Assembly (NCBI RefSeq): GCF_000474945.1
Contig: NZ_AXDW01000004.1
Location: 62,001-126,000, forward strand
Direction: 5' to 3'
DNA from: Solimonas soli DSM 21787
Lineage (GTDB): Bacteria > Pseudomonadota > Gammaproteobacteria > Nevskiales > Nevskiaceae
Length of the DNA: 64,000 nt
The notes under the pieces are model-generated. The model saw only the letters and a program-made list of their open reading frames with translations. It did not search any database and was not told where the DNA came from. The translations under genes were made by a program, and so were the position numbers. Positions 1 through 64,000 of the stretch are shown one piece after another (the first letter of the stretch is position 1; the number at the start of each line of letters is the position of its first letter).

Positions 1-58
1 GCGCAAGGCGGCGCGCGGCACGCGCGTCGCGAACAGGCCGGCGCGCCGCCGGCCATGA
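1..58 (+). CDS. C-terminal end of an upstream gene (partial)
   Basis: An open frame enters the window and stops at TGA 56-58, giving an Arg/Ala-rich tail ending in RPARRRP. The stop lies 16 bases before the ATG of the next gene, which is what a preceding operon member would look like. Only 18 codons are visible, so no product can be named and a chance open frame cannot be excluded. Confidence 0.3.
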   Translation, partial: RKAARGTRVANRPARRRP

Positions 59-74
59 AGTGCAGGGAGACGAC

Positions 75-836
75 ATGAAGGTGGGTCTGCTCGTCATCGG
101 CGACGAGATTCTCAGCGGCAAGCGGCAGGACCGGCATTTCGCCAAGGTGATCGAGCTGCTGCGCGCGCGCGGTATCGAGCTCGGCTGGGCGCAGTTCCTC
201 GGCGACGACGAGGCGGCGATCGCCGCGGCGCTCGCCGCGGCGGCGGCGCGCGGCGACGTCGTACTGTCCTGCGGCGGCATCGGTGCGACGCCGGACGACT
301 GCACGCGGCAGGCCGCGGCGCGCGCTTTCGGCGTGCCGGTGGAGCGGCACCGCGAGGCCGAGGCGCTGATCACCGGACAGTACGGCGCCGCGGCGTTTCC
401 GAACCGCGTGCTGATGGCGGATTTCCCGCGCGGCGCGGCGCTGATCCCGAATCCGGTGAACCGCGTCGCCGGCTTCTCGATCGGCCGCTGCTATTTCGTG
501 CCGGGCTTTCCGGAGATGGCGTGGCCGATGCTGGAATGGGTGCTCGACACCGAGCTGCGCGCGCTGCATCGCGCCGATCCGGACGTCGAATTCCGCCTGC
601 GCGTGATCGGCACCAGCGGCGAGGGCGACCTTCTGCCGCTGATGCAGGAGACGCTGCGCGTGCAGCCGCAGATCAAGCTGTCGAGCCTGCCGTCGCGCGG
701 CGGCCCCGAGCGGCCGCGCCACATCGAGTTCGGCTTCAAGGGGCCGCGCGCCGCCGCCGCGGCCGCCTACGCGCACTTCCTCGACGGCCTGTCGGCCTGG
801 CCTGACGCGCGGGTCGAGGTGCTGGCGGCGCCCTGA
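75..836 (+). CDS. CinA/MoaB-like molybdopterin-binding domain protein
   Basis: The 253-residue protein carries the MoCF-biosynthesis fold found in competence/damage-inducible protein A and MoaB. It opens with MKVGLLVIGDEILSG and has the loop CGGIGATPDD, the usual GGxGxTxDD signature, near residue 80. It is a stand-alone domain without the C-terminal amidohydrolase part of full CinA, so its reaction is unclear; nicotinamide or pyrophosphate-type nucleotide chemistry is possible. A GTG at 60 is in frame, but the ATG at 75 is preferred because GGGAGA lies just upstream and the family begins with this motif. It converges with the transporter gene at 844. Confidence 0.8.
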   Translation: MKVGLLVIGDEILSGKRQDRHFAKVIELLRARGIELGWAQFLGDDEAAIAAALAAAAARGDVVLSCGGIGATPDDCTRQAAARAFGVPVERHREAEALITGQYGAAAFPNRVLMADFPRGAALIPNPVNRVAGFSIGRCYFVPGFPEMAWPMLEWVLDTELRALHRADPDVEFRLRVIGTSGEGDLLPLMQETLRVQPQIKLSSLPSRGGPERPRHIEFGFKGPRAAAAAAYAHFLDGLSAWPDARVEVLAAP

Positions 837-843
837 GCGCGCC

Positions 844-1710
844 TCAGGCGGTGCGCGGCGCCGCGCGCCGGCTGATCAGCACGCAGGTCGCGATCACCAG
901 CGCCACGCCGAGCCCGGCCCAGCGATCGAGGCGTTCGCCCCAGAGCAGCCAGGCCAGCGCCGCCGAGAACAGCACCGAGGCATAGGTGAAGGGCCCGACC
1001 TGCGCGGCCGGCGCCCAGCTGTAGGCGCGCGTCAGGTGCAACTGGCCGACGGTGGCGGCGATGCCGGCGGCGATCAGCAGCAGCAGCGCGCGCGGCTCCG
1101 GCGTCTGCCAGCGCCACGGCAGCGGCAGCGCGGAGACCAGCGTCGCCAGCAGGGCGAAGTAGAAGACGATGCGCTCGGCCGGCTCGGAATCGGAGATGCG
1201 GCGGACGCTGACCATGGCGCAGGCGGCGAGCAGGCCCGAGCCGGCGCCGACGATGCCGGCGAGGCCGAGCGCGCCGAAGTCGTTGCCGCGCGGATGCACG
1301 ATGAGCGCGACGCCGGCGAGACCGATGAGCGCGGCCGGAAAAGCCATCGCCGTCGGCCGCTCGCCGAGCCACCACCAGGCGATGAAGGGCAGCCACAGCG
1401 GCGTCGAATAGGTCAGCAGCATGGCCGAGGCCAGCGGCAGCTGGGCGATCGCGTAGAAAAAACAGTACATCGCGGCGACGCCGAAGACCGAGCGCCAGAG
1501 GTGGCCGCCGAGGCGCCGCGTGCGCAGGCCCTGCGATCCGTGTCGCAGCAGCCAGGGCGCAAAAGCCAGTAGGCTGACCGCGCAGCGGATGAAGACCACC
1601 ATCTCGTTGGCCGTGGTCGCCGCGGCGGCCTTGATGCAGACGCCGGTCGCGGAGAAGGCGGCGGCGGCATACAGCGCGTGCAGGGCGCCGCGGCGAAGAT
1701 CGTTGCGCAT
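844..1710 (-). CDS. EamA/DMT-family transporter
   Basis: The 288-residue protein is almost entirely hydrophobic, with about ten predicted membrane spans arranged as two five-helix EamA repeats. The first repeat ends near YSTPLWLPFIAWWWLGER and the second near ASVLFSAALAWLLWGERL, the characteristic (L/W)WGER signature at the end of helix four of each repeat. It is an inner-membrane drug/metabolite exporter-type protein with unknown substrate. The frame stays open upstream of the chosen ATG at 1710, but the upstream part is Arg/Ala-rich and would overlap the divergent kinase gene. Confidence 0.85.
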   Translation of the reverse strand: MRNDLRRGALHALYAAAAFSATGVCIKAAAATTANEMVVFIRCAVSLLAFAPWLLRHGSQGLRTRRLGGHLWRSVFGVAAMYCFFYAIAQLPLASAMLLTYSTPLWLPFIAWWWLGERPTAMAFPAALIGLAGVALIVHPRGNDFGALGLAGIVGAGSGLLAACAMVSVRRISDSEPAERIVFYFALLATLVSALPLPWRWQTPEPRALLLLIAAGIAATVGQLHLTRAYSWAPAAQVGPFTYASVLFSAALAWLLWGERLDRWAGLGVALVIATCVLISRRAAPRTA

Positions 1711-1843
1711 CGTGGGCCAGGGGCGGCGAAGGAGGATCGGTGAACGGCGGTTTTTCAGGGGACGAACGGAATGTCTGGCCGCCGCCGCGCATTCTACGAT
1801 CGCCGCGGCGGTCGCAGGATGCACCGGCTTTTGCGCGGAACTC

Positions 1844-2929
1844 ATGGAATCAGTGAACACGCTGTCGCTTCTCCACGGTCTCGTCGCGGCGGCCTGCCTG
1901 CTCGCCGCGGTCGCCGGCCTGTTCGCGACGTGGAACGCGCGCCAGCGGCCGTTCGACTGGCCGCGGGCCGGGGCGATCTGCGTGCTGCTGGCGATCGGCG
2001 GCTGGATCATGCTGTCGGCCGGCCAGTTCGAGCAGCGCCTGCTGATGGCACTGTGCGCGGCCATGCTGATCAGCTGCGCCGGCCTGTTCGCCGCGCACTG
2101 GATCGGCCATCTCGGCGAGGCCGAGGAAATGGCGGCGGACCACTCGGTCGAGAAGCTGCGCGAGGAACTGCTGCTGCGCGAGGCGGCCGAGCAGCATCTG
2201 CGTTCCGCGCTGGCCGACTACCGGCGCTCGGCGGCGGATTTCGAGCAGTTCGCCTACGCGGCCTCGCACGATCTGCAGACGCCCTTGCGCAACATCGACG
2301 GCTTCGCCCGCCTGCTCGCGCAGCGCTATGGCGACACGCTGGAGGGCGACGCGCGCATGTACCTGCAGTACATGACGCAGGGCGTGCAGCAGATGCAGCA
2401 GCTGGTCGACGCGCTGCTGCAGCTGTCGCGCGTCGGCCGCAGCGAGGCGCGCATCGAGGAAAAATCGCTCGACGAGGATCTGCGTGTGGTGCGCGAGCAG
2501 CTGGCCGGCGAAATCGAGCGGCTCGGCGCGGAGATCATCGCGCCGGACCTGCCGACCGTCACCGCCGATCACGCGCTGCTCGTGCAGCTGTTCCAGAACC
2601 TCATCGGCAACGCGCTGAAGTTCCAGCCGCCGGGCCAGAAACCGCGCGTCACCATCCGCGCGCGGCGGCAGAACGAAGACTGGCATTTCACGCTCACCGA
2701 CAACGGCATCGGCATTCCGGCCGCGGAAGTCGACCACGTCTTCGCGCCATTCCGGCGCCTGCATCCGCACGAGGAATTCGCGGGCACCGGCATGGGTCTG
2801 GCGATCTGCCGCAAGATCGTGGCCCATCACGAGGGCGAAATCTGGGCCGAGCCGCATGCCGGCGGCGCGCAGATCCACCTGATCCTGCCGCAGCGGGCGC
2901 GTCTCGCCCCGCGCACGGCGTCGGGCTAG
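1844..2929 (+). CDS. Membrane sensor histidine kinase, phytochrome-kinase-like
   Basis: The 361-residue kinase has two or three N-terminal membrane helices (about residues 5-85), a short coiled coil (residues 100-135), then HisKA with the H-box ASHDLQTPLRNIDGF and a HATPase domain. N-box (NLIGNALKFQ), G1 (DNGIGI), F-box and G2 (GTGMGL) are all present. The H-box and F-box style (FAPFRRLHPHEEFAGTG) resembles the kinase module of phytochrome-type receptors, but no PAS/GAF/PHY domain is present, so the signal must be read by the membrane helices. No response regulator gene is adjacent. ATG 1844 is chosen because it begins the hydrophobic segment; the open frame upstream is antisense to the EamA gene. 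Confidence 0.82.
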   Translation: MESVNTLSLLHGLVAAACLLAAVAGLFATWNARQRPFDWPRAGAICVLLAIGGWIMLSAGQFEQRLLMALCAAMLISCAGLFAAHWIGHLGEAEEMAADHSVEKLREELLLREAAEQHLRSALADYRRSAADFEQFAYAASHDLQTPLRNIDGFARLLAQRYGDTLEGDARMYLQYMTQGVQQMQQLVDALLQLSRVGRSEARIEEKSLDEDLRVVREQLAGEIERLGAEIIAPDLPTVTADHALLVQLFQNLIGNALKFQPPGQKPRVTIRARRQNEDWHFTLTDNGIGIPAAEVDHVFAPFRRLHPHEEFAGTGMGLAICRKIVAHHEGEIWAEPHAGGAQIHLILPQRARLAPRTASG

Positions 2930-3015
2930 CGCTGGACCGCGGCACCCGGCTTCTTGAAAATACGCGCCGCCGCCCCCAAGGCGGTGCCGGTTCACCCAGT
3001 TTCTCGAGGAACGTC

Positions 3016-3312
3016 ATGCCGATTTACGACTACCACTGCACAGCCTGCGGTGCCGACACCGAGGTCATGCACAAGATCTCCGATCCGCCGGCCCAGGACT
3101 GCCCGGAGTGCGGCAAGCCGGGGCTCGTCAAGCAGGTCTCCGCGGCCGGCTTCCGTCTGAGCGGCGGCGGCTGGTACGAGACCGACTTCAAGTCCGGCGG
3201 CAAGAAGAACCTCGCCGACAAGGGCGGCGGCGAGAAGAGCGGCGGCGCCGAGGCCTGCGCGCCGGGTGGCTGCGCGGCGCCGGGCTGCGCCGCCAAGAGC
3301 GAAGCGGCGTAA
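3016..3312 (+). CDS. FmdB-family zinc ribbon protein
   Basis: This 98-residue protein starts MPIYDYHCTACG and carries two CxxC pairs (CTAC and CPEC) that would bind one zinc in the FmdB/CxxC regulatory fold. The C-terminal half is low-complexity Gly/Lys/Ala with three further cysteines in CAPGGC and AAPGC motifs, typical of the family. FmdB-like genes very commonly precede aspS in Gammaproteobacteria, as here. The ATG is preceded by CGAGGAACGTC, a good ribosome-binding site. Confidence 0.9.
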   Translation: MPIYDYHCTACGADTEVMHKISDPPAQDCPECGKPGLVKQVSAAGFRLSGGGWYETDFKSGGKKNLADKGGGEKSGGAEACAPGGCAAPGCAAKSEAA

Positions 3313-3326
3313 GACGCGCGCTGCGG

Positions 3327-3359
3327 GCCGGCGCGTCGCCATGCGGCGCGCCGGCTTTT
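3327..3359 (+). terminator. Rho-independent terminator after the FmdB gene
   Basis: A 9-bp perfect stem, GCCGGCGCG (3327-3335) with CGCGCCGGC (3347-3355), is followed by TTTT. It sits between the FmdB gene and aspS, so aspS probably has its own promoter. Confidence 0.7.
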
Positions 3360-3398
3360 GGCATTCCGGCGCGTCAGCACGCCCCCACCGCACGCGGT

Positions 3399-3404
3399 TA
3401 CACT
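3399..3404 (+). promoter_or_regulatory. Candidate -10 element of aspS
   Basis: TACACT followed by ACGCGCC lies 80 bases before the aspS ATG and downstream of the FmdB terminator. Similar -10 plus ACGCGCC arrangements occur near 2960 and 15371 in this window. No convincing -35 was found, so the call rests on position and on the -10 hexamer. Confidence 0.4.
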
Positions 3405-3483
3405 ACGCGCCCCGTAGCCGGGGCCTCCGCCCCGTCCCCGAAACCCCAGATCCGCCGGCGCGGATTCTCTCCAGAACTCATCG

Positions 3484-5268
3484 ATGCGTAGTCACTATTG
3501 CGGCCAGGTCACCGAAGCGCTGACCGGAGAAACCGTCACCGTCTGCGGCTGGGTTCATCGCCGGCGCGATCACGGCGGCGTGATCTTCATCGACCTGCGT
3601 GACCGCGAGGGCCTGCTGCAATGCGTGTTCGATCCGGACACGCAGAAGGCGTTCGCCGCCGCCGACAAGCTGCGCTCCGAATACGTGGTCAAGATCACCG
3701 GCCGCGTGCGGCCGCGCCCGACCGGCACCGAGAATGCGAACCTGACGACCGGCAAGATCGAGTTGCTGGCCAAGGAATGCGAGCTGCTGAACAAGGCGGA
3801 AACCCCGCCGTTCCACATCGACGACGAAACGGTCGGCGAGGACACGCGCCTCAAGTACCGCTACCTCGACCTGCGTCGTCCGCAGATGCAGAAGAACCTG
3901 CGCCTGCGCCACGACGTCATCAAGCGCATCCGCGATTTCATGGATGCCAACGGTTTCGTCGATGTCGAGACGCCGATCCTGACCAAGGCGACGCCGGAAG
4001 GCGCGCGCGACTATCTGGTGCCGTCGCGTACACACCCGGGCAAGTTCTTCGCATTGCCGCAGTCGCCGCAGCTGTTCAAGCAGCTGCTGATGATGTCCGG
4101 CCTCGACCGCTACTACCAGATCGCGCGCTGCTTCCGCGACGAGGACCTGCGCGCCGACCGCCAGCCGGAATTCACGCAGCTCGACGTCGAGACCTCGTTC
4201 CTGAGCCAGGAACAGATCATGGCGCTGATCGAGGGCCTGGTGAAGGATCTGTTCAAGGCCGTGCTCGACGTCGATCTCGGCACGCTGCCGCACATGAGCT
4301 TCGAGGAGGCGATGCGCCGCTACGGCTCCGACAAGCCGGACCTGCGCAATCCGCTCGAACTGGTCGATGTGAAAGACCTCGTCGCCGACGTCGATTTCAA
4401 GGTGTTTTCGGCGCCGGCCAGTGATCCGAAGTGCCGCGTCACCGCGCTGCGCGTGCCGGGCGGTGCCAGGCTGTCGCGCGGCGAGATCGACAAGTACACC
4501 GAATTCGTCAAGGTCTACGGCGCGCGCGGTCTCGCGTACATCGTCGTCGACGACAAGGCCAAGGGCCGCGACGGCCTGCGTTCGCCGATCGTCAAGAACT
4601 TGCACGACGCCGCCCTGACCGGCATTCTCGAGCGCACCGGCGCACAGACCGGCGACGTCATCTTCTTCGGCGCCGACAAGAGTAAGATCGTCACCGATGC
4701 TTTAGGCGCTTTGCGCCTAAAGCTTGGACAAGACTTGGGTCTTACCCAAAGCGCCTGGAAGGCGCTTTGGGTGGTCGACTGGCCGATGTTCGAGTGGGAC
4801 GAGGACGACGGTCGCTGGGTCTCGCTGCACCATCCGTTCACCGCGCCGAAGCCCTTCGATGCGGCGGCGCTGCGCGCGAATCCCGGCGCGACGCTGTCGC
4901 AGGGCTACGACATCGTGCTCAACGGCGTCGAGATCGGCGGCGGTTCGGTGCGCATCCACGCGCCGGACGTGCAGCAGGCGGTGTTCGACCTGCTCGGCAT
5001 CGGCCCCGAGGAGCAGAAGGAGAAATTCGGCTTCCTGCTCGAGGCGCTGTCGTTCGGCGCGCCGCCGCACGGCGGCCTGGCGATCGGCCTCGACCGCCTC
5101 GTCATGCTGATGGCCGGCGGCCAGTCGATCCGCGAAGTGATCGCCTTCCCGAAGACGCAGACCGCGCACGATCCGCTGACCTCGGCGCCGAGCGAGGTCG
5201 ACCTGCGCCAGCTGCGCGAACTGAGCATCCGTTCCACGGTGCAGCCGAAGGAAACGGCGGCGGCCTGA
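3484..5268 (+). CDS. aspS: Aspartyl-tRNA synthetase
   Basis: The 594-residue class II synthetase charges tRNA-Asp (possibly also tRNA-Asn) in the cytoplasm. It begins [13 protein letters not shown] and has the N-terminal OB-fold anticodon-binding domain, the catalytic core with motif 2 ([21 protein letters not shown]), the bacterial GAD insertion domain, and motif 3 ([14 protein letters not shown]) near the C-terminus. Length matches bacterial AspRS. Codons 405-431 are odd: the DNA there forms two perfect hairpins with leucine codons unlike the rest of the gene (see the repeat at 4699-4772), although the protein sequence stays family-like and in frame. Confidence 0.97.
4699..4772 (+). repeat. 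Double-hairpin stretch embedded in aspS
   Basis: Hairpin 1 is GCTTTAGGCGC (4699-4709), loop TTT, GCGCCTAAAGC (4713-4723), an 11-bp perfect stem. Hairpin 2 is ACCCAAAGCGCC (4744-4755), 5-base loop, GGCGCTTTGGGT (4761-4772), a 12-bp perfect stem. Both contain GGCGCTTTG. Between them TTGGGT/ACCCAA and AAGAC/GTCTT offer alternative pairings. In the aspS frame all seven leucines here are TTA, TTG, CTA or CTT, never the CTG/CTC used elsewhere. It looks like a palindromic unit accommodated in the reading frame, or a selected mRNA structure. Confidence 0.8.
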
Positions 5269-5300
5269 GGCCGGCGCCAAGCCCGTAGTGGAGGTGTGAG

Positions 5301-6398
5301 ATGGCAGCAGCCCTGAAGATCGAAGAATTCAATCTGCTCGACGACGGCGAATGCGATGCGCGCATCGTCGCCGCCAAGAAGATCCTCGGCGATCGCCTGT
5401 GCATCCTCGGTCACCACTACCAGCGCAACGAGGTGTTCAAGCACGCCGATTTCACCGGCGATTCGCTGAAGCTCTCGCAGCTGGCGGCGACCACGCAGGC
5501 GGATTTCATCGTCTTCTGCGGCGTGCATTTCATGGCCGAAGTCGCCGACATCCTCACGCACGGCAAGCGCACGGTGATCCTGCCGGACCTCGCCGCCGGC
5601 TGCTCGATGGCCGACATGGCGAACCTGGTCAAGGTGCGCAGGTGCTGGGCCGAGCTGTCGGAAGTCCTCGATCCGGACCAGTGCGTGACGCCGGTCACCT
5701 ACATCAATTCAGCCGCCGATCTGAAGGCCTTCTGCGGCCAGCACGGCGGCATCGTCTGCACATCGAGCAATGCACGCGCCGTGCTCGAATGGAGCTTCGC
5801 GCGCCGCGAGAAGGTGCTGTTCTTCCCGGACCAGCATCTCGGCCGCAATACCGCGAAGAACATGGGCATCGCCCTCGACGAAATGGTCGTCTGGGATTTC
5901 AGCAAGCCGCTCGGCGGCAATACGCCGCAGCAGATCAGGGCCGCGAAGATGATCCTCTGGCGCGGCTTCTGCTCGGTGCACCAGATGTTCCAGCCGACGC
6001 ACATCGAGAACTTCCGCAAGCGCGTGCCGGACGGCAAGGTCATCAGCCATCCGGAGAACGCGCTCGCCGTCTGCGAGGCCAGCGATTACGTCGGCTCGAC
6101 GGAATACATCCTGCGCACGGTGCGCGCCTCGCGTGCCGGCGATCACTGGCTGGTCGGCACCGAGCTGAATCTCGTCAACCGCCTCGCCGACGAGATGAAG
6201 GAGAAGGGCGTGACGGTGGAGTTCATGTCGCCGACGGTGTGCATGTGCTCGACCATGTTCCGCACCGATCCGCAGCATCTGGCGTGGACGCTCGACAATC
6301 TCGTCGCCGGCCGGACGGTGAACCGCATCCGCGTGCCGGAAGACGTCGCGTCGCCGGCGCGCGCGGCGCTCGATCTGATGCTCGAAGTGGTCGACTGA
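5301..6398 (+). CDS. nadA: Quinolinate synthase
   Basis: The 365-residue enzyme condenses iminoaspartate with dihydroxyacetone phosphate to quinolinate in de novo NAD synthesis, using a [4Fe-4S] cluster. Three family cysteines are visible in LAAGCSMAD, GFCSVHQMF and PTVCMCSTM. Other family motifs include LGHHYQRNEV near the N-terminus and CTSSNARAVLEW in the middle. GGAGGTGTGAG precedes the ATG, and the gene lies 32 bases after aspS, so the two could be co-transcribed. nadB and nadC are not in this window. Confidence 0.95.
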   Translation: MAAALKIEEFNLLDDGECDARIVAAKKILGDRLCILGHHYQRNEVFKHADFTGDSLKLSQLAATTQADFIVFCGVHFMAEVADILTHGKRTVILPDLAAGCSMADMANLVKVRRCWAELSEVLDPDQCVTPVTYINSAADLKAFCGQHGGIVCTSSNARAVLEWSFARREKVLFFPDQHLGRNTAKNMGIALDEMVVWDFSKPLGGNTPQQIRAAKMILWRGFCSVHQMFQPTHIENFRKRVPDGKVISHPENALAVCEASDYVGSTEYILRTVRASRAGDHWLVGTELNLVNRLADEMKEKGVTVEFMSPTVCMCSTMFRTDPQHLAWTLDNLVAGRTVNRIRVPEDVASPARAALDLMLEVVD

Positions 6399-6587
6399 GC
6401 GGCGCGCGGGAGCGATCGGCCGCTTCTGCGGGTCCTCGCTGATCCCGCCTGCTGCTTGCGCCTTGCGGCGACTGACTTCCGTTTGCAAGGAAAAGCAGGG
6501 CGTCCGAAACGGCGAAACGCAAGCTTCGACACGAAGCCGATGCGGCAGCGTGGCGGCGCGCCCATTCACGGCACGGCGATGCGGGAG

Positions 6588-7061
6588 TCAAGGCAACACG
6601 CGCACCGCGTCGACGAAGTGCCGTTTCCAGTATTCGAGATGCACGCCGGCGACGATCACGGCGCGGCCGCTGGCGGGTGCGTGCACGGCCTCGTCGTCGC
6701 CGAGATAGATGGCGACGTGATCGATGCCGCGACCACTGAAGCTGTAGAAGAGCAGATCGCCGGGCACCGCATCCTCGAGATCGATCTTGCGGCCGAGCTT
6801 GTGCTGTTCGCGTGTCGTGCGCGGCAGGGCAATGCCGGCCTGGGCGTAGACGTATTGCACGAGGCCGCTGCAATCGAAGCCGGCCGGCGAGGCGCCGCCA
6901 TAGCGATACGGACGGCCGACCTGGCCGAGCGCGTCGAGCACGATTTCGCGCCGCGTCGCGTCGTTCGCCGGATCGGGACGCACATGGCCCGCGCAGGCGG
7001 CCAGCGTCAGCAGCAGGAGCAGCGCCGCGATGCGCGACGCGCGCAGGGCCGGACCGCTCAC
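6588..7061 (-). CDS. NlpC/P60-family lipoprotein, probable murein endopeptidase
   Basis: The 157-residue protein has a lipoprotein signal peptide ending in LTLAACAG and one NlpC/P60 domain with the catalytic cysteine in FDCSGLVQYV and the histidine in IDHVAIYLGDDEAVHAP. Such enzymes cut peptide cross-links in cell-wall murein from the outer-membrane or periplasmic side. The GTG at 7061 is chosen because it overlaps the GST stop codon (GTGA) and starts directly before the signal peptide. About 190 bases between this stop and nadA hold no gene I can support. Confidence 0.85.
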   Translation of the reverse strand: MSGPALRASRIAALLLLLTLAACAGHVRPDPANDATRREIVLDALGQVGRPYRYGGASPAGFDCSGLVQYVYAQAGIALPRTTREQHKLGRKIDLEDAVPGDLLFYSFSGRGIDHVAIYLGDDEAVHAPASGRAVIVAGVHLEYWKRHFVDAVRVLP

Positions 7062-7690
7062 GTCGGCTGCGGCGCCGTCTTCTGCATCGATGGCCGCTCG
7101 CCGAACTGCGTGTACCAGGCGGCGAGGGCATCGTGGCCCTTGCGCCATTCGAGATACGGCATGCGGAAATCGAGATAGCCGAGCGCGCAGCCGATGGTGA
7201 TCTCGACCGTCGTCGGCGTCTCCTGATTCAGTTCCGCCGCTTCCTCGTCGAGCCGTGCGACCGCGCGCTGGATCGCCGCGACCTGACGGTCGAGGAACAC
7301 CTGGTAGATGATGCCTTCCGGCCGGCGCTTCTCGTTGGTCGAGGCGACGGCGGCGTCGATGATGCCTTCGGCGAGGTACTGGCGGCGCAGCGCCGCCCAG
7401 CGCTTGGCGCCGCTCGGCAACGCCGCCATGCCGTGGCCGCGCGTGAACAGGTAGCTGATGATCAGGTTCGAATCCGGCAGCGCCTCGCCCTGTTCGGTGA
7501 TCAGCACCGGCACCTTGGACAGCGGGTTGATCGCCAGGAATTCGGGTGGCGCCGCGTAGGGATCGACGTCGACCTCCTCGATCTGCCCGGCGAGACCGAG
7601 CTCCTCGATCACCGCACGCACGCGCCGCGTGTACGGCGACGCGAGGTTGCGGTAGAGCCGCATCTTGTTATTGCTTTCGGTTTCGCTCAT
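7058..7690 (-). CDS. Glutathione S-transferase family protein
   Basis: The 210-residue protein starts with a thioredoxin-like domain (MRLYRNLASPYTRRVRAVIEE, read from residue 10) and the cis-proline/GSH contact region SKVPVLITEQGEALPDSNLI, followed by an all-helical C-terminal domain. Serine in SPY occupies the usual catalytic N-terminal position. It resembles the GstB/YfcG-like bacterial GSTs used in detoxification or thiol chemistry; the substrate is unknown. It is translationally coupled to the NlpC/P60 gene by a 4-base GTGA overlap, an unexpected functional pairing. Confidence 0.88.
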   Translation of the reverse strand: MSETESNNKMRLYRNLASPYTRRVRAVIEELGLAGQIEEVDVDPYAAPPEFLAINPLSKVPVLITEQGEALPDSNLIISYLFTRGHGMAALPSGAKRWAALRRQYLAEGIIDAAVASTNEKRRPEGIIYQVFLDRQVAAIQRAVARLDEEAAELNQETPTTVEITIGCALGYLDFRMPYLEWRKGHDALAAWYTQFGERPSMQKTAPQPT

Positions 7691-7757
7691 CGGCTGCAGC
7701 GCTGGAGGCGGACGGCCGATTATCCGCTATCGCCGCGCATCGGCGCATGTTAAGGAC

Positions 7758-7773
7758 GCCCCGCAAGCGGGGC
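7758..7773 (-). terminator. Candidate terminator hairpin after trxB
   Basis: GCCCCG (7758-7763), loop CAAG, CGGGGC (7768-7773) lies 37 bases past the trxB stop. On the minus strand it is followed by a poor T-tract (GTCCTT), so termination would be weak. Confidence 0.4.
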
Positions 7774-7809
7774 TTGCGCGGCGCCGGACCGCGGCCGTCG
7801 CGGCGCGGC

Positions 7810-8997
<1,188 letters not shown>

Positions 8998-9031
8998 ATG
9001 CTCTTTCTGTCATTAAATGGAAGCTATGGCG

Positions 9032-9724
9032 ATGCACGGGAAACTGATACTGGTCATCGACGACGAAGGTCCGATCCGCGAGATGCTGCGCTTCGCGTTG
9101 TCGCGCGCCGAATTCCGCGTCGTCGAAGCCTCGGGCGCCCAGGAGGCGCGGCTGCGCATCGCCGACGAGCGTCCGGACCTGATCCTGATGGACTGGATGA
9201 TGCCGGGCGTGTCGGGCATCGAGTTGACGCGCGAACTGAAGAGCCAGCCGATGACGCGCGACATCCCGATCATCATGGTGACCGCCCGCGTCGAGGAAGA
9301 GGACAAGATCCGCGGCCTCAACATCGGCTGCGACGATTATGTGTCGAAGCCGTTCTCGTACCCGGAATTGATCGCGCGCATCCAGGCCGTGCTGCGCCGC
9401 GCGACGCCGGGCGGCGAGGAGGAGCGCCTGGCGATCAACGGCCTCGAGGTCGATGCCGCCAGCCAGCGCGTCACCGCCAAGGGCCAGCCGGTGCGGCTCG
9501 GTCCGACCGAATACCGCCTTCTGCACTTTTTCATCAGCCATCCCGAACGCGTCTACACGCGCGAGCAGGTGCTCGATCGCGTCTGGGGCCAGAACGTCTA
9601 CGTCGAGGAGCGCACGGTCGACGTGCACATCCGCCGCTTGCGCAAGGCGCTCGAACCGTTCGGCTACGACGAAATGATCCAGACCGTGCGCGGGTCGGGC
9701 TACCGTTTTTCCGACAAGATCTGA
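9032..9724 (+). CDS. phoB: Phosphate regulon response regulator
   Basis: The 230-residue OmpR-class regulator has a receiver domain (acidic pair in VIDDEGPIREML, phospho-Asp in LILMDWMMPGVSG, Lys in DYVSKPFS) and a C-terminal winged helix (residues 130-228, ERTVDVHIRRLRKAL). The sequence MTRDIPIIMVTAR matches PhoB closely. ATGs at 9017, 9026 and 9032 are in frame. The last is chosen because GGAAG lies 8 bases before it and it gives the family N-terminus. It forms an operon with phoR and carries a Pho box in front. Confidence 0.95.
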   Translation: MHGKLILVIDDEGPIREMLRFALSRAEFRVVEASGAQEARLRIADERPDLILMDWMMPGVSGIELTRELKSQPMTRDIPIIMVTARVEEEDKIRGLNIGCDDYVSKPFSYPELIARIQAVLRRATPGGEEERLAINGLEVDAASQRVTAKGQPVRLGPTEYRLLHFFISHPERVYTREQVLDRVWGQNVYVEERTVDVHIRRLRKALEPFGYDEMIQTVRGSGYRFSDKI

Positions 9725-9734
9725 AGCGGCCGGC

Positions 9735-11162
9735 ATGACGCAGCCGACGACAGGGCCGGGCGCGCCGTCCGACGAACAGCAGGCCGAGTCGGCGTCGCGT
9801 CCAGGCGATGATTTTCCGTCCGCCGAACTGTGGTGGCGCGGCATCGCCAAGCTGGCGACGGTGGCCGCCGCCGGCACCGGCGCCGGACTGATCTTCGCGC
9901 GTCCCGCGCTCGGTGCCCTGCTGGCGATTCTCGCCTACGGACTGCTGCAGCTGCGCCAGCTGATCCGCCTGCGCGCCTGGCTGCATGCGCCGAAGCGTTA
10001 TTTCCTGCCGGACATCGGCGGGCTGTGGGGCGAGGTGTTCGATCTGCTGATCGACCTGCAGCGCAAGAATCGCAAGCGCAAGAAGAAGCTGTCGCTGATG
10101 CTCGCCGAATTCCAGGCATCCACGGCGGCGCTGCCGGACGGCGCCGTGGTGCTCGGCGAGCGCGGCGAGATTTCCTGGTTCAATACCGCGGCGCGCCAGC
10201 TGCTCGGCCTGCGCGCGCCGCAGGATCTCGGCATCCGCGTGCCGAACCTGATCCGCCACCCGAGTTTTACCGAATTCTTCGAGAAGGGCGACTTCGAGCA
10301 CGAGACCGAGGCGCCGTCGCCGCTCAACCGCAACCGTCTGCTGTCGCTGCGCATCATCCCCTATGGCAACGAACAGAAACTGCTGATCGTCCGCGACATT
10401 TCCGAGCGCCGCCAGCTCGAGGCGGCGCGTCGCGATTTCGTCGCCAACGCCTCGCATGAACTGCGCACGCCGCTGACGGTGCTGCGCGGCTACCTCGACC
10501 TGATGGACATGGACACGCACGGCAGCGGTCCGCTCGCCAGCTGGCGCTCGCCGGTGCAGGAAATGCGCAACCAGGCGCTGCGCATGGAGGCGCTGGTCAA
10601 CGACATGCTGAAGCTGGCGCGCCTCGAAGGCGAGCGCGCGCACATGCGCGAAGAAGTGCTGCAGGTGCCGATGCTGGTCGCACGCGCCGTCGAGGAAGCG
10701 CGCGCGGTGTCGAAAGGCCAGCATCGCTTCGAGCAGCAGGTCGCTGCCGACCTGCTGTTGCTCGGCGGCGAGACCGAGCTCTACAGCGTCATCATCAACC
10801 TGCTCACCAATGCCGTGCGCTACACGCCGTCCGGCGGCGTCATCCGCGTGAGCTGGGAGCGCCGCCACGGCAACGCCTGTTTCGCCGTCGCCGATACCGG
10901 CATCGGCATCGCCGCCGAGGACATTCCGCGGCTGACCGAGCGGTTCTACCGCGTCGACGTCGGCCGCTCGCGCGCGTCCGGCGGCACCGGCCTCGGCCTG
11001 TCGATCGTCAAGCACGCGCTCGAATGCTTCGACGCGACGCTGGAGATCGAAAGCGAGCTCGGCGTCGGTTCGACCTTCATCTGCGTCTTCCCGCCGCACC
11101 GCATCGCCGAGCCGAGCGGCGACGCGCTGCCCGCCGCACTCAGCGACGGCGGCAAGCCCTGA
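9735..11162 (+). CDS. phoR: Phosphate regulon sensor histidine kinase
   Basis: This 475-residue inner-membrane kinase phosphorylates PhoB when phosphate is scarce. Two adjacent membrane helices (about residues 38-78) have almost no periplasmic loop, as in PhoR, which senses through PstSCAB/PhoU. A charged linker, a PAS domain (residues 128-230), the H-box FVANASHELRTPLTVLRGYL, N-box NLLTNAVRYTP, G1 DTGIGI and G2 GGTGLGLSIVKH follow. It begins 11 bases after the phoB stop. The C-terminal 20 residues after the ATPase domain look disordered. Confidence 0.95.
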   Translation: MTQPTTGPGAPSDEQQAESASRPGDDFPSAELWWRGIAKLATVAAAGTGAGLIFARPALGALLAILAYGLLQLRQLIRLRAWLHAPKRYFLPDIGGLWGEVFDLLIDLQRKNRKRKKKLSLMLAEFQASTAALPDGAVVLGERGEISWFNTAARQLLGLRAPQDLGIRVPNLIRHPSFTEFFEKGDFEHETEAPSPLNRNRLLSLRIIPYGNEQKLLIVRDISERRQLEAARRDFVANASHELRTPLTVLRGYLDLMDMDTHGSGPLASWRSPVQEMRNQALRMEALVNDMLKLARLEGERAHMREEVLQVPMLVARAVEEARAVSKGQHRFEQQVAADLLLLGGETELYSVIINLLTNAVRYTPSGGVIRVSWERRHGNACFAVADTGIGIAAEDIPRLTERFYRVDVGRSRASGGTGLGLSIVKHALECFDATLEIESELGVGSTFICVFPPHRIAEPSGDALPAALSDGGKP

Positions 11163-11251
11163 CGGCAGCCAGACCACACCGTTGATCCGCCCGGATGCGC
11201 CGGCCGCAGGCTGCGGCGTCCGGTGCGGTGGCGGCGGCCGACAATGGCGGG

Positions 11252-12475
11252 ATGCAGCTGGACGCCCGCACCCTGTATTTCGTCATGTTCCTGACCTCGG
11301 TCGTGCTGGGCGTGGCCGAGCTGCTGTTCTTCATGCGCCGTAGGGAGCACCGCGGGGTCGGCTGGTGGGCGGCGGCGAACCTGCTCGGCGCGCTGGGCAT
11401 GCTGCTGGTCGGCCTGCGCGACGTGATTCCCGCGCTGTGCTCGATCGCGCTCGGCAACACGCTGGCGATCGTCGCCCTGCTCGCGGCCTGGTTCGGCGTC
11501 CTGGCCTACGACGGGCGCCAACTGCCGCTGCGGTTCGCGACCGGATTCGCCGTGCTGCTGTTCACCGTGCTGGCCGTGCCCTCGGCCGTCAGCCAGAACC
11601 TGAGCGCGCGCATCATCGTCGTCGGGCTGGCGATGGCCGTGATCGAGGCCGCGAACGCGTGGAGCGTACGGCGCATCGCGCGGCGCGACGGCTCGATCGC
11701 GGCGGCGATCTGCGCGGCGCTGATGCTGCTCTGCGCGTCCGTCAACCTCGTGCGCAGCCTCTACGTGGCCATGGCCGGCGCGGGAACCGATTACATGGGC
11801 CACAACGCGATCCACGCCTGGGCGATCTTCCTGCTGGTGCCGGCGCTGGCGGGCTGGAACATGGGCCTGATGATGATGTCGGCCGAACGCATCCAGCGCG
11901 CGCTGGCGCAAGCGGCGCGCACCGACGGCCTGACCGGCGCGCTGAATCGCGACGGCTTCCGCGAACGGGTGCACGCGCAGCTGACGCACGTCGTGCGGAC
12001 CCGCCGTCAGGCGGCGCTGGCACTGATCGATCTCGATCACTTCAAGACGATCAACGACCGCGCCGGTCATGCCACGGGCGATCAGGTGCTGCTGCTCTTT
12101 GCGCAGGTTGCGCGACAGCAGTTGCGCGAGGCCGACCTGCTGGCGCGCTACGGCGGCGACGAGTTCGCCGTGCTGTTCGACGGCATCGACGCCGATCAGG
12201 CCGAGCTCGTCGCCGCGCGCCTGTGCCAGCGCTTCGCCGCGGCGGCCGTCGGCATCGTGCCGGGCCTGCGGCCGACGCTGAGCATCGGCGTCGCGGCCTT
12301 CGATCCCGGCATGTCGCTCGACACGCTGGTCACCCTGGCCGACATCGCGCTGTATCGCGCCAAGAGCGGCGGTCGCGATACGGTGGCGCTGGTGCGCGAT
12401 CTGCAAGGCATCGACAGCGACGAGTACCGGACCGGGGCGGCAAAGCGCGCGCCGGCGCCGCTGCTGTTCGATTGA
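11252..12475 (+). CDS. Membrane-bound diguanylate cyclase
   Basis: The 407-residue protein has six or seven N-terminal membrane helices (residues 8-220) and a GGDEF domain (residues 230-395) that would make cyclic di-GMP from GTP. The active site is intact (ARYGGDEFAVLF), and READ, five residues before GGDEF, fits the RxxD inhibitory I-site. LTGALNRDGF and DLDHFKTINDRAGH are the usual GGDEF framing motifs. The gene follows phoR on the same strand by 89 bases, which hints at phosphate-linked c-di-GMP control without proving it. ATG 11252 is chosen because it begins the first helix. Confidence 0.88.
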   Translation: MQLDARTLYFVMFLTSVVLGVAELLFFMRRREHRGVGWWAAANLLGALGMLLVGLRDVIPALCSIALGNTLAIVALLAAWFGVLAYDGRQLPLRFATGFAVLLFTVLAVPSAVSQNLSARIIVVGLAMAVIEAANAWSVRRIARRDGSIAAAICAALMLLCASVNLVRSLYVAMAGAGTDYMGHNAIHAWAIFLLVPALAGWNMGLMMMSAERIQRALAQAARTDGLTGALNRDGFRERVHAQLTHVVRTRRQAALALIDLDHFKTINDRAGHATGDQVLLLFAQVARQQLREADLLARYGGDEFAVLFDGIDADQAELVAARLCQRFAAAAVGIVPGLRPTLSIGVAAFDPGMSLDTLVTLADIALYRAKSGGRDTVALVRDLQGIDSDEYRTGAAKRAPAPLLFD

Positions 12476-12517
12476 GCGCCGCAAACAAGCGCGCCCGGAC
12501 GCAGGACGAATATCCGC

Positions 12518-15283
12518 TCAGTGCAGCTTCTGGCTGCCCTCGTCGTGCTTGAGCCGTGCTTGCGCCTGCGCCACCAGGTCCCCGTCGTGCTGGCGAAAAA
12601 TCGCCAGATCCGGCGCCATCTTCCGGCTCAGCTCGGCCACCGCTGTGCGCAGCAGCGGCAGCGCGGCGGCGGCGTCGCCGCGCTCCAGCGCGAGACGTCC
12701 CGCTTGATAGTCGAGCAGTGCCTGCGGCGCTGCAGGCGCCGGCAGGAAGCCGTCGGCCAGGCGCGCGGCGTCGATGCCTTGCAGCAGCGCTGCGACCTCG
12801 GCGGGACGATGCAGATCGAGCAGACAGGCGGCGAGGTTGTAGCGGGCGCCGAGCAGCAGCGGGTGGTCGGCCGCATACAGGCTCCGCGAAAGTTTCAGTG
12901 ATTTGCGCAGCAGCGGCTCGGCCGCCTGCGGATCGCCGGCGAAACGGGTGTAGACGCCGAGCGTGCTGAGCGCGATCTGCGTCTGCTCCGAATTTTCGCC
13001 GCTCAGTCTGGCGTAGCCCTCGTACACCTCGGTCGCCACCGGCAGCGCCTGCGCGTACTGATGCCGCGCGCCGTAGAGGCCGGCGAGAATGCTGCGCACC
13101 ATCAGCGCGCGGCGGCTGTCGCGGCCGAGGCCGGCGTCGAGCGCGGCGATCGCCGGCGGCAGCAAGGCCATGGCCTCGTCGTAGCGCTGCTGGATCATCA
13201 GGTTGTTGCCGAGCACGGCGCTGGTGAACTGAGTCTTCCAGTGTGTCGCGCCCCAGTGCCGCGTCTGCCGGGCGACGAGATCGCGCAGCAGGGCCTCGCT
13301 CTCGGCGATGCGGCCGCCGAGGCGCAATGATTCGCAGAGATTGAACTCGATGCGCTCGCGGAACGTGGCATCGGCGTCGGGCAGCGTCTGCATCAGCGCC
13401 CAGGCCTTGCGGTCCAGTTCCAGCGCGGCCCCGCCGTCGAGCCGGTCACTGGCGATCTGGCTCAGCGCCTCCCAATAGCGGATCTGCGTCTCCGGGTGCG
13501 CCGGTGCCAGGCGCGCCACGTCCGCCGCCGCGTCCTTGAGCACCGCCGCCGCCTCGTCTTCATGCCCCTGGCGCGACAGGCACCAGCCGAGGCGGATGCG
13601 CGCCTCGCTCAGCGCGAGTACGTCCACCGGCTGCGCCAGCAGGTACGCCGCAATCGCCTGGCGCCCTTCGGCGATCGCCGCCTCCCAGTCGGCGAGGCCG
13701 GCCAGCGCTTCCTCCATCGCCTGGTGCAGGGCGGCGCGGATTTCCGGCGCCTCGCCGAAGCGCTGCTCGATGTGCGGCAGCGCCGACTTGGCGGCGTCCA
13801 TCACGGTGACGCCGGAGCGGCCGCTGACGGCGGGATTGGCGGCGCCGATCAGATCCTGCGCCATGAAGTCGTCAACGGCGCGGGCAACGCGGTACTCCCG
13901 TTCCAGCTGTCGCGCCGTGTCGGCCGCGCGCAGATAGAACCACAGGCTCACGCCCAGGCCGAGGCCGAGCGTCGCGATGACGGCCAGCAGCAGCGGGCGG
14001 CGCGCGCGGCTGCGCTCCAGCGCGCGCTCCGCCGCCTCGGCACGGCGCGCGGCCGTCTGCGCTTCCTCGCGCTGCAGCCGGCGCTCATCGCGCCTGTTCA
14101 GCCGCGCAGTCAGCTCGGCCACGCCGGCCAGGCGCAGCGCGGGATTGCCATGCGTGGCTGCGGCGATGTCCTCGCGCAGCAGCGGATCGTCGATGTCGGC
14201 TTCCCAGCCCGGCGCGAGGGGCTTGCGCAGGTCCGCGCCGGCGATCTGATAGAGCAGCACGCCGAGCGCGTAGACGTCGCTCTGCACGGTCGGCGCGCGG
14301 CCCTGCACGAGCTCGGGCGCGAGGTAAAGCGGCGTGCCGCTGCTCGAATTCGGCGCCTGCGTCTGCGTGAGCCCGAGCGCGGTGATGCCGAGTGCCGCGA
14401 GCTGCTGCTCGGGATCGAGCAGCCGTCCGCTGCCGAAGTCGGCGAGACGCAGTTGCCAGCCTCCGTTCTTCGCCACGACCAGCACGTTGCCGGGCTTGAG
14501 ATCCTTGTGCAGCACGCCGACGCTGTGCGCGGCGGCGAGCGCGCCGGCGATCTGCAGGGCGAGTTCGAGGCGCTGCGGCAGCGTCATTTGCGCCAGGCGC
14601 GTGCCGCCGTCCCAGTCGGTCAGGTTTTCGCCCGCATAGGGATATTCCAGGAAGAACGGCGCGCTTTCGAAGTTCCAGTCGAGCACGCCGACGATGTCCT
14701 CGCGCTCGCCGAGCGCTTCGAGCAGCACGCGGCACAGCGTGGCCTCGCGCTTGAGGGCGGCGAGCTGCGCGCCGTCGGCGCTGAACTTGTAGACGCGCGC
14801 CTGCTGTGTCTTGTCGTGGCGTGCGAGCCACACTTCGCTGCCCACCGTGCTCGCGAGCTGCTTCTCCAGCAGGAAGTGCTCGCGTCCCGGCACCGCTTCG
14901 CCGGCGCGCAGATCGAAGCGGCTGGCGAGCCGCCGGCCCACCGCCACGCGCTCGACGCGCCCGCTGAGGCGATAGCCGACGCGCGGCTGGGTGAGCAGCA
15001 GCGCCGCGTTGCTCTCGCCGAGCGCCTTGCGCAGCTTGGCGATGGCGTTCGGCAGGACATTCTCGACGGTCACGCGGCCGGCCCAGACCGATTCGAGAAT
15101 CTCTTCCTTGGTCACGACCTCGCCCGCGTGGCGCAGCAGGAGCGCCAGCACCTGCAAGGGTCGCGGCTCCATGTCGACGGGCAGGCCGCCGACGCGCAGC
15201 TCGAGACGTGCCTCGTCGAACTCTACGCTGCCGAAACGGTAGCGGTACAGCTGCGCGCCGCCGGGCTGTGCCTGAAGTGTCAT
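12518..15283 (-). CDS. Winged-helix DNA-binding / Ser-Thr kinase / TPR membrane protein
   Basis: The 921-residue protein joins domains seldom found together. Residues 12-108 form an OmpR/CadC-type winged helix (VTVENVLPNAIAKLRKALGE, GYRLSG). Residues 137-385 form a protein kinase with Lys166, catalytic loop HKDLKPGN (259-266), DFG (282-284) and APE (322-324); its Gly-rich loop is degenerate. One membrane helix spans about 430-452, and 480-921 are TPR-like helical repeats. Topology predicts DNA-binding and kinase parts in the cytoplasm and TPRs in the periplasm, so it could pass an envelope signal straight to DNA. It is divergent from a lipoprotein gene whose promoter has 11-bp direct repeats. 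ATG 15283 is preferred over 15319 for its GGGGAAA site. Confidence 0.85.
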   Translation of the reverse strand: MTLQAQPGGAQLYRYRFGSVEFDEARLELRVGGLPVDMEPRPLQVLALLLRHAGEVVTKEEILESVWAGRVTVENVLPNAIAKLRKALGESNAALLLTQPRVGYRLSGRVERVAVGRRLASRFDLRAGEAVPGREHFLLEKQLASTVGSEVWLARHDKTQQARVYKFSADGAQLAALKREATLCRVLLEALGEREDIVGVLDWNFESAPFFLEYPYAGENLTDWDGGTRLAQMTLPQRLELALQIAGALAAAHSVGVLHKDLKPGNVLVVAKNGGWQLRLADFGSGRLLDPEQQLAALGITALGLTQTQAPNSSSGTPLYLAPELVQGRAPTVQSDVYALGVLLYQIAGADLRKPLAPGWEADIDDPLLREDIAAATHGNPALRLAGVAELTARLNRRDERRLQREEAQTAARRAEAAERALERSRARRPLLLAVIATLGLGLGVSLWFYLRAADTARQLEREYRVARAVDDFMAQDLIGAANPAVSGRSGVTVMDAAKSALPHIEQRFGEAPEIRAALHQAMEEALAGLADWEAAIAEGRQAIAAYLLAQPVDVLALSEARIRLGWCLSRQGHEDEAAAVLKDAAADVARLAPAHPETQIRYWEALSQIASDRLDGGAALELDRKAWALMQTLPDADATFRERIEFNLCESLRLGGRIAESEALLRDLVARQTRHWGATHWKTQFTSAVLGNNLMIQQRYDEAMALLPPAIAALDAGLGRDSRRALMVRSILAGLYGARHQYAQALPVATEVYEGYARLSGENSEQTQIALSTLGVYTRFAGDPQAAEPLLRKSLKLSRSLYAADHPLLLGARYNLAACLLDLHRPAEVAALLQGIDAARLADGFLPAPAAPQALLDYQAGRLALERGDAAAALPLLRTAVAELSRKMAPDLAIFRQHDGDLVAQAQARLKHDEGSQKLH

Positions 15284-15345
15284 TCGCCGTTTCCCCGATG
15301 CCCCCGTGCATTCTCGCATCCCGGATGCCGCGCGAGAACGTCTGC

Positions 15346-15380
15346 CGTTAGAAAAACGTTAGTGCGTCGTGAATACGCGC
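15346..15380 (+). promoter_or_regulatory. Bipartite promoter-like element, copy A
   Basis: CGTTAG (15346-15351) is repeated 11 bases on (15357-15362), and GTTAGAAAA (15347-15355) is followed after 11 bases by TCGTGAATACGCGC (15367-15380). TTAGAA and GAATAC are 17 bases apart, suiting -35/-10. A near-identical element precedes the GloVer-repeat gene at 19254. The element lies between the winged-helix kinase gene and the lipoprotein gene at 15434. Confidence 0.6.
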
Positions 15381-15433
15381 CGCTGCGTAATCTTCAGGAT
15401 CGGCTCCTGCCTTCAAAAGCGAGTGAGTCCGCC

Positions 15434-16357
15434 ATGTCCATTTTCAGAAACCGGCGTATGGCGTTCGCCGCCGCACTGGCGTTCGTGTCCGGCTGCGGCG
15501 GCCACGATGCCGCGCCGGCGGCCGGCGCCGACCCAGCCGCGCCTGACGCCAGCCCGGCCATGCCGCATTGCCCGGTCGCGGTGCGCAAGGATCTCGCCGG
15601 GCCCGACATCGTCGGGCTCAAGCTCGGCATGACGCTGCCCGAGGCGCTCGGCACCGCGCGCTGCGCGCTCGGCGGGGATGCCCGGGTCAAGCCCGAGAAC
15701 CAGTGGCTCGATCATCTCGACACCTACGGCGTCGAGCTCGGCACGCAGAGCTTCGCGGTGAAGAAGGGCGAGAGTCATCCCTGCAACTACCAGAAAGAAT
15801 GGCAGTCCTGCGATGGCGCCATCAAATGGGAGCGGGTCGACGAAATCGTCACCGTCGCCACGCCGGGCGCGCCCGGCCACGAGAAGGCCGTGGCGGTCTG
15901 GCGGGTGCGGAATTTCCGCGACGGTCAGATGCCGCCCGTGCAGACCATCGTCGATGCGCTGGTCGCCAAGTACGGCCCGCCGCAACGCACACAGGACTCG
16001 GACCAGCCCAACGGCTATACCGCTGGCTACCGGGAGCTCGAATGGATACAGGATCGTCGGGGCGCGCCGCTGGCCGATCCCAATCCGCTCTACCGGCAAT
16101 GCCTGGGCGCGGTCCATGCCTATGGCGAGCAGACCGATGTGCAGTGGAAGGACGGCTGCGGGCTCAACGTCTGGGCGCGCATCTCGCTGAGCGGCAAGAA
16201 TCCCGGGCTCGCGCTGGAGTTCGACAGCGCGATGGTCCAGCAGAGCGATCTCTACGCCCACGCCGAGGCCACGCAGAACGCGCTGCGGCAACTCGGCCAG
16301 GCGCGACGCGAGGCAGAAGTCAAGAACGCGCAGGCAGGCAGCGATGTGCACCTCTGA
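15434..16357 (+). CDS. Uncharacterised lipoprotein
   Basis: The 307-residue protein has a lipoprotein signal peptide with lipobox FVSGC (Cys near residue 21), an Ala/Pro-rich linker, and a globular part with six or more cysteines. The segment LKLGMTLPEALGTARC resembles short helix motifs seen in SmpA-like periplasmic domains, but I do not recognise the family. The C-terminus is helical and charged (RQLGQARREAEVKNAQ). It overlaps the next lipoprotein gene by 14 bases, so the two are probably made together. Its promoter region carries shared element copy A. The in-frame ATG at 15458 is less likely because it drops the positive n-region. Confidence 0.75.
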   Translation: MSIFRNRRMAFAAALAFVSGCGGHDAAPAAGADPAAPDASPAMPHCPVAVRKDLAGPDIVGLKLGMTLPEALGTARCALGGDARVKPENQWLDHLDTYGVELGTQSFAVKKGESHPCNYQKEWQSCDGAIKWERVDEIVTVATPGAPGHEKAVAVWRVRNFRDGQMPPVQTIVDALVAKYGPPQRTQDSDQPNGYTAGYRELEWIQDRRGAPLADPNPLYRQCLGAVHAYGEQTDVQWKDGCGLNVWARISLSGKNPGLALEFDSAMVQQSDLYAHAEATQNALRQLGQARREAEVKNAQAGSDVHL

Positions 16358-17108
16358 TCTGCGCCACGCCGTCGGCGGTGCCGCGCTGGCGCTGTTGTCC
16401 AGCCTGCTGGCTGCCTGCGGCGCGCCGGAATCGCCGGCGGCGTCGGGCGCGCCACACGCGGACGCATCGTCGTCGGGCCGGCCGGCGGCCGTTTCCGCGT
16501 CCGCGCCGGCTGGTACCGGCGCCGCGGGCGGGCAGTCGCTCGTCAACCCGGACGCTCTGCAGATGGTGCTGCTCGGCTACCGCCTGCTCGGCCGGCAGCC
16601 GCCGTTCGCGGAGTGGGCGGCCGCGCAGTACGCGGTGCAGTCGGCCAATGAGTTCGATCGCCCCGCCGCCTTGCAGCGCGAGCAGCAGCGCTTGCAGGCG
16701 GTCTACGCAAGCACCGCCGGCGTCGGCCGCCTGCGCCTGCAGGTATCGGCAAACCTGAGCGAGTACGACGCGGGGCGCGGCGGCTACTACCTCGATGCGT
16801 TCTCGCCCGGCACCTTTTTCACGTTCACGGCGCAGCCGGACTCGCACCATGAGGAGAAGGTCAGCCTGAGCGTCGACAACGACGCCGAGCTCAACTTCTG
16901 GCCGCTCGATGCGGACGCCGCGCGGCAGGTGCTGGAGAAGAACGGCGGCTCCCGCTCGGTCACGCTCGACAGCGAGTTCCTGCTCGCGGGCGCGACGCAG
17001 CGCAGCGACGGTCCGGTCATCGGCGCGCGGCTGCAGCGCTACGCGATCATTGCCAGCCGCTACGGCCAAGCCAGTCAGCTCGGCGCGCGCGTGATCGAGT
17101 CCCAATGA
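16344..17108 (+). CDS. Uncharacterised lipoprotein, possibly DUF4852-like
   Basis: The 254-residue protein has a signal peptide with lipobox LLAAC, a Ser/Ala-rich linker to about residue 60, then a mixed alpha/beta domain with QMVLLGYRLLGRQPPFAEWA and a C-terminal beta-rich part. The layout recalls DUF4852 proteins, an identification made from memory and uncertain. Translation starts inside the end of the preceding lipoprotein gene (14-base overlap), so the two are likely partners in the envelope. It converges with the membrane protein gene at 17115. Confidence 0.72.
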   Translation: MCTSDLRHAVGGAALALLSSLLAACGAPESPAASGAPHADASSSGRPAAVSASAPAGTGAAGGQSLVNPDALQMVLLGYRLLGRQPPFAEWAAAQYAVQSANEFDRPAALQREQQRLQAVYASTAGVGRLRLQVSANLSEYDAGRGGYYLDAFSPGTFFTFTAQPDSHHEEKVSLSVDNDAELNFWPLDADAARQVLEKNGGSRSVTLDSEFLLAGATQRSDGPVIGARLQRYAIIASRYGQASQLGARVIESQ

Positions 17109-17114
17109 GGGCTT

Positions 17115-17624
17115 CTAAGGTTCGACGGCCGTTCCGGAAAAGTCGGCGCGCATTTCCCGGTAGGCCTGCAGCAAGGTCCACGAGGCATAGCTGGGGACCG
17201 CGACCGTGCCGAGGAAGGCGAGGAAGGGACTGATCCAGCCGAACAGGATGAGCGCCGGCAGGAACCAGACCAGGGCGCCGAACAGGTACTGCGCGAGCAC
17301 CATGCCGAGAAAGCGCGGGAAGCTGATGGCGTAGGACGGGTACTGGCTGGACTTGATGCCGATCATGACATCGGTGATGCCCTTCGACTTGAAGACGTAG
17401 ATGCAGGCGTTGTCACCCGGGTGTACGAACTGCGACACGAACTGCTGGCACATGCGCAGCTTGCGGAATTGCTTGTCGCCGATCCGGAAGCTGACCAGTT
17501 CGACGGCGACGGGGATCGCGGCGCCGCCGTGGTACTGCCCGGTCAGCGGATCGTGGCCGCCGCTGGCGACGTAGCCGCCGCCGGTCGTTGCGCCAAAGGA
17601 AATCACGCCGCAGTACTTCGTCAT
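17115..17624 (-). CDS. Small membrane protein of unknown function
   Basis: The 169-residue protein has an N-terminal soluble part with a Gly-rich segment (ATTGGGYVASGGHDPL) and two adjacent membrane helices at about residues 105-150. I do not recognise a family. Its Shine-Dalgarno region and first codons (MTKYCGVIS) closely match those of the upstream GloVer-repeat gene (MTKHWGVMS), implying a duplicated gene start. It lies 55 bases downstream of that gene on the same strand and may share its transcript. GGAGAT precedes the ATG. Confidence 0.7.
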   Translation of the reverse strand: MTKYCGVISFGATTGGGYVASGGHDPLTGQYHGGAAIPVAVELVSFRIGDKQFRKLRMCQQFVSQFVHPGDNACIYVFKSKGITDVMIGIKSSQYPSYAISFPRFLGMVLAQYLFGALVWFLPALILFGWISPFLAFLGTVAVPSYASWTLLQAYREMRADFSGTAVEP

Positions 17625-17679
17625 CGAAAATCTCCGTGTCGTCGGGAAAGACCAGATCAGGGTGCGAGGAAAGCCCGGC

Positions 17680-19254
17680 TCAACGTGGCCGGCGCCGTGC
17701 GAGCACGCCCGCGAGCAATGGCAGGAGCAAGGCGAGACCGATCGCGCCGCCGCCAGAACCGGAACCAGAACCGGAACCCGGACCAGAACCCGCGTCCGTG
17801 GCGATCGTGTACGTGGCCGTGATCACGGCGCTGTCCTGATAGCCCGAGGCGGTCGCGATCGCTTTGAGCGTGGTCGTCGAGGCGATCGTGATGGGGCCGG
17901 TGTAGAGCGCGGAGGCGCCGGTGGGCGTGCTGCCGTCGGTGCTGTAGTGGATCGCCGCGCCGGTGGTGGCGTCGGTGATGGTGACGCTCTGCGCCGCCGT
18001 GAAACTGCCGCCGGCCGGCGACAGCACCGGCGTCGCCACGACGGCGACATCGCCGGCGGTCGCGGCGACGCGGAACAGGGTGCCGTCGCCGTTCGCGCCG
18101 CCGCTGTAGGCCGCGCCGTAAAGCAGGCCGTCGCTGCCCTGCGCGAGGACCGCCTGCGGCCAGCGGCCATCGTCGCCGTCGAAGGTGTGCAGGACGGCGA
18201 ACGTGCCCGACGGCGTGACGCGGAACACCGTGCCGTCGCCGGCATCGTCGCCGCCCTGCGACGCCGTGCCGTAGAGCGCGCCGTCGGCGCCGATCAGCAG
18301 CTTGGCGATCGGCAGGCCGCCTTCGGCGTGGCCGTCGAGGGCATGCAGCACGCTCAGCGTGCCGGCGGCGGTGATGCGGTAGACGATGCCGTAGCCCGTG
18401 GGGCCGCCGCCGGCCGTGCCGTAGAAGCTGCCGTCCGCGGCCTTCACCAGCCCGCTTTGCGGCCCCAGGGCGTCCGGAGGTCCGGAGAACGAATGCAACA
18501 GCGCATAGCCGCTGCCGTCGGCGGCGATGCGGAACACCGTGCCGAGCTTGTGCGCGCCGCCCTGATAGGTCGTGCCGTAGAGCGTGCCGTCGTCGCCCTG
18601 CACGAGATCGCCGTAGGGCGTTTGCCCGTCGTCACCCGAGAAAGAATGCAGCAGGGTCAGCGCTCCGGCCGGCGTGAGCCTGAATACTGTGCCCAGACCC
18701 TTCGCGCCGCCCTTGGACGTGGTGCCATAGAAGTTGCCGTCGCTGGCCTGCATCACGGTCGCGTGCGGCTGCTCGCCGTCGCTGCCGTCGAACGAGTGCA
18801 GCAGGCTCGTCGTGCCGTCCTTGCCGATCCGGAACACCGTGCCCTTGTCGCTGGCGCCGCCGACCACCGTCGTGCCGTAGAGCGCGCCGTCGCCGCCCTC
18901 GATCACGCCGGCATCCGGTCCGTGACCGTCCGCGGTGTCGGCGAATGTGTGCAGCACGCGGTAGTCGCCGGCGGCCGTATAGCGGAAAACCGTACCGAGG
19001 CGGACGCCGCCGCTGCCGCCAACCGAGGTCGTGCCGTAGAAATTGCCGTCCGAGGCGCGGACGATGCCGACCGGCAGGGCGCCGTCGACGAGCTGCGAGA
19101 AACTGTGCAGCACGGTGAAGGCATCGTCGTCCGCGCGGGCCGGCGTCCATGCGGCGGCTGCGCCGAGCGCGAACAGGACAGCGGCCGCGAGCCTGCCGGG
19201 CGGCCGGGCACGGCGGGCCTGCGCGGTGGACATCACACCCCAGTGCTTGGTCAT
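17680..19254 (-). CDS. GloVer-repeat exported protein with chitobiase-like domain and GlyGly-CTERM tail
   Basis: The 524-residue protein has a long signal sequence (hydrophobic core LAAAVLFALGAAAAW), about seven tandem repeats of some 50 residues with the pattern LHSF..DG.PxxxLVxxxDGxLYGTTxxGG..GTVFR, likely forming a beta-propeller-like fold, and then a chitobiase C-terminal-like domain (IHYSTDGSTPTGASALYTGP). The end is Gly/Ser-rich, a hydrophobic helix and ARRRPR, which fits GlyGly-CTERM sorting by a rhombosortase. It is probably displayed on or released from the cell surface. ATG 19254 is chosen over 19260 because GGAG then sits at normal spacing, as in the homologous leader of the 17624 gene. 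Binding partner unknown. Confidence 0.82.
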   Translation of the reverse strand: MTKHWGVMSTAQARRARPPGRLAAAVLFALGAAAAWTPARADDDAFTVLHSFSQLVDGALPVGIVRASDGNFYGTTSVGGSGGVRLGTVFRYTAAGDYRVLHTFADTADGHGPDAGVIEGGDGALYGTTVVGGASDKGTVFRIGKDGTTSLLHSFDGSDGEQPHATVMQASDGNFYGTTSKGGAKGLGTVFRLTPAGALTLLHSFSGDDGQTPYGDLVQGDDGTLYGTTYQGGAHKLGTVFRIAADGSGYALLHSFSGPPDALGPQSGLVKAADGSFYGTAGGGPTGYGIVYRITAAGTLSVLHALDGHAEGGLPIAKLLIGADGALYGTASQGGDDAGDGTVFRVTPSGTFAVLHTFDGDDGRWPQAVLAQGSDGLLYGAAYSGGANGDGTLFRVAATAGDVAVVATPVLSPAGGSFTAAQSVTITDATTGAAIHYSTDGSTPTGASALYTGPITIASTTTLKAIATASGYQDSAVITATYTIATDAGSGPGSGSGSGSGGGAIGLALLLPLLAGVLARRRPR

Positions 19255-19335
19255 CGACATCTCCGGATCGTCGGCAAGGAGCCGGGCGTGTTACCGAGGC
19301 CCGGACACGCAACGATCCTGCGCGGCGCTGGCACC

Positions 19336-19369
19336 GCGCGTATTCACGAAGACATCACGATTTTCTAAC
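19336..19369 (-). promoter_or_regulatory. Bipartite promoter-like element, copy B
   Basis: On the minus strand GTTAGAAAA (19369-19361) is followed after exactly 11 bases by TCGTGAATACGCGC (19349-19336), the same parts and spacing as copy A at 15347. It lies about 80 bases before the GloVer gene start. CGTTAG recurs imperfectly as CGTGAT 11 bases on. Confidence 0.6.
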
Positions 19370-19440
19370 GACGCCGGTGCCGGTCCTTCCGGACCGCAAA
19401 CGGACGCGGAGCGCCACGTGGCGCCGGCCGGGGGTGAAAC

Positions 19441-19465
19441 AAAAAAGGCTGCCGATGGCAGCCTT
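19441..19465 (-). terminator. Rho-independent terminator of the pst operon
   Basis: On the minus strand AAGGCTGCC, loop ATC, GGCAGCCTT is followed by a run of T (A-run 19441-19446 on the plus strand). It lies 25 bases past the pstB stop and should end the pstSCAB transcript. Confidence 0.85.
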
Positions 19466-19489
19466 CGTTGCGCGCAGTGTTGACAGGTT

Positions 19490-20344
19490 CTAGCCGAAGC
19501 GTCCGGTGATGTAATCCTCGGTGCGCGACTCGCGCGGCTTGGTGAAGACCTGGTCGGTGGTACCGAATTCGACCAGTTCGCCGAGATACATGAAGGCCGA
19601 GAAGTCGGCGGCGCGCGCCGCCTGCTGCATGTTGTGGGTGACGATGGCGATCGTGTAGTCGACCTTGAGCTGGTAGATCAGCTCTTCGATCTTCGCCGTC
19701 GAGATCGGATCGAGCGCCGAGGTCGGTTCGTCGAGCAGCAGCACCTGCGGACGCACGGCGATCGAGCGGGCGATGCAGAGGCGCTGCTGCTGGCCGCCGG
19801 ACAGGCCGAGGCCCGAGGCGTGCAGCTTGTCCTTGACCTCGTCCCACAGCGCCGTGCGCTTGAGCGCGTCCTCGACGCGGTCGTTCATCTCGCTCTTGGG
19901 CACCTTCTCGTAGAGGCGGATGCCGAAGGCGATATTGTCGTAGATCGACATCGGAAACGGCGTCGGCTTCTGGAACACCATGCCGATCTGCGCGCGCAGC
20001 AGATTCAGATCCATCTTCGGATCGATGATGTTCTTGCCGTCGAGCAGCACCTCGCCCTCGGCACGCTGGCCGGGGTAGAGGTCATACATGCGGTTGAGGA
20101 TGCGCAGCAGCGTCGACTTGCCGCAGCCGGACGGACCGATGAAGGCCGTGACCTTGCGATCGTACAGCGGCAGCGAAATGCCCTTCAGGGCCTTGTAGTC
20201 GCCGTAGTAGAAGTTGAGGTTGCGGACGGAGACCTTCTCGCGCAGCGCCTCGGCGGTCGGTTCGGTGAGCACGGTTTTCGTGAGTTCGACGTTGGGACGG
20301 GTCTGCATGGGGGCGTCCACCATAGTATGCATGTTATCGGGCAT
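19490..20344 (-). CDS. pstB: Phosphate ABC transporter ATP-binding protein
   Basis: The 284-residue ATPase powers high-affinity phosphate uptake. It has Walker [13 protein letters not shown], signature [14 protein letters not shown], Walker [14 protein letters not shown] and the switch histidine in [10 protein letters not shown]. The N-terminal 35 residues before the ABC fold are longer than in E. coli PstB. The ATG at 20344 overlaps the pstA end by 11 bases; in-frame ATGs at 20332, 20323 and 20308 are alternatives, and the start is not settled. It is the last gene of the pst operon. Confidence 0.95.
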
Positions 20345-21203
20345 TCGACTGCGGCGCGGACAGGGTCCTGGCCACGATGTTCAGCGTCAGGACCGCGAGC
20401 GTGATCAGCAGCGCGCCGACCCAGGCCAGGCGCTGCCAGTCCTCGTATGGCGCGGTCGCGAACTGGAAGATGACGACCGGCAGGTTCGCCATCGAGGCGT
20501 TCATGTTGGTGCTCCAGAACTGGTTGTTCAGCGAGGTGAACAGCAGCGGTGCGGTTTCGCCGCTGATGCGCGCGACGGCGAGCAGCATGCCGGTGACCAG
20601 GCCGGCGCGCGCGGCGCGATAGCAGACCTTCTGGATCACCATCCAGCGCGGCGCGCCGAGCGCGCTCGCCGCCTCGCGCAGGGAATCCGGCACCAGCAGC
20701 AGCATGTCCTCGGTCGTGCGCACGACGACCGGCAGCACGAGGATGGCCAGCGCCACGCAACCCGCCCAGGCCGAGAAGTGCCCCATCGGCTGCACCATGA
20801 TCTCGTAGACGAACAGGCCGACGACGATCGACGGCGCCGACAGCAGCACATCGTTGATGAAGCGCACGACGGTCGCGAGCTTGGTGTTGCGGCCGTACTC
20901 GGCCATGTAGGTGCCGGCGAGCACGCCGATCGGCGTGCCGATCAGGGTCGCGATCACGGTCTGGACGACGCTGCCGTAGATGGCATTGAGCAGGCCGCCG
21001 TCATTGCCCGGCGGCGGCGTGCTCTGCGTGAACACCGCCAGCGACAGGCCGCCGAAGCCCTTGATCAGCAGCGTCGCGAGAATCCAGACGAGAGCGATGA
21101 GGCCGAGCAGCGTGGCGACGTTCGACAGCACCATCGCCACCTTGTGGCCGCGGCGGCGGCGAGCGTATCGCTTCTGCGATTCGGGATTGGTGAGCGTGGT
21201 CAT
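20334..21203 (-). CDS. pstA: Phosphate ABC transporter permease PstA
   Basis: The 289-residue inner-membrane permease has about six membrane helices and the ABC-permease EAA-type loop [18 protein letters not shown]. It pairs with PstC to form the phosphate channel. [20 protein letters not shown] and [17 protein letters not shown] match the PstA family. The ATG overlaps the pstC stop by 4 bases (ATGA), indicating translational coupling. The open frame continues upstream as antisense of pstC. Confidence 0.95.
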
Positions 21204-22180
21204 GAGTGGCGGCCCTCGGATTTCTTCATGCGCGCGAGCAGCAGGCGGGCGCAGGCCAGGACGATGAAGGTGATGACGAACAGGATCAGGCCGAGCGCGA
21301 TCAGCGAGGACGTGTACATCACGCCGTCGGCTTCGGTGAATTCGTTGGCGATCGACGCCGAGATCGTCGTGCCCGGCGCCAGCAGCGAGGAGTGGATTCT
21401 GTGCGCGTTGCCGATCACGAAGGTGACCGCCATGGTTTCGCCGAGTGCGCGGCCGAGGCCGAGCATGATGCCGCCGATGATGCCGGTCTTGCTGTACGGC
21501 AGCACGATGTGGCGCACCACTTCCCAGGTCGTGCAGCCGAGGCCGTAGGCGGATTCCTTGAGCATCGGCGGCACCGTCTCGAATACGTCGCGGGTGATCG
21601 AGGTGATGAACGGCAGCACCATGATGCTGAGGATCAGCGCCGCGGTGAGGATGCCGATGCCGTAAGGCGGTCCGGCGAACAGGTTGTTCAGCATGGGCAC
21701 GTTCTCGAACGTGGCGATCAGCGCCGGCTGCACATAGGCCTGCAGCAGCGGTGCGAGGATGAACAGGCCCCAGATGCCGTAGATGATGCTGGGGATGCCG
21801 GCGAGCAGTTCGATGGCCGTCGAGATCGGCCGTTTCAGCCAGCGCGGGCACAGCTCGGTGATGAAGATGGCGATGCCGATGCTGATCGGCACGCCGATCA
21901 GCATGGCGATGAACGCGGTCACCAGCGTGCCGTAGATCGGCGCGGCGGCGCCGAACTTTTCGGTGACCGGGTTCCAGGATTCGGTGGTGATGAAGGAGAA
22001 GCCGAAAGTCTTGATCGCCGGCAGCGCGCCGTCGACCAGCGAGATGATGACACCGCCGAGCATGACCAGGACGATGATCGCCGCGGCCCGCGTCAGCGAG
22101 CGCAACAGCGCGTCCATCAGCCGGTTCCGGCTCAGGATGCTCGAGGTTTCGGAGGCGGGCTCAACGACGGCGGTGGTCAC
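21200..22180 (-). CDS. pstC: Phosphate ABC transporter permease PstC
   Basis: The 326-residue permease has six membrane helices and the conserved segments [19 protein letters not shown]-like loop [18 protein letters not shown] and [18 protein letters not shown]. It forms the heterodimeric channel with PstA and is coupled to it by an ATGA overlap. It is separated from pstS by 108 bases containing a strong hairpin. Confidence 0.95.
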
Positions 22181-22237
22181 GCGGTACTCCCCGGGGCGAA
22201 ACGGTCGGAAAATCGTTCAGCGATATGCAGTGGAAAA

Positions 22238-22268
22238 GCGGCGGCGGAAAGCCAGGCTTCCCGCCGCC
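22238..22268 (-). promoter_or_regulatory. Intercistronic hairpin between pstS and pstC
   Basis: A GC-rich near-perfect stem (GCGGCGG-G-AAGCC against GGCTT-T-CCGCCGC on the minus strand) lies 21 bases after the pstS stop and is followed by only TTTT. It may act as a partial terminator or 3' stabiliser, so that the binding protein PstS is made in excess over the permease. Confidence 0.6.
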
Positions 22269-22288
22269 GCGGATGATAGTCGCCGGAC

Positions 22289-23338
22289 TTACTTCCAGAG
22301 CGCGGCGCCCGAAGCGTCCTTCAGATTGGTCGCCCAGGTCTTCTCGACGAGGTCGATCACCGAGGCCGGCATCGGCACGTAGTCGAGCTCGTCGGCCATC
22401 TTGCCGCCGTTCTTGTAGGCCCAGTCGAAGAACTTCAGTGCAGCCAGCGAGTCTTCGGTCTTGTCGGCCTTCTTGTACATGACGATGAAGGTCGCCGCCG
22501 TCATCGGCCAGCTGTTGGCGCCCGGCTGGTTGGCGAGGATCAGGTAGAAGCCCTTGGCCTTGGCCCAGTCGGCGTTGGCGGCGGCCGCGGCGAAGGCATC
22601 GGCGTCCGGCGAGACCGTCTTGCCGTCCTTGTTGATCATCTTCGTGTACGTCATCTTGTTCTGCTTGGCGTACGCGTACTCGACATAGCCGATCGAGCCG
22701 TCGGTCTGCGTGACCATGTTGGCGACGCCTTCGTTGCCCTTGCCGCCGATGCCGGTCGGCCATTCGACCGACTGGTCGACGCCGACGTTGACGCGCCACG
22801 ACTCGCTGACCTGGCCGAGGTAGTACGTGAAGTTGAAGGTCGTGCCCGAGCCGTCGGCGCGGTGCACCACGGCGATCGCCTTGCTCGGCAGCGTCACACC
22901 AGGGTTCAGCTTGCCGATCGCGGCGTCGTTCCACTTGCTGATGCGACCCTGGAAGATGTCGGCGAGGGTCTTGCCGTCGAGCACCAGCTGGCCGGGCGCC
23001 ACGCCCTTGACGTTGATGACCGGCACCACGCCGCCCATCACCATCGGCCACTGGATCGCGCCCATCTCTTCCAGTTCTTCGACCTTCAGCGGCTTGTCGG
23101 TCGCGCCGAAGGTGACCGTCTTGGCCTTGATCTGCTTGATGCCGCCGCCGGAGCCGATCGACTGGTAGTTCAGGCCAACGCCCGTTTCCTTCTTATAGGC
23201 ATCCGCCCACTTCGAGTAGATCGGGTAGGGGAAGGTCGCGCCGGCGCCGGTGATGTCGGCGGCCATCGCGGCGCACGAGAACGCCGCGCCGGCAACGGCG
23301 AGCGACACGCGCGTGAGAGTCTTGCGGAAAGCGGTCAC
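22289..23338 (-). CDS. pstS: Periplasmic phosphate-binding protein
   Basis: The 349-residue protein has a cleavable signal peptide (SLAVAGAAFSCAAMA, cut before ADITGAGATF) and the PstS phosphate-site motifs GAGATFPYPIYSKW, GSGGGIKQI and HRADGSGTTFNFTYYL. It captures phosphate for PstCAB. GTG 23338 is chosen because AGGAGATTCCA lies just upstream; the frame runs back to an ATG at 23377 without a binding site. It is the first gene of the pst operon. Confidence 0.95.
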   Translation of the reverse strand: MTAFRKTLTRVSLAVAGAAFSCAAMAADITGAGATFPYPIYSKWADAYKKETGVGLNYQSIGSGGGIKQIKAKTVTFGATDKPLKVEELEEMGAIQWPMVMGGVVPVINVKGVAPGQLVLDGKTLADIFQGRISKWNDAAIGKLNPGVTLPSKAIAVVHRADGSGTTFNFTYYLGQVSESWRVNVGVDQSVEWPTGIGGKGNEGVANMVTQTDGSIGYVEYAYAKQNKMTYTKMINKDGKTVSPDADAFAAAAANADWAKAKGFYLILANQPGANSWPMTAATFIVMYKKADKTEDSLAALKFFDWAYKNGGKMADELDYVPMPASVIDLVEKTWATNLKDASGAALWK

Positions 23339-23408
23339 TGGAATCTCCTGATGTGAGCTTGAATCGTCGTAATGCATCCGATGAGCGGCGGGAGGTTAGC
23401 CTTGCTCT

Positions 23409-23426
23409 TTTACAGTTTCGTTGCAA
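23409..23426 (-). promoter_or_regulatory. Weak candidate Pho box of pstS
   Basis: On the minus strand TTGCAAC-GAAA-CTGTAAA shows two half-sites 11 bases apart, ending 71 bases before the pstS GTG. The half-sites match the CTGTCAT consensus poorly, but CTGCAAA also occurs in the porin array. It is the best candidate on this strand. Confidence 0.35.
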
Positions 23427-23517
23427 AGCCGTCCGCGAGCCCTCTTTGGATGCTTATTGGCCATCCCATGCCGCCGCGGCCAACCGGGCCGGCGGTTTTC
23501 ACGGAAAAGCCGCACAA

Positions 23518-23535
23518 CTGTCATCCAGCCGTCAT
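23518..23535 (+). promoter_or_regulatory. Pho box between pstS and phoU
   Basis: CTGTCAT (23518-23524), four bases, CCGTCAT (23529-23535) is a close match to the PhoB site. Its strand points to phoU, 140 bases downstream, with a -10-like TATAGT at 23623-23628. It could also serve the divergent pstS promoter. The 337-base gap holds no gene I can support. Confidence 0.65.
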
Positions 23536-23675
23536 AAACAAGCCGCACAGTGCCGCGCCTGCGTTCTCCGCCACCGCTTCGCGGCCGGACGCGCGGACTG
23601 TGAAAACCGCCAGGGGAATGCCCTATAGTCGACGGCATCGTCGCGGCACCTCGCTCCACCGGACAACGCAAGCAC

Positions 23676-24392
23676 ATGGACAAGCCGATTTTCCGCCAAC
23701 ACATCTCGAGCCAGTTCAACGCCGAGCTCGAGGATGTGCGTCAGCGCGTCATGGCGATGGGCGGCCTCGTCGAGCAGCAGATCGTCGACGCCACGCAGGC
23801 GCTGATGACGCTCGACGCCGCCCTCGCCGAGAAGGTCAGCCTCAATGACTTCAAGATCAATCAGCTCGAAGTGACGATCGACGAGGAATGCTCGCGCATC
23901 CTCGCCCGCCGCCAGCCGACCGCCAGCGACCTGCGGCTGGTCTACGCGGTGATCAAGACCATCACCGATCTCGAGCGCATCGGCGACGAGGCCGGCAAGA
24001 TCGGCCGCATGGCCAGGGATCTCGCCTCGCAGGAGCGCCTGATCCAGAACCTGCGCGAGGTCCAGCACCTGTCGCGCGCCGTCTCCAAGATGGTGCGCGA
24101 CGCGCTCGACGCCTTCGCGCGGCTCGACGCGCAGGCGGCCCTCAACGTCGCCCGCGAGGACCGCGAGATCGACCGCGAGTACGAGGCCCTGCTGCGCCAG
24201 TGCATCACCTTCATGATGGAAGACCCGCGCACCATCGGCCGTGTCATGGACATCATCTGGTGCGTGCGCGCGCTCGAGCGCATCGGCGATCACGCCAAGA
24301 ACATCTCCGAGTACGTCATCTATCTGGTGAAGGGCAAGGATGTCCGCCATCTCTCGCTCGAGGCGGTGCAGCGCGAGATCGAGTCGCAGTAA
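23676..24392 (+). CDS. phoU: Phosphate signalling regulator PhoU
   Basis: The 238-residue all-helical protein has the two PhoU three-helix repeats with metal-cluster motifs ERIGDEAGKIGRMA and ERIGDHAKNISEYVIYL. It connects PstSCAB with PhoR and damps the Pho response when phosphate is plentiful. It is transcribed divergently from pstSCAB rather than as the last gene of that operon as in E. coli, and a Pho box lies in between. Confidence 0.95.
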   Translation: MDKPIFRQHISSQFNAELEDVRQRVMAMGGLVEQQIVDATQALMTLDAALAEKVSLNDFKINQLEVTIDEECSRILARRQPTASDLRLVYAVIKTITDLERIGDEAGKIGRMARDLASQERLIQNLREVQHLSRAVSKMVRDALDAFARLDAQAALNVAREDREIDREYEALLRQCITFMMEDPRTIGRVMDIIWCVRALERIGDHAKNISEYVIYLVKGKDVRHLSLEAVQREIESQ

Positions 24393-24413
24393 GCGCTCGG
24401 CTTTGCCCGCGAG

Positions 24414-24438
24414 AGGCCGCGGCAGGACCGCGGCCTTT
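24414..24438 (+). terminator. Terminator after phoU
   Basis: AGGCCGCGG (24414-24422), loop CAGGA, CCGCGGCCT (24428-24436) is a 9-bp perfect stem followed by TT. It lies 22 bases past the phoU stop. Confidence 0.65.
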
Positions 24439-24498
24439 GCCGTTCCAGTGCCGGCGTCGCGCTATGCTGCGCCGGCCTTCAATCCGGAGTTCCTGTCG

Positions 24499-25398
24499 AT
24501 GCTATCCCGCATTCTTGCCGCCGCCGCGGCGCTCGGCCTGGCGGCCTGCGCCGCGCCCAACGTGAGGCTGTACGAAGGGCCGGCCAGGCCGGCCGCCGAC
24601 GTGGCGGTCATCACCATGCCCGAGCAGCTGGAGGTGGCGACCATCAACGGTGCCGAGGTACCGGCCGCCAAGGGCATGTGGAACCGTGGCGACAAGCGCC
24701 TCGAGCTATTGGCCGGGCGCTACGAGGCGCTGATCTATTACCGCGAAGTCTGGCAGGCGAGCGGCGAGGGCGACGTGCTGCGTTCGAAGAGCCCGGCCTT
24801 GTTCACCATCGACGCGCAGGCCGGGCATCAGTACCGCATCGACTATCCGCGTCCCGGCACCTATGACGACGCCAAGAAGCTCGCGCAGGACTTTCATGGC
24901 TGGGTGGAAGACGTGCAGACCGGCCAGCGGTTTGCGTCCATCGACAGCGGTCTGCAGTTCAGGGGCGGCGTCGTCGCGCAGGTGACCGGTGATACGACGC
25001 TGGTTCCGCGCGAGAAGGGCGACTCCACGCAGGCCACGACGACCGCCGTGCAGCCGCTGCCGCCGGTCGCTGCATCGGCGGGGGTTGCCGGCGCAACGGC
25101 GGTTGCCGCGCCCCCGGCCGTCGCGCCGGCACCAATGGCTCCGCCTGCTGCCAAGGCGACGCCGGTGGCGCCAGCTACGACTGCGACCGATCGCGACTGG
25201 GTCAATCTGATGAAAGGCTGGTGGCAGCAAGCGAGTGGCGACGAACGCCGCGCCTTTCTGCGCTGGGTCGGCGAGGCAAACGACAAGGCGGCGCCAGGCG
25301 CGGGTAACGATTGGCTCAGCACCATCAAAGGCTGGTGGGCCCGGGCCGGCGATGCCGACCGTCGTGAATTCCTGCGCTGGGTCGGCGAACGATCTTAA
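24499..25398 (+). CDS. DUF2057-like lipoprotein with duplicated Trp-rich C-terminal motif
   Basis: The 299-residue protein has a lipoprotein signal peptide (lipobox GLAAC) and a beta-rich domain (residues 25-165: VAVITMPEQLEVATINGAEV, GRYEALIYYREVW) resembling the DUF2057/YccT family. An Ala/Pro linker of about 65 residues leads to two copies of a 27-residue motif, DWVNLMKGWWQQASGDERR and DWLSTIKGWWARAGDADRR, each ending FLRWVGE. The linker plus amphipathic repeats could reach through murein or contact a partner. Function is unknown. It sits between phoU and a Pho-box porin, with its own -10-like TATGCT at 24463. Confidence 0.75.
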   Translation: MLSRILAAAAALGLAACAAPNVRLYEGPARPAADVAVITMPEQLEVATINGAEVPAAKGMWNRGDKRLELLAGRYEALIYYREVWQASGEGDVLRSKSPALFTIDAQAGHQYRIDYPRPGTYDDAKKLAQDFHGWVEDVQTGQRFASIDSGLQFRGGVVAQVTGDTTLVPREKGDSTQATTTAVQPLPPVAASAGVAGATAVAAPPAVAPAPMAPPAAKATPVAPATTATDRDWVNLMKGWWQQASGDERRAFLRWVGEANDKAAPGAGNDWLSTIKGWWARAGDADRREFLRWVGERS

Positions 25399-25445
25399 GG
25401 TCGACCGTCGGGCGCGCATGGTCCGCGCCAGATCGATGCAACGCG

Positions 25446-25471
25446 AAGCCCCGGCACCAAGCCGGGGCTTT
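25446..25471 (+). terminator. Terminator overlapping the porin Pho-box array
   Basis: AAGCCCCGGC (25446-25455), loop ACCAA, GCCGGGGCTT (25461-25470) forms a 10-bp stem for the lipoprotein gene. Its last base is the first base of the TTGTCAT half-site of the following Pho box. Confidence 0.75.
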
Positions 25472-25509
25472 GTCATTCAACTGACACATTCCTGCAAAAG
25501 TTCATTCAC
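25470..25509 (+). promoter_or_regulatory. Four-half-site Pho box of the porin gene
   Basis: TTGTCAT (25470-25476), CTGACAC (25481-25487), CTGCAAA (25492-25498) and CATTCAC (25503-25509) recur every 11 bases, the spacing used by PhoB. The array lies about 150 bases before the porin start, suggesting phosphate-starvation induction of the porin. Confidence 0.7.
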
Positions 25510-25657
25510 GGCGGCTGCCCATACTTCGCGCCGTCCGCAGAGCCGTCGTCATAGAAACGGGCGCCGCGGCGCCGTAGCTGCAGGGAGTGCGGCTTTTTCC
25601 TGCCACGAGCAGGTCCTGCGTCCATTACTCAATTGTCAGTTTGAAGGAGATGTTTGC

Positions 25658-26848
25658 GTGAACAAGAATCTGCTTGCGATCGCTGTGGGGGCCGCTTTCA
25701 TTCTTCCGGGCGCGGCGTTCGCCGACGTCAAGGTCTACGGCAAGCTCAACGTTGGTTTCGACAGCCAGAAAGACGAACTCGGCATCTCGTCGAGCAATCA
25801 GAATCCGGCCAGCTTCAACTCGATTCCGGCCAAGGCCGCCGAGAACACCTGGAGCCTGCACGACCAGAACAACTCGTCGCGCCTTGGTTTCAAGGGCGAC
25901 ACCGATCTGGGCGTCGCCGACCTGAAGGCCATCTACCAGCTCGAGTACGGTATCGACCCGTTCGGCGACGACAACAAGAATTCTTCGGTGAGCGACCGTC
26001 CGTTCACGGAGCGCAACATCTTCCTCGGCCTGCAGGGCGCCTTCGGTACCGTCAAGGCAGGTCGCATCGACACGCCGGTGAAACTCGCCGGTGAAAAGGT
26101 CGACCAGTTCAACGACGAAGGCATCGGCGACGACACCAACCTGATGGTGGGTGAAACGCGTGTCAGCAACATCATCCAATACTCGACGCCGAAATTCGGT
26201 GATATCGTCACGGTCAATGTGGCGATCGTGCCGGGCGAGGGCCGCACGGCCGTCGACGACGTGAATGACGTCGACAAGAGCGTGGCGGACACGTACTACG
26301 CCTCGGTCGTAGCCGAGACCGAGCGCTGGTTCGCCACCGTGTCGTATGCCGGTAACGAAGTGAGCGGCCTGAAGATCGATGGCAAGGCCAGCAAGTCGGT
26401 GCCGACCCCGATTCCCACGCAGACGGCGACCACCGCGGTCGACATCATCCGTGTCGCGGGTGGCTTCAAGCCGATCGTCGATCTCGAGCTCGGTGCGCTG
26501 TTCCAGCAGGCGAAGGGCGTCGACCAGGATGGCAGCGCGTCCGCCGCGACCGCGAGCGAGCTGAAGGAGAACACCTATCTGCTCTCGGCCGCCTATTCGA
26601 TCTCGGCCTTCAAGATCAAGGCCGAGTACGGTGAAACCAAGGGCGATTACAACGACATGAAGCGCTCGCTGATAGCGTTCGGCGTCGACTACAAGCTGAG
26701 CAAGGCGTTCACCACGCAGCTGTACTACGTCGGTTATGAGGACAAGGATCGTACCGTGTCGCTGTCCACCGGCACCGGCACGCCGGCCAAGTCGATCACC
26801 GATCCGCAGACCACCGCGATCGGCCTCGGCGTCGTCTACAACTTCTAA
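25658..26848 (+). CDS. Gram-negative porin, probably phosphate-regulated
   Basis: The 396-residue protein has a signal peptide (MNKNLLAIAVGAAFILPGAA, cut before DVKVYG) and a 16-strand-type barrel of the general porin family: VKVYGKLNVGFD at the start, NSSRLGFKGDTDLG, the loop with RNIFLGLQGAFGTVKAGR, and a final strand ending VVYNF with the terminal Phe needed for outer-membrane assembly. It is not an OprP-type sequence, yet its promoter carries a Pho-box array and it neighbours the pst genes, so it likely lets phosphate esters or phosphate cross the outer membrane. GTG 25658 is preceded by GAAGGAGA. Confidence 0.92.
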   Translation: MNKNLLAIAVGAAFILPGAAFADVKVYGKLNVGFDSQKDELGISSSNQNPASFNSIPAKAAENTWSLHDQNNSSRLGFKGDTDLGVADLKAIYQLEYGIDPFGDDNKNSSVSDRPFTERNIFLGLQGAFGTVKAGRIDTPVKLAGEKVDQFNDEGIGDDTNLMVGETRVSNIIQYSTPKFGDIVTVNVAIVPGEGRTAVDDVNDVDKSVADTYYASVVAETERWFATVSYAGNEVSGLKIDGKASKSVPTPIPTQTATTAVDIIRVAGGFKPIVDLELGALFQQAKGVDQDGSASAATASELKENTYLLSAAYSISAFKIKAEYGETKGDYNDMKRSLIAFGVDYKLSKAFTTQLYYVGYEDKDRTVSLSTGTGTPAKSITDPQTTAIGLGVVYNF

Positions 26849-26877
26849 GCTCGCACTTTTCCCAAGTGTCGCCATTG

Positions 26878-26907
26878 AAGCCCGGCTCGCGCCGGGCTTT
26901 TCTTTTT
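26878..26907 (+). terminator. Rho-independent terminator after the porin gene
   Basis: AAGCCCGGC (26878-26886), loop TCGC, GCCGGGCTT (26891-26899) is followed by TTCTTTTT. It is a strong terminator 30 bases after the porin stop. Confidence 0.88.
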
Positions 26908-26979
26908 GCGGCGCTGAACGTGGACTGAACCTGTGAGGCGTCGCGACCACGCAGGCGATCCTCTAAACTCTGCGACCTT

Positions 26980-29283
26980 ATGGCCGTCAATACCCGCTCG
27001 CTCAAGATCGCCGCCGTCTCGGTGCTCATCGTCGTACTCAGCATCGGCGGCGTGTTCTTCGCCGGATATCTGATCAAGCTGGACAAGGAGATCCGCGACC
27101 GCTTCGCCGGCGCGCGCTGGGCCTTGCCGGCGCAGGTCTACGCGGCGCCACAGGAGCTGTACGCGGGTCTGGCGCTGGAGCCGAAGGAGCTGGTGCACGA
27201 GTTGCAGCGGCTCGGTTACCGCGAGGACGCGCAGCTCGGCATGACCGGCACTTATTCGGCAGGCGCGCAGCGTGTCGACCTGTACGCGCGCGGCTTCACC
27301 TTCTGGGATGGCGCGCAGCCGGCACAGAAGCTCAGCGTCGCCTTCAGCGGCGACACGGTGACCGCCGTCAGCGATGGCGACAGCGGCCAGGAAAAGGACA
27401 TCGTGCGCCTCGACCCGATGCTGATCGGCAGCATCTATCCCAAGCAGGGCGAAGACCGCGTGCTGGTGCGCCTTGCCGATCTGCCGCCGCTGTTGCCCAA
27501 AGGCCTGGTCGCCGTCGAGGATCACGGCTTCTATTCGCACTCCGGCGTCAGCCTGAAGGCGATCTTCCGCGCGTCGGTCGCCAACCTGCGCGCCGGTCAC
27601 GTGGTGCAGGGCGGCAGCACGATCACCCAGCAGCTGGTGAAGAATTTCTTCCTCAACAGCCGGCAGACCTGGAACCGCAAGATCAACGAAGCGTTCATGG
27701 CGCTGCTGCTGGAGAGCCATTACAGCAAGGACGAAATCCTCGAGGCGTATTTCAACGAGGTCCATCTCGGCCAGGACGGCAATCGCGCGGTGCACGGGTT
27801 CGGTCTCGGCGCGCAGTTCTACTTCAACAAGCCGCTCGCCGAGCTGCGTCCGCACGAGATCGCGCTGCTGGTCGGCATCGTCAAGGGGCCGTCGTACTAC
27901 AATCCGCGGCGCAATCCGGCGCGGGCCACCGAGCGCCGCAATCTCGTGCTCGGCATCTTCCGCGACGAGAAGCTGATCAGCGACGCCGAGTACGAGCAGT
28001 ACACCCAGATGCCGCTCGGCGTGGTCGGCGGGCGCGGCGGCGGCGTCGAGCGCTATCCGGCCTTCGTCGATCTGGTCAAGCGCCAGCTCGAGGACGACTA
28101 CAAGGACGAGGACCTCACCAATGAGGGGCTGCGCATCTTCACCACGCTGGACCCGCGCGCGCAGGAGGCGCTGGAGGCGCGCATCCTCGAGCAGCTGCCG
28201 CTGATCGAGAAGGCGCGCAAGATCAAGCCGGGCCTGCTCGAAGCGGCGGGCGTCGTGACCAGCGCCGACCGCGGCGAGGTCATGGCCCTGGTCGGTGGCC
28301 GTGACGTGCGCTTCCCCGGCTTCAACCGCGCGCTCGATTCGCGGCGCTCGATCGGTTCGCTGGCCAAGCCTTTCGTCTATCTCACCGCGCTGCAGCGGCC
28401 GGACCGCTACAACCTGCAGACGGTGCTCGAGGACGAGCCGATCGAGCTGAAGCTGCCGGGTGCCGCGCTGTGGGCGCCGAGGAACTACGACCGGCAGCTG
28501 CACGGTCCGCAGCACCTCTACATGGCGCTGGCGCAGTCGTACAACCTGCCGACGGTGCGTCTCGGCCTCGCGCTCGGCGCCGACGCGGTGCTGAAGACCA
28601 TGAAGTCGGCCGGCTACGACGGCGACGCCAAGGCATTGCCGTCAATCTTCCTCGGCGCCGTCGATGCCTCGCCGCTGCAGATCGCGCAGATGTACGGCAC
28701 GATCGCCTCGGGCGGCTTCCAGGCGCGGCCGTCGGCGATTCGCGAGGTGCAGACCAAGGAAGGCAAGCCGCTGCAGCGCTTTCCGCTCGACATGAAGCAG
28801 ACCTTCGCCGACGGGCCGATCTACCTGCTGACCTGGGCGATGCAGCGCGTGATGACGCTCGGCACCGGCCGCGCCGCCTATACGCAGCTGTCGCCGGACA
28901 CGGTCGTCGCCGGCAAGTCGGGGACCACGGACGATTATCGCGACGCCTGGTTCGCCGGCTTCGGCGCGGACCGCGTGACGGTGGTCTGGGTCGGCCGCGA
29001 CGACAACCAGTCGACCGGCCTGTCCGGCTCGTCCGGCGCGCTGCCCATCTGGGCGCGCGTGATGAAGGATCTGCACGTGCGCAGCATCGACAACATCCCG
29101 CCCGGCTCGGTCGAGGAAATCGCCATCGATCCGGACAGCGGCCTGCGCGCCGACGAACATTGCTACAACGCCGTTACCGTGCCGTACCTGCGCAACAGCG
29201 GTCCGCAGGAATGGGCGCCGTGCGCCGCGCAGAGCCAGCACGACAGCCCGATGCAATGGCTCAAGGACATCTTCGGGCACTGA
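26980..29283 (+). CDS. mrcB: Bifunctional penicillin-binding protein 1B
   Basis: The 767-residue inner-membrane enzyme polymerises and cross-links murein. After one membrane helix (residues 9-32) comes the UB2H-like region, then the glycosyltransferase (catalytic Glu180 in AVEDHGFYSH; GGSTITQQLVKN) and the transpeptidase with Ser460 in SLAK, SYN (520-522) and KSGTT (646-650). The short basic cytoplasmic tail of E. coli PBP1B is nearly absent. TAAACT at 26964, 11 bases before the ATG, is a possible -10 with a very short leader. Confidence 0.95.
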   Translation: MAVNTRSLKIAAVSVLIVVLSIGGVFFAGYLIKLDKEIRDRFAGARWALPAQVYAAPQELYAGLALEPKELVHELQRLGYREDAQLGMTGTYSAGAQRVDLYARGFTFWDGAQPAQKLSVAFSGDTVTAVSDGDSGQEKDIVRLDPMLIGSIYPKQGEDRVLVRLADLPPLLPKGLVAVEDHGFYSHSGVSLKAIFRASVANLRAGHVVQGGSTITQQLVKNFFLNSRQTWNRKINEAFMALLLESHYSKDEILEAYFNEVHLGQDGNRAVHGFGLGAQFYFNKPLAELRPHEIALLVGIVKGPSYYNPRRNPARATERRNLVLGIFRDEKLISDAEYEQYTQMPLGVVGGRGGGVERYPAFVDLVKRQLEDDYKDEDLTNEGLRIFTTLDPRAQEALEARILEQLPLIEKARKIKPGLLEAAGVVTSADRGEVMALVGGRDVRFPGFNRALDSRRSIGSLAKPFVYLTALQRPDRYNLQTVLEDEPIELKLPGAALWAPRNYDRQLHGPQHLYMALAQSYNLPTVRLGLALGADAVLKTMKSAGYDGDAKALPSIFLGAVDASPLQIAQMYGTIASGGFQARPSAIREVQTKEGKPLQRFPLDMKQTFADGPIYLLTWAMQRVMTLGTGRAAYTQLSPDTVVAGKSGTTDDYRDAWFAGFGADRVTVVWVGRDDNQSTGLSGSSGALPIWARVMKDLHVRSIDNIPPGSVEEIAIDPDSGLRADEHCYNAVTVPYLRNSGPQEWAPCAAQSQHDSPMQWLKDIFGH

Positions 29284-29348
29284 GCCGGCGGCGCTCCGGT
29301 ATGCGGCCGGGCGCGCACCCATGGCGGCGGCGGAGGGCGAGCGGCGGC

Positions 29349-29354
29349 TACAAT
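29349..29354 (+). promoter_or_regulatory. Candidate -10 for the TPR lipoprotein operon
   Basis: TACAAT lies 32 bases before the GTG at 29387 and after the mrcB stop. No clear -35 is visible upstream. Confidence 0.35.
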
Positions 29355-29386
29355 AGCGGCTCACTGGCTCCCCCCGGACTTACGAC

Positions 29387-29956
29387 GTGCGTTCGAAGCT
29401 GATCATCGTCTCGCTGGCGGCCGTGCTCGCCGCCTGCCAGACCACGCAGGGCACTCACCAGATCTATCCGCCGGCGGGCGGCCCGCGGGGCGAGCCGCTG
29501 CCGTCGACGCCGCCGCCGGCCGCCGCGCCGGAGCCGGTCGCGCCGCCGGCCGCGCCCGCGCCGAAACCGCTGCCGGATTATCCGAAGTCCGCCGAGCAGA
29601 TCAGCGGCGGCGCGGTGACGGCGCTGATGAAGCAGGCGCGCGCCGCGCTCAACGCCGGCCAGCCGGATCGCGCCGCCGGCGCGCTCGAACGCGCGCTGCG
29701 CATCGAACCGCGCAACTATTTCGTGTGGTCGGCGCTCGGCCAGGCCTACCTGGGCCAGAAGAATTACCTGCAGGCCGAATCGGTGGCGCAGAAATCGAAC
29801 GCGCTGGCGCGCGGCAACATCTACGTCGACATCGAGAACTGGAAGACGATCGCCGCGGCGCGCCAGGCGCGCGGCGACAACGATGGCGCCCTGCAGGCTT
29901 CCGCGCAGGTGGAGGCGCTGCAGGCGCAGCTGAGCGCGGCGCCGGCGCCGCCGTGA
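29387..29956 (+). CDS. TPR lipoprotein
   Basis: The 189-residue protein has a lipoprotein signal peptide (SLAAVLAACQT), a Pro/Ala-rich linker (residues 28-65) and about two tetratricopeptide repeats (ALMKQARAALNAGQPDRAAGA, YFVWSALGQAYLGQKNYLQA). TPR lipoproteins of this kind often accompany murein synthases, and it follows mrcB directly, so a role as a synthase partner is a reasonable guess. The GTG start is the only one that keeps the signal peptide whole. Confidence 0.75.
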   Translation: MRSKLIIVSLAAVLAACQTTQGTHQIYPPAGGPRGEPLPSTPPPAAAPEPVAPPAAPAPKPLPDYPKSAEQISGGAVTALMKQARAALNAGQPDRAAGALERALRIEPRNYFVWSALGQAYLGQKNYLQAESVAQKSNALARGNIYVDIENWKTIAAARQARGDNDGALQASAQVEALQAQLSAAPAPP

Positions 29957-29990
29957 GCGGACGCGCGGAAGGCGCGCCGCGGGGCCGGCC

Positions 29991-31940
29991 TTGAGGCCGG
30001 AGGAGGCCGCCGAACTGCTCGGCGCGCACGGACCGTTCGCCGATCTCGACGGTTTCGCGCCGCGCGCCCCGCAGCAGCAGATGGCCGAGGCGGTCGCCGC
30101 CGCCTTCGCAGGTGACGACAGCCTGATCGTCGAGGCCGGCACCGGCACCGGCAAGACCTATGCCTACCTCGTGCCGGCCCTGCTGTCCGGCAAGCGCACG
30201 CTGGTGTCGACCGGCACCCGCACCTTGCAGGATCAGCTGTTCCATCGCGATCTGCCGCGCGTGCGCGACGCCCTGCGCGTGCCGGCGCGCGTCGCGCTGC
30301 TCAAGGGGCGCGCCAACTATCTGTGCCTGCATCGCATGAAGCGCGCGCGCGGCCAGCCGGCGCTGCGCTGGGCCTGGGAACGCCTGCGCACGATCGAGGA
30401 CTGGGCGCGGCGCACGGTGTCCGGTGAGCTCGCCGAGCTCGGCGAATTCCGCGAGGACGACGGGCTGACGCGGCAGATCACCTCGACCGCCGACAACTGC
30501 CTCGGCAGCCGCTGCGAGGATTTCGAGCAGTGCTTCGTCGCGCGCGCGCGCCGCGCCGCGCAGGCGGCGGACCTGGTCGTCGTCAATCACCATCTGCTGC
30601 TCGCCGATTTCGTGCTGAAGGATCAGGGCTTCGGCCAGATCCTCTCGGGCAGCGACGCCATCATCATCGACGAGGCGCATCAGCTGCCGGAGCTGGCTGC
30701 CGAGTTCTTCGGCCGCCGTGTGTCGACGCGCCAGCTGCAGGAGCTGGCGCGCGACGTGCAGGCCGAGGCGCAGCTGCAGCCGGATCTCGCCGCGCTCGCC
30801 GAGGCGGCGCAGGTGTTCTCCGGCGACGTCAGCCGTTTCGAGCAGCTGTTCGCCGGCCTGCCGCAGCGCCAGCCGCTCGCCGTCTTCCTCGCCGACACCG
30901 AGCGTCGCCGCACGGCCGAGCAGGTCGGCGAATCGCTCGCCGGCCTGCGCCGCCTGCTGTCGCCGCTCGAGGAGCGCAATGCCGAATTCGCTGCGGCGCT
31001 CGAGCGCGCGGCGGGCCTGCTCGAACGCTGGCTGCATGTGCTGCGCGAGCCGCCGGCGGACCCTGTCGACGAACAGGATGCCGCCATGCTGCGCGAGGTG
31101 CGCTGGGTCGAGGCGCTGCTGCGCGGCGGCAGCATCAACGCCACGCCGATCGAGGTCGCCGACGATTTCCAGCGCATGCGCGAAACCTATCCGGGCACCT
31201 GGCTGTTCACCTCGGCGACGCTCGCGGTCGGCGAGGACTTCGGACATTTCAGCCGCGCGCTGGGCCTCGACGATGCGCAGACGCTGCGCCTCGACAGTCC
31301 TTTCGACTATGCGCAGCAGGCACGCCTCTACCTGCCCAAGGGCTTGCCGGAGCCGAACGATGCGCGCTATCCGCTGGCCGTCGCGGCGGCCGCGCAGCCG
31401 GTGATCGAAGCGGCCGGCGGCGGCACCTTCGTGCTGTGCACGAGCCACCGCGCGCTGCGCCAGATCGCCGAACAGCTGCGCGCCAAGCTCGCGCAGCGCG
31501 TGCTGGTGCAGGGCGACGACAGCCGCTCGGCGCTGCTCGACGCCTTCGCCGACGACGGCAACGCCGTGCTGGTCGGCACCAGCAGCTTCTGGGAAGGCGT
31601 CGACGTCAAAGGCCAGGCCCTGCGCTGCGTGATCATCGACCGCCTGCCGTTCGCGGCGCCCGGCGATCCGGTGTTCGAGGCCAAGCTCGATGCGATCCGC
31701 CGCCGCGGCGGCACGCCGTTCTTCGACCTGCAGCTGCCGGAAGCCATCGTCATGCTGCGTCAGGGCGTCGGCCGCCTGATCCGCGATCCGTCCGACCGCG
31801 GCCTGCTGATGCTCTGCGATCCGCGCATCACCTCGAAGAGCTATGGCCGCCGTGTGCTGGCGAGCCTGCCGCGGATGCCGCTGCTGCGCGAGCTCGACGA
31901 CGTGCGAGAATTCGCCGCCACGCTTGCCGTCGCGCGATGA
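29991..31940 (+). CDS. YoaA/DinG-type ATP-dependent DNA helicase
   Basis: The 649-residue XPD-like superfamily 2 helicase has Walker A EAGTGTGKTYAYLVP (residues 45-60), the Fe-S cluster cysteines CLHRMK, NCLGSRC and QCF, the DEAH box IIIDEAHQLPEL, and the C-terminal motif VI QGVGRLIRDPSDRG. It fits YoaA, which works with the replisome on damaged forks, better than DinG. The start is TTG at 29991; no ATG or GTG in frame gives a family-like N-terminus. It is coupled to tsaB by an ATGA overlap. Confidence 0.9.
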   Translation: MRPEEAAELLGAHGPFADLDGFAPRAPQQQMAEAVAAAFAGDDSLIVEAGTGTGKTYAYLVPALLSGKRTLVSTGTRTLQDQLFHRDLPRVRDALRVPARVALLKGRANYLCLHRMKRARGQPALRWAWERLRTIEDWARRTVSGELAELGEFREDDGLTRQITSTADNCLGSRCEDFEQCFVARARRAAQAADLVVVNHHLLLADFVLKDQGFGQILSGSDAIIIDEAHQLPELAAEFFGRRVSTRQLQELARDVQAEAQLQPDLAALAEAAQVFSGDVSRFEQLFAGLPQRQPLAVFLADTERRRTAEQVGESLAGLRRLLSPLEERNAEFAAALERAAGLLERWLHVLREPPADPVDEQDAAMLREVRWVEALLRGGSINATPIEVADDFQRMRETYPGTWLFTSATLAVGEDFGHFSRALGLDDAQTLRLDSPFDYAQQARLYLPKGLPEPNDARYPLAVAAAAQPVIEAAGGGTFVLCTSHRALRQIAEQLRAKLAQRVLVQGDDSRSALLDAFADDGNAVLVGTSSFWEGVDVKGQALRCVIIDRLPFAAPGDPVFEAKLDAIRRRGGTPFFDLQLPEAIVMLRQGVGRLIRDPSDRGLLMLCDPRITSKSYGRRVLASLPRMPLLRELDDVREFAATLAVAR

Positions 31941-32641
31941 ACCTGCTCGCACTCGACACCGCCACCGAAGCCTGTTCCGTCGCGCTCTCGATCGACGGGC
32001 GCGCCTTGGCGCGCTTCGAGGCGACGGCGCGCGGGCATACCGAGAAGCTGGTGCCGATGGTGCAGGCGCTGCTCGCCGAGGCCGGCATCGGCTATGCGCA
32101 GCTCGACGGCTACGTCTGCGGCGTCGGCCCCGGCAGCTTCGCCGGCGTGCGCATCGGCGTCAGCTTCGTCAAGGGGCTCGCGCTCGCGCACGAGCGGCCG
32201 GTGGTCGGCGTGTCCTCGCTGGCGATGCTGGCGCTGCCGCCGCTGCGCGCCGGCGCGGCGCGCGTGCTGAGCGCGATCGACGCGCGCATGGACGAGGTTT
32301 ACTTCGCCGCCTATGCGCGCGCCGCCGATGGCCGTCCAGCCTTGCTCGGCGACGAACTCATCTGCGCGCCGGCGGACGTGGGCGTGCACGACGGCGAATG
32401 GACGGCGGCCGGCAGCGGCTGGCGTTATGTGGACGCACTGCGCGCGGCGAGCGGCGCGAGCCTGACGGCCATCGACGCGGCGGCGCTGCCGCGCGCCGAG
32501 GATGCGCTGGCCATCGCCGAAGCCGAATTCGCCGCCGGCCGCACCATCAGCGCCGCCCGGCTGCTGCCGCGCTATCTGCGCAACAAGGTGGCGCTGACGC
32601 TCGCCGAGCAACGCGCGCGGGCGCGAAGCGGGGCGGATTGA
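31937..32641 (+). CDS. tsaB: tRNA t6A biosynthesis protein TsaB
   Basis: The 234-residue protein is the scaffold partner of TsaD in making threonylcarbamoyladenosine at position 37 of ANN-reading tRNAs. It has the ASKHA fold motifs LLALDTATEACSVAL and GVGPGSFAGVRIGVSFVKGLA. ATGA overlap with the helicase gene (yoaA-tsaB order is common in Gammaproteobacteria). The usual following gene rimI is not here. Confidence 0.93.
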   Translation: MNLLALDTATEACSVALSIDGRALARFEATARGHTEKLVPMVQALLAEAGIGYAQLDGYVCGVGPGSFAGVRIGVSFVKGLALAHERPVVGVSSLAMLALPPLRAGAARVLSAIDARMDEVYFAAYARAADGRPALLGDELICAPADVGVHDGEWTAAGSGWRYVDALRAASGASLTAIDAAALPRAEDALAIAEAEFAAGRTISAARLLPRYLRNKVALTLAEQRARARSGAD

Positions 32642-32710
32642 TCTGCGTCATCGCGCCGCGTGGTCCGGCGGCCGACAGTAGGCACATCTCCAACACCGAG
32701 GATGTGCACC

Positions 32711-32980
32711 ATGTCGAAAGTCGAAACCGCCCTGCACAACGATCTGCAAGCCCTGCAGCTGCTGCGTGACGAGTTGCGGCTGCAAACCCATTTGCTCGGC
32801 GCCGACATGCGCGACCGCTGGCAGGCGCTGGAGACCGACTGGGACCGCCTGAAGGAACACGCGCGTCGCGCGCAGACGGCGGCCGACGATGCCTTGCCGG
32901 AGATCGAAACCGCGGCGGCGCTGCTGGTCGATGCCTTGCGTCGCGGCTACGGGGACATCAGGAACGCGCTGAAGGCCTGA
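32711..32980 (+). CDS. Small helical protein of unknown function
   Basis: The 89-residue protein is strongly helical and charged, with heptad-like Leu spacing (LHNDLQALQLLRDELRLQTH) and no cysteine or signal peptide. I do not recognise a family, though short coiled-coil proteins of this sort occur as stress or regulatory factors. It lies 69 bases after tsaB and just before the SRP RNA gene. Confidence 0.6.
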   Translation: MSKVETALHNDLQALQLLRDELRLQTHLLGADMRDRWQALETDWDRLKEHARRAQTAADDALPEIETAAALLVDALRRGYGDIRNALKA

Positions 32981-33072
32981 GGCCGGCGCGCCGCGTTCGC
33001 TGGCAGCGGCGCGGCGATTCAGGCACACTTCGCGTCCCTCGCGGCGGACCCGCGCCGACGCGAGGTTTCGAT

Positions 33073-33182
33073 GGTGGCCCGTGCCGGCCCTCCGCGACGG
33101 CAAACCGTGAACCCCGCCAGGCCCGGAAGGGAGCAACGGCAGCGGCGACGCCGGGTGCCGGAGTCAGCTGGTACGGGCTGCC
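33073..33182 (+). ncRNA. ffs: Signal recognition particle 4.5S RNA
   Basis: The conserved domain IV is visible: CAGGCCCGGAAGGGAGCA (33119-33136) with the GGAA tetraloop and, on the 3' side, GGGTGCCGGAGTCAGCTGG. The 5' end GGTGGCCCGTGCCGGC pairs with 3' GCTGGTACGGGCTGCC to close the long hairpin. The RNA binds Ffh and targets membrane proteins. End points are set by the pairing and may be off by a few bases. Confidence 0.93.
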
Positions 33183-33294
33183 GCCTTCGAGCCCTGGCCG
33201 CGCGCTCGAGACTTTCGTTCCCTGATCCGCTCTTCTTCGCCGGCCGGTGCCGGCGTCGTGGTGCGCGCGCGGCCGCCGCGAGTGCCGGCGCCGC

Positions 33295-36200
33295 TCAGTG
33301 TGGCGCCGACAGCGTGCCGCCGGCCTTGCTCCTGCGTCTTGCCCAGCGCTCGCTGAGCCCTTCCATCGTTAGATAGAACGCCGGCGTGATGTACAGCGTC
33401 AGCATCTGCGAGGTCAGCAGGCCGCCGACCACTGCGATGCCGAGCGGCTGTCGCGATTCCGCGCCGGCGCCGAGGCCGAGCGCGATCGGCAGCGTGCCGA
33501 GGATCGCCGCCAGCGTCGTCATCATGATGGGACGGAAGCGCACCGTGCAGGCCTGGAGAATGGCGTCGTGCGCGCTGGCCCCTTCGCGGCGCCTGGCGAT
33601 CGCGAAGTCGACCATGATGATGCCGTTCTTCTTGACCAGGCCGACCAGCAGGATCAGGCCGACGAAGCTGAACACGTTCAGCTCCGAACCGAACAGCCAC
33701 AAGGCCAGCAGCGCGCCGATCGCCGCCAGCGGCAGCGCGGTGAGGATGGTCAGCGGGTGGATGAAGTGCTCGTAGAGAATGGCCAGCACCATGTAGATGA
33801 CGGCGATGCTGAACAGCAGCAGCACCGGCAGGTCGATCAGTGATTTCTGGAAGGTGGCGGCGGTGCCGGCAAACGTGCCGCTGACGTTCTCGGGAAGATT
33901 GCCGGCGGCGAGCTGCTCGATCGGTCGCGTCACGTCGCCGAGCGAATAGCCGGGCAGCAGGTCGAAGGAGAGCGTCACCGACGGCAGCTGTCCGTAATGA
34001 TTGACGGCGACCGGGCCGACGCTGCGCACCATGCGCGCGACGCTGCCGAGCGGCACCAGACCGCCGCCGGCGGTCGGCACGTACAGCGAGCCGAGCGCCT
34101 CGGCGTCGCGCTGGTAGCGCGGGTCGACCTGCAGAATGACGTAGTACTGGTCGGTGCTGGTGTAGATCGTGCTGATCTGCTGCGTGCCGTAGGCGGCGTA
34201 CAGGGTCTTCTGGATGTCGGCGACCGAGACGTTCAGCGCGCTGGCGCGATCGCGGTCGATCTGCACGTCGATCTGCGGGTTGTTGAGCTGCAGATCGCTG
34301 TTGACGTCGCGCACGCCCGGCACGCCGCTCATCTTGCGCTGCAAGTCCTGCGCGGCCTTGCCGAGCACGTCGAGATCGTCCCCCTGCAGCACGTATTGAT
34401 AGTTGCCGGCGCCGCTGAGGCCGCCGATCAGGATCGCCGGACGGTTCTGGAAGAACACCTGCAGCAGCGGCACGCCGCGCACCGCCTTGCGCAGGTCGGC
34501 AATCACCTCGTCGGCGGTCTGCTTGCGCTCGCCCATCGGCTTGAGACGAACCGTCAGGCGCCCGCCATTGGTCGTCGAGGTGCCGCCCTGGCCCTGGCCG
34601 ACCGAGGATTGCAGGCCCTGCACGTTCGGATTCTTGAGGACGATGTCGGCGACCTGCCGCTGCAGATCCATCATCTCGTCGAACGTGGTGCCGTCCGGCG
34701 CCGTGACGCTGCCGAAGAACAGGCCGATGTCCTGCGTCGGAATGAAGCCGGTCTGCACGATGCGGAAGGCGAACACGGTCGCCAGCAGCGTGGCGCCGGC
34801 GACCAGCAGCATCAGCCGGTAGTGGCGCAGCGCCCAGCGCAGCGAGCGCTCGTAGACGCCGAGCACGGCATCGAAGGCGCTTTCGGTCCAGCGATAGAAA
34901 CGGCCGCGCGGCGTGTGCCGATGGTCGCCGAGGAAGCGCGAGCAGAGCATCGGCGTGAGCGTCAGCGACACCGCCGCGGACAGCAGGATGGCGATCGCCA
35001 CCGTCATCGAGAACTCGCGGAACAGGCGGCCGATGATGCCGCCCATGAACAGGATGGGAATGAACACGGCGACCAGCGACAGCGTCATCGAGATCACGGT
35101 CGGGCCGATCTCGCCGGCGCCGACGCTCGCCGCCTGCGCGCCCGGCATGCCGTCCTCGCGATGGCGCGCGATGTTCTCGAGCACGACGATGGCGTCGTCG
35201 ACCACGAAGCCGACCGACAGGGTCAGCGCCATCAGCGACAGGTTGTCGAGCGAGTAGCCGAACATGTACATCACGCCGAAGGTGCCGAACAGCGATGCCG
35301 GCAGCGCCAGCGCGGCGATCATCGTCGCGCGGCCGTCGCGCAGGAACACGTAGATGACGCCGACGACAAGCACGACGGACAGCAGCAGCGTCAGCTTCAC
35401 GTCGTCGATGGACTCGTCGATGAAGGCGCTGCGATCGAACATGATGTCGACCTTGCTGTCGCCGGGCGCCGCCTTCTCCAGTTCCGGCAGCAGCGCACGC
35501 ACGGCGCTGGCGATCGCCACGGTATTGGTGCCGGGCTGGCGCGAGACGGCGATCATGATCGCCGGCCGGCCGTTGTACTCGGTCGCCTGCTTGTCGTTGG
35601 CGATGCTGTCGACCGCCGTGCCGACGTCGCGCAGGCGCACCGGCGCGCCGTTGCGATAGGCGATGACCATGTTGTTGTACGCGGCGGCATTGCGCAGCTG
35701 CCCGTCGGCCTGCACGGTGTAGCTGCGCTGCGCGCCGTAGATCGTGCCGCTCGGCTGGTTGCTGTTGGCGCCGGTGATGGCGTCGGAGACGCCGAGCAGC
35801 GACAGGCCGCGCGCATTCAGCGCCTGCGGATTGAGGTAGAGGCGCGCCGCGTACTTCTTCGAGCCGTAGACCACCACCTGGGCGACGCCGTCGACCTGCG
35901 AGAGCCGATCGGCGACGCGCGTCTCGGCGAATTCGTCGAGCTGCGTCAGCGGGATCGTCGTCGCGCTCATGGCGATGAACATGATCGGCGAGTCGGCCGG
36001 GTTGACCTTGCGCAGCGTCGGGTCCTGCGTCATGTCGGTCGGCAGCTGGCGGCGCGCCTGCGAGATCGCGGTCTGCACATCCTGCGCGGCGGCGTCGATG
36101 CTGCGCTCGAGCGCGAACTGCAGCGTGATCTGCGTGCTGCCGACCGTGCTGCTCGAGGTCATCGAATCGATGCCGGGAATCTGCGTGAACTGGCGTTCCA

Positions 36201-36399
36201 GCGGCGTCGCCACGGTCGCCGCCATGGTGTCGGGATCGGCGCCGGGCAGGGTGGCGGTGACGCTGATGGTCGGGAAGTCGACGTTCGGCAGCTCGGCGAC
36301 CGGCAGCGCGCGGTAGGCGAACACGCCGAACAGCACCAGCGCCGCCATCAGCGTCGTGGTGGCGACCGGCCGGCGGATGAAGGTTTCGGAAACGCTCAC
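33295..36399 (-). CDS. RND multidrug efflux permease (HAE1 family)
   Basis: The 1034-residue protein has 12 membrane helices with two large periplasmic loops, as in AcrB/MdtB. It begins MSVSETFIRRPVATTTLM, contains the TM4 proton-relay pair in GFVVDDAIVVLEN and ends with the helix pattern KKNGIIMVDFAIARRREG. It exports hydrophobic compounds by proton antiport with the adaptor and outer-membrane genes next to it. GTG 36399 overlaps the adaptor stop codon as GTGA; the frame upstream is antisense or shifted adaptor sequence. Confidence 0.94.
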   Translation of the reverse strand: MSVSETFIRRPVATTTLMAALVLFGVFAYRALPVAELPNVDFPTISVTATLPGADPDTMAATVATPLERQFTQIPGIDSMTSSSTVGSTQITLQFALERSIDAAAQDVQTAISQARRQLPTDMTQDPTLRKVNPADSPIMFIAMSATTIPLTQLDEFAETRVADRLSQVDGVAQVVVYGSKKYAARLYLNPQALNARGLSLLGVSDAITGANSNQPSGTIYGAQRSYTVQADGQLRNAAAYNNMVIAYRNGAPVRLRDVGTAVDSIANDKQATEYNGRPAIMIAVSRQPGTNTVAIASAVRALLPELEKAAPGDSKVDIMFDRSAFIDESIDDVKLTLLLSVVLVVGVIYVFLRDGRATMIAALALPASLFGTFGVMYMFGYSLDNLSLMALTLSVGFVVDDAIVVLENIARHREDGMPGAQAASVGAGEIGPTVISMTLSLVAVFIPILFMGGIIGRLFREFSMTVAIAILLSAAVSLTLTPMLCSRFLGDHRHTPRGRFYRWTESAFDAVLGVYERSLRWALRHYRLMLLVAGATLLATVFAFRIVQTGFIPTQDIGLFFGSVTAPDGTTFDEMMDLQRQVADIVLKNPNVQGLQSSVGQGQGGTSTTNGGRLTVRLKPMGERKQTADEVIADLRKAVRGVPLLQVFFQNRPAILIGGLSGAGNYQYVLQGDDLDVLGKAAQDLQRKMSGVPGVRDVNSDLQLNNPQIDVQIDRDRASALNVSVADIQKTLYAAYGTQQISTIYTSTDQYYVILQVDPRYQRDAEALGSLYVPTAGGGLVPLGSVARMVRSVGPVAVNHYGQLPSVTLSFDLLPGYSLGDVTRPIEQLAAGNLPENVSGTFAGTAATFQKSLIDLPVLLLFSIAVIYMVLAILYEHFIHPLTILTALPLAAIGALLALWLFGSELNVFSFVGLILLVGLVKKNGIIMVDFAIARRREGASAHDAILQACTVRFRPIMMTTLAAILGTLPIALGLGAGAESRQPLGIAVVGGLLTSQMLTLYITPAFYLTMEGLSERWARRRSKAGGTLSAPH

Positions 36400-37532
36400 G
36401 GTCTGGCGCCCGCGCCGTCGGCCGGGCGGGCTTCGCGCACGCTGGTGCCGGGCTGCAGGTTGTGCGGAATCTTGGCGATGATGGTCTCGCCGGCCTTGAG
36501 CCCGTGCGTCACCACGAGATCGCTGCCGACCTGACGGTCGACCGTGATCGTGCGCAGCATGGCCTTGCCGTCGCCGCCGACGACGAACACGAACTGACCT
36601 TCGGCGCCCGGCTGCACCGATGACTCCGGCACCAGCAGCGCGTCGTGCTGCACCGCCAACTGGACGCGCACGGTGACGAAGGCGCCCGGCCACAGGCGGT
36701 GCTGGCCGTTGCCGATCTCGGCTTTCAGGGTCACCGTGCCGGTGCTGGTATCGATGCTGTTTTCGACGAAGTTCAGCTTGCCGCTCGCCAGCGGATGCTC
36801 AGCATCGTCGCCGAGCACCTCGACCGGAACGTCGCCGCGCGCCAGCGCCTGCTGCACGTCGCCGAGCTGCGTCTGCGGAATCGCGAACTGCACCTGCACC
36901 GGGTCGATCTGCTTGATGACGACCAGCGGCGCGGCGTCGTTGCTGGCGACCAGATTGCCGGTCTTGGCGCCGAGGCTGCCGCTGCGGCCGGCGATCGGCG
37001 CGCGGATCAGCGTGTAGCCCAGATTGATTCCCGCGGCCTGCACCGCGGCTTCGTCGGCGACGACGCGGGCGCCGGCTTCGTCGGCGGCGGCGCGCGCGTC
37101 GTCGTATTCCTGCGAGGTCACGTACTCCTTGTCGATCAGCGGCTTCATGCGTTCGAACTGGGCGCGCGCCGCCGCCAGCGACGCGCGGTCGACGGCGAGC
37201 TGGGCGCGTGCCTGCGCCAGCGCCGCCTGGTAGGGCGCCGGATCGATGAGGAACAGCTTCTGTCCGGCGACGACGTCGTCGCCTTCGTTGAAATAGATTT
37301 CCTTCAGAGTGCCGGTGACCTGCGTGCGCACGTTGACGGTGTGCGGACTGACCACGTTGCCCATCGCGCCGAGCGTCACCGGCGCCGTGCCGGTGCGCAC
37401 GCGGGCGAACACCACGTCGGGCGCCGCCGTGCCGTGCGCGTGCTGGGCAGCACCGCCGCCGTGCGAGCGCCACCAGACGACGGCGGCGATCAGGAGGACG
37501 GCGGCGATCAGCGCCAGACGACGAAGACTCAC
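36396..37532 (-). CDS. RND efflux periplasmic adaptor (HlyD/MFP)
   Basis: The 378-residue protein has an N-terminal membrane anchor (residues 6-22), then lipoyl halves, an alpha-hairpin (ALAQARAQLAVDRASLAAA) and beta-barrel domains typical of AcrA/MdtA. TGTLKEIYFNEGDDVVAGQ and YTLIRAPIAGRSGSLGAKTG are family signatures. It bridges the RND pump and the TolC-like channel. GTG 37532 overlaps the channel gene stop by GTGA. Confidence 0.93.
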   Translation of the reverse strand: MSLRRLALIAAVLLIAAVVWWRSHGGGAAQHAHGTAAPDVVFARVRTGTAPVTLGAMGNVVSPHTVNVRTQVTGTLKEIYFNEGDDVVAGQKLFLIDPAPYQAALAQARAQLAVDRASLAAARAQFERMKPLIDKEYVTSQEYDDARAAADEAGARVVADEAAVQAAGINLGYTLIRAPIAGRSGSLGAKTGNLVASNDAAPLVVIKQIDPVQVQFAIPQTQLGDVQQALARGDVPVEVLGDDAEHPLASGKLNFVENSIDTSTGTVTLKAEIGNGQHRLWPGAFVTVRVQLAVQHDALLVPESSVQPGAEGQFVFVVGGDGKAMLRTITVDRQVGSDLVVTHGLKAGETIIAKIPHNLQPGTSVREARPADGAGARP

Positions 37533-38872
37533 GGCGAGACTCCAGCAGCGTTTGCGTCATCGGCAGCCTGGAGGCCGCCGGCGTTGTGGGCCAGGGTGGC
37601 GAGCGCCAGATACCATTCGAGGTGGGCCTGGATGCCGGCAACGCGCGCCTGCGCCAGCGTCGCTTCGGTGCTCAGCAGATCGAGGATGCTCGACAGACCG
37701 TTCTTGTAGCGTGCGCGAATCGCGTCGGCGGCCTGTTGCGCCGATTCGAGCTGCGCGCGCGCCGCCGCCAGGCTGTCGTGGGCGGTCTGCACGTTCTGGT
37801 AGGCGGTCCACACCTGCTGCTCGACGCTCAGGCGCATGCTCTCGGTGGACGCGCGCGCGCTGTCGAGCGCGGCGCGCGCGCCGTCGATCGCCGCGCGCAG
37901 GGCGAAACCCTGGAAGACCGGCACGCTGAGCGTCGCGCCGTAGCTGTACTGGTCGGTCTTGCCGACGTCGGTGACGCGCGTCTGCGCGGCGCTGGCATTG
38001 AGCCGCAGGCTCGGCAGGGCATTGCCGCGCGCGGCGCGCACGGCGGCGGCGGCGGCCTGCTCGCTGGCCTGCGCGGCGAGCAGTTCCGGGCGCGCCCGGC
38101 GCGCCTGTTCCATGAGCGCATCGAGCGGCGTGGCGGGCAGCGTGATGTCGGCGTCGTCCGGCTGCCAGTCGCGCAATTGCAGGACGGTCTCCGGGCTGTA
38201 GCCGGCGGCGGCGGCGAGCGCGCCGCGGGCCACGCGCGCGCTGCCGCGCGACTGCTGCAGGCTGAGCTGCGCGGCGGCGGCGGCGCTCTGCGCCTGATAG
38301 ACATCGGCCACCGTCGCCAGCCCGGCGCCGTGCCGCGTGCGCGCGGCGTCGAGATTGGCCTGCGCCTCGTCGAGGGCGAGCTGGTTGGCATCGGCCAGCG
38401 CCTCGTTGCCGATCACCAGGTAATAGTTGGTCTCGACGGCCAGAGCCAGGTCCTGCAGTGTCTGGTTGAGGCTGTAGCGCGCGGCGAGCTGTTCGGCGGC
38501 GGCCTGGTCGATCGCGCCGCCGCGCGAACCGAAATCGAACAGCAGATAGCTGAGGCTCACGCTCGGCCCGTAGCGCGTGCGCGCCGGCACCTCGGTGTCG
38601 CTCGACGACGTCGCCTTCGAGCGCTGGCCGGCGTAGCTCGCGGTGATGGTCGGCCACCAGCCGGCGCGGGCGATGCGCTCGGCCGCCTGCGATTGCTCGA
38701 CGGCCGCCCAGGCGACGCGGGTGTCCGGATTGTTGCGCAGGGCGATCGCCGTCAGCTCGGCCAGCGAGAGGGGACGCGTCGGTGGCGGGTCGGCGGCCAT
38801 GGCGGCGAGCGCGAAGCACGCGCAGCACCATCCTGCGAACCAGCGACGCGGCGATTTGACGGTGAAGGACAC
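37529..38872 (-). CDS. TolC-family outer-membrane channel
   Basis: The 447-residue protein has a signal peptide (CACFALAAMA) and two long helical OEP repeats (LSLAELTAIALRNNPDTRVA at the start; AARAQLESAQQAADAIRARY near the end), as in TolC. No lipobox Cys follows the signal peptide. It is the first gene of the channel-adaptor-pump operon, a less usual order than adaptor first. The GTG start at 38872 has a weak AGA upstream. The 168 bases separating it from dnaX should hold both divergent promoters, but I see no clear regulator site. Confidence 0.9.
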   Translation of the reverse strand: MSFTVKSPRRWFAGWCCACFALAAMAADPPPTRPLSLAELTAIALRNNPDTRVAWAAVEQSQAAERIARAGWWPTITASYAGQRSKATSSSDTEVPARTRYGPSVSLSYLLFDFGSRGGAIDQAAAEQLAARYSLNQTLQDLALAVETNYYLVIGNEALADANQLALDEAQANLDAARTRHGAGLATVADVYQAQSAAAAAQLSLQQSRGSARVARGALAAAAGYSPETVLQLRDWQPDDADITLPATPLDALMEQARRARPELLAAQASEQAAAAAVRAARGNALPSLRLNASAAQTRVTDVGKTDQYSYGATLSVPVFQGFALRAAIDGARAALDSARASTESMRLSVEQQVWTAYQNVQTAHDSLAAARAQLESAQQAADAIRARYKNGLSSILDLLSTEATLAQARVAGIQAHLEWYLALATLAHNAGGLQAADDANAAGVSP

Positions 38873-39040
38873 GATCTTTCTAATTTTTGCTGTGCGACGA
38901 TAGCACCGGCGCTTGGCAGGCGCAGATTAAACGTTTGTCATGTCGCGATCGGAAAGGGCGCCCGCCGTCGCGCTGGTGTCGCGGCCTCCGATTCGGGACA
39001 ATCGCGCCTTCAGCCGTCCCGCCACTCCGGTTCGCACCGC

Positions 39041-40738
39041 ATGAGCTATCTCGCCCTCGCACGCAAGTACCGTCCCCGCGTCTTTGCCGACGTGATGGGC
39101 CAGGGGCACGTCGTCAAGGCGCTCTCGCACGCGCTGGCCGGCGACCGCCTGCATCCGGCGATCCTGCTGACCGGCACGCGCGGCGTCGGCAAGACCACGC
39201 TGGCGCGCATCATCGCCAAGTGCCTGAACTGCGAGACCGGCGTCAGCGCCGATCCCTGCGGCGTCTGCTCGGCCTGCCAGGAAGTCGACCAGGGCCGCTT
39301 CGTCGATCTGCTGGAAATCGACGCCGCCTCCAACACCGGCGTCGACGACGTGCGGCAGATGATCGACAACGCGCAGTACGCGCCGGCGCGCGGCCGCTAC
39401 AAGGTGTACCTCATCGACGAAGTCCACATGCTGTCGAAGAGCGCCTTCAATGCGCTGCTGAAGACGCTCGAGGAGCCGCCGCCGCACGTCAAGTTCATCC
39501 TCGCGACGACCGATCCGCAGAAGCTGCTGGTGACGGTGCTGTCGCGCTGCCTGCAGTTCAATCTGCGGCGCCTGCCGGTATCGCTGATCCGCGACCAGCT
39601 CGCCAAGGTGCTCGACCACGAGGGCGTGCAGTACGAGCTGCCGGCGCTCGGCGAAATCGCGCGCGCCGCCGACGGCTCGATGCGCGACGGCCTGTCGCTG
39701 CTCGACCAGGCGATCGCCTTTTCCGGCGGCGCGCCGCTGGCGCGCGGGCCGGTCGAGGACATGCTCGGCACCAGCGGCCGCGAGCGCCTGTTCGAGCTGC
39801 TGCGCGCGCTGGCGCAGGGCGATCACGCCGCGCTGCTGGCCTGCCTGCAGAAGCTCGAGCAGCAGGCGCCGGATTACGCGGCGCTGCTCAACGATCTGGC
39901 CGCGTATCTGCAGCGCATCGCCGTGCTGCAGCTGCTGCCGGGCGCGCGCAGCGAGGACGACGAGGAAGCGCTGGTCGCGCTGAAAGATCAGTTCGCGCCG
40001 GAGGACGTGCAGCTCGACTACCAGATCGCCGTCAATGGGCGCCGCGATCTGCCCTGGGCGCCGGACCCGCGTCTCGGCTTCGAGATGGCGGTGTTGCGCA
40101 TGCTCGCGTTCCGTCCGGACGCGGGTGGCGGCGGCACGCCCGCCGCGGGCGGCGGCGAGCGTCGTGCCGCGGGCGGCGCGGCGACGGCGGCGAGCGTCGC
40201 TGCGGCACCGCGCGTGGCGAGTGCAGCCGTCGCGCCGGCAGCGGCGCCCAGCGCCGCTGCGCTCGTCGATGCGCCGCCATCGTCTGCGCCGCCGAGCGCG
40301 CCGGCGGAACCCGCATCGGCGCCGGTCCCGGCAGCGACGCCGGCCGACGCGGATGTCGCCGCGCGCTGGGCGGTCGTGGCCGAGACGCTGGTGCTCGAAG
40401 GCTTCGCGCGGCAGCTCGTGCGCAACAGCGCCTGGCTCGGCCGCGACGGCGATCTGCTGCGACTGGCGCTCGACCCCAGGGCCAAGCATCTGCTCAATGA
40501 CGAGCGTCGTGCCGCGATCGAGCGCGCGCTGTCGATGCAGCTCGGCGAGCCGCTGCGCGTGCGCATCGAGATCGCCGGCGATGCCGTGCAGTCGCCGGCG
40601 CAGCTGGCGCTGCAGCGCGACGCCGCGCGGCTGCAGGAGGCCGAGGCTTCGATTTTCACCGATCCGGTGGTGCGCGCCTTCCGCGAGCAATTCGGCGCGA
40701 CGATCAAGCCCGGCTCGATTCATCCGCTCGACTCATGA
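39041..40738 (+). CDS. dnaX: DNA polymerase III tau/gamma subunit
   Basis: The 565-residue clamp-loader ATPase starts MSYLALARKYRPRVFADVMG and has Walker A GTRGVGKTTLARI, four zinc cysteines (CLNCETGVSADPCGVCSAC), Walker B LIDEVHMLS and the sensor 1 region. A Pro/Ala-rich linker (about residues 365-440) leads to the tau C-terminal domain that contacts the polymerase and helicase. No A-rich slippery site for gamma was seen in the linker, so gamma may not be made by the E. coli mechanism. ybaB follows after 70 bases. Confidence 0.95.
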   Translation: MSYLALARKYRPRVFADVMGQGHVVKALSHALAGDRLHPAILLTGTRGVGKTTLARIIAKCLNCETGVSADPCGVCSACQEVDQGRFVDLLEIDAASNTGVDDVRQMIDNAQYAPARGRYKVYLIDEVHMLSKSAFNALLKTLEEPPPHVKFILATTDPQKLLVTVLSRCLQFNLRRLPVSLIRDQLAKVLDHEGVQYELPALGEIARAADGSMRDGLSLLDQAIAFSGGAPLARGPVEDMLGTSGRERLFELLRALAQGDHAALLACLQKLEQQAPDYAALLNDLAAYLQRIAVLQLLPGARSEDDEEALVALKDQFAPEDVQLDYQIAVNGRRDLPWAPDPRLGFEMAVLRMLAFRPDAGGGGTPAAGGGERRAAGGAATAASVAAAPRVASAAVAPAAAPSAAALVDAPPSSAPPSAPAEPASAPVPAATPADADVAARWAVVAETLVLEGFARQLVRNSAWLGRDGDLLRLALDPRAKHLLNDERRAAIERALSMQLGEPLRVRIEIAGDAVQSPAQLALQRDAARLQEAEASIFTDPVVRAFREQFGATIKPGSIHPLDS

Positions 40739-40808
40739 CTGACGCCATCCTCCTGCCGTCGCCCGGCGCCGCGCAGGAATACCCCACCACGAATCCCGGA
40801 GCACCCCA

Positions 40809-41135
40809 ATGATGAAAGGCCAGATGGGCAATCTGCTGCGCCAGGCGCAGCAGATGCAGGAGAACATGAAGCGCGTGCAGGACGAGATCGCGCGCATGGA
40901 GATCACCGGCGAAGCCGGTGCCGGCATGGTGAAGATCACGCTGACCGGCAAGCATCAGGCGCGCAAGGTCGAGATCAGCGCCGACGCGCTCAAGGAGGAC
41001 AAGGAGTTCGTCGAGGATCTGATCGCGGCGGCGATCAACGATGCCGCGCAGAAAGTCGACGAGGCCTCGCGCGACAAGCTTGCCGCCGTCACCGCCGGCA
41101 TGCAGCTGCCGCCGGGCATGAACCTCGGCCTGTGA
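40809..41135 (+). CDS. ybaB: YbaB/EbfC nucleoid-associated protein
   Basis: The 108-residue protein has the N-terminal helix [20 protein letters not shown], the central beta part [17 protein letters not shown] and the helical end of the YbaB/EbfC family, DNA-binding dimers. It follows dnaX as usual, but recR, normally next, is missing. An ATG at 40812 is an equal alternative start. Confidence 0.93.
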
Positions 41136-41214
41136 AGGCGCGGCGTGTGAACGTTTCTTGACCAGAGCCGCGCGGGCGCTGCGCTGCGTTCGCGGCCGCG
41201 CCGTTTTGCGGGAG

Positions 41215-41249
41215 TTATCGGCAGACTTATCAACAATCGCTGTGGATAA
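41215..41249. promoter_or_regulatory. DnaA-box cluster in an AT-rich patch
   Basis: TTATCAACA (41227-41235, one mismatch) and TGTGGATAA (41241-41249, exact reverse complement of TTATCCACA) flank ATCGC, and TTATCGGCA (41215-41223) is a weaker third site. They lie in the 357-base gap after ybaB, which otherwise holds no gene I can support. They may titrate DnaA or control a nearby gene; an origin role is not supported by so few boxes. Confidence 0.55.
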
Positions 41250-41492
41250 AAACATTGCGGCCGTGTGGCTTTGTCGCGCGCCGCCGCCGCGCCAGGCCCG
41301 GCAACGGGCGCGCGCCGGCCTGCAAAACCGCCGCTGAAACAAGACCTCAGCTTGCCCAGCTGCGGCGCGACCCGAAGATGTGGCGGCAAGCCGAAGCACG
41401 CGCGTCACGAATCCGTCATTCCTTCGACGTGCATTGCGCGCTGCGCGCGCATGCGCGCAAGATCGGCGAATGGCCGAGGGCGGGGAACCGAC

Positions 41493-41747
41493 ATGGCACG
41501 TTACCTGGCACGCAGAGGGGTGGAAGGTTTTTCCGTCGTCAGCGCGCAGACGGGACGCATCGCGATCGTCAACGGCAGGCTGCTCGATGAGCTCGATGAA
41601 GACGAGGCCGACGACTTCGTCGACTTGATCAACTGCGTCGAAGGCGAATCGCTGATGGAGACCGACGACGTCGGCGAAACCGCCGAAGCGACTTCGCTCG
41701 CCGCTGTCGGCGCGTCCCGGCCTTACGCTCCCGTCGCGCTCGCATAG
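41493..41747 (+). CDS. Small acidic protein of unknown function
   Basis: The 84-residue protein has a basic N-terminus (MARYLARRGVEGFSV) and a very acidic middle (LLDELDEDEADDFVDLINCVEG). No family is recognised. CGGGGAAC precedes the ATG at good spacing, and codon use matches that of neighbouring genes. It lies 148 bases before the sensorless kinase. Confidence 0.55.
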   Translation: MARYLARRGVEGFSVVSAQTGRIAIVNGRLLDELDEDEADDFVDLINCVEGESLMETDDVGETAEATSLAAVGASRPYAPVALA

Positions 41748-41895
41748 CGCGGCTTCTGAACGGCGACGGCACGCGCGACGTGCCGGACGCGAGGACACGA
41801 TCCGCCGTTCAGCCTGGGGCCTGTTGCCGCGCGCCATAGTCCGTCGCCGCCGCGCACGCGGCGCTGCGCATGGAATCGACGAGCCGGGCCGAGCG

Positions 41896-42675
41896 ATGAG
41901 CAAGCCAGAATCCGAAGCTGAAGCGGTACGCCAGGCGCGGCTGTGGCGCATCGAGAAGCGCAGGCTCGAGCTGCTCGGCCAGCTCAGCGCCGGCTTTGCG
42001 CACGAGCTCAACAACCTGCTCGCCGTCATCAGCAACAGCAGCTACCTGCTGCGGCGCATCGATGACGAAGCGCGACGCGCGGCCCTGCTGCAGAAGATCG
42101 AGGCGGCCACGCGCCGCGGCGCCGAGCTCACGCGGCGCCTGCCGAATATCGGCCGCGAGAACGGGCGAGGCCGGATGGTCATGCTGCAGGAAGTGGCCGG
42201 CGAACTCGAAGACCTGGTGCGCCATGTCGTGCGCAGCAACATCCGGCTGCGCCTCGATCTGCCCGCCGAGCTGTGGCCGGTGGCGGTCGACTACGGCGAA
42301 CTTCAGCTCGCGCTCCTGCAACTCGCCATGAACGCCCGCGAGGCCATGCCGGATGGCGGTTCGCTGCGCCTGCAGGCGCGCAACCGCGCGCTCGAGACGA
42401 TCGAGGCCGGCCGGCTCATGATCGGCGCCGGCGAGTACGTCGAGCTGAGCGTGGCGGACAGCGGTTGCGGTCTGCCGCCGGAGACGCTGCAGCGTGCGCG
42501 CGATGCGGCGGCGGGCGATGAGCGTGCGCACGAGGAGCGCGGACTCGTGCAGGTCTGCAGTTTCGTGCGGCGCGCGCGAGGCGCGCTGGAAGCCGCCAGC
42601 GACGCCGGCGCGGGCACGGTGATCCAACTCGTGTTGCCGCGGGCGCGGCCGCCGATGCCGGCGTCGTCCAGCTAG
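41896..42675 (+). CDS. Sensorless soluble histidine kinase-like protein
   Basis: The 259-residue protein consists only of a dimerisation helix pair and an ATPase domain. The phospho-acceptor His36 lies in LSAGFAHELNNLLAVI, the NtrB/HWE-like style used by hybrid kinases. The N-box LLQLAMNAREAMPDGG and G1 VADSGCGLPPE are present, but the G2 box is replaced by ERGLVQVCSFV, so ATP-lid function may be weak. There is no input domain, membrane helix or neighbouring response regulator. ATG 41896 gives MSKPESEAEA; an ORF start at 41824 adds an Arg-rich stretch. It shares the stop CTAG with the convergent lpxH. Confidence 0.75.
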   Translation: MSKPESEAEAVRQARLWRIEKRRLELLGQLSAGFAHELNNLLAVISNSSYLLRRIDDEARRAALLQKIEAATRRGAELTRRLPNIGRENGRGRMVMLQEVAGELEDLVRHVVRSNIRLRLDLPAELWPVAVDYGELQLALLQLAMNAREAMPDGGSLRLQARNRALETIEAGRLMIGAGEYVELSVADSGCGLPPETLQRARDAAAGDERAHEERGLVQVCSFVRRARGALEAASDAGAGTVIQLVLPRARPPMPASSS

Positions 42676-43406
42676 ACCGACGGCGCGTCGAGGCGCCGGC
42701 GCACGCAGCCCTGCGCCGCATCGACGGCGAGGTACTCCATGCGGTCCTCGTGCCAGTCGGCGAGCACCAGGCGGGTCGCGCGCCGCGTGCCGGCGCGCAG
42801 GAGATGATCGGCGGGGCGGTGCGTGTGGCCGTGAATCAGGCGCGTGACGCCATGACGCCGCAGCGTCGCCTGCACGGTCTGCGCGTTGACATCCATGATC
42901 GCCGCCGGCTTGTTGCGCTTGCCGGCGCCGCTCTGCCGGCGCAGTCCGCCGGCGATCGCATGCCGCCGCGCCTTCGGCAGGCGCAGGAACAGCCATTGCG
43001 CGAGACGGCTGTGCGCGAGGCGCCGCCAGCGCTGGTAGCCGCGATCGTCGCTGCACAGCAGATCGCCGTGCGACAGCAGCGTCGCGACACCGCCGAGCTC
43101 GACGACGAGGGGATCATCGACAATCCGCACCCCCGTCGCGCGCGCGAAGCGCTGGCCGACCAGGAAATCGCGGTTGCCGGCCATGAAGAAGACCGCCACG
43201 CCGCTCGCCGTCAGCGCGCGCAGCGCGGCGATTTCCGGCGCATAGTCCTCGAGCCCGACATCGTCGCCGACCCAGTACTCGAACAGATCGCCAAGGATGT
43301 AGACGGCCTGTGCCCGTCGTGCCGGACCGGCGAGAAAGCGCAGAAAGCCCTCGCGCAGCGGCGAGGACTCGTTCGGCAGATGCAGATCCGACAGCAGCAG
43401 GATCAC
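42672..43406 (-). CDS. lpxH: UDP-2,3-diacylglucosamine diphosphatase
   Basis: The 244-residue metallophosphoesterase cleaves UDP-2,3-diacylglucosamine to lipid X in lipid A synthesis. Motifs of the family are LLSDLHL, ILGDLFEYWVGDD, AGNRDFLVG, LSHGD and IHGHTHRP, which bind two metal ions. GTG 43406 gives the usual length and lies 17 bases after the cyclophilin gene, an lpxH neighbour also in E. coli (ppiB). Its TAG stop overlaps the convergent kinase stop within CTAG. Confidence 0.92.
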   Translation of the reverse strand: MILLLSDLHLPNESSPLREGFLRFLAGPARRAQAVYILGDLFEYWVGDDVGLEDYAPEIAALRALTASGVAVFFMAGNRDFLVGQRFARATGVRIVDDPLVVELGGVATLLSHGDLLCSDDRGYQRWRRLAHSRLAQWLFLRLPKARRHAIAGGLRRQSGAGKRNKPAAIMDVNAQTVQATLRRHGVTRLIHGHTHRPADHLLRAGTRRATRLVLADWHEDRMEYLAVDAAQGCVRRRLDAPSV

Positions 43407-43422
43407 GCGCGCCGCGCCGCTT

Positions 43423-43932
43423 TCAGAGCACGCTGACCTTGTCGATGACCACCTGCGTGACCGGCACGTCGCGGCCGAAGGGACGCGCATTGCCGGTCGG
43501 CGTCTCGGCGATCTTGTCGACCACGTCGAGGCCCGACGTGACCTTGCCGAACACGGTGTAGCCGTAGCCGTCCTGGCCCGGGTAGTTGAGGAAGTCGTTG
43601 TCGTTGTGGTTGATGAAGAACTGCGAGGTCGCCGAGTTCGGATCGGAGGTGCGCGCCATGGCGATCGTGCCGCGGTCGTTCTTCAGGCCATTGCTCGATT
43701 CGATGGCGATCGGCGCGCGCGTGCGACGCTGGCTGTAGTCGCCCTCATAGCCGCCACCCTGGATCATGAAGCCCTTGATGACGCGGTGGAAGACGAGGCC
43801 GTCGTAGTGGCCGTCGTTGGCGTACTGCACGAAGTTGGCGACGGTCTTCGGCGCCTTGGCGGCGTCGAGCTCGAGTTCGATCGCGCCGAGCGTGGTGTCG
43901 ATGCGGACGCGGACGGGGCTGGTGTCGGTCAT
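43423..43932 (-). CDS. ppiB: Cyclophilin-type peptidyl-prolyl isomerase
   Basis: The 169-residue cytoplasmic enzyme (no signal peptide) isomerises prolyl bonds. Active-site segments FHRVIKGFMIQGGGYE, NDRGTIAMARTSDPNSATSQFFIN and the C-terminal VFGKVTSGLDVVDKI fit PpiB. It lies directly before lpxH, probably in one transcript. Confidence 0.93.
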   Translation of the reverse strand: MTDTSPVRVRIDTTLGAIELELDAAKAPKTVANFVQYANDGHYDGLVFHRVIKGFMIQGGGYEGDYSQRRTRAPIAIESSNGLKNDRGTIAMARTSDPNSATSQFFINHNDNDFLNYPGQDGYGYTVFGKVTSGLDVVDKIAETPTGNARPFGRDVPVTQVVIDKVSVL

Positions 43933-43968
43933 GATGGTTTCCGGTGGTGGGTTTGTGTGTTTTCGGGT

Positions 43969-45051
43969 CTATGCGACAGCCGCCGAGGGTAGCGTATCGT
44001 TCATCGCCGCGCGTGCCGCGGCGAGCAGCGCGGCATCGCTGCCGGGACGCGTCGCGCGCTCGGACAGCACGCGGCGGAACGCGCGACCCCCCGGCTGGTT
44101 GCGGTACAGGCCGAGGATGTGGCGGGTGATGTGATGCAGCGCCGCGCCCTGCGCCAGCTCGCGTGCCGCGTAGTCCTGCATGTGCGCCAGGATGTCGTCT
44201 CTCGTCGGCACGGCATGCGCGTCGCCGAACAGGCGCGCGTCGATGCCGGCGAGCACGTAGGGATTTTCGTAGACCTCGCGGCCGAGCATCACGCCGTCGA
44301 CCTTGGCGAGATGGTCCTCGCAGGCATCGATCTCGCGCACGCCGCCGTTGAGCACGATGGTCAGCTGCGGAAATTCTTCCTTCAGGCGGTAGACGCTCTC
44401 GTAGCGCAGCGGCGGGATCTCGCGGTTCTCCTTCGGCGAAAGACCCTTGAGCCAGGCCTTGCGCGCATGCACGATGAAAACCTCGCAGCCGGCGTTGGCG
44501 ACCGTGTCGACGAAGCGCCGCATGAACGCGTATTCGTCGGAATCGTCGACGCCGATGCGATGCTTGACCGTCACCGGCAGTCTTGTTGCCGCGCGCATCG
44601 CGCGCACGCCGGCGGCGACCTGCGCCGGCTCGTTCATCAGGCAGGCGCCGAAGCCGCCGCCCTGCACGCGGTCGGACGGGCAGCCGCAATTGAGATTGAT
44701 CTCGTCGTAGCCGAACTGCTCGCCGATCGCCGCGCAGTGCGCCAGCGCCTCGGCATCCGAGCCGCCGAGCTGCAGCGCGAGCGGGTGCTCGGCGGCGTCG
44801 AAACGCAGGAAGCGCGCGCGGTCGCCGTGCAGGATCGCGCCGGTCGTCACCATCTCCGTGTAGAGCCGCGCGTGGCGCGACATCTGCCGCAGGAAATAGC
44901 GGCAGTGGCGATCGGTCCAGTCCAGCATCGGCGCGACGCAGAAGCGCCACGGGCTGTGTACGGGAATCTCGGCGGTGGTGGCGGCTGCGGTCAAGGCGGC
45001 GACGGGCGGGCGGATGCGCCGCTGCCGGCCATTGCCGCAGCGGCGCGGCAT
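43969..45051 (-). CDS. dusA: tRNA-dihydrouridine synthase, DusA type
   Basis: The roughly 360-residue flavoenzyme reduces uridines in the tRNA D-loop. It begins with RFCVAPMLDWTDRHCRYF and holds the catalytic Cys in NLNCGCPSDRVQGGGFGACLM, the FMN motif VTVKHRIGVDD and GLSPKENREIPPLRY, all DusA-specific. The exact start is uncertain: ATG 45051 gives a 30-residue Arg-rich lead; a TTG near 44997 is an alternative. Confidence 0.9.
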   Translation of the reverse strand: MPRRCGNGRQRRIRPPVAALTAAATTAEIPVHSPWRFCVAPMLDWTDRHCRYFLRQMSRHARLYTEMVTTGAILHGDRARFLRFDAAEHPLALQLGGSDAEALAHCAAIGEQFGYDEINLNCGCPSDRVQGGGFGACLMNEPAQVAAGVRAMRAATRLPVTVKHRIGVDDSDEYAFMRRFVDTVANAGCEVFIVHARKAWLKGLSPKENREIPPLRYESVYRLKEEFPQLTIVLNGGVREIDACEDHLAKVDGVMLGREVYENPYVLAGIDARLFGDAHAVPTRDDILAHMQDYAARELAQGAALHHITRHILGLYRNQPGGRAFRRVLSERATRPGSDAALLAAARAAMNDTLPSAAVA

Positions 45052-45124
45052 GATAGCAATCCGTCCCGGCGTCGGCGGCGTAGCATTGCCTGGCGGCGCC
45101 CGATGAACGGGCAGGGAGGCTCGG

Positions 45125-46546
45125 GTGCGATACGCATGCGCGGTGCTGCTGCTGGCCTTGAGCGCGCCCTGCGCGGCGCAGCCCTCGGCGCTGGCGATCA
45201 CGCACGTCACCGTGATCGACGGCCGCGGCGCACCGCAATCCGACATGACGGTTCTCGTGCAGGGCGCGCGCATCGCCGCCGTGCGGGCGTCCGCGCAGGC
45301 CGTGCCGCCGGCGGCGACGCCGATCGACGGCCGCGGCCGTTTTCTGATCCCGGCGCTGTGGGACATGCATGTGCACCTGATGCGGCCGGGCCGCCCGGAG
45401 ACCTACTTCGCGCTCTATGTCGCCAACGGCGTGCTCGGCGTGCGCGACATGGGCGGCGATCTGCCGCTTGCCGACATTCAGCGCCTGAAGCGCGAGGTCG
45501 AAGACGGTACGTGGCTCGGCCCGCATCTGCTCGCGCCGGGACCGCTGCTCGATGGACCGTATCCGGTGCTGCCGGCGCTGAGCCGCGTGGCGGCCGATGC
45601 GCCGTCGGCCGCCGCCGCGGTGCGCGAGCTGCGTGCGCAGGGCGCCGACTTCATCAAGGTCTACAACCGCCTGCCGCGCGACGCGTACTTCGCCGTCGCC
45701 GCCACCTCGCGCCAGCTCGGCATTCCATTCGCCGGCCATGTACCCTTCTCGGTCTCGGCGCGCGAAGCCTCCGACGCCGGGCAGAAAAGCATCGAGCATC
45801 TGTTCAATGTGCTGTTCGCCTGTTCGCGCCGAGAGGACGAGCTGATGCGCGAGAAGGCGCGCATGCTGGACAGCAGCGACGCCGACGAGCGCCGCCGCCT
45901 GCGCCGCGATTACCTGCGCGGCGTGCTCGATAGCTACGACGCGGACAAGGCCGCCGCGCTGTTCGCGCGGTTCGCGCGCAACGGCACCTGGCAGGTGCCG
46001 ACCCTCGTGCAGCGCCGTTTCTTCGCCGAGCCGGACCCGCAGATCGCCCACGACCCGCGCCTGCGCTACATCCAGCGCTCGCAGCGCCTGCGCTGGGACC
46101 CGCAACAGGATGGCCGCATCCAGAACCGCGATCAGGAAGATCGCGAGATCGAGCGTCGCTCCTACGCGATGGACCGCGCTCTGATCCCGGCGATGCTGCG
46201 CGCCGGCGTGCGTTTTCTGGCCGGTACCGACAGTCCCGATCCCTACGCCTGGCCCGGTTTCGGCCTGCACGACGAACTCGTCGCGCTGGTCGACGCCGGC
46301 CTGACGCCGATGCAGGCCCTGCAGGCGGCGACGCGCAATGCCGCCGAGTATCTCGGGCTGCAGAACGAAACCGGCACGATCGCGCCGGGCCTGCGCGCCG
46401 ATCTCGTGCTGCTCGACGCCGATCCGCTCGTCGACATCGCCAATACGCGGCGCATCGTCGCGGTGATCGCCGGCGGCCGCTATCTGCCACAGCCGGCATT
46501 GCAGGCGCTGCTCGCCGATGCGGCCGCCGCTGCGGATGCCCACTGA
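45125..46546 (+). CDS. Exported amidohydrolase, imidazolonepropionase-like
   Basis: The 473-residue protein has a signal peptide (VLLLALSAPCAAQ) and an amidohydrolase barrel. Metal ligands are visible in DMHVHL (HxH) and in GTDSPDP; AGHVPFS carries another conserved His. The C-terminal GTIAPGLRADLVLLDADPL is the typical closing strand region. It would hydrolyse a cyclic amide or peptide-like bond in the periplasm; the substrate is unknown. GGGAGG lies 7 bases before the GTG start. Confidence 0.88.
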   Translation: MRYACAVLLLALSAPCAAQPSALAITHVTVIDGRGAPQSDMTVLVQGARIAAVRASAQAVPPAATPIDGRGRFLIPALWDMHVHLMRPGRPETYFALYVANGVLGVRDMGGDLPLADIQRLKREVEDGTWLGPHLLAPGPLLDGPYPVLPALSRVAADAPSAAAAVRELRAQGADFIKVYNRLPRDAYFAVAATSRQLGIPFAGHVPFSVSAREASDAGQKSIEHLFNVLFACSRREDELMREKARMLDSSDADERRRLRRDYLRGVLDSYDADKAAALFARFARNGTWQVPTLVQRRFFAEPDPQIAHDPRLRYIQRSQRLRWDPQQDGRIQNRDQEDREIERRSYAMDRALIPAMLRAGVRFLAGTDSPDPYAWPGFGLHDELVALVDAGLTPMQALQAATRNAAEYLGLQNETGTIAPGLRADLVLLDADPLVDIANTRRIVAVIAGGRYLPQPALQALLADAAAAADAH

Positions 46547-46624
46547 GCGCGCAGGTCAGCGTAGGGTCAGCTTGCACGCTGAAGCATGCGAACCGGGACG
46601 CAGGAGCACCACAAGGAAGCGAGC

Positions 46625-48619
46625 ATGAATACGCAGAAACCGCGGCGTCGCGCGCTCTACATCCTCGGCGCGCTGGCGCTGGCCATCGTCGTGCTCGCGC
46701 TCGTCTGGGACTGGAACTGGTTCAAGCCGCTGGTCGAGCGGCAGGCGTCGAACGCGCTCGGCCGGCCGGTGACGCTGCAGTGCTTCGACGTGCGCCTGCG
46801 CCCGCATCCCTGGATCGTCGCCGAGGGCATCGTCGTCGCCAATCCGCCGGAGTTTCCCGCCGGCAGCCGGCTTGGCAGCGTCGAGCGGCTGGCCGTGCAG
46901 GTGAATCCCTGGGCCTGGCTGCATGGCCGCCGCCTCAGTCTGCCGGCGATCGAAATCGATGGCGCCCGGGGCGAGCTCGGACCCGGGCCTTCGGGCAAGC
47001 CGAATTATGTGTTCGACAAGCTGCAGCGGCGCGAGCCCGCGGAGCCGGACGCGCCGCCGCTCGCGCTCGATCTCGGCACGCTGGCGGTCGCCGACAGCGA
47101 CGTGCACATCGTCGAACCGCGCTTCAAGGCCGACTTCCGCCTGAAGGTTCGCACCGAGCCGCGCAAGGACGGCGGCGAGCCGGATCTGCACGTCGACATC
47201 GACGGCCGCTATGCCGGCGCGCCGATCAGCGGCCGCTTCGTCGGCGGCTCGGTGCTGTCGCTGCGCGATCCGCGGAAGCCGTATCCCGTCGATCTGAAGC
47301 TAAGGAACGGTGACACCGAAGCGGCGCTGGCCGGCACCGTCGTCGATCCCCTGCGCCTCGGCGGCGCGCGGCTCAAGCTCGATTTCCGCGGCAACAACAT
47401 GGCCGATCTCTATGCCCTGACCGGCGTGCCGCTGCCGCCGTCGCCGCCATATCGACTGACCGGTCGCTTCGACTACGCCGACGGCGCGTTCCGCTTTCGC
47501 GAGGTCGACGGCAGCTACGGGCAGAGCGACATCGCCGGCGACGTCAGCGTGCTGCCGGCGCGCGGCGATGCGCGCCGGCGCGTGACCATCGTCGCGCACT
47601 CGAACAAGGTCGTGTGGAGCGATCTGTCCGGCTTCATCGGCGCGACGCCCGGCGCGCCGGACGCAAAGAACGACAGCGCCGGGCAGAAGGCGCAGCGCCA
47701 GGCGCGGCAGAAGAAAGGCAAGCTCCTGCCGGATACGCCGATCGCGCTGCCGCGCATCCGCGCCGCCGATCTCGACGTCAGCTACAAGGTCGACCGCATC
47801 GAGAGCGAGTACGCGCCGTTCGACCGCCTCGAAGGCCATCTCGTGCTCGAGGACGGCCTGATCCGCGTGCAGCCGCTCAAGCTCGGCGTCGGCGAGGGCA
47901 GCGTCGTCGCCAACATCGCGCTCGACGGCCGCCAGGACCTGATCCATACCAAGGCCGATCTCGATTTCCGCCAGCTCGATTTCCGCAAGGTCATGGACAA
48001 GCTGACGATCTTCCGCGGCACCGGCGTGATGGGCGGCAGCGCGCATCTCGATGCGCACGGCAACTCGCTGGCGGCGATGCTCGGCAGCGGCGATGGCGAC
48101 TTCAGGCTGTTCATGACCGGCGGCGACATCAGTGCGCTGCTCGTCAATCTCGCCGGCCTCGATCTCGGCAATTCGCTGGTCTCGGCGCTCGGCCTGCCGC
48201 GGCGCGCCGAGATGCGCTGCATGGTCGCCGACTTCGGCCTCGACGACGGCCAGCTCGACACGCGCACCATGGTGGTCGATACCAGCGAGGCGAACGTCGT
48301 CGGCAAGGGTGGGGTGAATCTCAGGGACGAGAGGATCGATTACGAAATTCGCACGCAGCCGAAGCGCATCAACGTCGGCTCCCTGGCCACGCCGATCGAT
48401 GTCAAAGGCCCGCTGCGCTCGCCGTCGATCCGTCCCGAAGCCGGCCCGCTCGCGGTGCGCGGCGGCGCGGCGGTCGCGCTCGGCGTGCTGCTGACGCCGC
48501 TGGCGGCGCTGATCCCGACGATCCAGCTCGGCCTGGGCGAGGACAACGACTGCGTCGCGCTCATTCACGATGCGCAGCGCAGGACGGCCACCGCGGCACC
48601 GCGGAGCGCTGCGCCGTGA
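46625..48619 (+). CDS. AsmA-family protein
   Basis: The 664-residue protein has one N-terminal membrane helix (residues 11-29) followed by long beta-rich repeats typical of AsmA/TamB-like proteins that bridge the envelope and are thought to move phospholipids. The segment VERQASNALGRPVTLQCFDV is the AsmA N-terminal signature, and LDFRQLDFRKVMDKLTIFRG through GVNLRDERIDYEI belongs to the C-terminal half. AAGGAAGCGAGC precedes the ATG. Its 3' end converges with the hydrolase gene at 48638. Confidence 0.88.
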   Translation: MNTQKPRRRALYILGALALAIVVLALVWDWNWFKPLVERQASNALGRPVTLQCFDVRLRPHPWIVAEGIVVANPPEFPAGSRLGSVERLAVQVNPWAWLHGRRLSLPAIEIDGARGELGPGPSGKPNYVFDKLQRREPAEPDAPPLALDLGTLAVADSDVHIVEPRFKADFRLKVRTEPRKDGGEPDLHVDIDGRYAGAPISGRFVGGSVLSLRDPRKPYPVDLKLRNGDTEAALAGTVVDPLRLGGARLKLDFRGNNMADLYALTGVPLPPSPPYRLTGRFDYADGAFRFREVDGSYGQSDIAGDVSVLPARGDARRRVTIVAHSNKVVWSDLSGFIGATPGAPDAKNDSAGQKAQRQARQKKGKLLPDTPIALPRIRAADLDVSYKVDRIESEYAPFDRLEGHLVLEDGLIRVQPLKLGVGEGSVVANIALDGRQDLIHTKADLDFRQLDFRKVMDKLTIFRGTGVMGGSAHLDAHGNSLAAMLGSGDGDFRLFMTGGDISALLVNLAGLDLGNSLVSALGLPRRAEMRCMVADFGLDDGQLDTRTMVVDTSEANVVGKGGVNLRDERIDYEIRTQPKRINVGSLATPIDVKGPLRSPSIRPEAGPLAVRGGAAVALGVLLTPLAALIPTIQLGLGEDNDCVALIHDAQRRTATAAPRSAAP

Positions 48620-48637
48620 AGGCCGCGCCGGGTTTGC

Positions 48638-49462
48638 TCAGTGCCGCGCGAACCAGTCCAGCAGCAGACGGTTGATGTGGTCCGGGCGTTCGAGCTGCAG
48701 CCAGTGCGAAGCGCCTTCGATGCGCTCGTAGCGCCATGCGCCGCGCACGCGGCGCCGCGAATTGCGCATCTGGTATTCGGCGAGCGCGAAGTCGCCGGTG
48801 CTCCACAGGCCGAGCACCGGGACGGCCACCTCGCCGTGAGGCTGCGTGAGAATGTTCCAGGCGTTGGCGCGATACCAGTTGAGGCCGGCGCGCAGGCGGC
48901 CCGGCGGCGACAGTGCGGCGATGCGCGCCGCCGCGTCGTCCGCATCGGTGCTCAGCTTGCGCAGCGCCGTCCAGCGGCCGGCGCGCAGCAGCCGTTCGGC
49001 GAGGCCTGGAATCAGGAACACGAAGGTGTACCAGCCGCGCAGCTTCTGGCCGATGCCGCGCCGGTATTCGTCGGGATGGCCGACCGACATCGCGACGTAG
49101 CTGGCGAAGCGCTGCGGATGTGCGGCGGCGAGCTGCCAGCCGACGACGGCGCCCCAGTCGTGGCCGACCAGACGCACCGGCTCGGCGATGCCGAGCGCAT
49201 CGAGCAGGGCGATCATGTCGTCCGCCAGCTGCGCGAGCGCGTAGTCGGCGACGCGCGGCGGCATGGCGGTCTCGCCGCAACCGCGCTGGTCCGGCGCGAT
49301 GACGCGATAGCCGGCCGCGGCGAGCGCGGCGATCTGGCGCCGCCAGACGCGATGCGTGTCGGGAAAGCCGTGCAGCAGCAGCACCGGCGCGCCATGCCCG
49401 GCGAGCGCGACGTGAAAGCTCAGGCCATTGGCCTGCACCGTGCGGGATTCGATGCCGTCCAT
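48638..49462 (-). CDS. Alpha/beta hydrolase, epoxide-hydrolase-like
   Basis: The 274-residue enzyme has the HGFPD oxyanion motif, the nucleophile Asp in VGHDWGAVVGW, a helical cap (residues 130-195) and the C-terminal His in IEGASHWLQLE. An Asp nucleophile with HGxP is the pattern of epoxide hydrolases and haloalkane dehalogenases; EH is more likely. It is the last gene of a minus-strand set tetR-hydrolase-hydrolase (23-base gap), facing a monooxygenase operon. Confidence 0.88.
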   Translation of the reverse strand: MDGIESRTVQANGLSFHVALAGHGAPVLLLHGFPDTHRVWRRQIAALAAAGYRVIAPDQRGCGETAMPPRVADYALAQLADDMIALLDALGIAEPVRLVGHDWGAVVGWQLAAAHPQRFASYVAMSVGHPDEYRRGIGQKLRGWYTFVFLIPGLAERLLRAGRWTALRKLSTDADDAAARIAALSPPGRLRAGLNWYRANAWNILTQPHGEVAVPVLGLWSTGDFALAEYQMRNSRRRVRGAWRYERIEGASHWLQLERPDHINRLLLDWFARH

Positions 49463-49485
49463 GCCGGCTCCGGTTGTACGCGTGA

Positions 49486-50475
49486 TCAGGACGCCGCGGC
49501 GGGCACCGCCGGCGTGGCGGCCGCAGGCGGCAGGCCGGCGCGGAACGTCTTGTAGTCGACGGCCGCCTGATGCGGCGCTTCGAGCATCGGCATGTGGCCG
49601 ATGCCCGGCATCAGCACGACCTGCGAATTCGGCAGGGCCTGGTGCAGGATCTCGGCGCCGCTGACGTCCAGCACGCGATCCTGCTCGCCCCAGACGATCA
49701 GCGTCGGCGTCGGCAGGCCGGCGACGTCCTGTTCGAGATGCGGCAGCTCCTGGGTGAGATCACGGAAGATGCGTGTGTGCAGCTGGTAGTTCGCGGCGGC
49801 GGCGAGCGCCAGCTCATGCGTGACGCTCCAGGGCACGAGCGGCTGCCGGCTCATGGCCAGTGCCATCACGTGCGGGAAATCGTCCGGCGTCTTCGAGAAC
49901 AGCAGGTACTGGCCGTTCTCGCGATAGGCGCGGAACATTTCCGATTCCTTGGCCGAGCCGACGCCGGCCGGATCGAGCAGCCAGAGGCTGGCGACGCGCT
50001 CGGGATGCGCCTTGGCGAAGGCGAGCACGATGGCGCCGCCCATCGAATTGCCGCCGAGATGCGCGTGCGGGATCCGCAGCGCATCGAGGAACTGCGCGAG
50101 ACGCGCGACCTGCTGATCGATCGAGTAGTCGGCGTCGAGCGGCTTGCTGCTTTCGCCGAAGCCGGGCAGGTCGAGGGCGACGATGCGGCCGGTGCCGCGC
50201 AGGAACGGCGCGATCTGCGACCAGTTGTCCTTGTCGGCGCCGATGCCGTGCACCAGCACCAGCGGCGCGTCGTCGCCGCGCGCAGCGTCGTCGGCCGAAT
50301 CGAGATAGGCGATGTCGAAGCCGGCAATCTGCACGGTCCGGCGATGCAGGCCGCCGAGCGCGTGCTGCACGGTCATCGCCGCCTGCGCCATCGGCTTCGG
50401 AAACAGGCGATCGGCGAAGACGTAGACGATCGCGATGACGACCAGCGCCAGCACTACCTTGAACAAGCCCTTCAT
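49486..50475 (-). CDS. Membrane-anchored alpha/beta hydrolase (lipase/esterase-like)
   Basis: The 329-residue protein has an N-terminal membrane helix (residues 4-21) and an alpha/beta hydrolase domain with LVLVHGIGADKDNW, the nucleophile Ser in LGGNSMGGAIVL, the acid in VWGEQDRVLD and the His in MPGIGHMPMLE. It resembles esterases or lipases that act on lipophilic esters. It follows the TetR gene by 39 bases and precedes a second hydrolase, consistent with cleaving the ester product of the divergent monooxygenase. Confidence 0.88.
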   Translation of the reverse strand: MKGLFKVVLALVVIAIVYVFADRLFPKPMAQAAMTVQHALGGLHRRTVQIAGFDIAYLDSADDAARGDDAPLVLVHGIGADKDNWSQIAPFLRGTGRIVALDLPGFGESSKPLDADYSIDQQVARLAQFLDALRIPHAHLGGNSMGGAIVLAFAKAHPERVASLWLLDPAGVGSAKESEMFRAYRENGQYLLFSKTPDDFPHVMALAMSRQPLVPWSVTHELALAAAANYQLHTRIFRDLTQELPHLEQDVAGLPTPTLIVWGEQDRVLDVSGAEILHQALPNSQVVLMPGIGHMPMLEAPHQAAVDYKTFRAGLPPAAATPAVPAAAS

Positions 50476-50514
50476 GGTGAGACTCCCCCGGATGGTTGTG
50501 GATTCGGTGCGCGC

Positions 50515-51237
50515 TCAGGCGCGCCGGGTGGGCGCCGGCTTGCCGATGCGGCGCTCGGCCTCGGTGCCGGCGGCGTCATAGAACAGCACGCAATGCTCGA
50601 CGACGGTGTCGAGCGGCGTCTTGAAACCGTTGAAAGCCCAGTGCATGACGAGGTACACGGTCGAGCCGACCAGACCGTTGGCGACCAGCTGCGCGTCGAC
50701 GCCGTGCTTCGGCAGCTGCGGAAACAGCGAGAGGATCAGCGAGCCGACGATGTCGGCGAAGCTCTGCGTCGCCAGCTGCGACTGGCGGCTGACCTCGGCG
50801 CCGACGGTCAGCGCGTCGATCAGCAGGATGCGCGACAGGCGCGGATCGGCGCGCAGCGTCTCCAGAAAGGCGCGCACCGCGGCACGCGCCATGGCCTGCA
50901 CGTCGCGCGGCGGCTGGCTCAGGGCGCGCATCACCGCGGCGCGCACCGTGCTGATGGCGTGGTGATAGACGGCGAGAAAGAGGTCTTCGCGATTGCTGAA
51001 GGACTCGTAGAAATAGCGTTCGGTCAGCTTCGCCTCGGCGCAGATCTCGCGCACGCCGACGGCGTGATAGCCCTTGTTGCCGAAGGCGTTGAGGCCGGCG
51101 GCGATCAGCTGCTCGCGACGCTGGCGCTGGCGTTCCTGCGGATCGAGGCCGCGGAAGCGGCGGCCGCGCGCCGGCCTGCCGTCCGGTTTCAGCGCGGCGT
51201 CTTCGCTCGTCTTCGCGGGGGGCTTCGATTTCGACAT
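50515..51237 (-). CDS. TetR-family transcriptional regulator
   Basis: The 240-residue protein has a basic, Pro-rich N-terminal tail of about 35 residues and a TetR helix-turn-helix (LIAAGLNAFGNKGYHAVGVREI, then KLTERYFYESFSNREDLF). The C-terminal ligand domain is helical. It is divergent from the monooxygenase gene across a 74-base region with TTGTCA-type palindromes, so it most likely represses both directions until a lipophilic ligand is present. Confidence 0.9.
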   Translation of the reverse strand: MSKSKPPAKTSEDAALKPDGRPARGRRFRGLDPQERQRQRREQLIAAGLNAFGNKGYHAVGVREICAEAKLTERYFYESFSNREDLFLAVYHHAISTVRAAVMRALSQPPRDVQAMARAAVRAFLETLRADPRLSRILLIDALTVGAEVSRQSQLATQSFADIVGSLILSLFPQLPKHGVDAQLVANGLVGSTVYLVMHWAFNGFKTPLDTVVEHCVLFYDAAGTEAERRIGKPAPTRRA

Positions 51238-51246
51238 CGGCCAATG

Positions 51247-51293
51247 TTGACATGAACTGTTGTCAATTGTAATGTGACAACACTGATTGTCAA
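51247..51293. promoter_or_regulatory. Divergent promoters with TetR-type operators
   Basis: Palindromes TTGACA-N8-TGTCAA (51247-51266) and TGACAA-N6-TTGTCA (51275-51292) lie in an AT-rich gap. Plus-strand promoter: TTGACA (51247-51252), 17 bases, TAATGT (51270-51275). Minus-strand promoter: TTGACA (51293-51288), 16 bases, TACAAT (51271-51266). Operators overlap both promoters. Confidence 0.75.
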
Positions 51294-51311
51294 TTCATCG
51301 GGGAGAGACCC

Positions 51312-52823
51312 ATGGCGTTCGACACGAGGCGCGGCGAGGAGAAGCAGATGTCGGTTCTGATCATCGGCACCGGGTTTTCCGGGCTCGGCATGGCGGTGCG
51401 GCTCAAGCAGGCCGGCATCGAGGATTTCGTGCTGCTCGAGCGCGCGCAGGGCGTCGGCGGCACCTGGCGCGACAATCGCTATCCGGGCTGCGCCTGCGAC
51501 GTGCAGTCGCATCTCTATTCGTTCTCCTTCGAACTGAATCCGGACTGGACGCGGATGTTCGCGCAGCAGCCGGAGATCGAACGCTACCTGCAGGGTGTCG
51601 CCGACAAGTACGAGCTGCTGCCGCACGTGCGCTTCGGCGCCAACGTCAGCGCCGCGCGCTGGGACGAGGCGGCGGCGCTGTGGCGGGTGACGACGCAGGA
51701 CGGCCGCACGTTCGCCGGCCGCGTGCTGGTGTCCGGCATGGGCGCCCTGAGCAACCCGGCCTTTCCGAAGATTCCCGGCCTCGCCGACTTCAAGGGCAAG
51801 CTGTTCCACTCCGCGCAGTGGGACCACGATTACGACCTCAAGGGCAAGCGCGTCGCCGTGATCGGCACCGGCGCGAGCGCGATCCAGTTCGTGCCGCAGA
51901 TCGTGCCGAAGGTCGCGCACCTCGACCTCTACCAGCGCACGCCACCGTGGATCATGCCGAAGCCCGACCGTCCGATCTCGGCCTTCGAACGCAAGCTGTT
52001 CCGCCTGCTGCCATTCACGCAGAAGCTGATGCGCGCCGGCCTCTACGCCTTCCTCGAAACGCGCGTGCTCGGCTTCGTCGTCAACCCGAAGATCATGACG
52101 CTGGTGCAGAAGACCGCGCAGCGCCACATGAAGCGGCAGGTGCCGGACCCGGAGCTGCGCCGGAAGCTCACGCCGGACTACACGATCGGCTGCAAGCGCG
52201 TGCTGATCTCGGATGACTACTACCCGGCGCTGACGCAGAAGCACGTCGACGTCATCACCAGCGACGTCAGCGAAATCCGCGCCAATGCCGTCGTCACCGC
52301 CGACGGTACCGTGCGCGAGGTCGATGCGATCATCCTCGGCACCGGCTTCACCGTGCAGGATCCGGTGCCGCGCGGCGCGATCTTCGGTCGCGGCGGCAAG
52401 GACCTCTGGGACAGCTGGAGCGAGAAGGGCGTCGAGGCCTATCTGGGCACCAGCGTCCATGGCTTCCCGAACTTCTTCATGCTGATGGGCCCGAACACCG
52501 GCCTCGGCCACACCTCGCAGGTGTTCATGATCGAGTCGCAGATCCGCTACGTGATGGACTGCATCCGGACGATGCGCAGCCAGAAACTGCGCACCGTCGA
52601 CGTGCGCGCCGACGTGCAGAAACGCTTCAACGACAAGGTGCAGGGCACCGTCAGCTCGGCGATCTGGAATTCCGGCGGCTGCAAGAGCTGGTATCTCGAT
52701 GCGCGCGGCCGCAACACCACGATCTGGCCGGGTTTCACCTTCGTATTCCGCAACAAGACGCGGCACTTCAAGACCGAGAAGTATGCGGTCGAGGCCGAAA
52801 CCAGCAGCGCGACGCGCGCCTGA
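51312..52823 (+). CDS. Flavin monooxygenase, Baeyer-Villiger type
   Basis: The 503-residue enzyme has an FAD fold (LIIGTGFSGLGMAVRLKQ), the Baeyer-Villiger fingerprint FKGKLFHSAQWDHDY (FxGxxxHxxxW) and an NADPH fold (VAVIGTGASAIQFVPQI). It would insert one oxygen next to a ketone to form an ester or lactone. ATG 51312 follows GGGGAGAG; ATG 51348 also has a fair site (GAGGAGA) and starts right before the FAD fold. It is followed by an SDR gene after 32 bases. Confidence 0.9.
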   Translation: MAFDTRRGEEKQMSVLIIGTGFSGLGMAVRLKQAGIEDFVLLERAQGVGGTWRDNRYPGCACDVQSHLYSFSFELNPDWTRMFAQQPEIERYLQGVADKYELLPHVRFGANVSAARWDEAAALWRVTTQDGRTFAGRVLVSGMGALSNPAFPKIPGLADFKGKLFHSAQWDHDYDLKGKRVAVIGTGASAIQFVPQIVPKVAHLDLYQRTPPWIMPKPDRPISAFERKLFRLLPFTQKLMRAGLYAFLETRVLGFVVNPKIMTLVQKTAQRHMKRQVPDPELRRKLTPDYTIGCKRVLISDDYYPALTQKHVDVITSDVSEIRANAVVTADGTVREVDAIILGTGFTVQDPVPRGAIFGRGGKDLWDSWSEKGVEAYLGTSVHGFPNFFMLMGPNTGLGHTSQVFMIESQIRYVMDCIRTMRSQKLRTVDVRADVQKRFNDKVQGTVSSAIWNSGGCKSWYLDARGRNTTIWPGFTFVFRNKTRHFKTEKYAVEAETSSATRA

Positions 52824-52855
52824 GCCGCGCGTCGATCCGACACCAGGGGGGAGAG

Positions 52856-53698
52856 ATGAAATCGTTCCACGGCAAGGTTGCCGCGATCACCGGCGCCGGT
52901 TCCGGCATGGGCCGCGAACTGGCGATCGAACTGGCCAGGCGCGGCTGTCACGTCGCACTCGGCGACGTCAATGAAGCGGGACTCGCGCAGACGGTCGAAC
53001 GTGTCAGGGCGCATCCGGTGCGCGTGACGGCGCAGCGGCTCGATGTCGCCGACCGTCAGGCGGTCTACGCCTGGGCCGACCAGGTCGTCGCCGACCACGG
53101 CAAGGTGAACCTCGTCTTCAACAATGCCGGCGTCGCGCTCGGCAGCACGCTCGAAGGCGCCTCATACGAGGACTTCGAGTGGATCATGAACATCAACTTC
53201 TGGGGCGTGGTCTACGGCAGCAAGGCGTTCCTGCCGCATCTGCGCGCCTCGGGCGAAGGTCACATCGTCAACACCTCGAGCGTGTTCGGCCTGTTCGCGG
53301 TGCCGGGCAACGGCTGCTACAACGCCAGCAAGTTCGCGGTGCGCGGTTTCAACGAGTGCCTGCGCCAGGAACTCGAACTGACCGGATCGCCGGTGAGCCT
53401 GACCAGCGTGCATCCGGGCGGCATCAAGACCGGCATCGCCAGGACCGCGCGCATGAGCGACAGCATCAACGGCGTGCTCGCCAAGGACGGCCAGTCGGCG
53501 CGCGACAACTTCGACAAGCTGTTCATCACCTCGGCACACCGCGCGGCGCGCATCATTCTCAAAGCCGTCGAAGGCAACAAGCGCCGCGTGCTGGTCGGGC
53601 CGGACGCCAAGCTGTTCGACATCATGGTGCGGCTGCTGCCGGCGCTGCATCAGCGCATCGTCACGTTCTTCGCGAGACAGCAGGCGAGGCGTGGCTGA
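52856..53698 (+). CDS. Short-chain dehydrogenase/reductase
   Basis: The 280-residue classical SDR has the cofactor motif TGAGSGMGRELAIELA, NNAG at residue 85, the catalytic Ser in NTSSVFGLF and YNASK. Asp in GDVNEAG after the second strand favours NAD. It probably oxidises a secondary alcohol to the ketone used by the preceding monooxygenase. GGGGGAGAG precedes the ATG. Confidence 0.9.
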   Translation: MKSFHGKVAAITGAGSGMGRELAIELARRGCHVALGDVNEAGLAQTVERVRAHPVRVTAQRLDVADRQAVYAWADQVVADHGKVNLVFNNAGVALGSTLEGASYEDFEWIMNINFWGVVYGSKAFLPHLRASGEGHIVNTSSVFGLFAVPGNGCYNASKFAVRGFNECLRQELELTGSPVSLTSVHPGGIKTGIARTARMSDSINGVLAKDGQSARDNFDKLFITSAHRAARIILKAVEGNKRRVLVGPDAKLFDIMVRLLPALHQRIVTFFARQQARRG

Positions 53699-53708
53699 TC
53701 TTCTTTTG

Positions 53709-53782
53709 AACCACAGATTTCACAGATGACACAGAAGTAAAGGTGTCATTTTCGAGGCTTTTGATCTGTGGAATCTGTGGTT
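53709..53782. repeat. Intergenic inverted repeat (ACCACAGATT type)
   Basis: AACCACAGATTTCACAGAT (53709-53727) and ATCTGTGGAATCTGTGGTT (53764-53782) form a 19-bp stem with one mismatch. A nested TGACAC (53727-53732)/GTGTCA (53743-53748) extends it. It lies between the convergent SDR and PLP-enzyme genes, is AT-rich against its surroundings, and looks like a mobile or dispersed repeat that doubles as a two-way terminator. Confidence 0.75.
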
Positions 53783-53790
53783 GGCGCTTT

Positions 53791-55068
53791 TCAGTTCCGG
53801 TAAACCGGCCAGCGTTCGACGATCCTGCCGCCGCGCAGGGCGAGGAGATCGCCGAACTCGAGCAGCACTTCCTCGACGACGGTCGGGCGGAAGAAGACCT
53901 GATCGTCGACCTTCAGGCCGGTCGCCGGCGAGCCGTTGATGCCTTCCTGGTTCGAGCTGTGGCCGAAGCTCGAATAGAACTGCAGGCCTTTCGGCGATTC
54001 GTACTCGGCCATCCAGTTGCCGCCGTAGATGAAATAGGTTTCGCGCTGGTTCGGGTCCCACCAGGAAATGATCGCCGACTTCTCGTCGAGGCCGGGCAGC
54101 TCGGTCGGGCCGGTGGCCTTGAGTACCGGCGTCGCGATGTAGACGGCCGGCACGTGATTCTGCAGGGTGTCGATATCGTAGTGCGTCGGCTTCAGCATGC
54201 CGGTGCCGATCGACACCTCGTTGCTGATCTTCTCGTCGCGATGCAGCGGGTAGCTCGGGCTGCCGGCGGTGTTCAGCGTCAGCCCTTCATGCCATAGCGC
54301 GGCGTACTCGCGGCGCGTGAAATCGACGCAGGCCTGGTAGTGATCGAGCACGCGGCGCAGCAGGGTCTCGCGCGAGGCGACGATGGACGGGATCGCGACG
54401 ATGTGCGGGTCGTAGCCCATGAAGCCGGCGAATTCGAGATGCTCCGCGTGCGCGGCGATGGTCTTCAGCAGCTCGCCGAGCGCCGGCAGTTCCTTGACGC
54501 CGCCGCGATGCAGGCCGACGTCGAGCTCGATGTTGACGCGCATCTTGGTGCCGAGGCCACGCGCCACGTCCAGATACTGCGCGAGACGCTCCGGCGTATC
54601 GATCAGCCACTGCAGCTGGCGCTTCGGATCGAAGTCGCCCTTCAGATTTTCGTAGAACAGCTGCGCCGAGCGCGCCGGCAGCGGCTTGCCGAGCAGGATG
54701 TCGGCGTCCGGCATGTTCTCGGCGTCGTGGTTGAGGAACGGTTGATGGAACGACATCAGGCGCTTCGTGTTCGTGCGCTGCGCGATGTATTGCATCAGCG
54801 CCAGCGACGGCAGCGACTTCTCGACGATGCGGTAATGCTTGCCGCTCGCCGCGGTGAAGGCGTTGACGGCGGCGATGTTGCGGTCGAGCCGATCGAGGTC
54901 GATGACGACGCTCGGCCGCATCGGGCCGTTGCGCTTCAGCTCGTCGTTGAGCGTGCGGAAGTAGTCGTCGTGCGGCGCGCCGTGGTCGGTCGGTTTCAGG
55001 GCCGCGGCGCCGCCGACGGCGACCGCGCCGACGCCGAGCGTGCCGATCAGGAACTTGCGACGGTTCAT
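53791..55068 (-). CDS. Tat-exported PLP-barrel protein, DSD1/alanine-racemase-N type
   Basis: The 425-residue protein has a twin-arginine signal (NRRKFLIGTLGVGAVAVGG) and an alanine-racemase-like PLP barrel: RPSVVIDLDRLDRNI at the start of the barrel, the likely PLP-binding Lys in YRIVEKSL, and a C-terminal metal-type domain as in D-serine dehydratase/D-threonine aldolase. Tat export fits a protein that folds with its cofactor in the cytoplasm. It probably acts on a D-amino or hydroxy-amino acid in the periplasm. It is third in an operon after a lipoprotein cytochrome c and a Tat-exported flavoenzyme (32-base gap). ATG 55068 is preceded by GGAGGAAA. Confidence 0.82.
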   Translation of the reverse strand: MNRRKFLIGTLGVGAVAVGGAAALKPTDHGAPHDDYFRTLNDELKRNGPMRPSVVIDLDRLDRNIAAVNAFTAASGKHYRIVEKSLPSLALMQYIAQRTNTKRLMSFHQPFLNHDAENMPDADILLGKPLPARSAQLFYENLKGDFDPKRQLQWLIDTPERLAQYLDVARGLGTKMRVNIELDVGLHRGGVKELPALGELLKTIAAHAEHLEFAGFMGYDPHIVAIPSIVASRETLLRRVLDHYQACVDFTRREYAALWHEGLTLNTAGSPSYPLHRDEKISNEVSIGTGMLKPTHYDIDTLQNHVPAVYIATPVLKATGPTELPGLDEKSAIISWWDPNQRETYFIYGGNWMAEYESPKGLQFYSSFGHSSNQEGINGSPATGLKVDDQVFFRPTVVEEVLLEFGDLLALRGGRIVERWPVYRN

Positions 55069-55100
55069 GTTTTCCTCCGTGGGTCCGCTGACGGCCTGGC

Positions 55101-56486
55101 TCAGGCGCCGAATACCGTGCGCAGGTGGCCGTTCAGGAACTTGCCCTGCGGATCGAGTTCGGCGCGCACGTCGGCGAACTCCTTCCAGCGCGGATACAGC
55201 GGTTCGAGCTGGCGCGCGCCGAGCGTGTGCAGCTTGCCCCAGTGCGGACGGCCGCCGTACTTCCAGAAGATCGGTTCGACCGCCGCGAAGTAGTTGTGAT
55301 AGTCCATCGTGTAGTGCTGATGGACGGAAATCGAGCAACGCGGGCCACCCTCGAACATCGACAGCGGAATGTCGTCGGCGTGCACGTAGCGGTATTCGAT
55401 CGGGAACCAGGTCGGCAGCCGCTTGTCGCGAATCTTCCTGAGGATCTCGCGCACGCAGGCCGGGCCGTTTTCGGCCGGCACCGAATACTCCATCTCGTTG
55501 AAGCGCACGTTGCGCACGTTGGCGAAGATGTCGAAGGAATCGCCGACGCGTTCGTCGAAGGACGCCGTGCGCGCCACCAGATTGAGGATCGCCGTGCGTG
55601 CCGCCGGCCAGTCGCGACCGTACTGGTCGAGCTTCTGGATCGCGGTGACGTAGTCGTTGCCGCCTTCCTCGGCCGGATCGATCGGCGGCGTCGGCGGATC
55701 TTCGGTCTCGTTCAGCGCGACGGCGGCCGCGTAGTCCGAGTTGGTGATGATCTGCATCTCCCAGTGCTGGTTCTCGCGCGTGAGCGTCGCGACGTCGTCG
55801 AGCAGATCATCGGTTTTGGCGACCCACATCTTCTCGCGCAGGCGGAAGGCCTTGCGGTTCTGCAGGCGCACGCGCGTGATCAGGCCGAGCGCGCCGAGGC
55901 CGACGCGCGCGGCCCTGAAGATTTCCGGATGGTGCTCGGCATCGCAGTCGACGATCTCACCCCGGGCGGTGACGAGGCGCAGGCCGATGACCTGCGTCGA
56001 GTACGAGCCGAACGTCACGCCGGTGCCATGCGTGGAGGTCGAGATGGCGCCGCCGAGCGTCTGGTAGTCGATGTCGGACATGTTCGGCAGCGCGAGACCG
56101 ACCGCCTTCAGCGCTTCGCCCATGGTCGACATTGGCGTGCCGCCGCCGAACTCCGACTGCATCTTGCCGGTGTCGTGCGCGAGCAGGCCGGTGAAGTAGG
56201 GCATCGAGATCAGCGTGCCGTCGGTCGGCACCAGGGCGCTGAACGAATGCGAGGCGCCGACCGGGCGGATCGTGCCGACCGCGTTGCGAACGGCCTCGGC
56301 CAGCTCGTCCTCGCTTTTCGGCGCGAGCCGCGCGAAGGGAATGCAGGCCTGAGCGCCGGACCAGTTGTGCCAGGGGATCAGGCGGCGCGGCGCGGCTTCG
56401 GCCAGCGCCGTCCAGCCGCCGCCGATGCCGAGCGCGGCGCCGGCGACGAGCCGGCGGATCAGTTCGCGTCTGCTGAGCATGCTCAT
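55101..56486 (-). CDS. Tat-exported FAD-linked oxidase, D-arabinono-lactone oxidase type
   Basis: The 461-residue protein has a Tat-like signal (LSRRELIRRLVAGAALG), a VAO-type FAD domain with GASHSF (His80 could carry FAD covalently) and LGGAISTSTHGTG, and the C-terminal ALO domain with the signature HWGKLHTL. It oxidises an aldonolactone or sugar alcohol. The gene starts by ATGA overlap inside the end of a lipoprotein cytochrome c gene, so electrons probably go to that cytochrome rather than to oxygen. I recall cytochrome c as acceptor for a mycobacterial relative (Rv1771). Confidence 0.87.
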   Translation of the reverse strand: MSMLSRRELIRRLVAGAALGIGGGWTALAEAAPRRLIPWHNWSGAQACIPFARLAPKSEDELAEAVRNAVGTIRPVGASHSFSALVPTDGTLISMPYFTGLLAHDTGKMQSEFGGGTPMSTMGEALKAVGLALPNMSDIDYQTLGGAISTSTHGTGVTFGSYSTQVIGLRLVTARGEIVDCDAEHHPEIFRAARVGLGALGLITRVRLQNRKAFRLREKMWVAKTDDLLDDVATLTRENQHWEMQIITNSDYAAAVALNETEDPPTPPIDPAEEGGNDYVTAIQKLDQYGRDWPAARTAILNLVARTASFDERVGDSFDIFANVRNVRFNEMEYSVPAENGPACVREILRKIRDKRLPTWFPIEYRYVHADDIPLSMFEGGPRCSISVHQHYTMDYHNYFAAVEPIFWKYGGRPHWGKLHTLGARQLEPLYPRWKEFADVRAELDPQGKFLNGHLRTVFGA

Positions 56487-56866
56487 TCCCCTCCCTCCAG
56501 CTTGGCGCCCGACATGAATTCGATCAGGGCGATGAACTGATCCTCGTCGCACTGCATGCACATGCCCATCGGCGGCATGCCCTGATAGCCGTTGATGGTG
56601 TGATCGAGCAGGGTGTCGGCGCCCTGCGCGACGCGCGGTGCCCAGGCCTTGTGGTCGCCGGCCAGCGGCGCGCCGGACGCCGGATTCGCATGACAGAGCT
56701 TGCAGCTGCTGTCGTAGATCGGCGCGAGTGCGCTGTCGGTCGGCTCGGCCTTGAGATCGGCGGCGCTGAGCGGCGCGTCGCCGGCGTCTTTGCTGCCGCA
56801 GGCAGCGAGCAGCAGCGAGGCCGCCAGCACGGCGGCGAGGGCGGTCGGCAATGGGCAATGGCGCAT
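56483..56866 (-). CDS. Lipoprotein cytochrome c (c5-like)
   Basis: The 127-residue protein has a lipoprotein signal (ASLLLAACG), one haem motif SCKLCH and the methionine ligand region GMPPMGMC followed by MCMQC, whose cysteine pair recalls the disulfide of cytochrome c5. It would sit on the periplasmic face of a membrane and accept electrons from the flavoenzyme encoded next. ATG 56866 has AGGAAG upstream; the frame runs back to 57025 but without a signal peptide. Confidence 0.88.
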   Translation of the reverse strand: MRHCPLPTALAAVLAASLLLAACGSKDAGDAPLSAADLKAEPTDSALAPIYDSSCKLCHANPASGAPLAGDHKAWAPRVAQGADTLLDHTINGYQGMPPMGMCMQCDEDQFIALIEFMSGAKLEGGE

Positions 56867-56919
56867 GGCAGGCTTCCTGTGAATCGGGTCATCACGGTCG
56901 AACGAGAGGCGGGGCATGT

Positions 56920-57498
56920 TCACGGCACCTGGCCGCCGCCGGTGGCGAGCCGGGTCAGCAGATCCTTGATGCGCGCGCGCTGCGCGCGGGTGAACGGACT
57001 GACGCGGAACAGTTCCATGAGCCACAGGCCCTCGGTCGCCAGATGAACGAGCGCGGCGCGCTCGAAGGGCACGCCCTCGCTGATCGCCGGCAGGCGCTTG
57101 CGGAAGAAGTCGCGCACCGGCGCCATCAGCTTCGGGTCGCTGGCGACCACGGACAACAGCGCGCCGCTGACGCGGTCGTTGTGCAGCGGGTCGTTGATCG
57201 AGGCGCGCACGTAGGCGTGCAGGGCGCGGGCCGGCGCATCGGGCAGCTTGTCGGCCTGCGCCTCGCGCGCCGCGTGCGAACGCTCGACCGCGCGGCTGAC
57301 CAGCGCTTCGAGCAGGGCGTTCTTGCTCGGGAAGTGGTACATCACGCCGCCCTTGCTGACGCCGGCCTCGCGGGCCACGGCATCGAGCGTCAGGCGCACC
57401 GCGCCGTGCGCGACGACGATCGCCTCGGCGGCGTCGAGCATCGCGTCGCGGCTGCTGGGGCGGCCTGGGCCCTGGCCCGGACGTCTGGTCTTGGTCAT
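56920..57498 (-). CDS. TetR-family transcriptional regulator
   Basis: The 192-residue protein has a basic tail (MTKTRRPGQGPGRPSSRDAM) and a TetR DNA-binding domain (TLDAVAREAGVSKGGVMYHFPSKNALLEALV). It is upstream of the cytochrome/flavoenzyme operon on the same strand, 53 bases away, so it probably controls it and itself. ATG 57498 gives the usual family start; ATG 57549 is also in frame. A TetR-type palindrome lies at 57566. Confidence 0.88.
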   Translation of the reverse strand: MTKTRRPGQGPGRPSSRDAMLDAAEAIVVAHGAVRLTLDAVAREAGVSKGGVMYHFPSKNALLEALVSRAVERSHAAREAQADKLPDAPARALHAYVRASINDPLHNDRVSGALLSVVASDPKLMAPVRDFFRKRLPAISEGVPFERAALVHLATEGLWLMELFRVSPFTRAQRARIKDLLTRLATGGGQVP

Positions 57499-57532
57499 GG
57501 CGGCGAAGCTAAGGGCCGTGCCTCGGCGGCGC

Positions 57533-57575
57533 TTGACAGGAGGCGACATTCTGGCCGATTACTATACCGTCCGGT
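57533..57575. promoter_or_regulatory. Candidate promoter with TetR-type operator
   Basis: TTGACA (57533-57538) on the plus strand precedes a -10-like GATTAC at 57557, and the palindrome ACCG-TC-CGGT (57566-57575), preceded by TAT and followed by CGG, lies just after it. ACCGxCCGGT sites are typical of TetR/QacR-like repressors. It lies between divergent tetR and AraC genes. Confidence 0.5.
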
Positions 57576-57654
57576 CGGCACAGAAAATGCGTGCCTGCGC
57601 AGTATCCGCGGCGCTCCGGGGAGCGGCCGCGACGCCGACCGCGGGGAGGTCATC

Positions 57655-58674
57655 ATGCAGCAAGCGCAATGGAGCGGGGCCGGCGCGACGATACGCGCGG
57701 GCGCGTTGACGGGCATCGCCGATGCGCTGGCGCCGCGCGGGCTGCGCGCCGAGCCGTTCTGCGAGCGGCGCGGCGTCGATCCGGCGGTGCTCGCCGATGC
57801 CGAGGCGCGCCTGCCGCTGGATCGCTATGTGGAGCTGCTCGAAGACGCCTCGCGCAGCAGCCGCCAGCCCGGCCTCGGCCTGCATCTCGGCTATGCCCAG
57901 CCGCTCAGTTCGATCGGCCCAGGGGCACAGCGCATTGCCGGGGCGCACTGCTTCGGCGAGGCCATCGCCCTTCTGATCGCCGACCTGCCGCTGCACCAGG
58001 ACGGCGTGCGCATCGAGCTGCAGCTCGACGGCCGCTGGGCGAGCGTCTCCTACTCGATCGCCCATCTGCACGGCCTCGAATACGCGCAGGACGCCGAGTT
58101 GTCGCTTGCCAAGATGCTCGCCGCCGTGCGCCGTCTCGGCGGCGATCCGCGCTGGGCGCCGGCGCAGGTGCATTTCGAACATCCGGCGCCGGCCGATCCT
58201 GCGGCGCAGCGCCGCCTGTTCGACGCGCCGGTGCATTTCGCGCAGCCGCGCAATGCCCTGGTCTTCGCGCGCGAGTGGTTGCAGGCGCCGCTGCGCGGCC
58301 CGCGCGCCGCGGCCGTGGCCGCGCTGCCGGCCGGCAAGCCCGCATGCGGTGCGGGCGATCTGATGGGCGAGCTGCGCCGCCGCATCCTCGGCGCTTTGCC
58401 CGAGGGCGGCGTGACGATCGATGCCATCGCCGCGCAGCTGGGCCTCAGCGAGCGCACGCTGCAGCGCCGGCTGCAGGCCGTCGGCCTCAGTTTCCAGCAG
58501 CTCGTCGAGCGGCTGCGCTACGACAGCGCCTGCCGCTATCTGCGCCAGGGCCACCTGCCGCTGACCGAGATCGGCTATCTGCTCGGCTATTCCGAGCCCA
58601 GCGCGTTCAGCCGCGCCTTCCGGCGCTGGAGCGGCGCGAGTCCGCTGGCGTACCGGCGACGGGTCACTGCTTAG
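57655..58674 (+). CDS. AraC-family regulator, OruR/ArgR-like with Arabinose_bd-type domain
   Basis: The 339-residue protein has an N-terminal ligand domain of the kind found in ornithine/virulence-type AraC regulators (LPLDRYVELLEDASRSS, GLHLGYAQPLSSIG) and two C-terminal HTH units (IAAQLGLSERTLQRRLQAVG, LTEIGYLLGYSEPSAFSRAF). It starts with ATG 57655 after GGGGAGGTCATC. It is divergent from the TetR gene and near putA's Lrp regulator; the target is unknown. Confidence 0.88.
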   Translation: MQQAQWSGAGATIRAGALTGIADALAPRGLRAEPFCERRGVDPAVLADAEARLPLDRYVELLEDASRSSRQPGLGLHLGYAQPLSSIGPGAQRIAGAHCFGEAIALLIADLPLHQDGVRIELQLDGRWASVSYSIAHLHGLEYAQDAELSLAKMLAAVRRLGGDPRWAPAQVHFEHPAPADPAAQRRLFDAPVHFAQPRNALVFAREWLQAPLRGPRAAAVAALPAGKPACGAGDLMGELRRRILGALPEGGVTIDAIAAQLGLSERTLQRRLQAVGLSFQQLVERLRYDSACRYLRQGHLPLTEIGYLLGYSEPSAFSRAFRRWSGASPLAYRRRVTA

Positions 58675-58699
58675 AGACGCCGCGCGCCGGCGGCTCCGC

Positions 58700-59155
58700 T
58701 CAGATCGGCAGCGCGACCGTCGACTTCACTTCCTCGAGTACCGCATAGGTCCGCGTCTCGCGCACGCCGGGCATGTTGACCAGCGTCGCGCCGAGGAAGT
58801 TGCGGTAGGCGGCCATGTCCTGCACGCGCGCCTTGATCAGGTAATCGAAGCCGCCGGCGACCATATGGCATTCGAGGATTTCCGGGGTGGCGCGCACGGC
58901 GGCGGCGAAGGCCTCGAACACGTCGCCGGTCGTGCGGTCGAGCAGGATCTCGACGAAGATCAGCAGGGCGCGATCGAGCTTCTCGGGATCGAGCAGGGCG
59001 GTGAAGCCGGTGATGTAGCCGCGCTCGCGCAGGCGCTTGAAGCGCTCGTGGCAGGCGGCCGGCGAGAGATTGCAGCGCTGCGCGAGATCCTGGTTGGTGA
59101 TGCGGCCGTCGGCCTGCAGGGCGCGCAGGAGGCGGCGGTCGGTGTCGTCGATCAT
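58700..59155 (-). CDS. Lrp/AsnC-family regulator, probable putA activator
   Basis: The 151-residue protein has an N-terminal HTH (ITNQDLAQRCNLSPAACHERFK) and a C-terminal RAM domain (MVAGGFDYLIKARVQDMAAY). It is divergent from putA, an arrangement known for PutR/BkdR-type regulators that switch putA on with proline. The gap between the ATGs is 95 bases. Confidence 0.9.
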   Translation of the reverse strand: MIDDTDRRLLRALQADGRITNQDLAQRCNLSPAACHERFKRLRERGYITGFTALLDPEKLDRALLIFVEILLDRTTGDVFEAFAAAVRATPEILECHMVAGGFDYLIKARVQDMAAYRNFLGATLVNMPGVRETRTYAVLEEVKSTVALPI

Positions 59156-59173
59156 GGCCGATGGTCCTTCGGA

Positions 59174-59205
59174 TTCCGATCGAGGATTTATATGCGGATT
59201 CGGAA
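59174..59205 (+). promoter_or_regulatory. Candidate Lrp-type site before putA
   Basis: TTCCGA (59174-59179) and TCGGAA (59200-59205) form an inverted repeat across an AT-rich core containing GATTTATATG. It lies between the Lrp-type regulator and putA. Confidence 0.4.
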
Positions 59206-59250
59206 AGCAGCGTCAAAATACCGAGCACATTCGACACCGCTGTGAATACG

Positions 59251-62200
59251 ATGGAGATTCTTCAAGGGAGTCCATCGTTCGTGGTTTCCAGTCCCGCATT
59301 GCAGGCCGCGCGGGCGCGGCTGCCGGCGCTGTATCGCCGCCCCGAGCCCGAAGTCCTCGCCGAGCTGCTGCCAGCGGCGCGGCTCGCCGCCGACGAGCGC
59401 ACGCGCGTGCGCGCCGAGGCGGGCCGCCTGCTCGACACGCTGCGCGATCCGCGCAACGGCGGCTGGATCGATCGCTTCCTGCAGCAGTATCCGCTGGACA
59501 CCGACGAAGGCATCGCGCTGCTGGCGCTCGCCGAAGCGTATCTGCGCGTGCCCGACGCGCTGACCGCCGACGCGCTGATCCGCGACAAGCTGGGCGACGG
59601 CGACTGGGCGGCGCATCGCGGCGCGTCGGAATCCTTTCTCGTTAACCGCGCGACGTTCGCATTGGCGATGACCAAGGCGCTGATCGAGGACGGTCCCGAT
59701 GCCGGACCGGTGCGGCGCGCCGTGGCCCGGCTCGGCGAGCCGGCGATCCGCCAGGGCGTCGCCGTGGCGATGAAGATCATGGGCGAGCAGTTCGTGCTCG
59801 GCCGCGACATCGGCGAAGCGCTGCACGCCGCGCGCCGCAACGGCAACGCGCGCTTCCGCTATTCCTTCGACATGCTCGGCGAGGCGGCGCGCACGCGCGA
59901 GGATGCGCAGCGCTACTTCGCGTCGTACCGCGCCGCCATCGACGCCGTCGGCGCCGCGGCGCAGGCGGACCGTGGCCTGCTGGCGCGCGACAGCGTCTCG
60001 GTGAAGCTGTCGGCGCTGCACTGCCGCTACGAGGTGCTGCAGGCGCGTGACGCGGTGCCGGAGCTGACGGCGATGGTCGTCGAGCTGGCGCGCGCGGCAG
60101 CGGCGCGCGGCATCGGCCTGACCATCGACGCCGAGGAAAGCGAGCGTCTGGAGATGTCGCTCGACATCATCGCCGCCGTCGCCGCCGATCCGGCGCTGGC
60201 CGGCTGGGACGGCCTCGGCATGGCGGTGCAGGCCTATCAGCGCCGCGCGCGCGCCGTGATCGACTGGGCCGACGCGCTCGGCGCGGCGACGCGGCGCAAG
60301 CTGACCGTGCGCCTCGTCAAGGGCGCGTACTGGGACAGCGAGATCAAGCGCGCGCAGGAACGCGGCCTGACCGACTATCCCTTGTTCACGCGCAAGGCGG
60401 CGACCGATCTCAGCTACCTGGCCTGCGCCCGGGCGATGCTCGCCGCGCCGAACCTCTATCCGGCCTTCGCCACACACAACGCGCTGAGCGTGGCGACGAT
60501 CCTCGAATGGGCCGGCGCGCGCCGCGACTTCGAGTTCCAGCGTCTGCACGGCATGGGCGTCGGCCTCTACGAGAAGCTGATCGACGAGCGCGGCTACGCG
60601 GCGCGCGTCTACGCGCCGGTCGGCGGCCATCGCGATCTGCTCGCCTATCTCGTGCGCCGCCTGCTCGAGAACGGCGCCAACAGCAGCTTCGTCCACCAGC
60701 TCGCCGACCGCGCGGTCGGCGACGACCTCTTGCTGGCCGATCCCGTCGCCGCGGTGGAAGCGGCCGGCCTCTCGCACCACAACGCCATTGCCATGCCCAG
60801 CGATATCTTCGGCGCTCGCCGCAATTCTTCCGGTCTCGATCTTTCCGACGCCGCCACGCTCGAACGCCTGGCGCGGTCCCTGCAGGAAGCCTGGGCGACG
60901 CCGCGGCGCGCGGCGCCGATGATCGGCGGCGAAACACGCGGCGGCGTCGCGCAGCCGGTACGCGATCCGGCCGACACGAGCCGGATCGTCGGCGAGGTCG
61001 TCGCCGCCACGACGGCCGACGTCGCCGATGCGCTGGCGCTCGCCGCCGCCGCGCAGCCGCGCTGGAACGCGGTGCCGGTGGAGACGCGCGCCGCCTGCCT
61101 CGAACGCGCCGCCGACCTGCTCGAACGCGATCGCGATGCGCTGATGGCGCTGGCCATGCGCGAAGCCGGCAAGAGCGTCGGCGACGCGCTCGCCGAGGTG
61201 CGCGAGGCCGTCGACTTCTGCCGCTACTACGCACAGCAGGCGCGCGCGCAGTTCGCGCCGCTGCCGCTGCCGGGGCCGACCGGCGAGCGCAACGAACTCG
61301 TGCTGACCGGTCGCGGCGTGTTCGCCTGCATCAGCCCGTGGAATTTTCCGCTGGCGATCTTCATCGGCCAGGTCGCCGCGGCGCTGGTCGCCGGCAATAC
61401 CGTCGTCGCCAAGCCGGCGCCGCAGACGCCGCTGATCGCCGCGCACGCCGTGCGCCTGCTGCGCGAGGCCGGCGTGCCGGCCGATGCCCTGCATCTCGTG
61501 CCCGGCGGTCCGCCGGTCGGCGCGGCGCTGGTTGCCGATGCGCGCGTCGCCGGCGTCGCCTTCACCGGCTCGACGGCGACCGCCAAGCGGATCGCGCGCG
61601 CGCTGCTCGACGACGAGTCGCGGCCGATCGTGCCGCTGATCGCCGAGACCGGCGGCCTCAACGCGATGTTCGTCGATTCCACGGCGCTGCCCGAGCAGGT
61701 CGTCGCCGATGTGCTCGTCTCCGCCTTCCAGAGCGCCGGTCAGCGCTGTTCGGCGCTGCGCCTGCTGTGCGTGCAGGAGGACGTCGCGCCGCGCGTGCTC
61801 GAAATGCTCAAGGGCGCGATGGCGGAGCTGAACATCGGCGATCCGGCCGACTTGGCGACCGACGTCGGCCCGGTGATCGACGCCGAGGCGCGCGCGCGCC
61901 TGCTCGCCCATCTGGACGCGCATCGCGAGCGCATCGTCGCGCAGTGCGTCCTGCCGCCGGCCTGCCAACGCGGCCATTTCGTGCCGCCGACCGTGATCCG
62001 CCTGGACGCCGTCGAGGCGCTCCGCAGCGAGGTGTTCGGGCCGGTGCTGCACCTGGCGACCTGGAAGGCCGGCACGCTGGCGTCGATGGTCGAGCGCGTC
62101 AATGCCGGCGGCTACGGCCTGACCATGGGCCTGCACAGCCGTCGTTCGGAAGCGCTCGACGAGCTGCGCGCACGTGCGCGGGTCGGCAATCTCTACGTCA

Positions 62201-62379
62201 ACCGCACGATGATCGGCGCCGTGGTCGGCAGCCAGCCGTTCGGCGGCGAGGGCCTGTCCGGCACCGGGCCGAAGGCCGGCGGTCCGCACTACCTGCTGCG
62301 CTTCGCGACCGAACGCACGCTGTCGGTCGACACGACCTCGGCCGGCGGCAACGCCTCGCTGCTGAGTCTCGACGCCTGA
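59251..62379 (+). CDS. putA: Bifunctional proline dehydrogenase / P5C dehydrogenase
   Basis: The 1042-residue enzyme oxidises proline to glutamate in two steps. The N-terminal FAD-dependent PRODH has DSVSVKLSALHCRYE, LTIDAEESERLE, GMAVQAYQRRARAVIDWAD and VRLVKGAYWDSEIKRAQERG. The P5CDH part has ISPWNFPLAIFIGQ, FTGSTATAK, catalytic Glu in AETGGLNAM and Cys in SAGQRCSALRL. It lacks the ribbon-helix-helix DNA-binding N-terminus and the C-terminal extension of E. coli PutA, so regulation falls to the neighbouring Lrp protein. ATG 59251 lies just before the conserved region; the frame opens at 59161 inside the promoter. Confidence 0.95.
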   Translation: MEILQGSPSFVVSSPALQAARARLPALYRRPEPEVLAELLPAARLAADERTRVRAEAGRLLDTLRDPRNGGWIDRFLQQYPLDTDEGIALLALAEAYLRVPDALTADALIRDKLGDGDWAAHRGASESFLVNRATFALAMTKALIEDGPDAGPVRRAVARLGEPAIRQGVAVAMKIMGEQFVLGRDIGEALHAARRNGNARFRYSFDMLGEAARTREDAQRYFASYRAAIDAVGAAAQADRGLLARDSVSVKLSALHCRYEVLQARDAVPELTAMVVELARAAAARGIGLTIDAEESERLEMSLDIIAAVAADPALAGWDGLGMAVQAYQRRARAVIDWADALGAATRRKLTVRLVKGAYWDSEIKRAQERGLTDYPLFTRKAATDLSYLACARAMLAAPNLYPAFATHNALSVATILEWAGARRDFEFQRLHGMGVGLYEKLIDERGYAARVYAPVGGHRDLLAYLVRRLLENGANSSFVHQLADRAVGDDLLLADPVAAVEAAGLSHHNAIAMPSDIFGARRNSSGLDLSDAATLERLARSLQEAWATPRRAAPMIGGETRGGVAQPVRDPADTSRIVGEVVAATTADVADALALAAAAQPRWNAVPVETRAACLERAADLLERDRDALMALAMREAGKSVGDALAEVREAVDFCRYYAQQARAQFAPLPLPGPTGERNELVLTGRGVFACISPWNFPLAIFIGQVAAALVAGNTVVAKPAPQTPLIAAHAVRLLREAGVPADALHLVPGGPPVGAALVADARVAGVAFTGSTATAKRIARALLDDESRPIVPLIAETGGLNAMFVDSTALPEQVVADVLVSAFQSAGQRCSALRLLCVQEDVAPRVLEMLKGAMAELNIGDPADLATDVGPVIDAEARARLLAHLDAHRERIVAQCVLPPACQRGHFVPPTVIRLDAVEALRSEVFGPVLHLATWKAGTLASMVERVNAGGYGLTMGLHSRRSEALDELRARARVGNLYVNRTMIGAVVGSQPFGGEGLSGTGPKAGGPHYLLRFATERTLSVDTTSAGGNASLLSLDA

Positions 62380-62439
62380 GTCATCGAGCGCATACGCTGC
62401 GCGAACCGCGCACTCATCACCGAGCAGGACACTGAACCC

Positions 62440-64000
62440 ATGATCCACAGGCCCGCCGCCGGGTGCCTGCTGCTTGCCGCGCTGCTGCCGCACGCGCCGG
62501 TGGCGCAGACGCCGACTCCCTTGCAAGCCGCCGCGCAGGCCTACGAGGCCGCCGACTGCGTGCGCGACGAGGACGAGGACAGCCCCGCGTCCGCCGAGCC
62601 CGGCCGACGCCAGCTGCCGGACGTCAGTCCGGCCGCCGAGCGCGCCTGCGCCGCCAGGCTGCGCGAGGTCGACGCGGCGCTGGCGAGGATCGATGCGGCG
62701 ACGCTGCCGGCCGACGAGCGCCTGACGCACGAGCTGCTGCGCTGGACCATCGCCGGCTGGCTCGAGGCCCTGCCGTTCGATGAATCGCGCATGCCGTTCA
62801 ACAGCGACGGCGGCTTCGACGTGACCCTGCTGTATCGGGCCGGACAGCCGCTCGCCGACGAGAAGAAGGCGCAGGCCTGGCTGCAGCTGCTCGGCGAGGT
62901 GCCGCGCTGGTACGAGCAGAACATCGCCAACGCGCGGCGCGGCATGCGGACGCGCTTCGTGCAGCCGAGGCCGACCGCGGAGGCGGTGCTGAAACGTGCG
63001 CGCAGCGAGGCGGCGGTGACGCCCGACAACGATCCGCTGCTGGCGCCCTTGCGCGCGCTGCCGGCGAGCATTCCGGAAGCGCGCCGCGCCGCGCTGCTCG
63101 CGCAGGGCGAGACCCTGGTCCGCGACGGCATCGTGCCGGCGCGCGCCAACTTCGCGGCCTTCCTGGAGCGCGAGTACCTGCCGCACGCGGCGACAAGTCT
63201 GGCCGCGTCCGATCTGCCGGATGGCCGCGCGTACTACGCCTTCCTCGTGCGTCGCCATACGACGATGGGCCTGACGCCGGACGAGATCCACGACATCGGC
63301 CAGCGCGAAGTCGCGCGCATCCGCGCCGAGATGGAACAGACGATGCGCGCGGCGGGCTTCGACGGCACGCTGCCGCAGTTCATCGCCCGGCTGCACGCCG
63401 AGCCGCGCTTCTATGCGACTTCGCGGCAGCAGCTGCTGGAGAAAGCGTCGGAGATCGCCAAGCGCATCGACGGCGAACTGCCGGCACACTTCGGCACCTT
63501 GCCGCGCCTCAGCTACGGCGTGCGGCCGGTGCCGGCGGAGATCGAGGAGGGCTACACGACCGGCCGCTACTTCAGCGGCGATCCGCGCCAGCATCGCGCC
63601 GGCGGCCTGATGATCAACACCTCGCACCTCGACCAGCGGCCGCTCTACGAGCTGCCGGCGCTGGTGCTGCACGAGGGCGTGCCCGGCCATCATCTGCAGG
63701 TCGCGCTCGCGCAGGAGCAGGACGAGGTGCCGAAGTTCCGTCGCACGCTCTACGTGACGGCCTACGGCGAAGGCTGGGCCCTGTATGCCGAGCGGCTCGG
63801 CGAGGAAATGGGCATTTACCGCGACCCCTACGAGCGCTTCGGCCGGCTGTCTTACGAGATGTGGCGCGCCTGCCGGCTCGTCGCCGACACCGGCATGCAC
63901 TGGAAGCACTGGACGCTGGCGCAGGCGCGCGCCTGCTTCACCGCCAACACGGCGCTGTCGCCGCTCAACATCGAGATCGAACTGCAGCGCTACGTGTCCT
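62440..64000 (+). CDS. DUF885-family metallopeptidase-like protein (partial, runs off the window)
   Basis: The frame from ATG 62440 stays open to the window end (520 codons). A signal peptide (CLLLAALLPHAPVAQ) comes first, then helical DUF885 sequence. The zinc-peptidase-like motif HEGVPGHHLQ (near residue 409) and EGWALYAERLGEEMG (near residue 445) mark the family, which contains exported aminopeptidase-like enzymes. The protein probably ends within about 100 codons past the window. The substrate is unknown. Confidence 0.88.
   Translation, partial: MIHRPAAGCLLLAALLPHAPVAQTPTPLQAAAQAYEAADCVRDEDEDSPASAEPGRRQLPDVSPAAERACAARLREVDAALARIDAATLPADERLTHELLRWTIAGWLEALPFDESRMPFNSDGGFDVTLLYRAGQPLADEKKAQAWLQLLGEVPRWYEQNIANARRGMRTRFVQPRPTAEAVLKRARSEAAVTPDNDPLLAPLRALPASIPEARRAALLAQGETLVRDGIVPARANFAAFLEREYLPHAATSLAASDLPDGRAYYAFLVRRHTTMGLTPDEIHDIGQREVARIRAEMEQTMRAAGFDGTLPQFIARLHAEPRFYATSRQQLLEKASEIAKRIDGELPAHFGTLPRLSYGVRPVPAEIEEGYTTGRYFSGDPRQHRAGGLMINTSHLDQRPLYELPALVLHEGVPGHHLQVALAQEQDEVPKFRRTLYVTAYGEGWALYAERLGEEMGIYRDPYERFGRLSYEMWRACRLVADTGMHWKHWTLAQARACFTANTALSPLNIEIELQRYVS

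Follow-up and report, generated by a model that had tools for sequence, protein, structure and literature searches.

How did two perfect hairpins, written in codons that are rare in the rest of the gene, come to lie within aspS, an essential gene of Solimonas soli DSM 21787? The gene was analysed in a window of 64,000 nucleotides, the whole stretch of DNA under study, where it occupies positions 3484..5268 on the + strand and encodes an intact aspartyl-tRNA synthetase (AspRS) of 594 amino acids, as identified by its open reading frame and by Pfam and PDB matches to bacterial AspRS. Pfam places an OB-fold at residues 18-102, the class II synthetase domain at 119-559 and a GAD domain at 308-407. 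Hairpin 1 (4699..4723, + strand) has a perfect stem of 11 bp and a loop of 3 nt, and hairpin 2 (4744..4772, + strand) a perfect stem of 13 bp, also with a 3-nt loop; the earlier note had the first stem and the 20-nt spacing right, but gave the second as 12 bp. The linker between them (4724..4743, + strand) is written in the same rare-codon style (GGA CAA, TTG GGT CTT) and, by eye, also contains short palindromes, of which TTGGGT-CTT-ACCCAA at 4735-4749 would form at the expense of hairpin 2. As that note had also stated, this stretch of aspS adds no length when compared with the relatives aligned here, and the encoded protein is still an ordinary AspRS, with homologous residues throughout.

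Codon use departs from that of the gene over the same interval. All seven leucine codons between 4702 and 4767 are indeed of the kinds TTA, TTG, CTA or CTT (in order: TTA, TTG, CTA, CTT, TTG, CTT, CTT), whilst only 3 of the 59 leucine codons elsewhere in aspS are, and the reported GGA, GGT and CAA codons are all found. Across 126,348 codons of guessed open reading frames from 464 kb of this genome, this is the top 24-codon window for rare leucine codons (7/7), the next best having 6/7.

We compared the gene with its closest relatives, two sister species (L007 and L008) that share about 93% amino acid identity with it over the whole of aspS. Between 4683 and 4773 on the + strand, 28 sites are unlike both sisters, and the first and last of these sites, together with the local drop in identity, delimit a divergent patch at about residues 400-430, where the protein leaves the GAD domain and re-enters the catalytic one. 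Within the patch, the DNA is 65% and 67% identical to that of the sisters, as compared to 88% upstream and 96% downstream, so that a short tract is far more divergent than both its flanks, as in a mosaic gene. At the 28 sites the window has G or C nine times, and sister L007 25 times. A scan of 12,493 overlapping 24-codon segments from 175 gene pairs with two sister species (90 + 85), retaining segments of at least 60% amino acid and at least 80% flank identity, returned the patch as the two sharpest identity drops; the frames scanned were stop-to-stop, with third-position divergence as the sole filter, and may include some wrong ones. Scanning the whole of aspS revealed comparably large local breaks in other relatives. 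One of them, L170, displays a break at codons 362-388 (window positions 4567-4647) that is stronger than that of the window and low in GC3, and is perhaps another short import into the same gene.

The residues of the patch point to a particular relative. Eight of them are unlike both sisters (I, T, L, Q, Q, S, A and K), and Nevskia sp. HOG36 (L030/L036/L065/L149), a member of the window's family from a different genus, matches seven of the eight, whilst the 91 other rows, duplicates included, match at most four; outside the patch, HOG36 matches the window at only 8 of 33 differing residues. Over 37 amino acids, HOG36 is 92% identical to the patch, as compared to 81% or less for the 21 other family genomes compared. 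Of 63 sliding protein windows, those starting at residues 406 and 415 place HOG36 first among 47 relatives and the one at 397 places it second; in the remaining 60 it ranks between 6th and 47th. Across the 48 family-level genes, the window and HOG36 are mutual best partners in the patch and have the two lowest patch-minus-flank values (-0.128 and -0.077, respectively), and in the whole-gene scan the patch of HOG36 stands out no more than two other places in its aspS. HOG36 itself is not the donor, since its patch DNA is only 77% identical to that of the window and its leucine codons there are mostly CTG.

At the DNA level, HOG36 matches 15 of the 28 differing sites, whilst unrelated AT-richer rows match up to 13. 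Trees were built from 31 of the 48 family-level rows. The aspS sequence outside the patch rejects a grouping of the window with HOG36 (AU p = 5e-7), whilst the tree of the 99 patch bases pairs the two with a support of about 92. Over these 99 columns, a tree with the window beside L007 and L008 scores 1.1 log units above the free tree (p 0.54), and one that groups it with six members of its genus is likewise not rejected (p 0.24). Setting the residue matches beside the DNA-site counts and the patch tree, we regard the protein evidence for this kinship as strong and the DNA evidence as moderate.

Taken together, this analysis suggests, with somewhat better than even confidence, that a tract of about 90 bp in aspS was replaced by homologous recombination with a HOG36-like aspS of the same family and of lower GC3, and that the hairpins are incidental to this exchange. 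The putative donor would be an unsampled, HOG36-like family member whose aspS DNA has a lower third-position GC, and the tract may have entered as a micro-import, for instance after DNA uptake. The reading frame and the length of the protein would be kept because the imported tract encodes the corresponding part of the same protein.

The search for such a donor covered 58 genomes of the family, 85 of the order, 369 of the class and 398 of the phylum (sets that overlap and include the genome itself), and none with a GC3 near 0.55 was found among them. Searching genome contigs with the core pattern returned HOG36 as the sole match and no donor, and viral contigs held no donor with matching DNA. 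Candidates from further afield were rejected: the best of 11 phage records reached 62.9% identity over 35 amino acids, the best of 36 plasmid records 69.4% over 35, the best match other than the genome itself among the 369 class genomes 76% of 38, and the best among the 398 phylum genomes 81%, but there the stretch is one residue longer and has other motifs. The genome encodes ComEC and DprA domains; they are also found in 10/14 and 11/14 control genomes, respectively, so their presence says little about uptake.

With a second-order Markov model as reference (40 simulations), the 64 kb hold four stems of at least 11 bp where 0.8 are expected, and one of at least 13 bp where 0.05 are expected. 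The word GGCGCTTTG occurs three times in the patch (twice on the + strand and once on the - strand) and once more in the window (shuffle mean 1.02). As RNA, positions 4690-4780 are predicted to fold at -52.4 kcal/mol, as compared to a shuffle mean of -28.4 (z -7.2) in a control that ignores the code. Under a fixed protein sequence, 7 of 2000 samples drawn with the codon use of aspS and the next gene reach the energy of the 84-nt core (-50.5), as does 1 of 2000 permutations of the core's own codons, whereas flat, GC45, GC50 or GC60 codon use each gives none in 2000. A stem of at least 13 bp arose somewhere in the core in 20 of 2000 synonymous versions with its own codon use. The encoded protein helps the stems, as the coding of GALRL and QSAWKAL favours palindromes.

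This bears on how the stems could have become perfect without being the cargo of the import. In common codons, GALRL would favour a GGCGC/GCGCC core, and the residue stretch of hairpin 2 would stand one base short of a perfect 13-bp stem. Changing CTA at 4717 to CTG creates exactly one mismatch in the stem of hairpin 1, and changing CTT at 4765 to CTG exactly one in that of hairpin 2, so that both stems lie one or a few bases from imperfect forms, the pattern looked for in quasipalindrome correction. As restoring a single rare leucine codon to CTG costs one mismatch per stem, the foreign codons were perhaps followed by a template-switch correction of one mismatch in each, yielding the perfect stems; we consider such a finishing step plausible.

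Could template switching have done all of this without foreign DNA? Repeated switching between the arms might have rewritten the native stretch, a process that, according to PMC8794818, makes or repairs stems. The single-base distance of both stems from imperfect forms and the patch tree, which does not reject kinship with the sisters, are in keeping with it. Local mutation alone nevertheless leaves unexplained the rare codons of the linker and the seven of eight residues held in common with HOG36. Moreover, changing TTA at 4702 to CTG loses two pairs, so copying one native arm would not give the observed codons. Nor is there a general excess of long coding stems in this genome, with 17 in 379 kb of guessed open reading frames, where two sisters have 13 (221 kb) and 14 (197 kb); as the density in this sample does not exceed theirs, a genome-wide hairpin process was rejected. 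We therefore regard an origin by local mutation alone as unlikely. An artefact of assembly or mixture, in which the native stretch gave way to reads from a related organism, would suit a patch shorter than a typical read and set between conserved stretches; the patch is, however, in frame and of full length, and the genome is listed at 0.11% contamination and 99.79% completeness, and we hold this to be very doubtful.

The stems could instead be selected, the synonymous codons having been bent to fit hairpins, in mRNA or in single-stranded DNA, that delay the ribosome between the GAD domain and the catalytic core or serve in the autoregulation of aspS. Selection on mRNA structure had been proposed in the earlier note, and pairing far above that of synonymous controls speaks for it. 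The relatives do not retain the stems, however, which leaves a conserved RNA switch unsupported: in the 47 other family-level aspS genes, the hairpin columns pair at 5-10 of 11 positions for hairpin 1 and at 4-10 of 13 for hairpin 2, and no perfect stem of at least 11 bp occurs in their aligned aspS codons, the longest being one of 10 bp elsewhere in the gene in L154. HOG36 is a partial exception, as its columns pair at 10 and 10 positions (G-U counted), the sole row near the window. For hairpin 1 this is 10 of 11, and by eye an outer pair that is T-A in the window reads C-G in HOG36. Against its own synonymous control, HOG36 is second of 48 for pairing in these columns (p 0.009), and the allele may thus bring some of the pairing with it, whilst its folding energy in the patch is ordinary (p 0.23), and the other 46 family-level genes do not retain the stems. 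The patch columns of L017, which are written in ordinary codons, reach -52.7 kcal/mol through different pairings (z -3.05 relative to its synonymous control) and so fold more strongly than the window, which cautions against taking stability for function. No terminator-like or promoter-like site was found, and the highest-scoring Rfam hit, sraL, reached 22.7 bits where the cut-off is 39 (E 0.0034 for 301 bases) and was taken as chance, with BTH_s19 weaker still. Structure would also leave unexplained the rare codons of the linker and the amino acid changes, and we judge selected stems to be distinctly unlikely. A related and very unlikely possibility is that gene conversion carries a two-hairpin coding module from genus to genus within the family, its structure being maintained, such that the window and HOG36 hold related versions at the same place, with stems improved whilst the protein is preserved.

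The remaining proposal was that a palindromic DNA unit had replaced the native codons whilst keeping the protein. Replacement by foreign DNA is supported; what came in would, however, be a homologous stretch of aspS that also brought eight amino acid changes, and not a palindromic unit. The two hairpins do have a common 9-nt word and are arranged like a REP pair, as might be expected of a mobile element of the REP, MITE or Rickettsia type within aspS. However, a search of the whole genome for copies of the unit or its hairpins returned nothing beyond two 14-nt matches, which leaves a mobile unit unsupported; neither hairpin was found in the viral contigs, and the patch adds no length and is homologous in its residues throughout. 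We consider such an element extremely improbable. REP elements are likewise short palindromes that may lie inside genes, but they form repeated families, whereas the aspS patch is a single copy. Rickettsia palindromic elements in open reading frames are in-frame insertions that lengthen the protein; they too are short palindromes, some of them within genes, and differ from the single-copy aspS patch, which brings no added length.

A separate hairpin, on CTACTTCTCTTTGC / GCAAAGAGAAGTAG, recurs in several genomes of the window's genus and has no copy in the window. It is found at L113:9540-9573 (the genome studied here), L098:7802-7835, L103:10812-10845 and L104:14739-14768, with half of it at L011/L107 33-45, and it lies near aspS in L098, L103 and L104. 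It ends in GTAG, as in the GTAG-tagged REPs that are reportedly named in the REP literature.

Known systems offer partial parallels to the import that we favour. In Helicobacter pylori, micro-imports after natural transformation have a mean length of 28 bp, and of 48-56 bp in the assay of PMC9426483; the likeness lies in a short, homologous, foreign patch within an otherwise native gene, and the approximately 90 bp in aspS is of that order. In that bacterium, transfer was observed and the DNA came from a conspecific strain, whereas for aspS we infer exchange across genera from a putative donor. Quasipalindrome correction, as described in PMC8794818, resembles the aspS case in that imperfect inverted repeats with short loops turn perfect, but alone it could produce neither the codons of the linker nor the changed residues. 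Nematomorph mitochondrial genes carry numerous perfect inverted repeats of up to 284 bp in coding sequence, according to PMC6649704, which also names the Rickettsia palindromic elements. These repeats likewise lie in a conserved coding stretch, leave the protein undamaged and are not conserved between species; they are many and mitochondrial, whereas aspS has two short stems in one bacterial gene.

The aspS gene of S. soli thus provides a small, clear case of an essential gene that is probably mosaic over some 90 bp, apparently through exchange between genera, and shows how two perfect hairpins can arise in coding sequence although they form no separate element. If what the window and HOG36 share is structural, selection on bacterial coding palindromes, or their spread, becomes testable.
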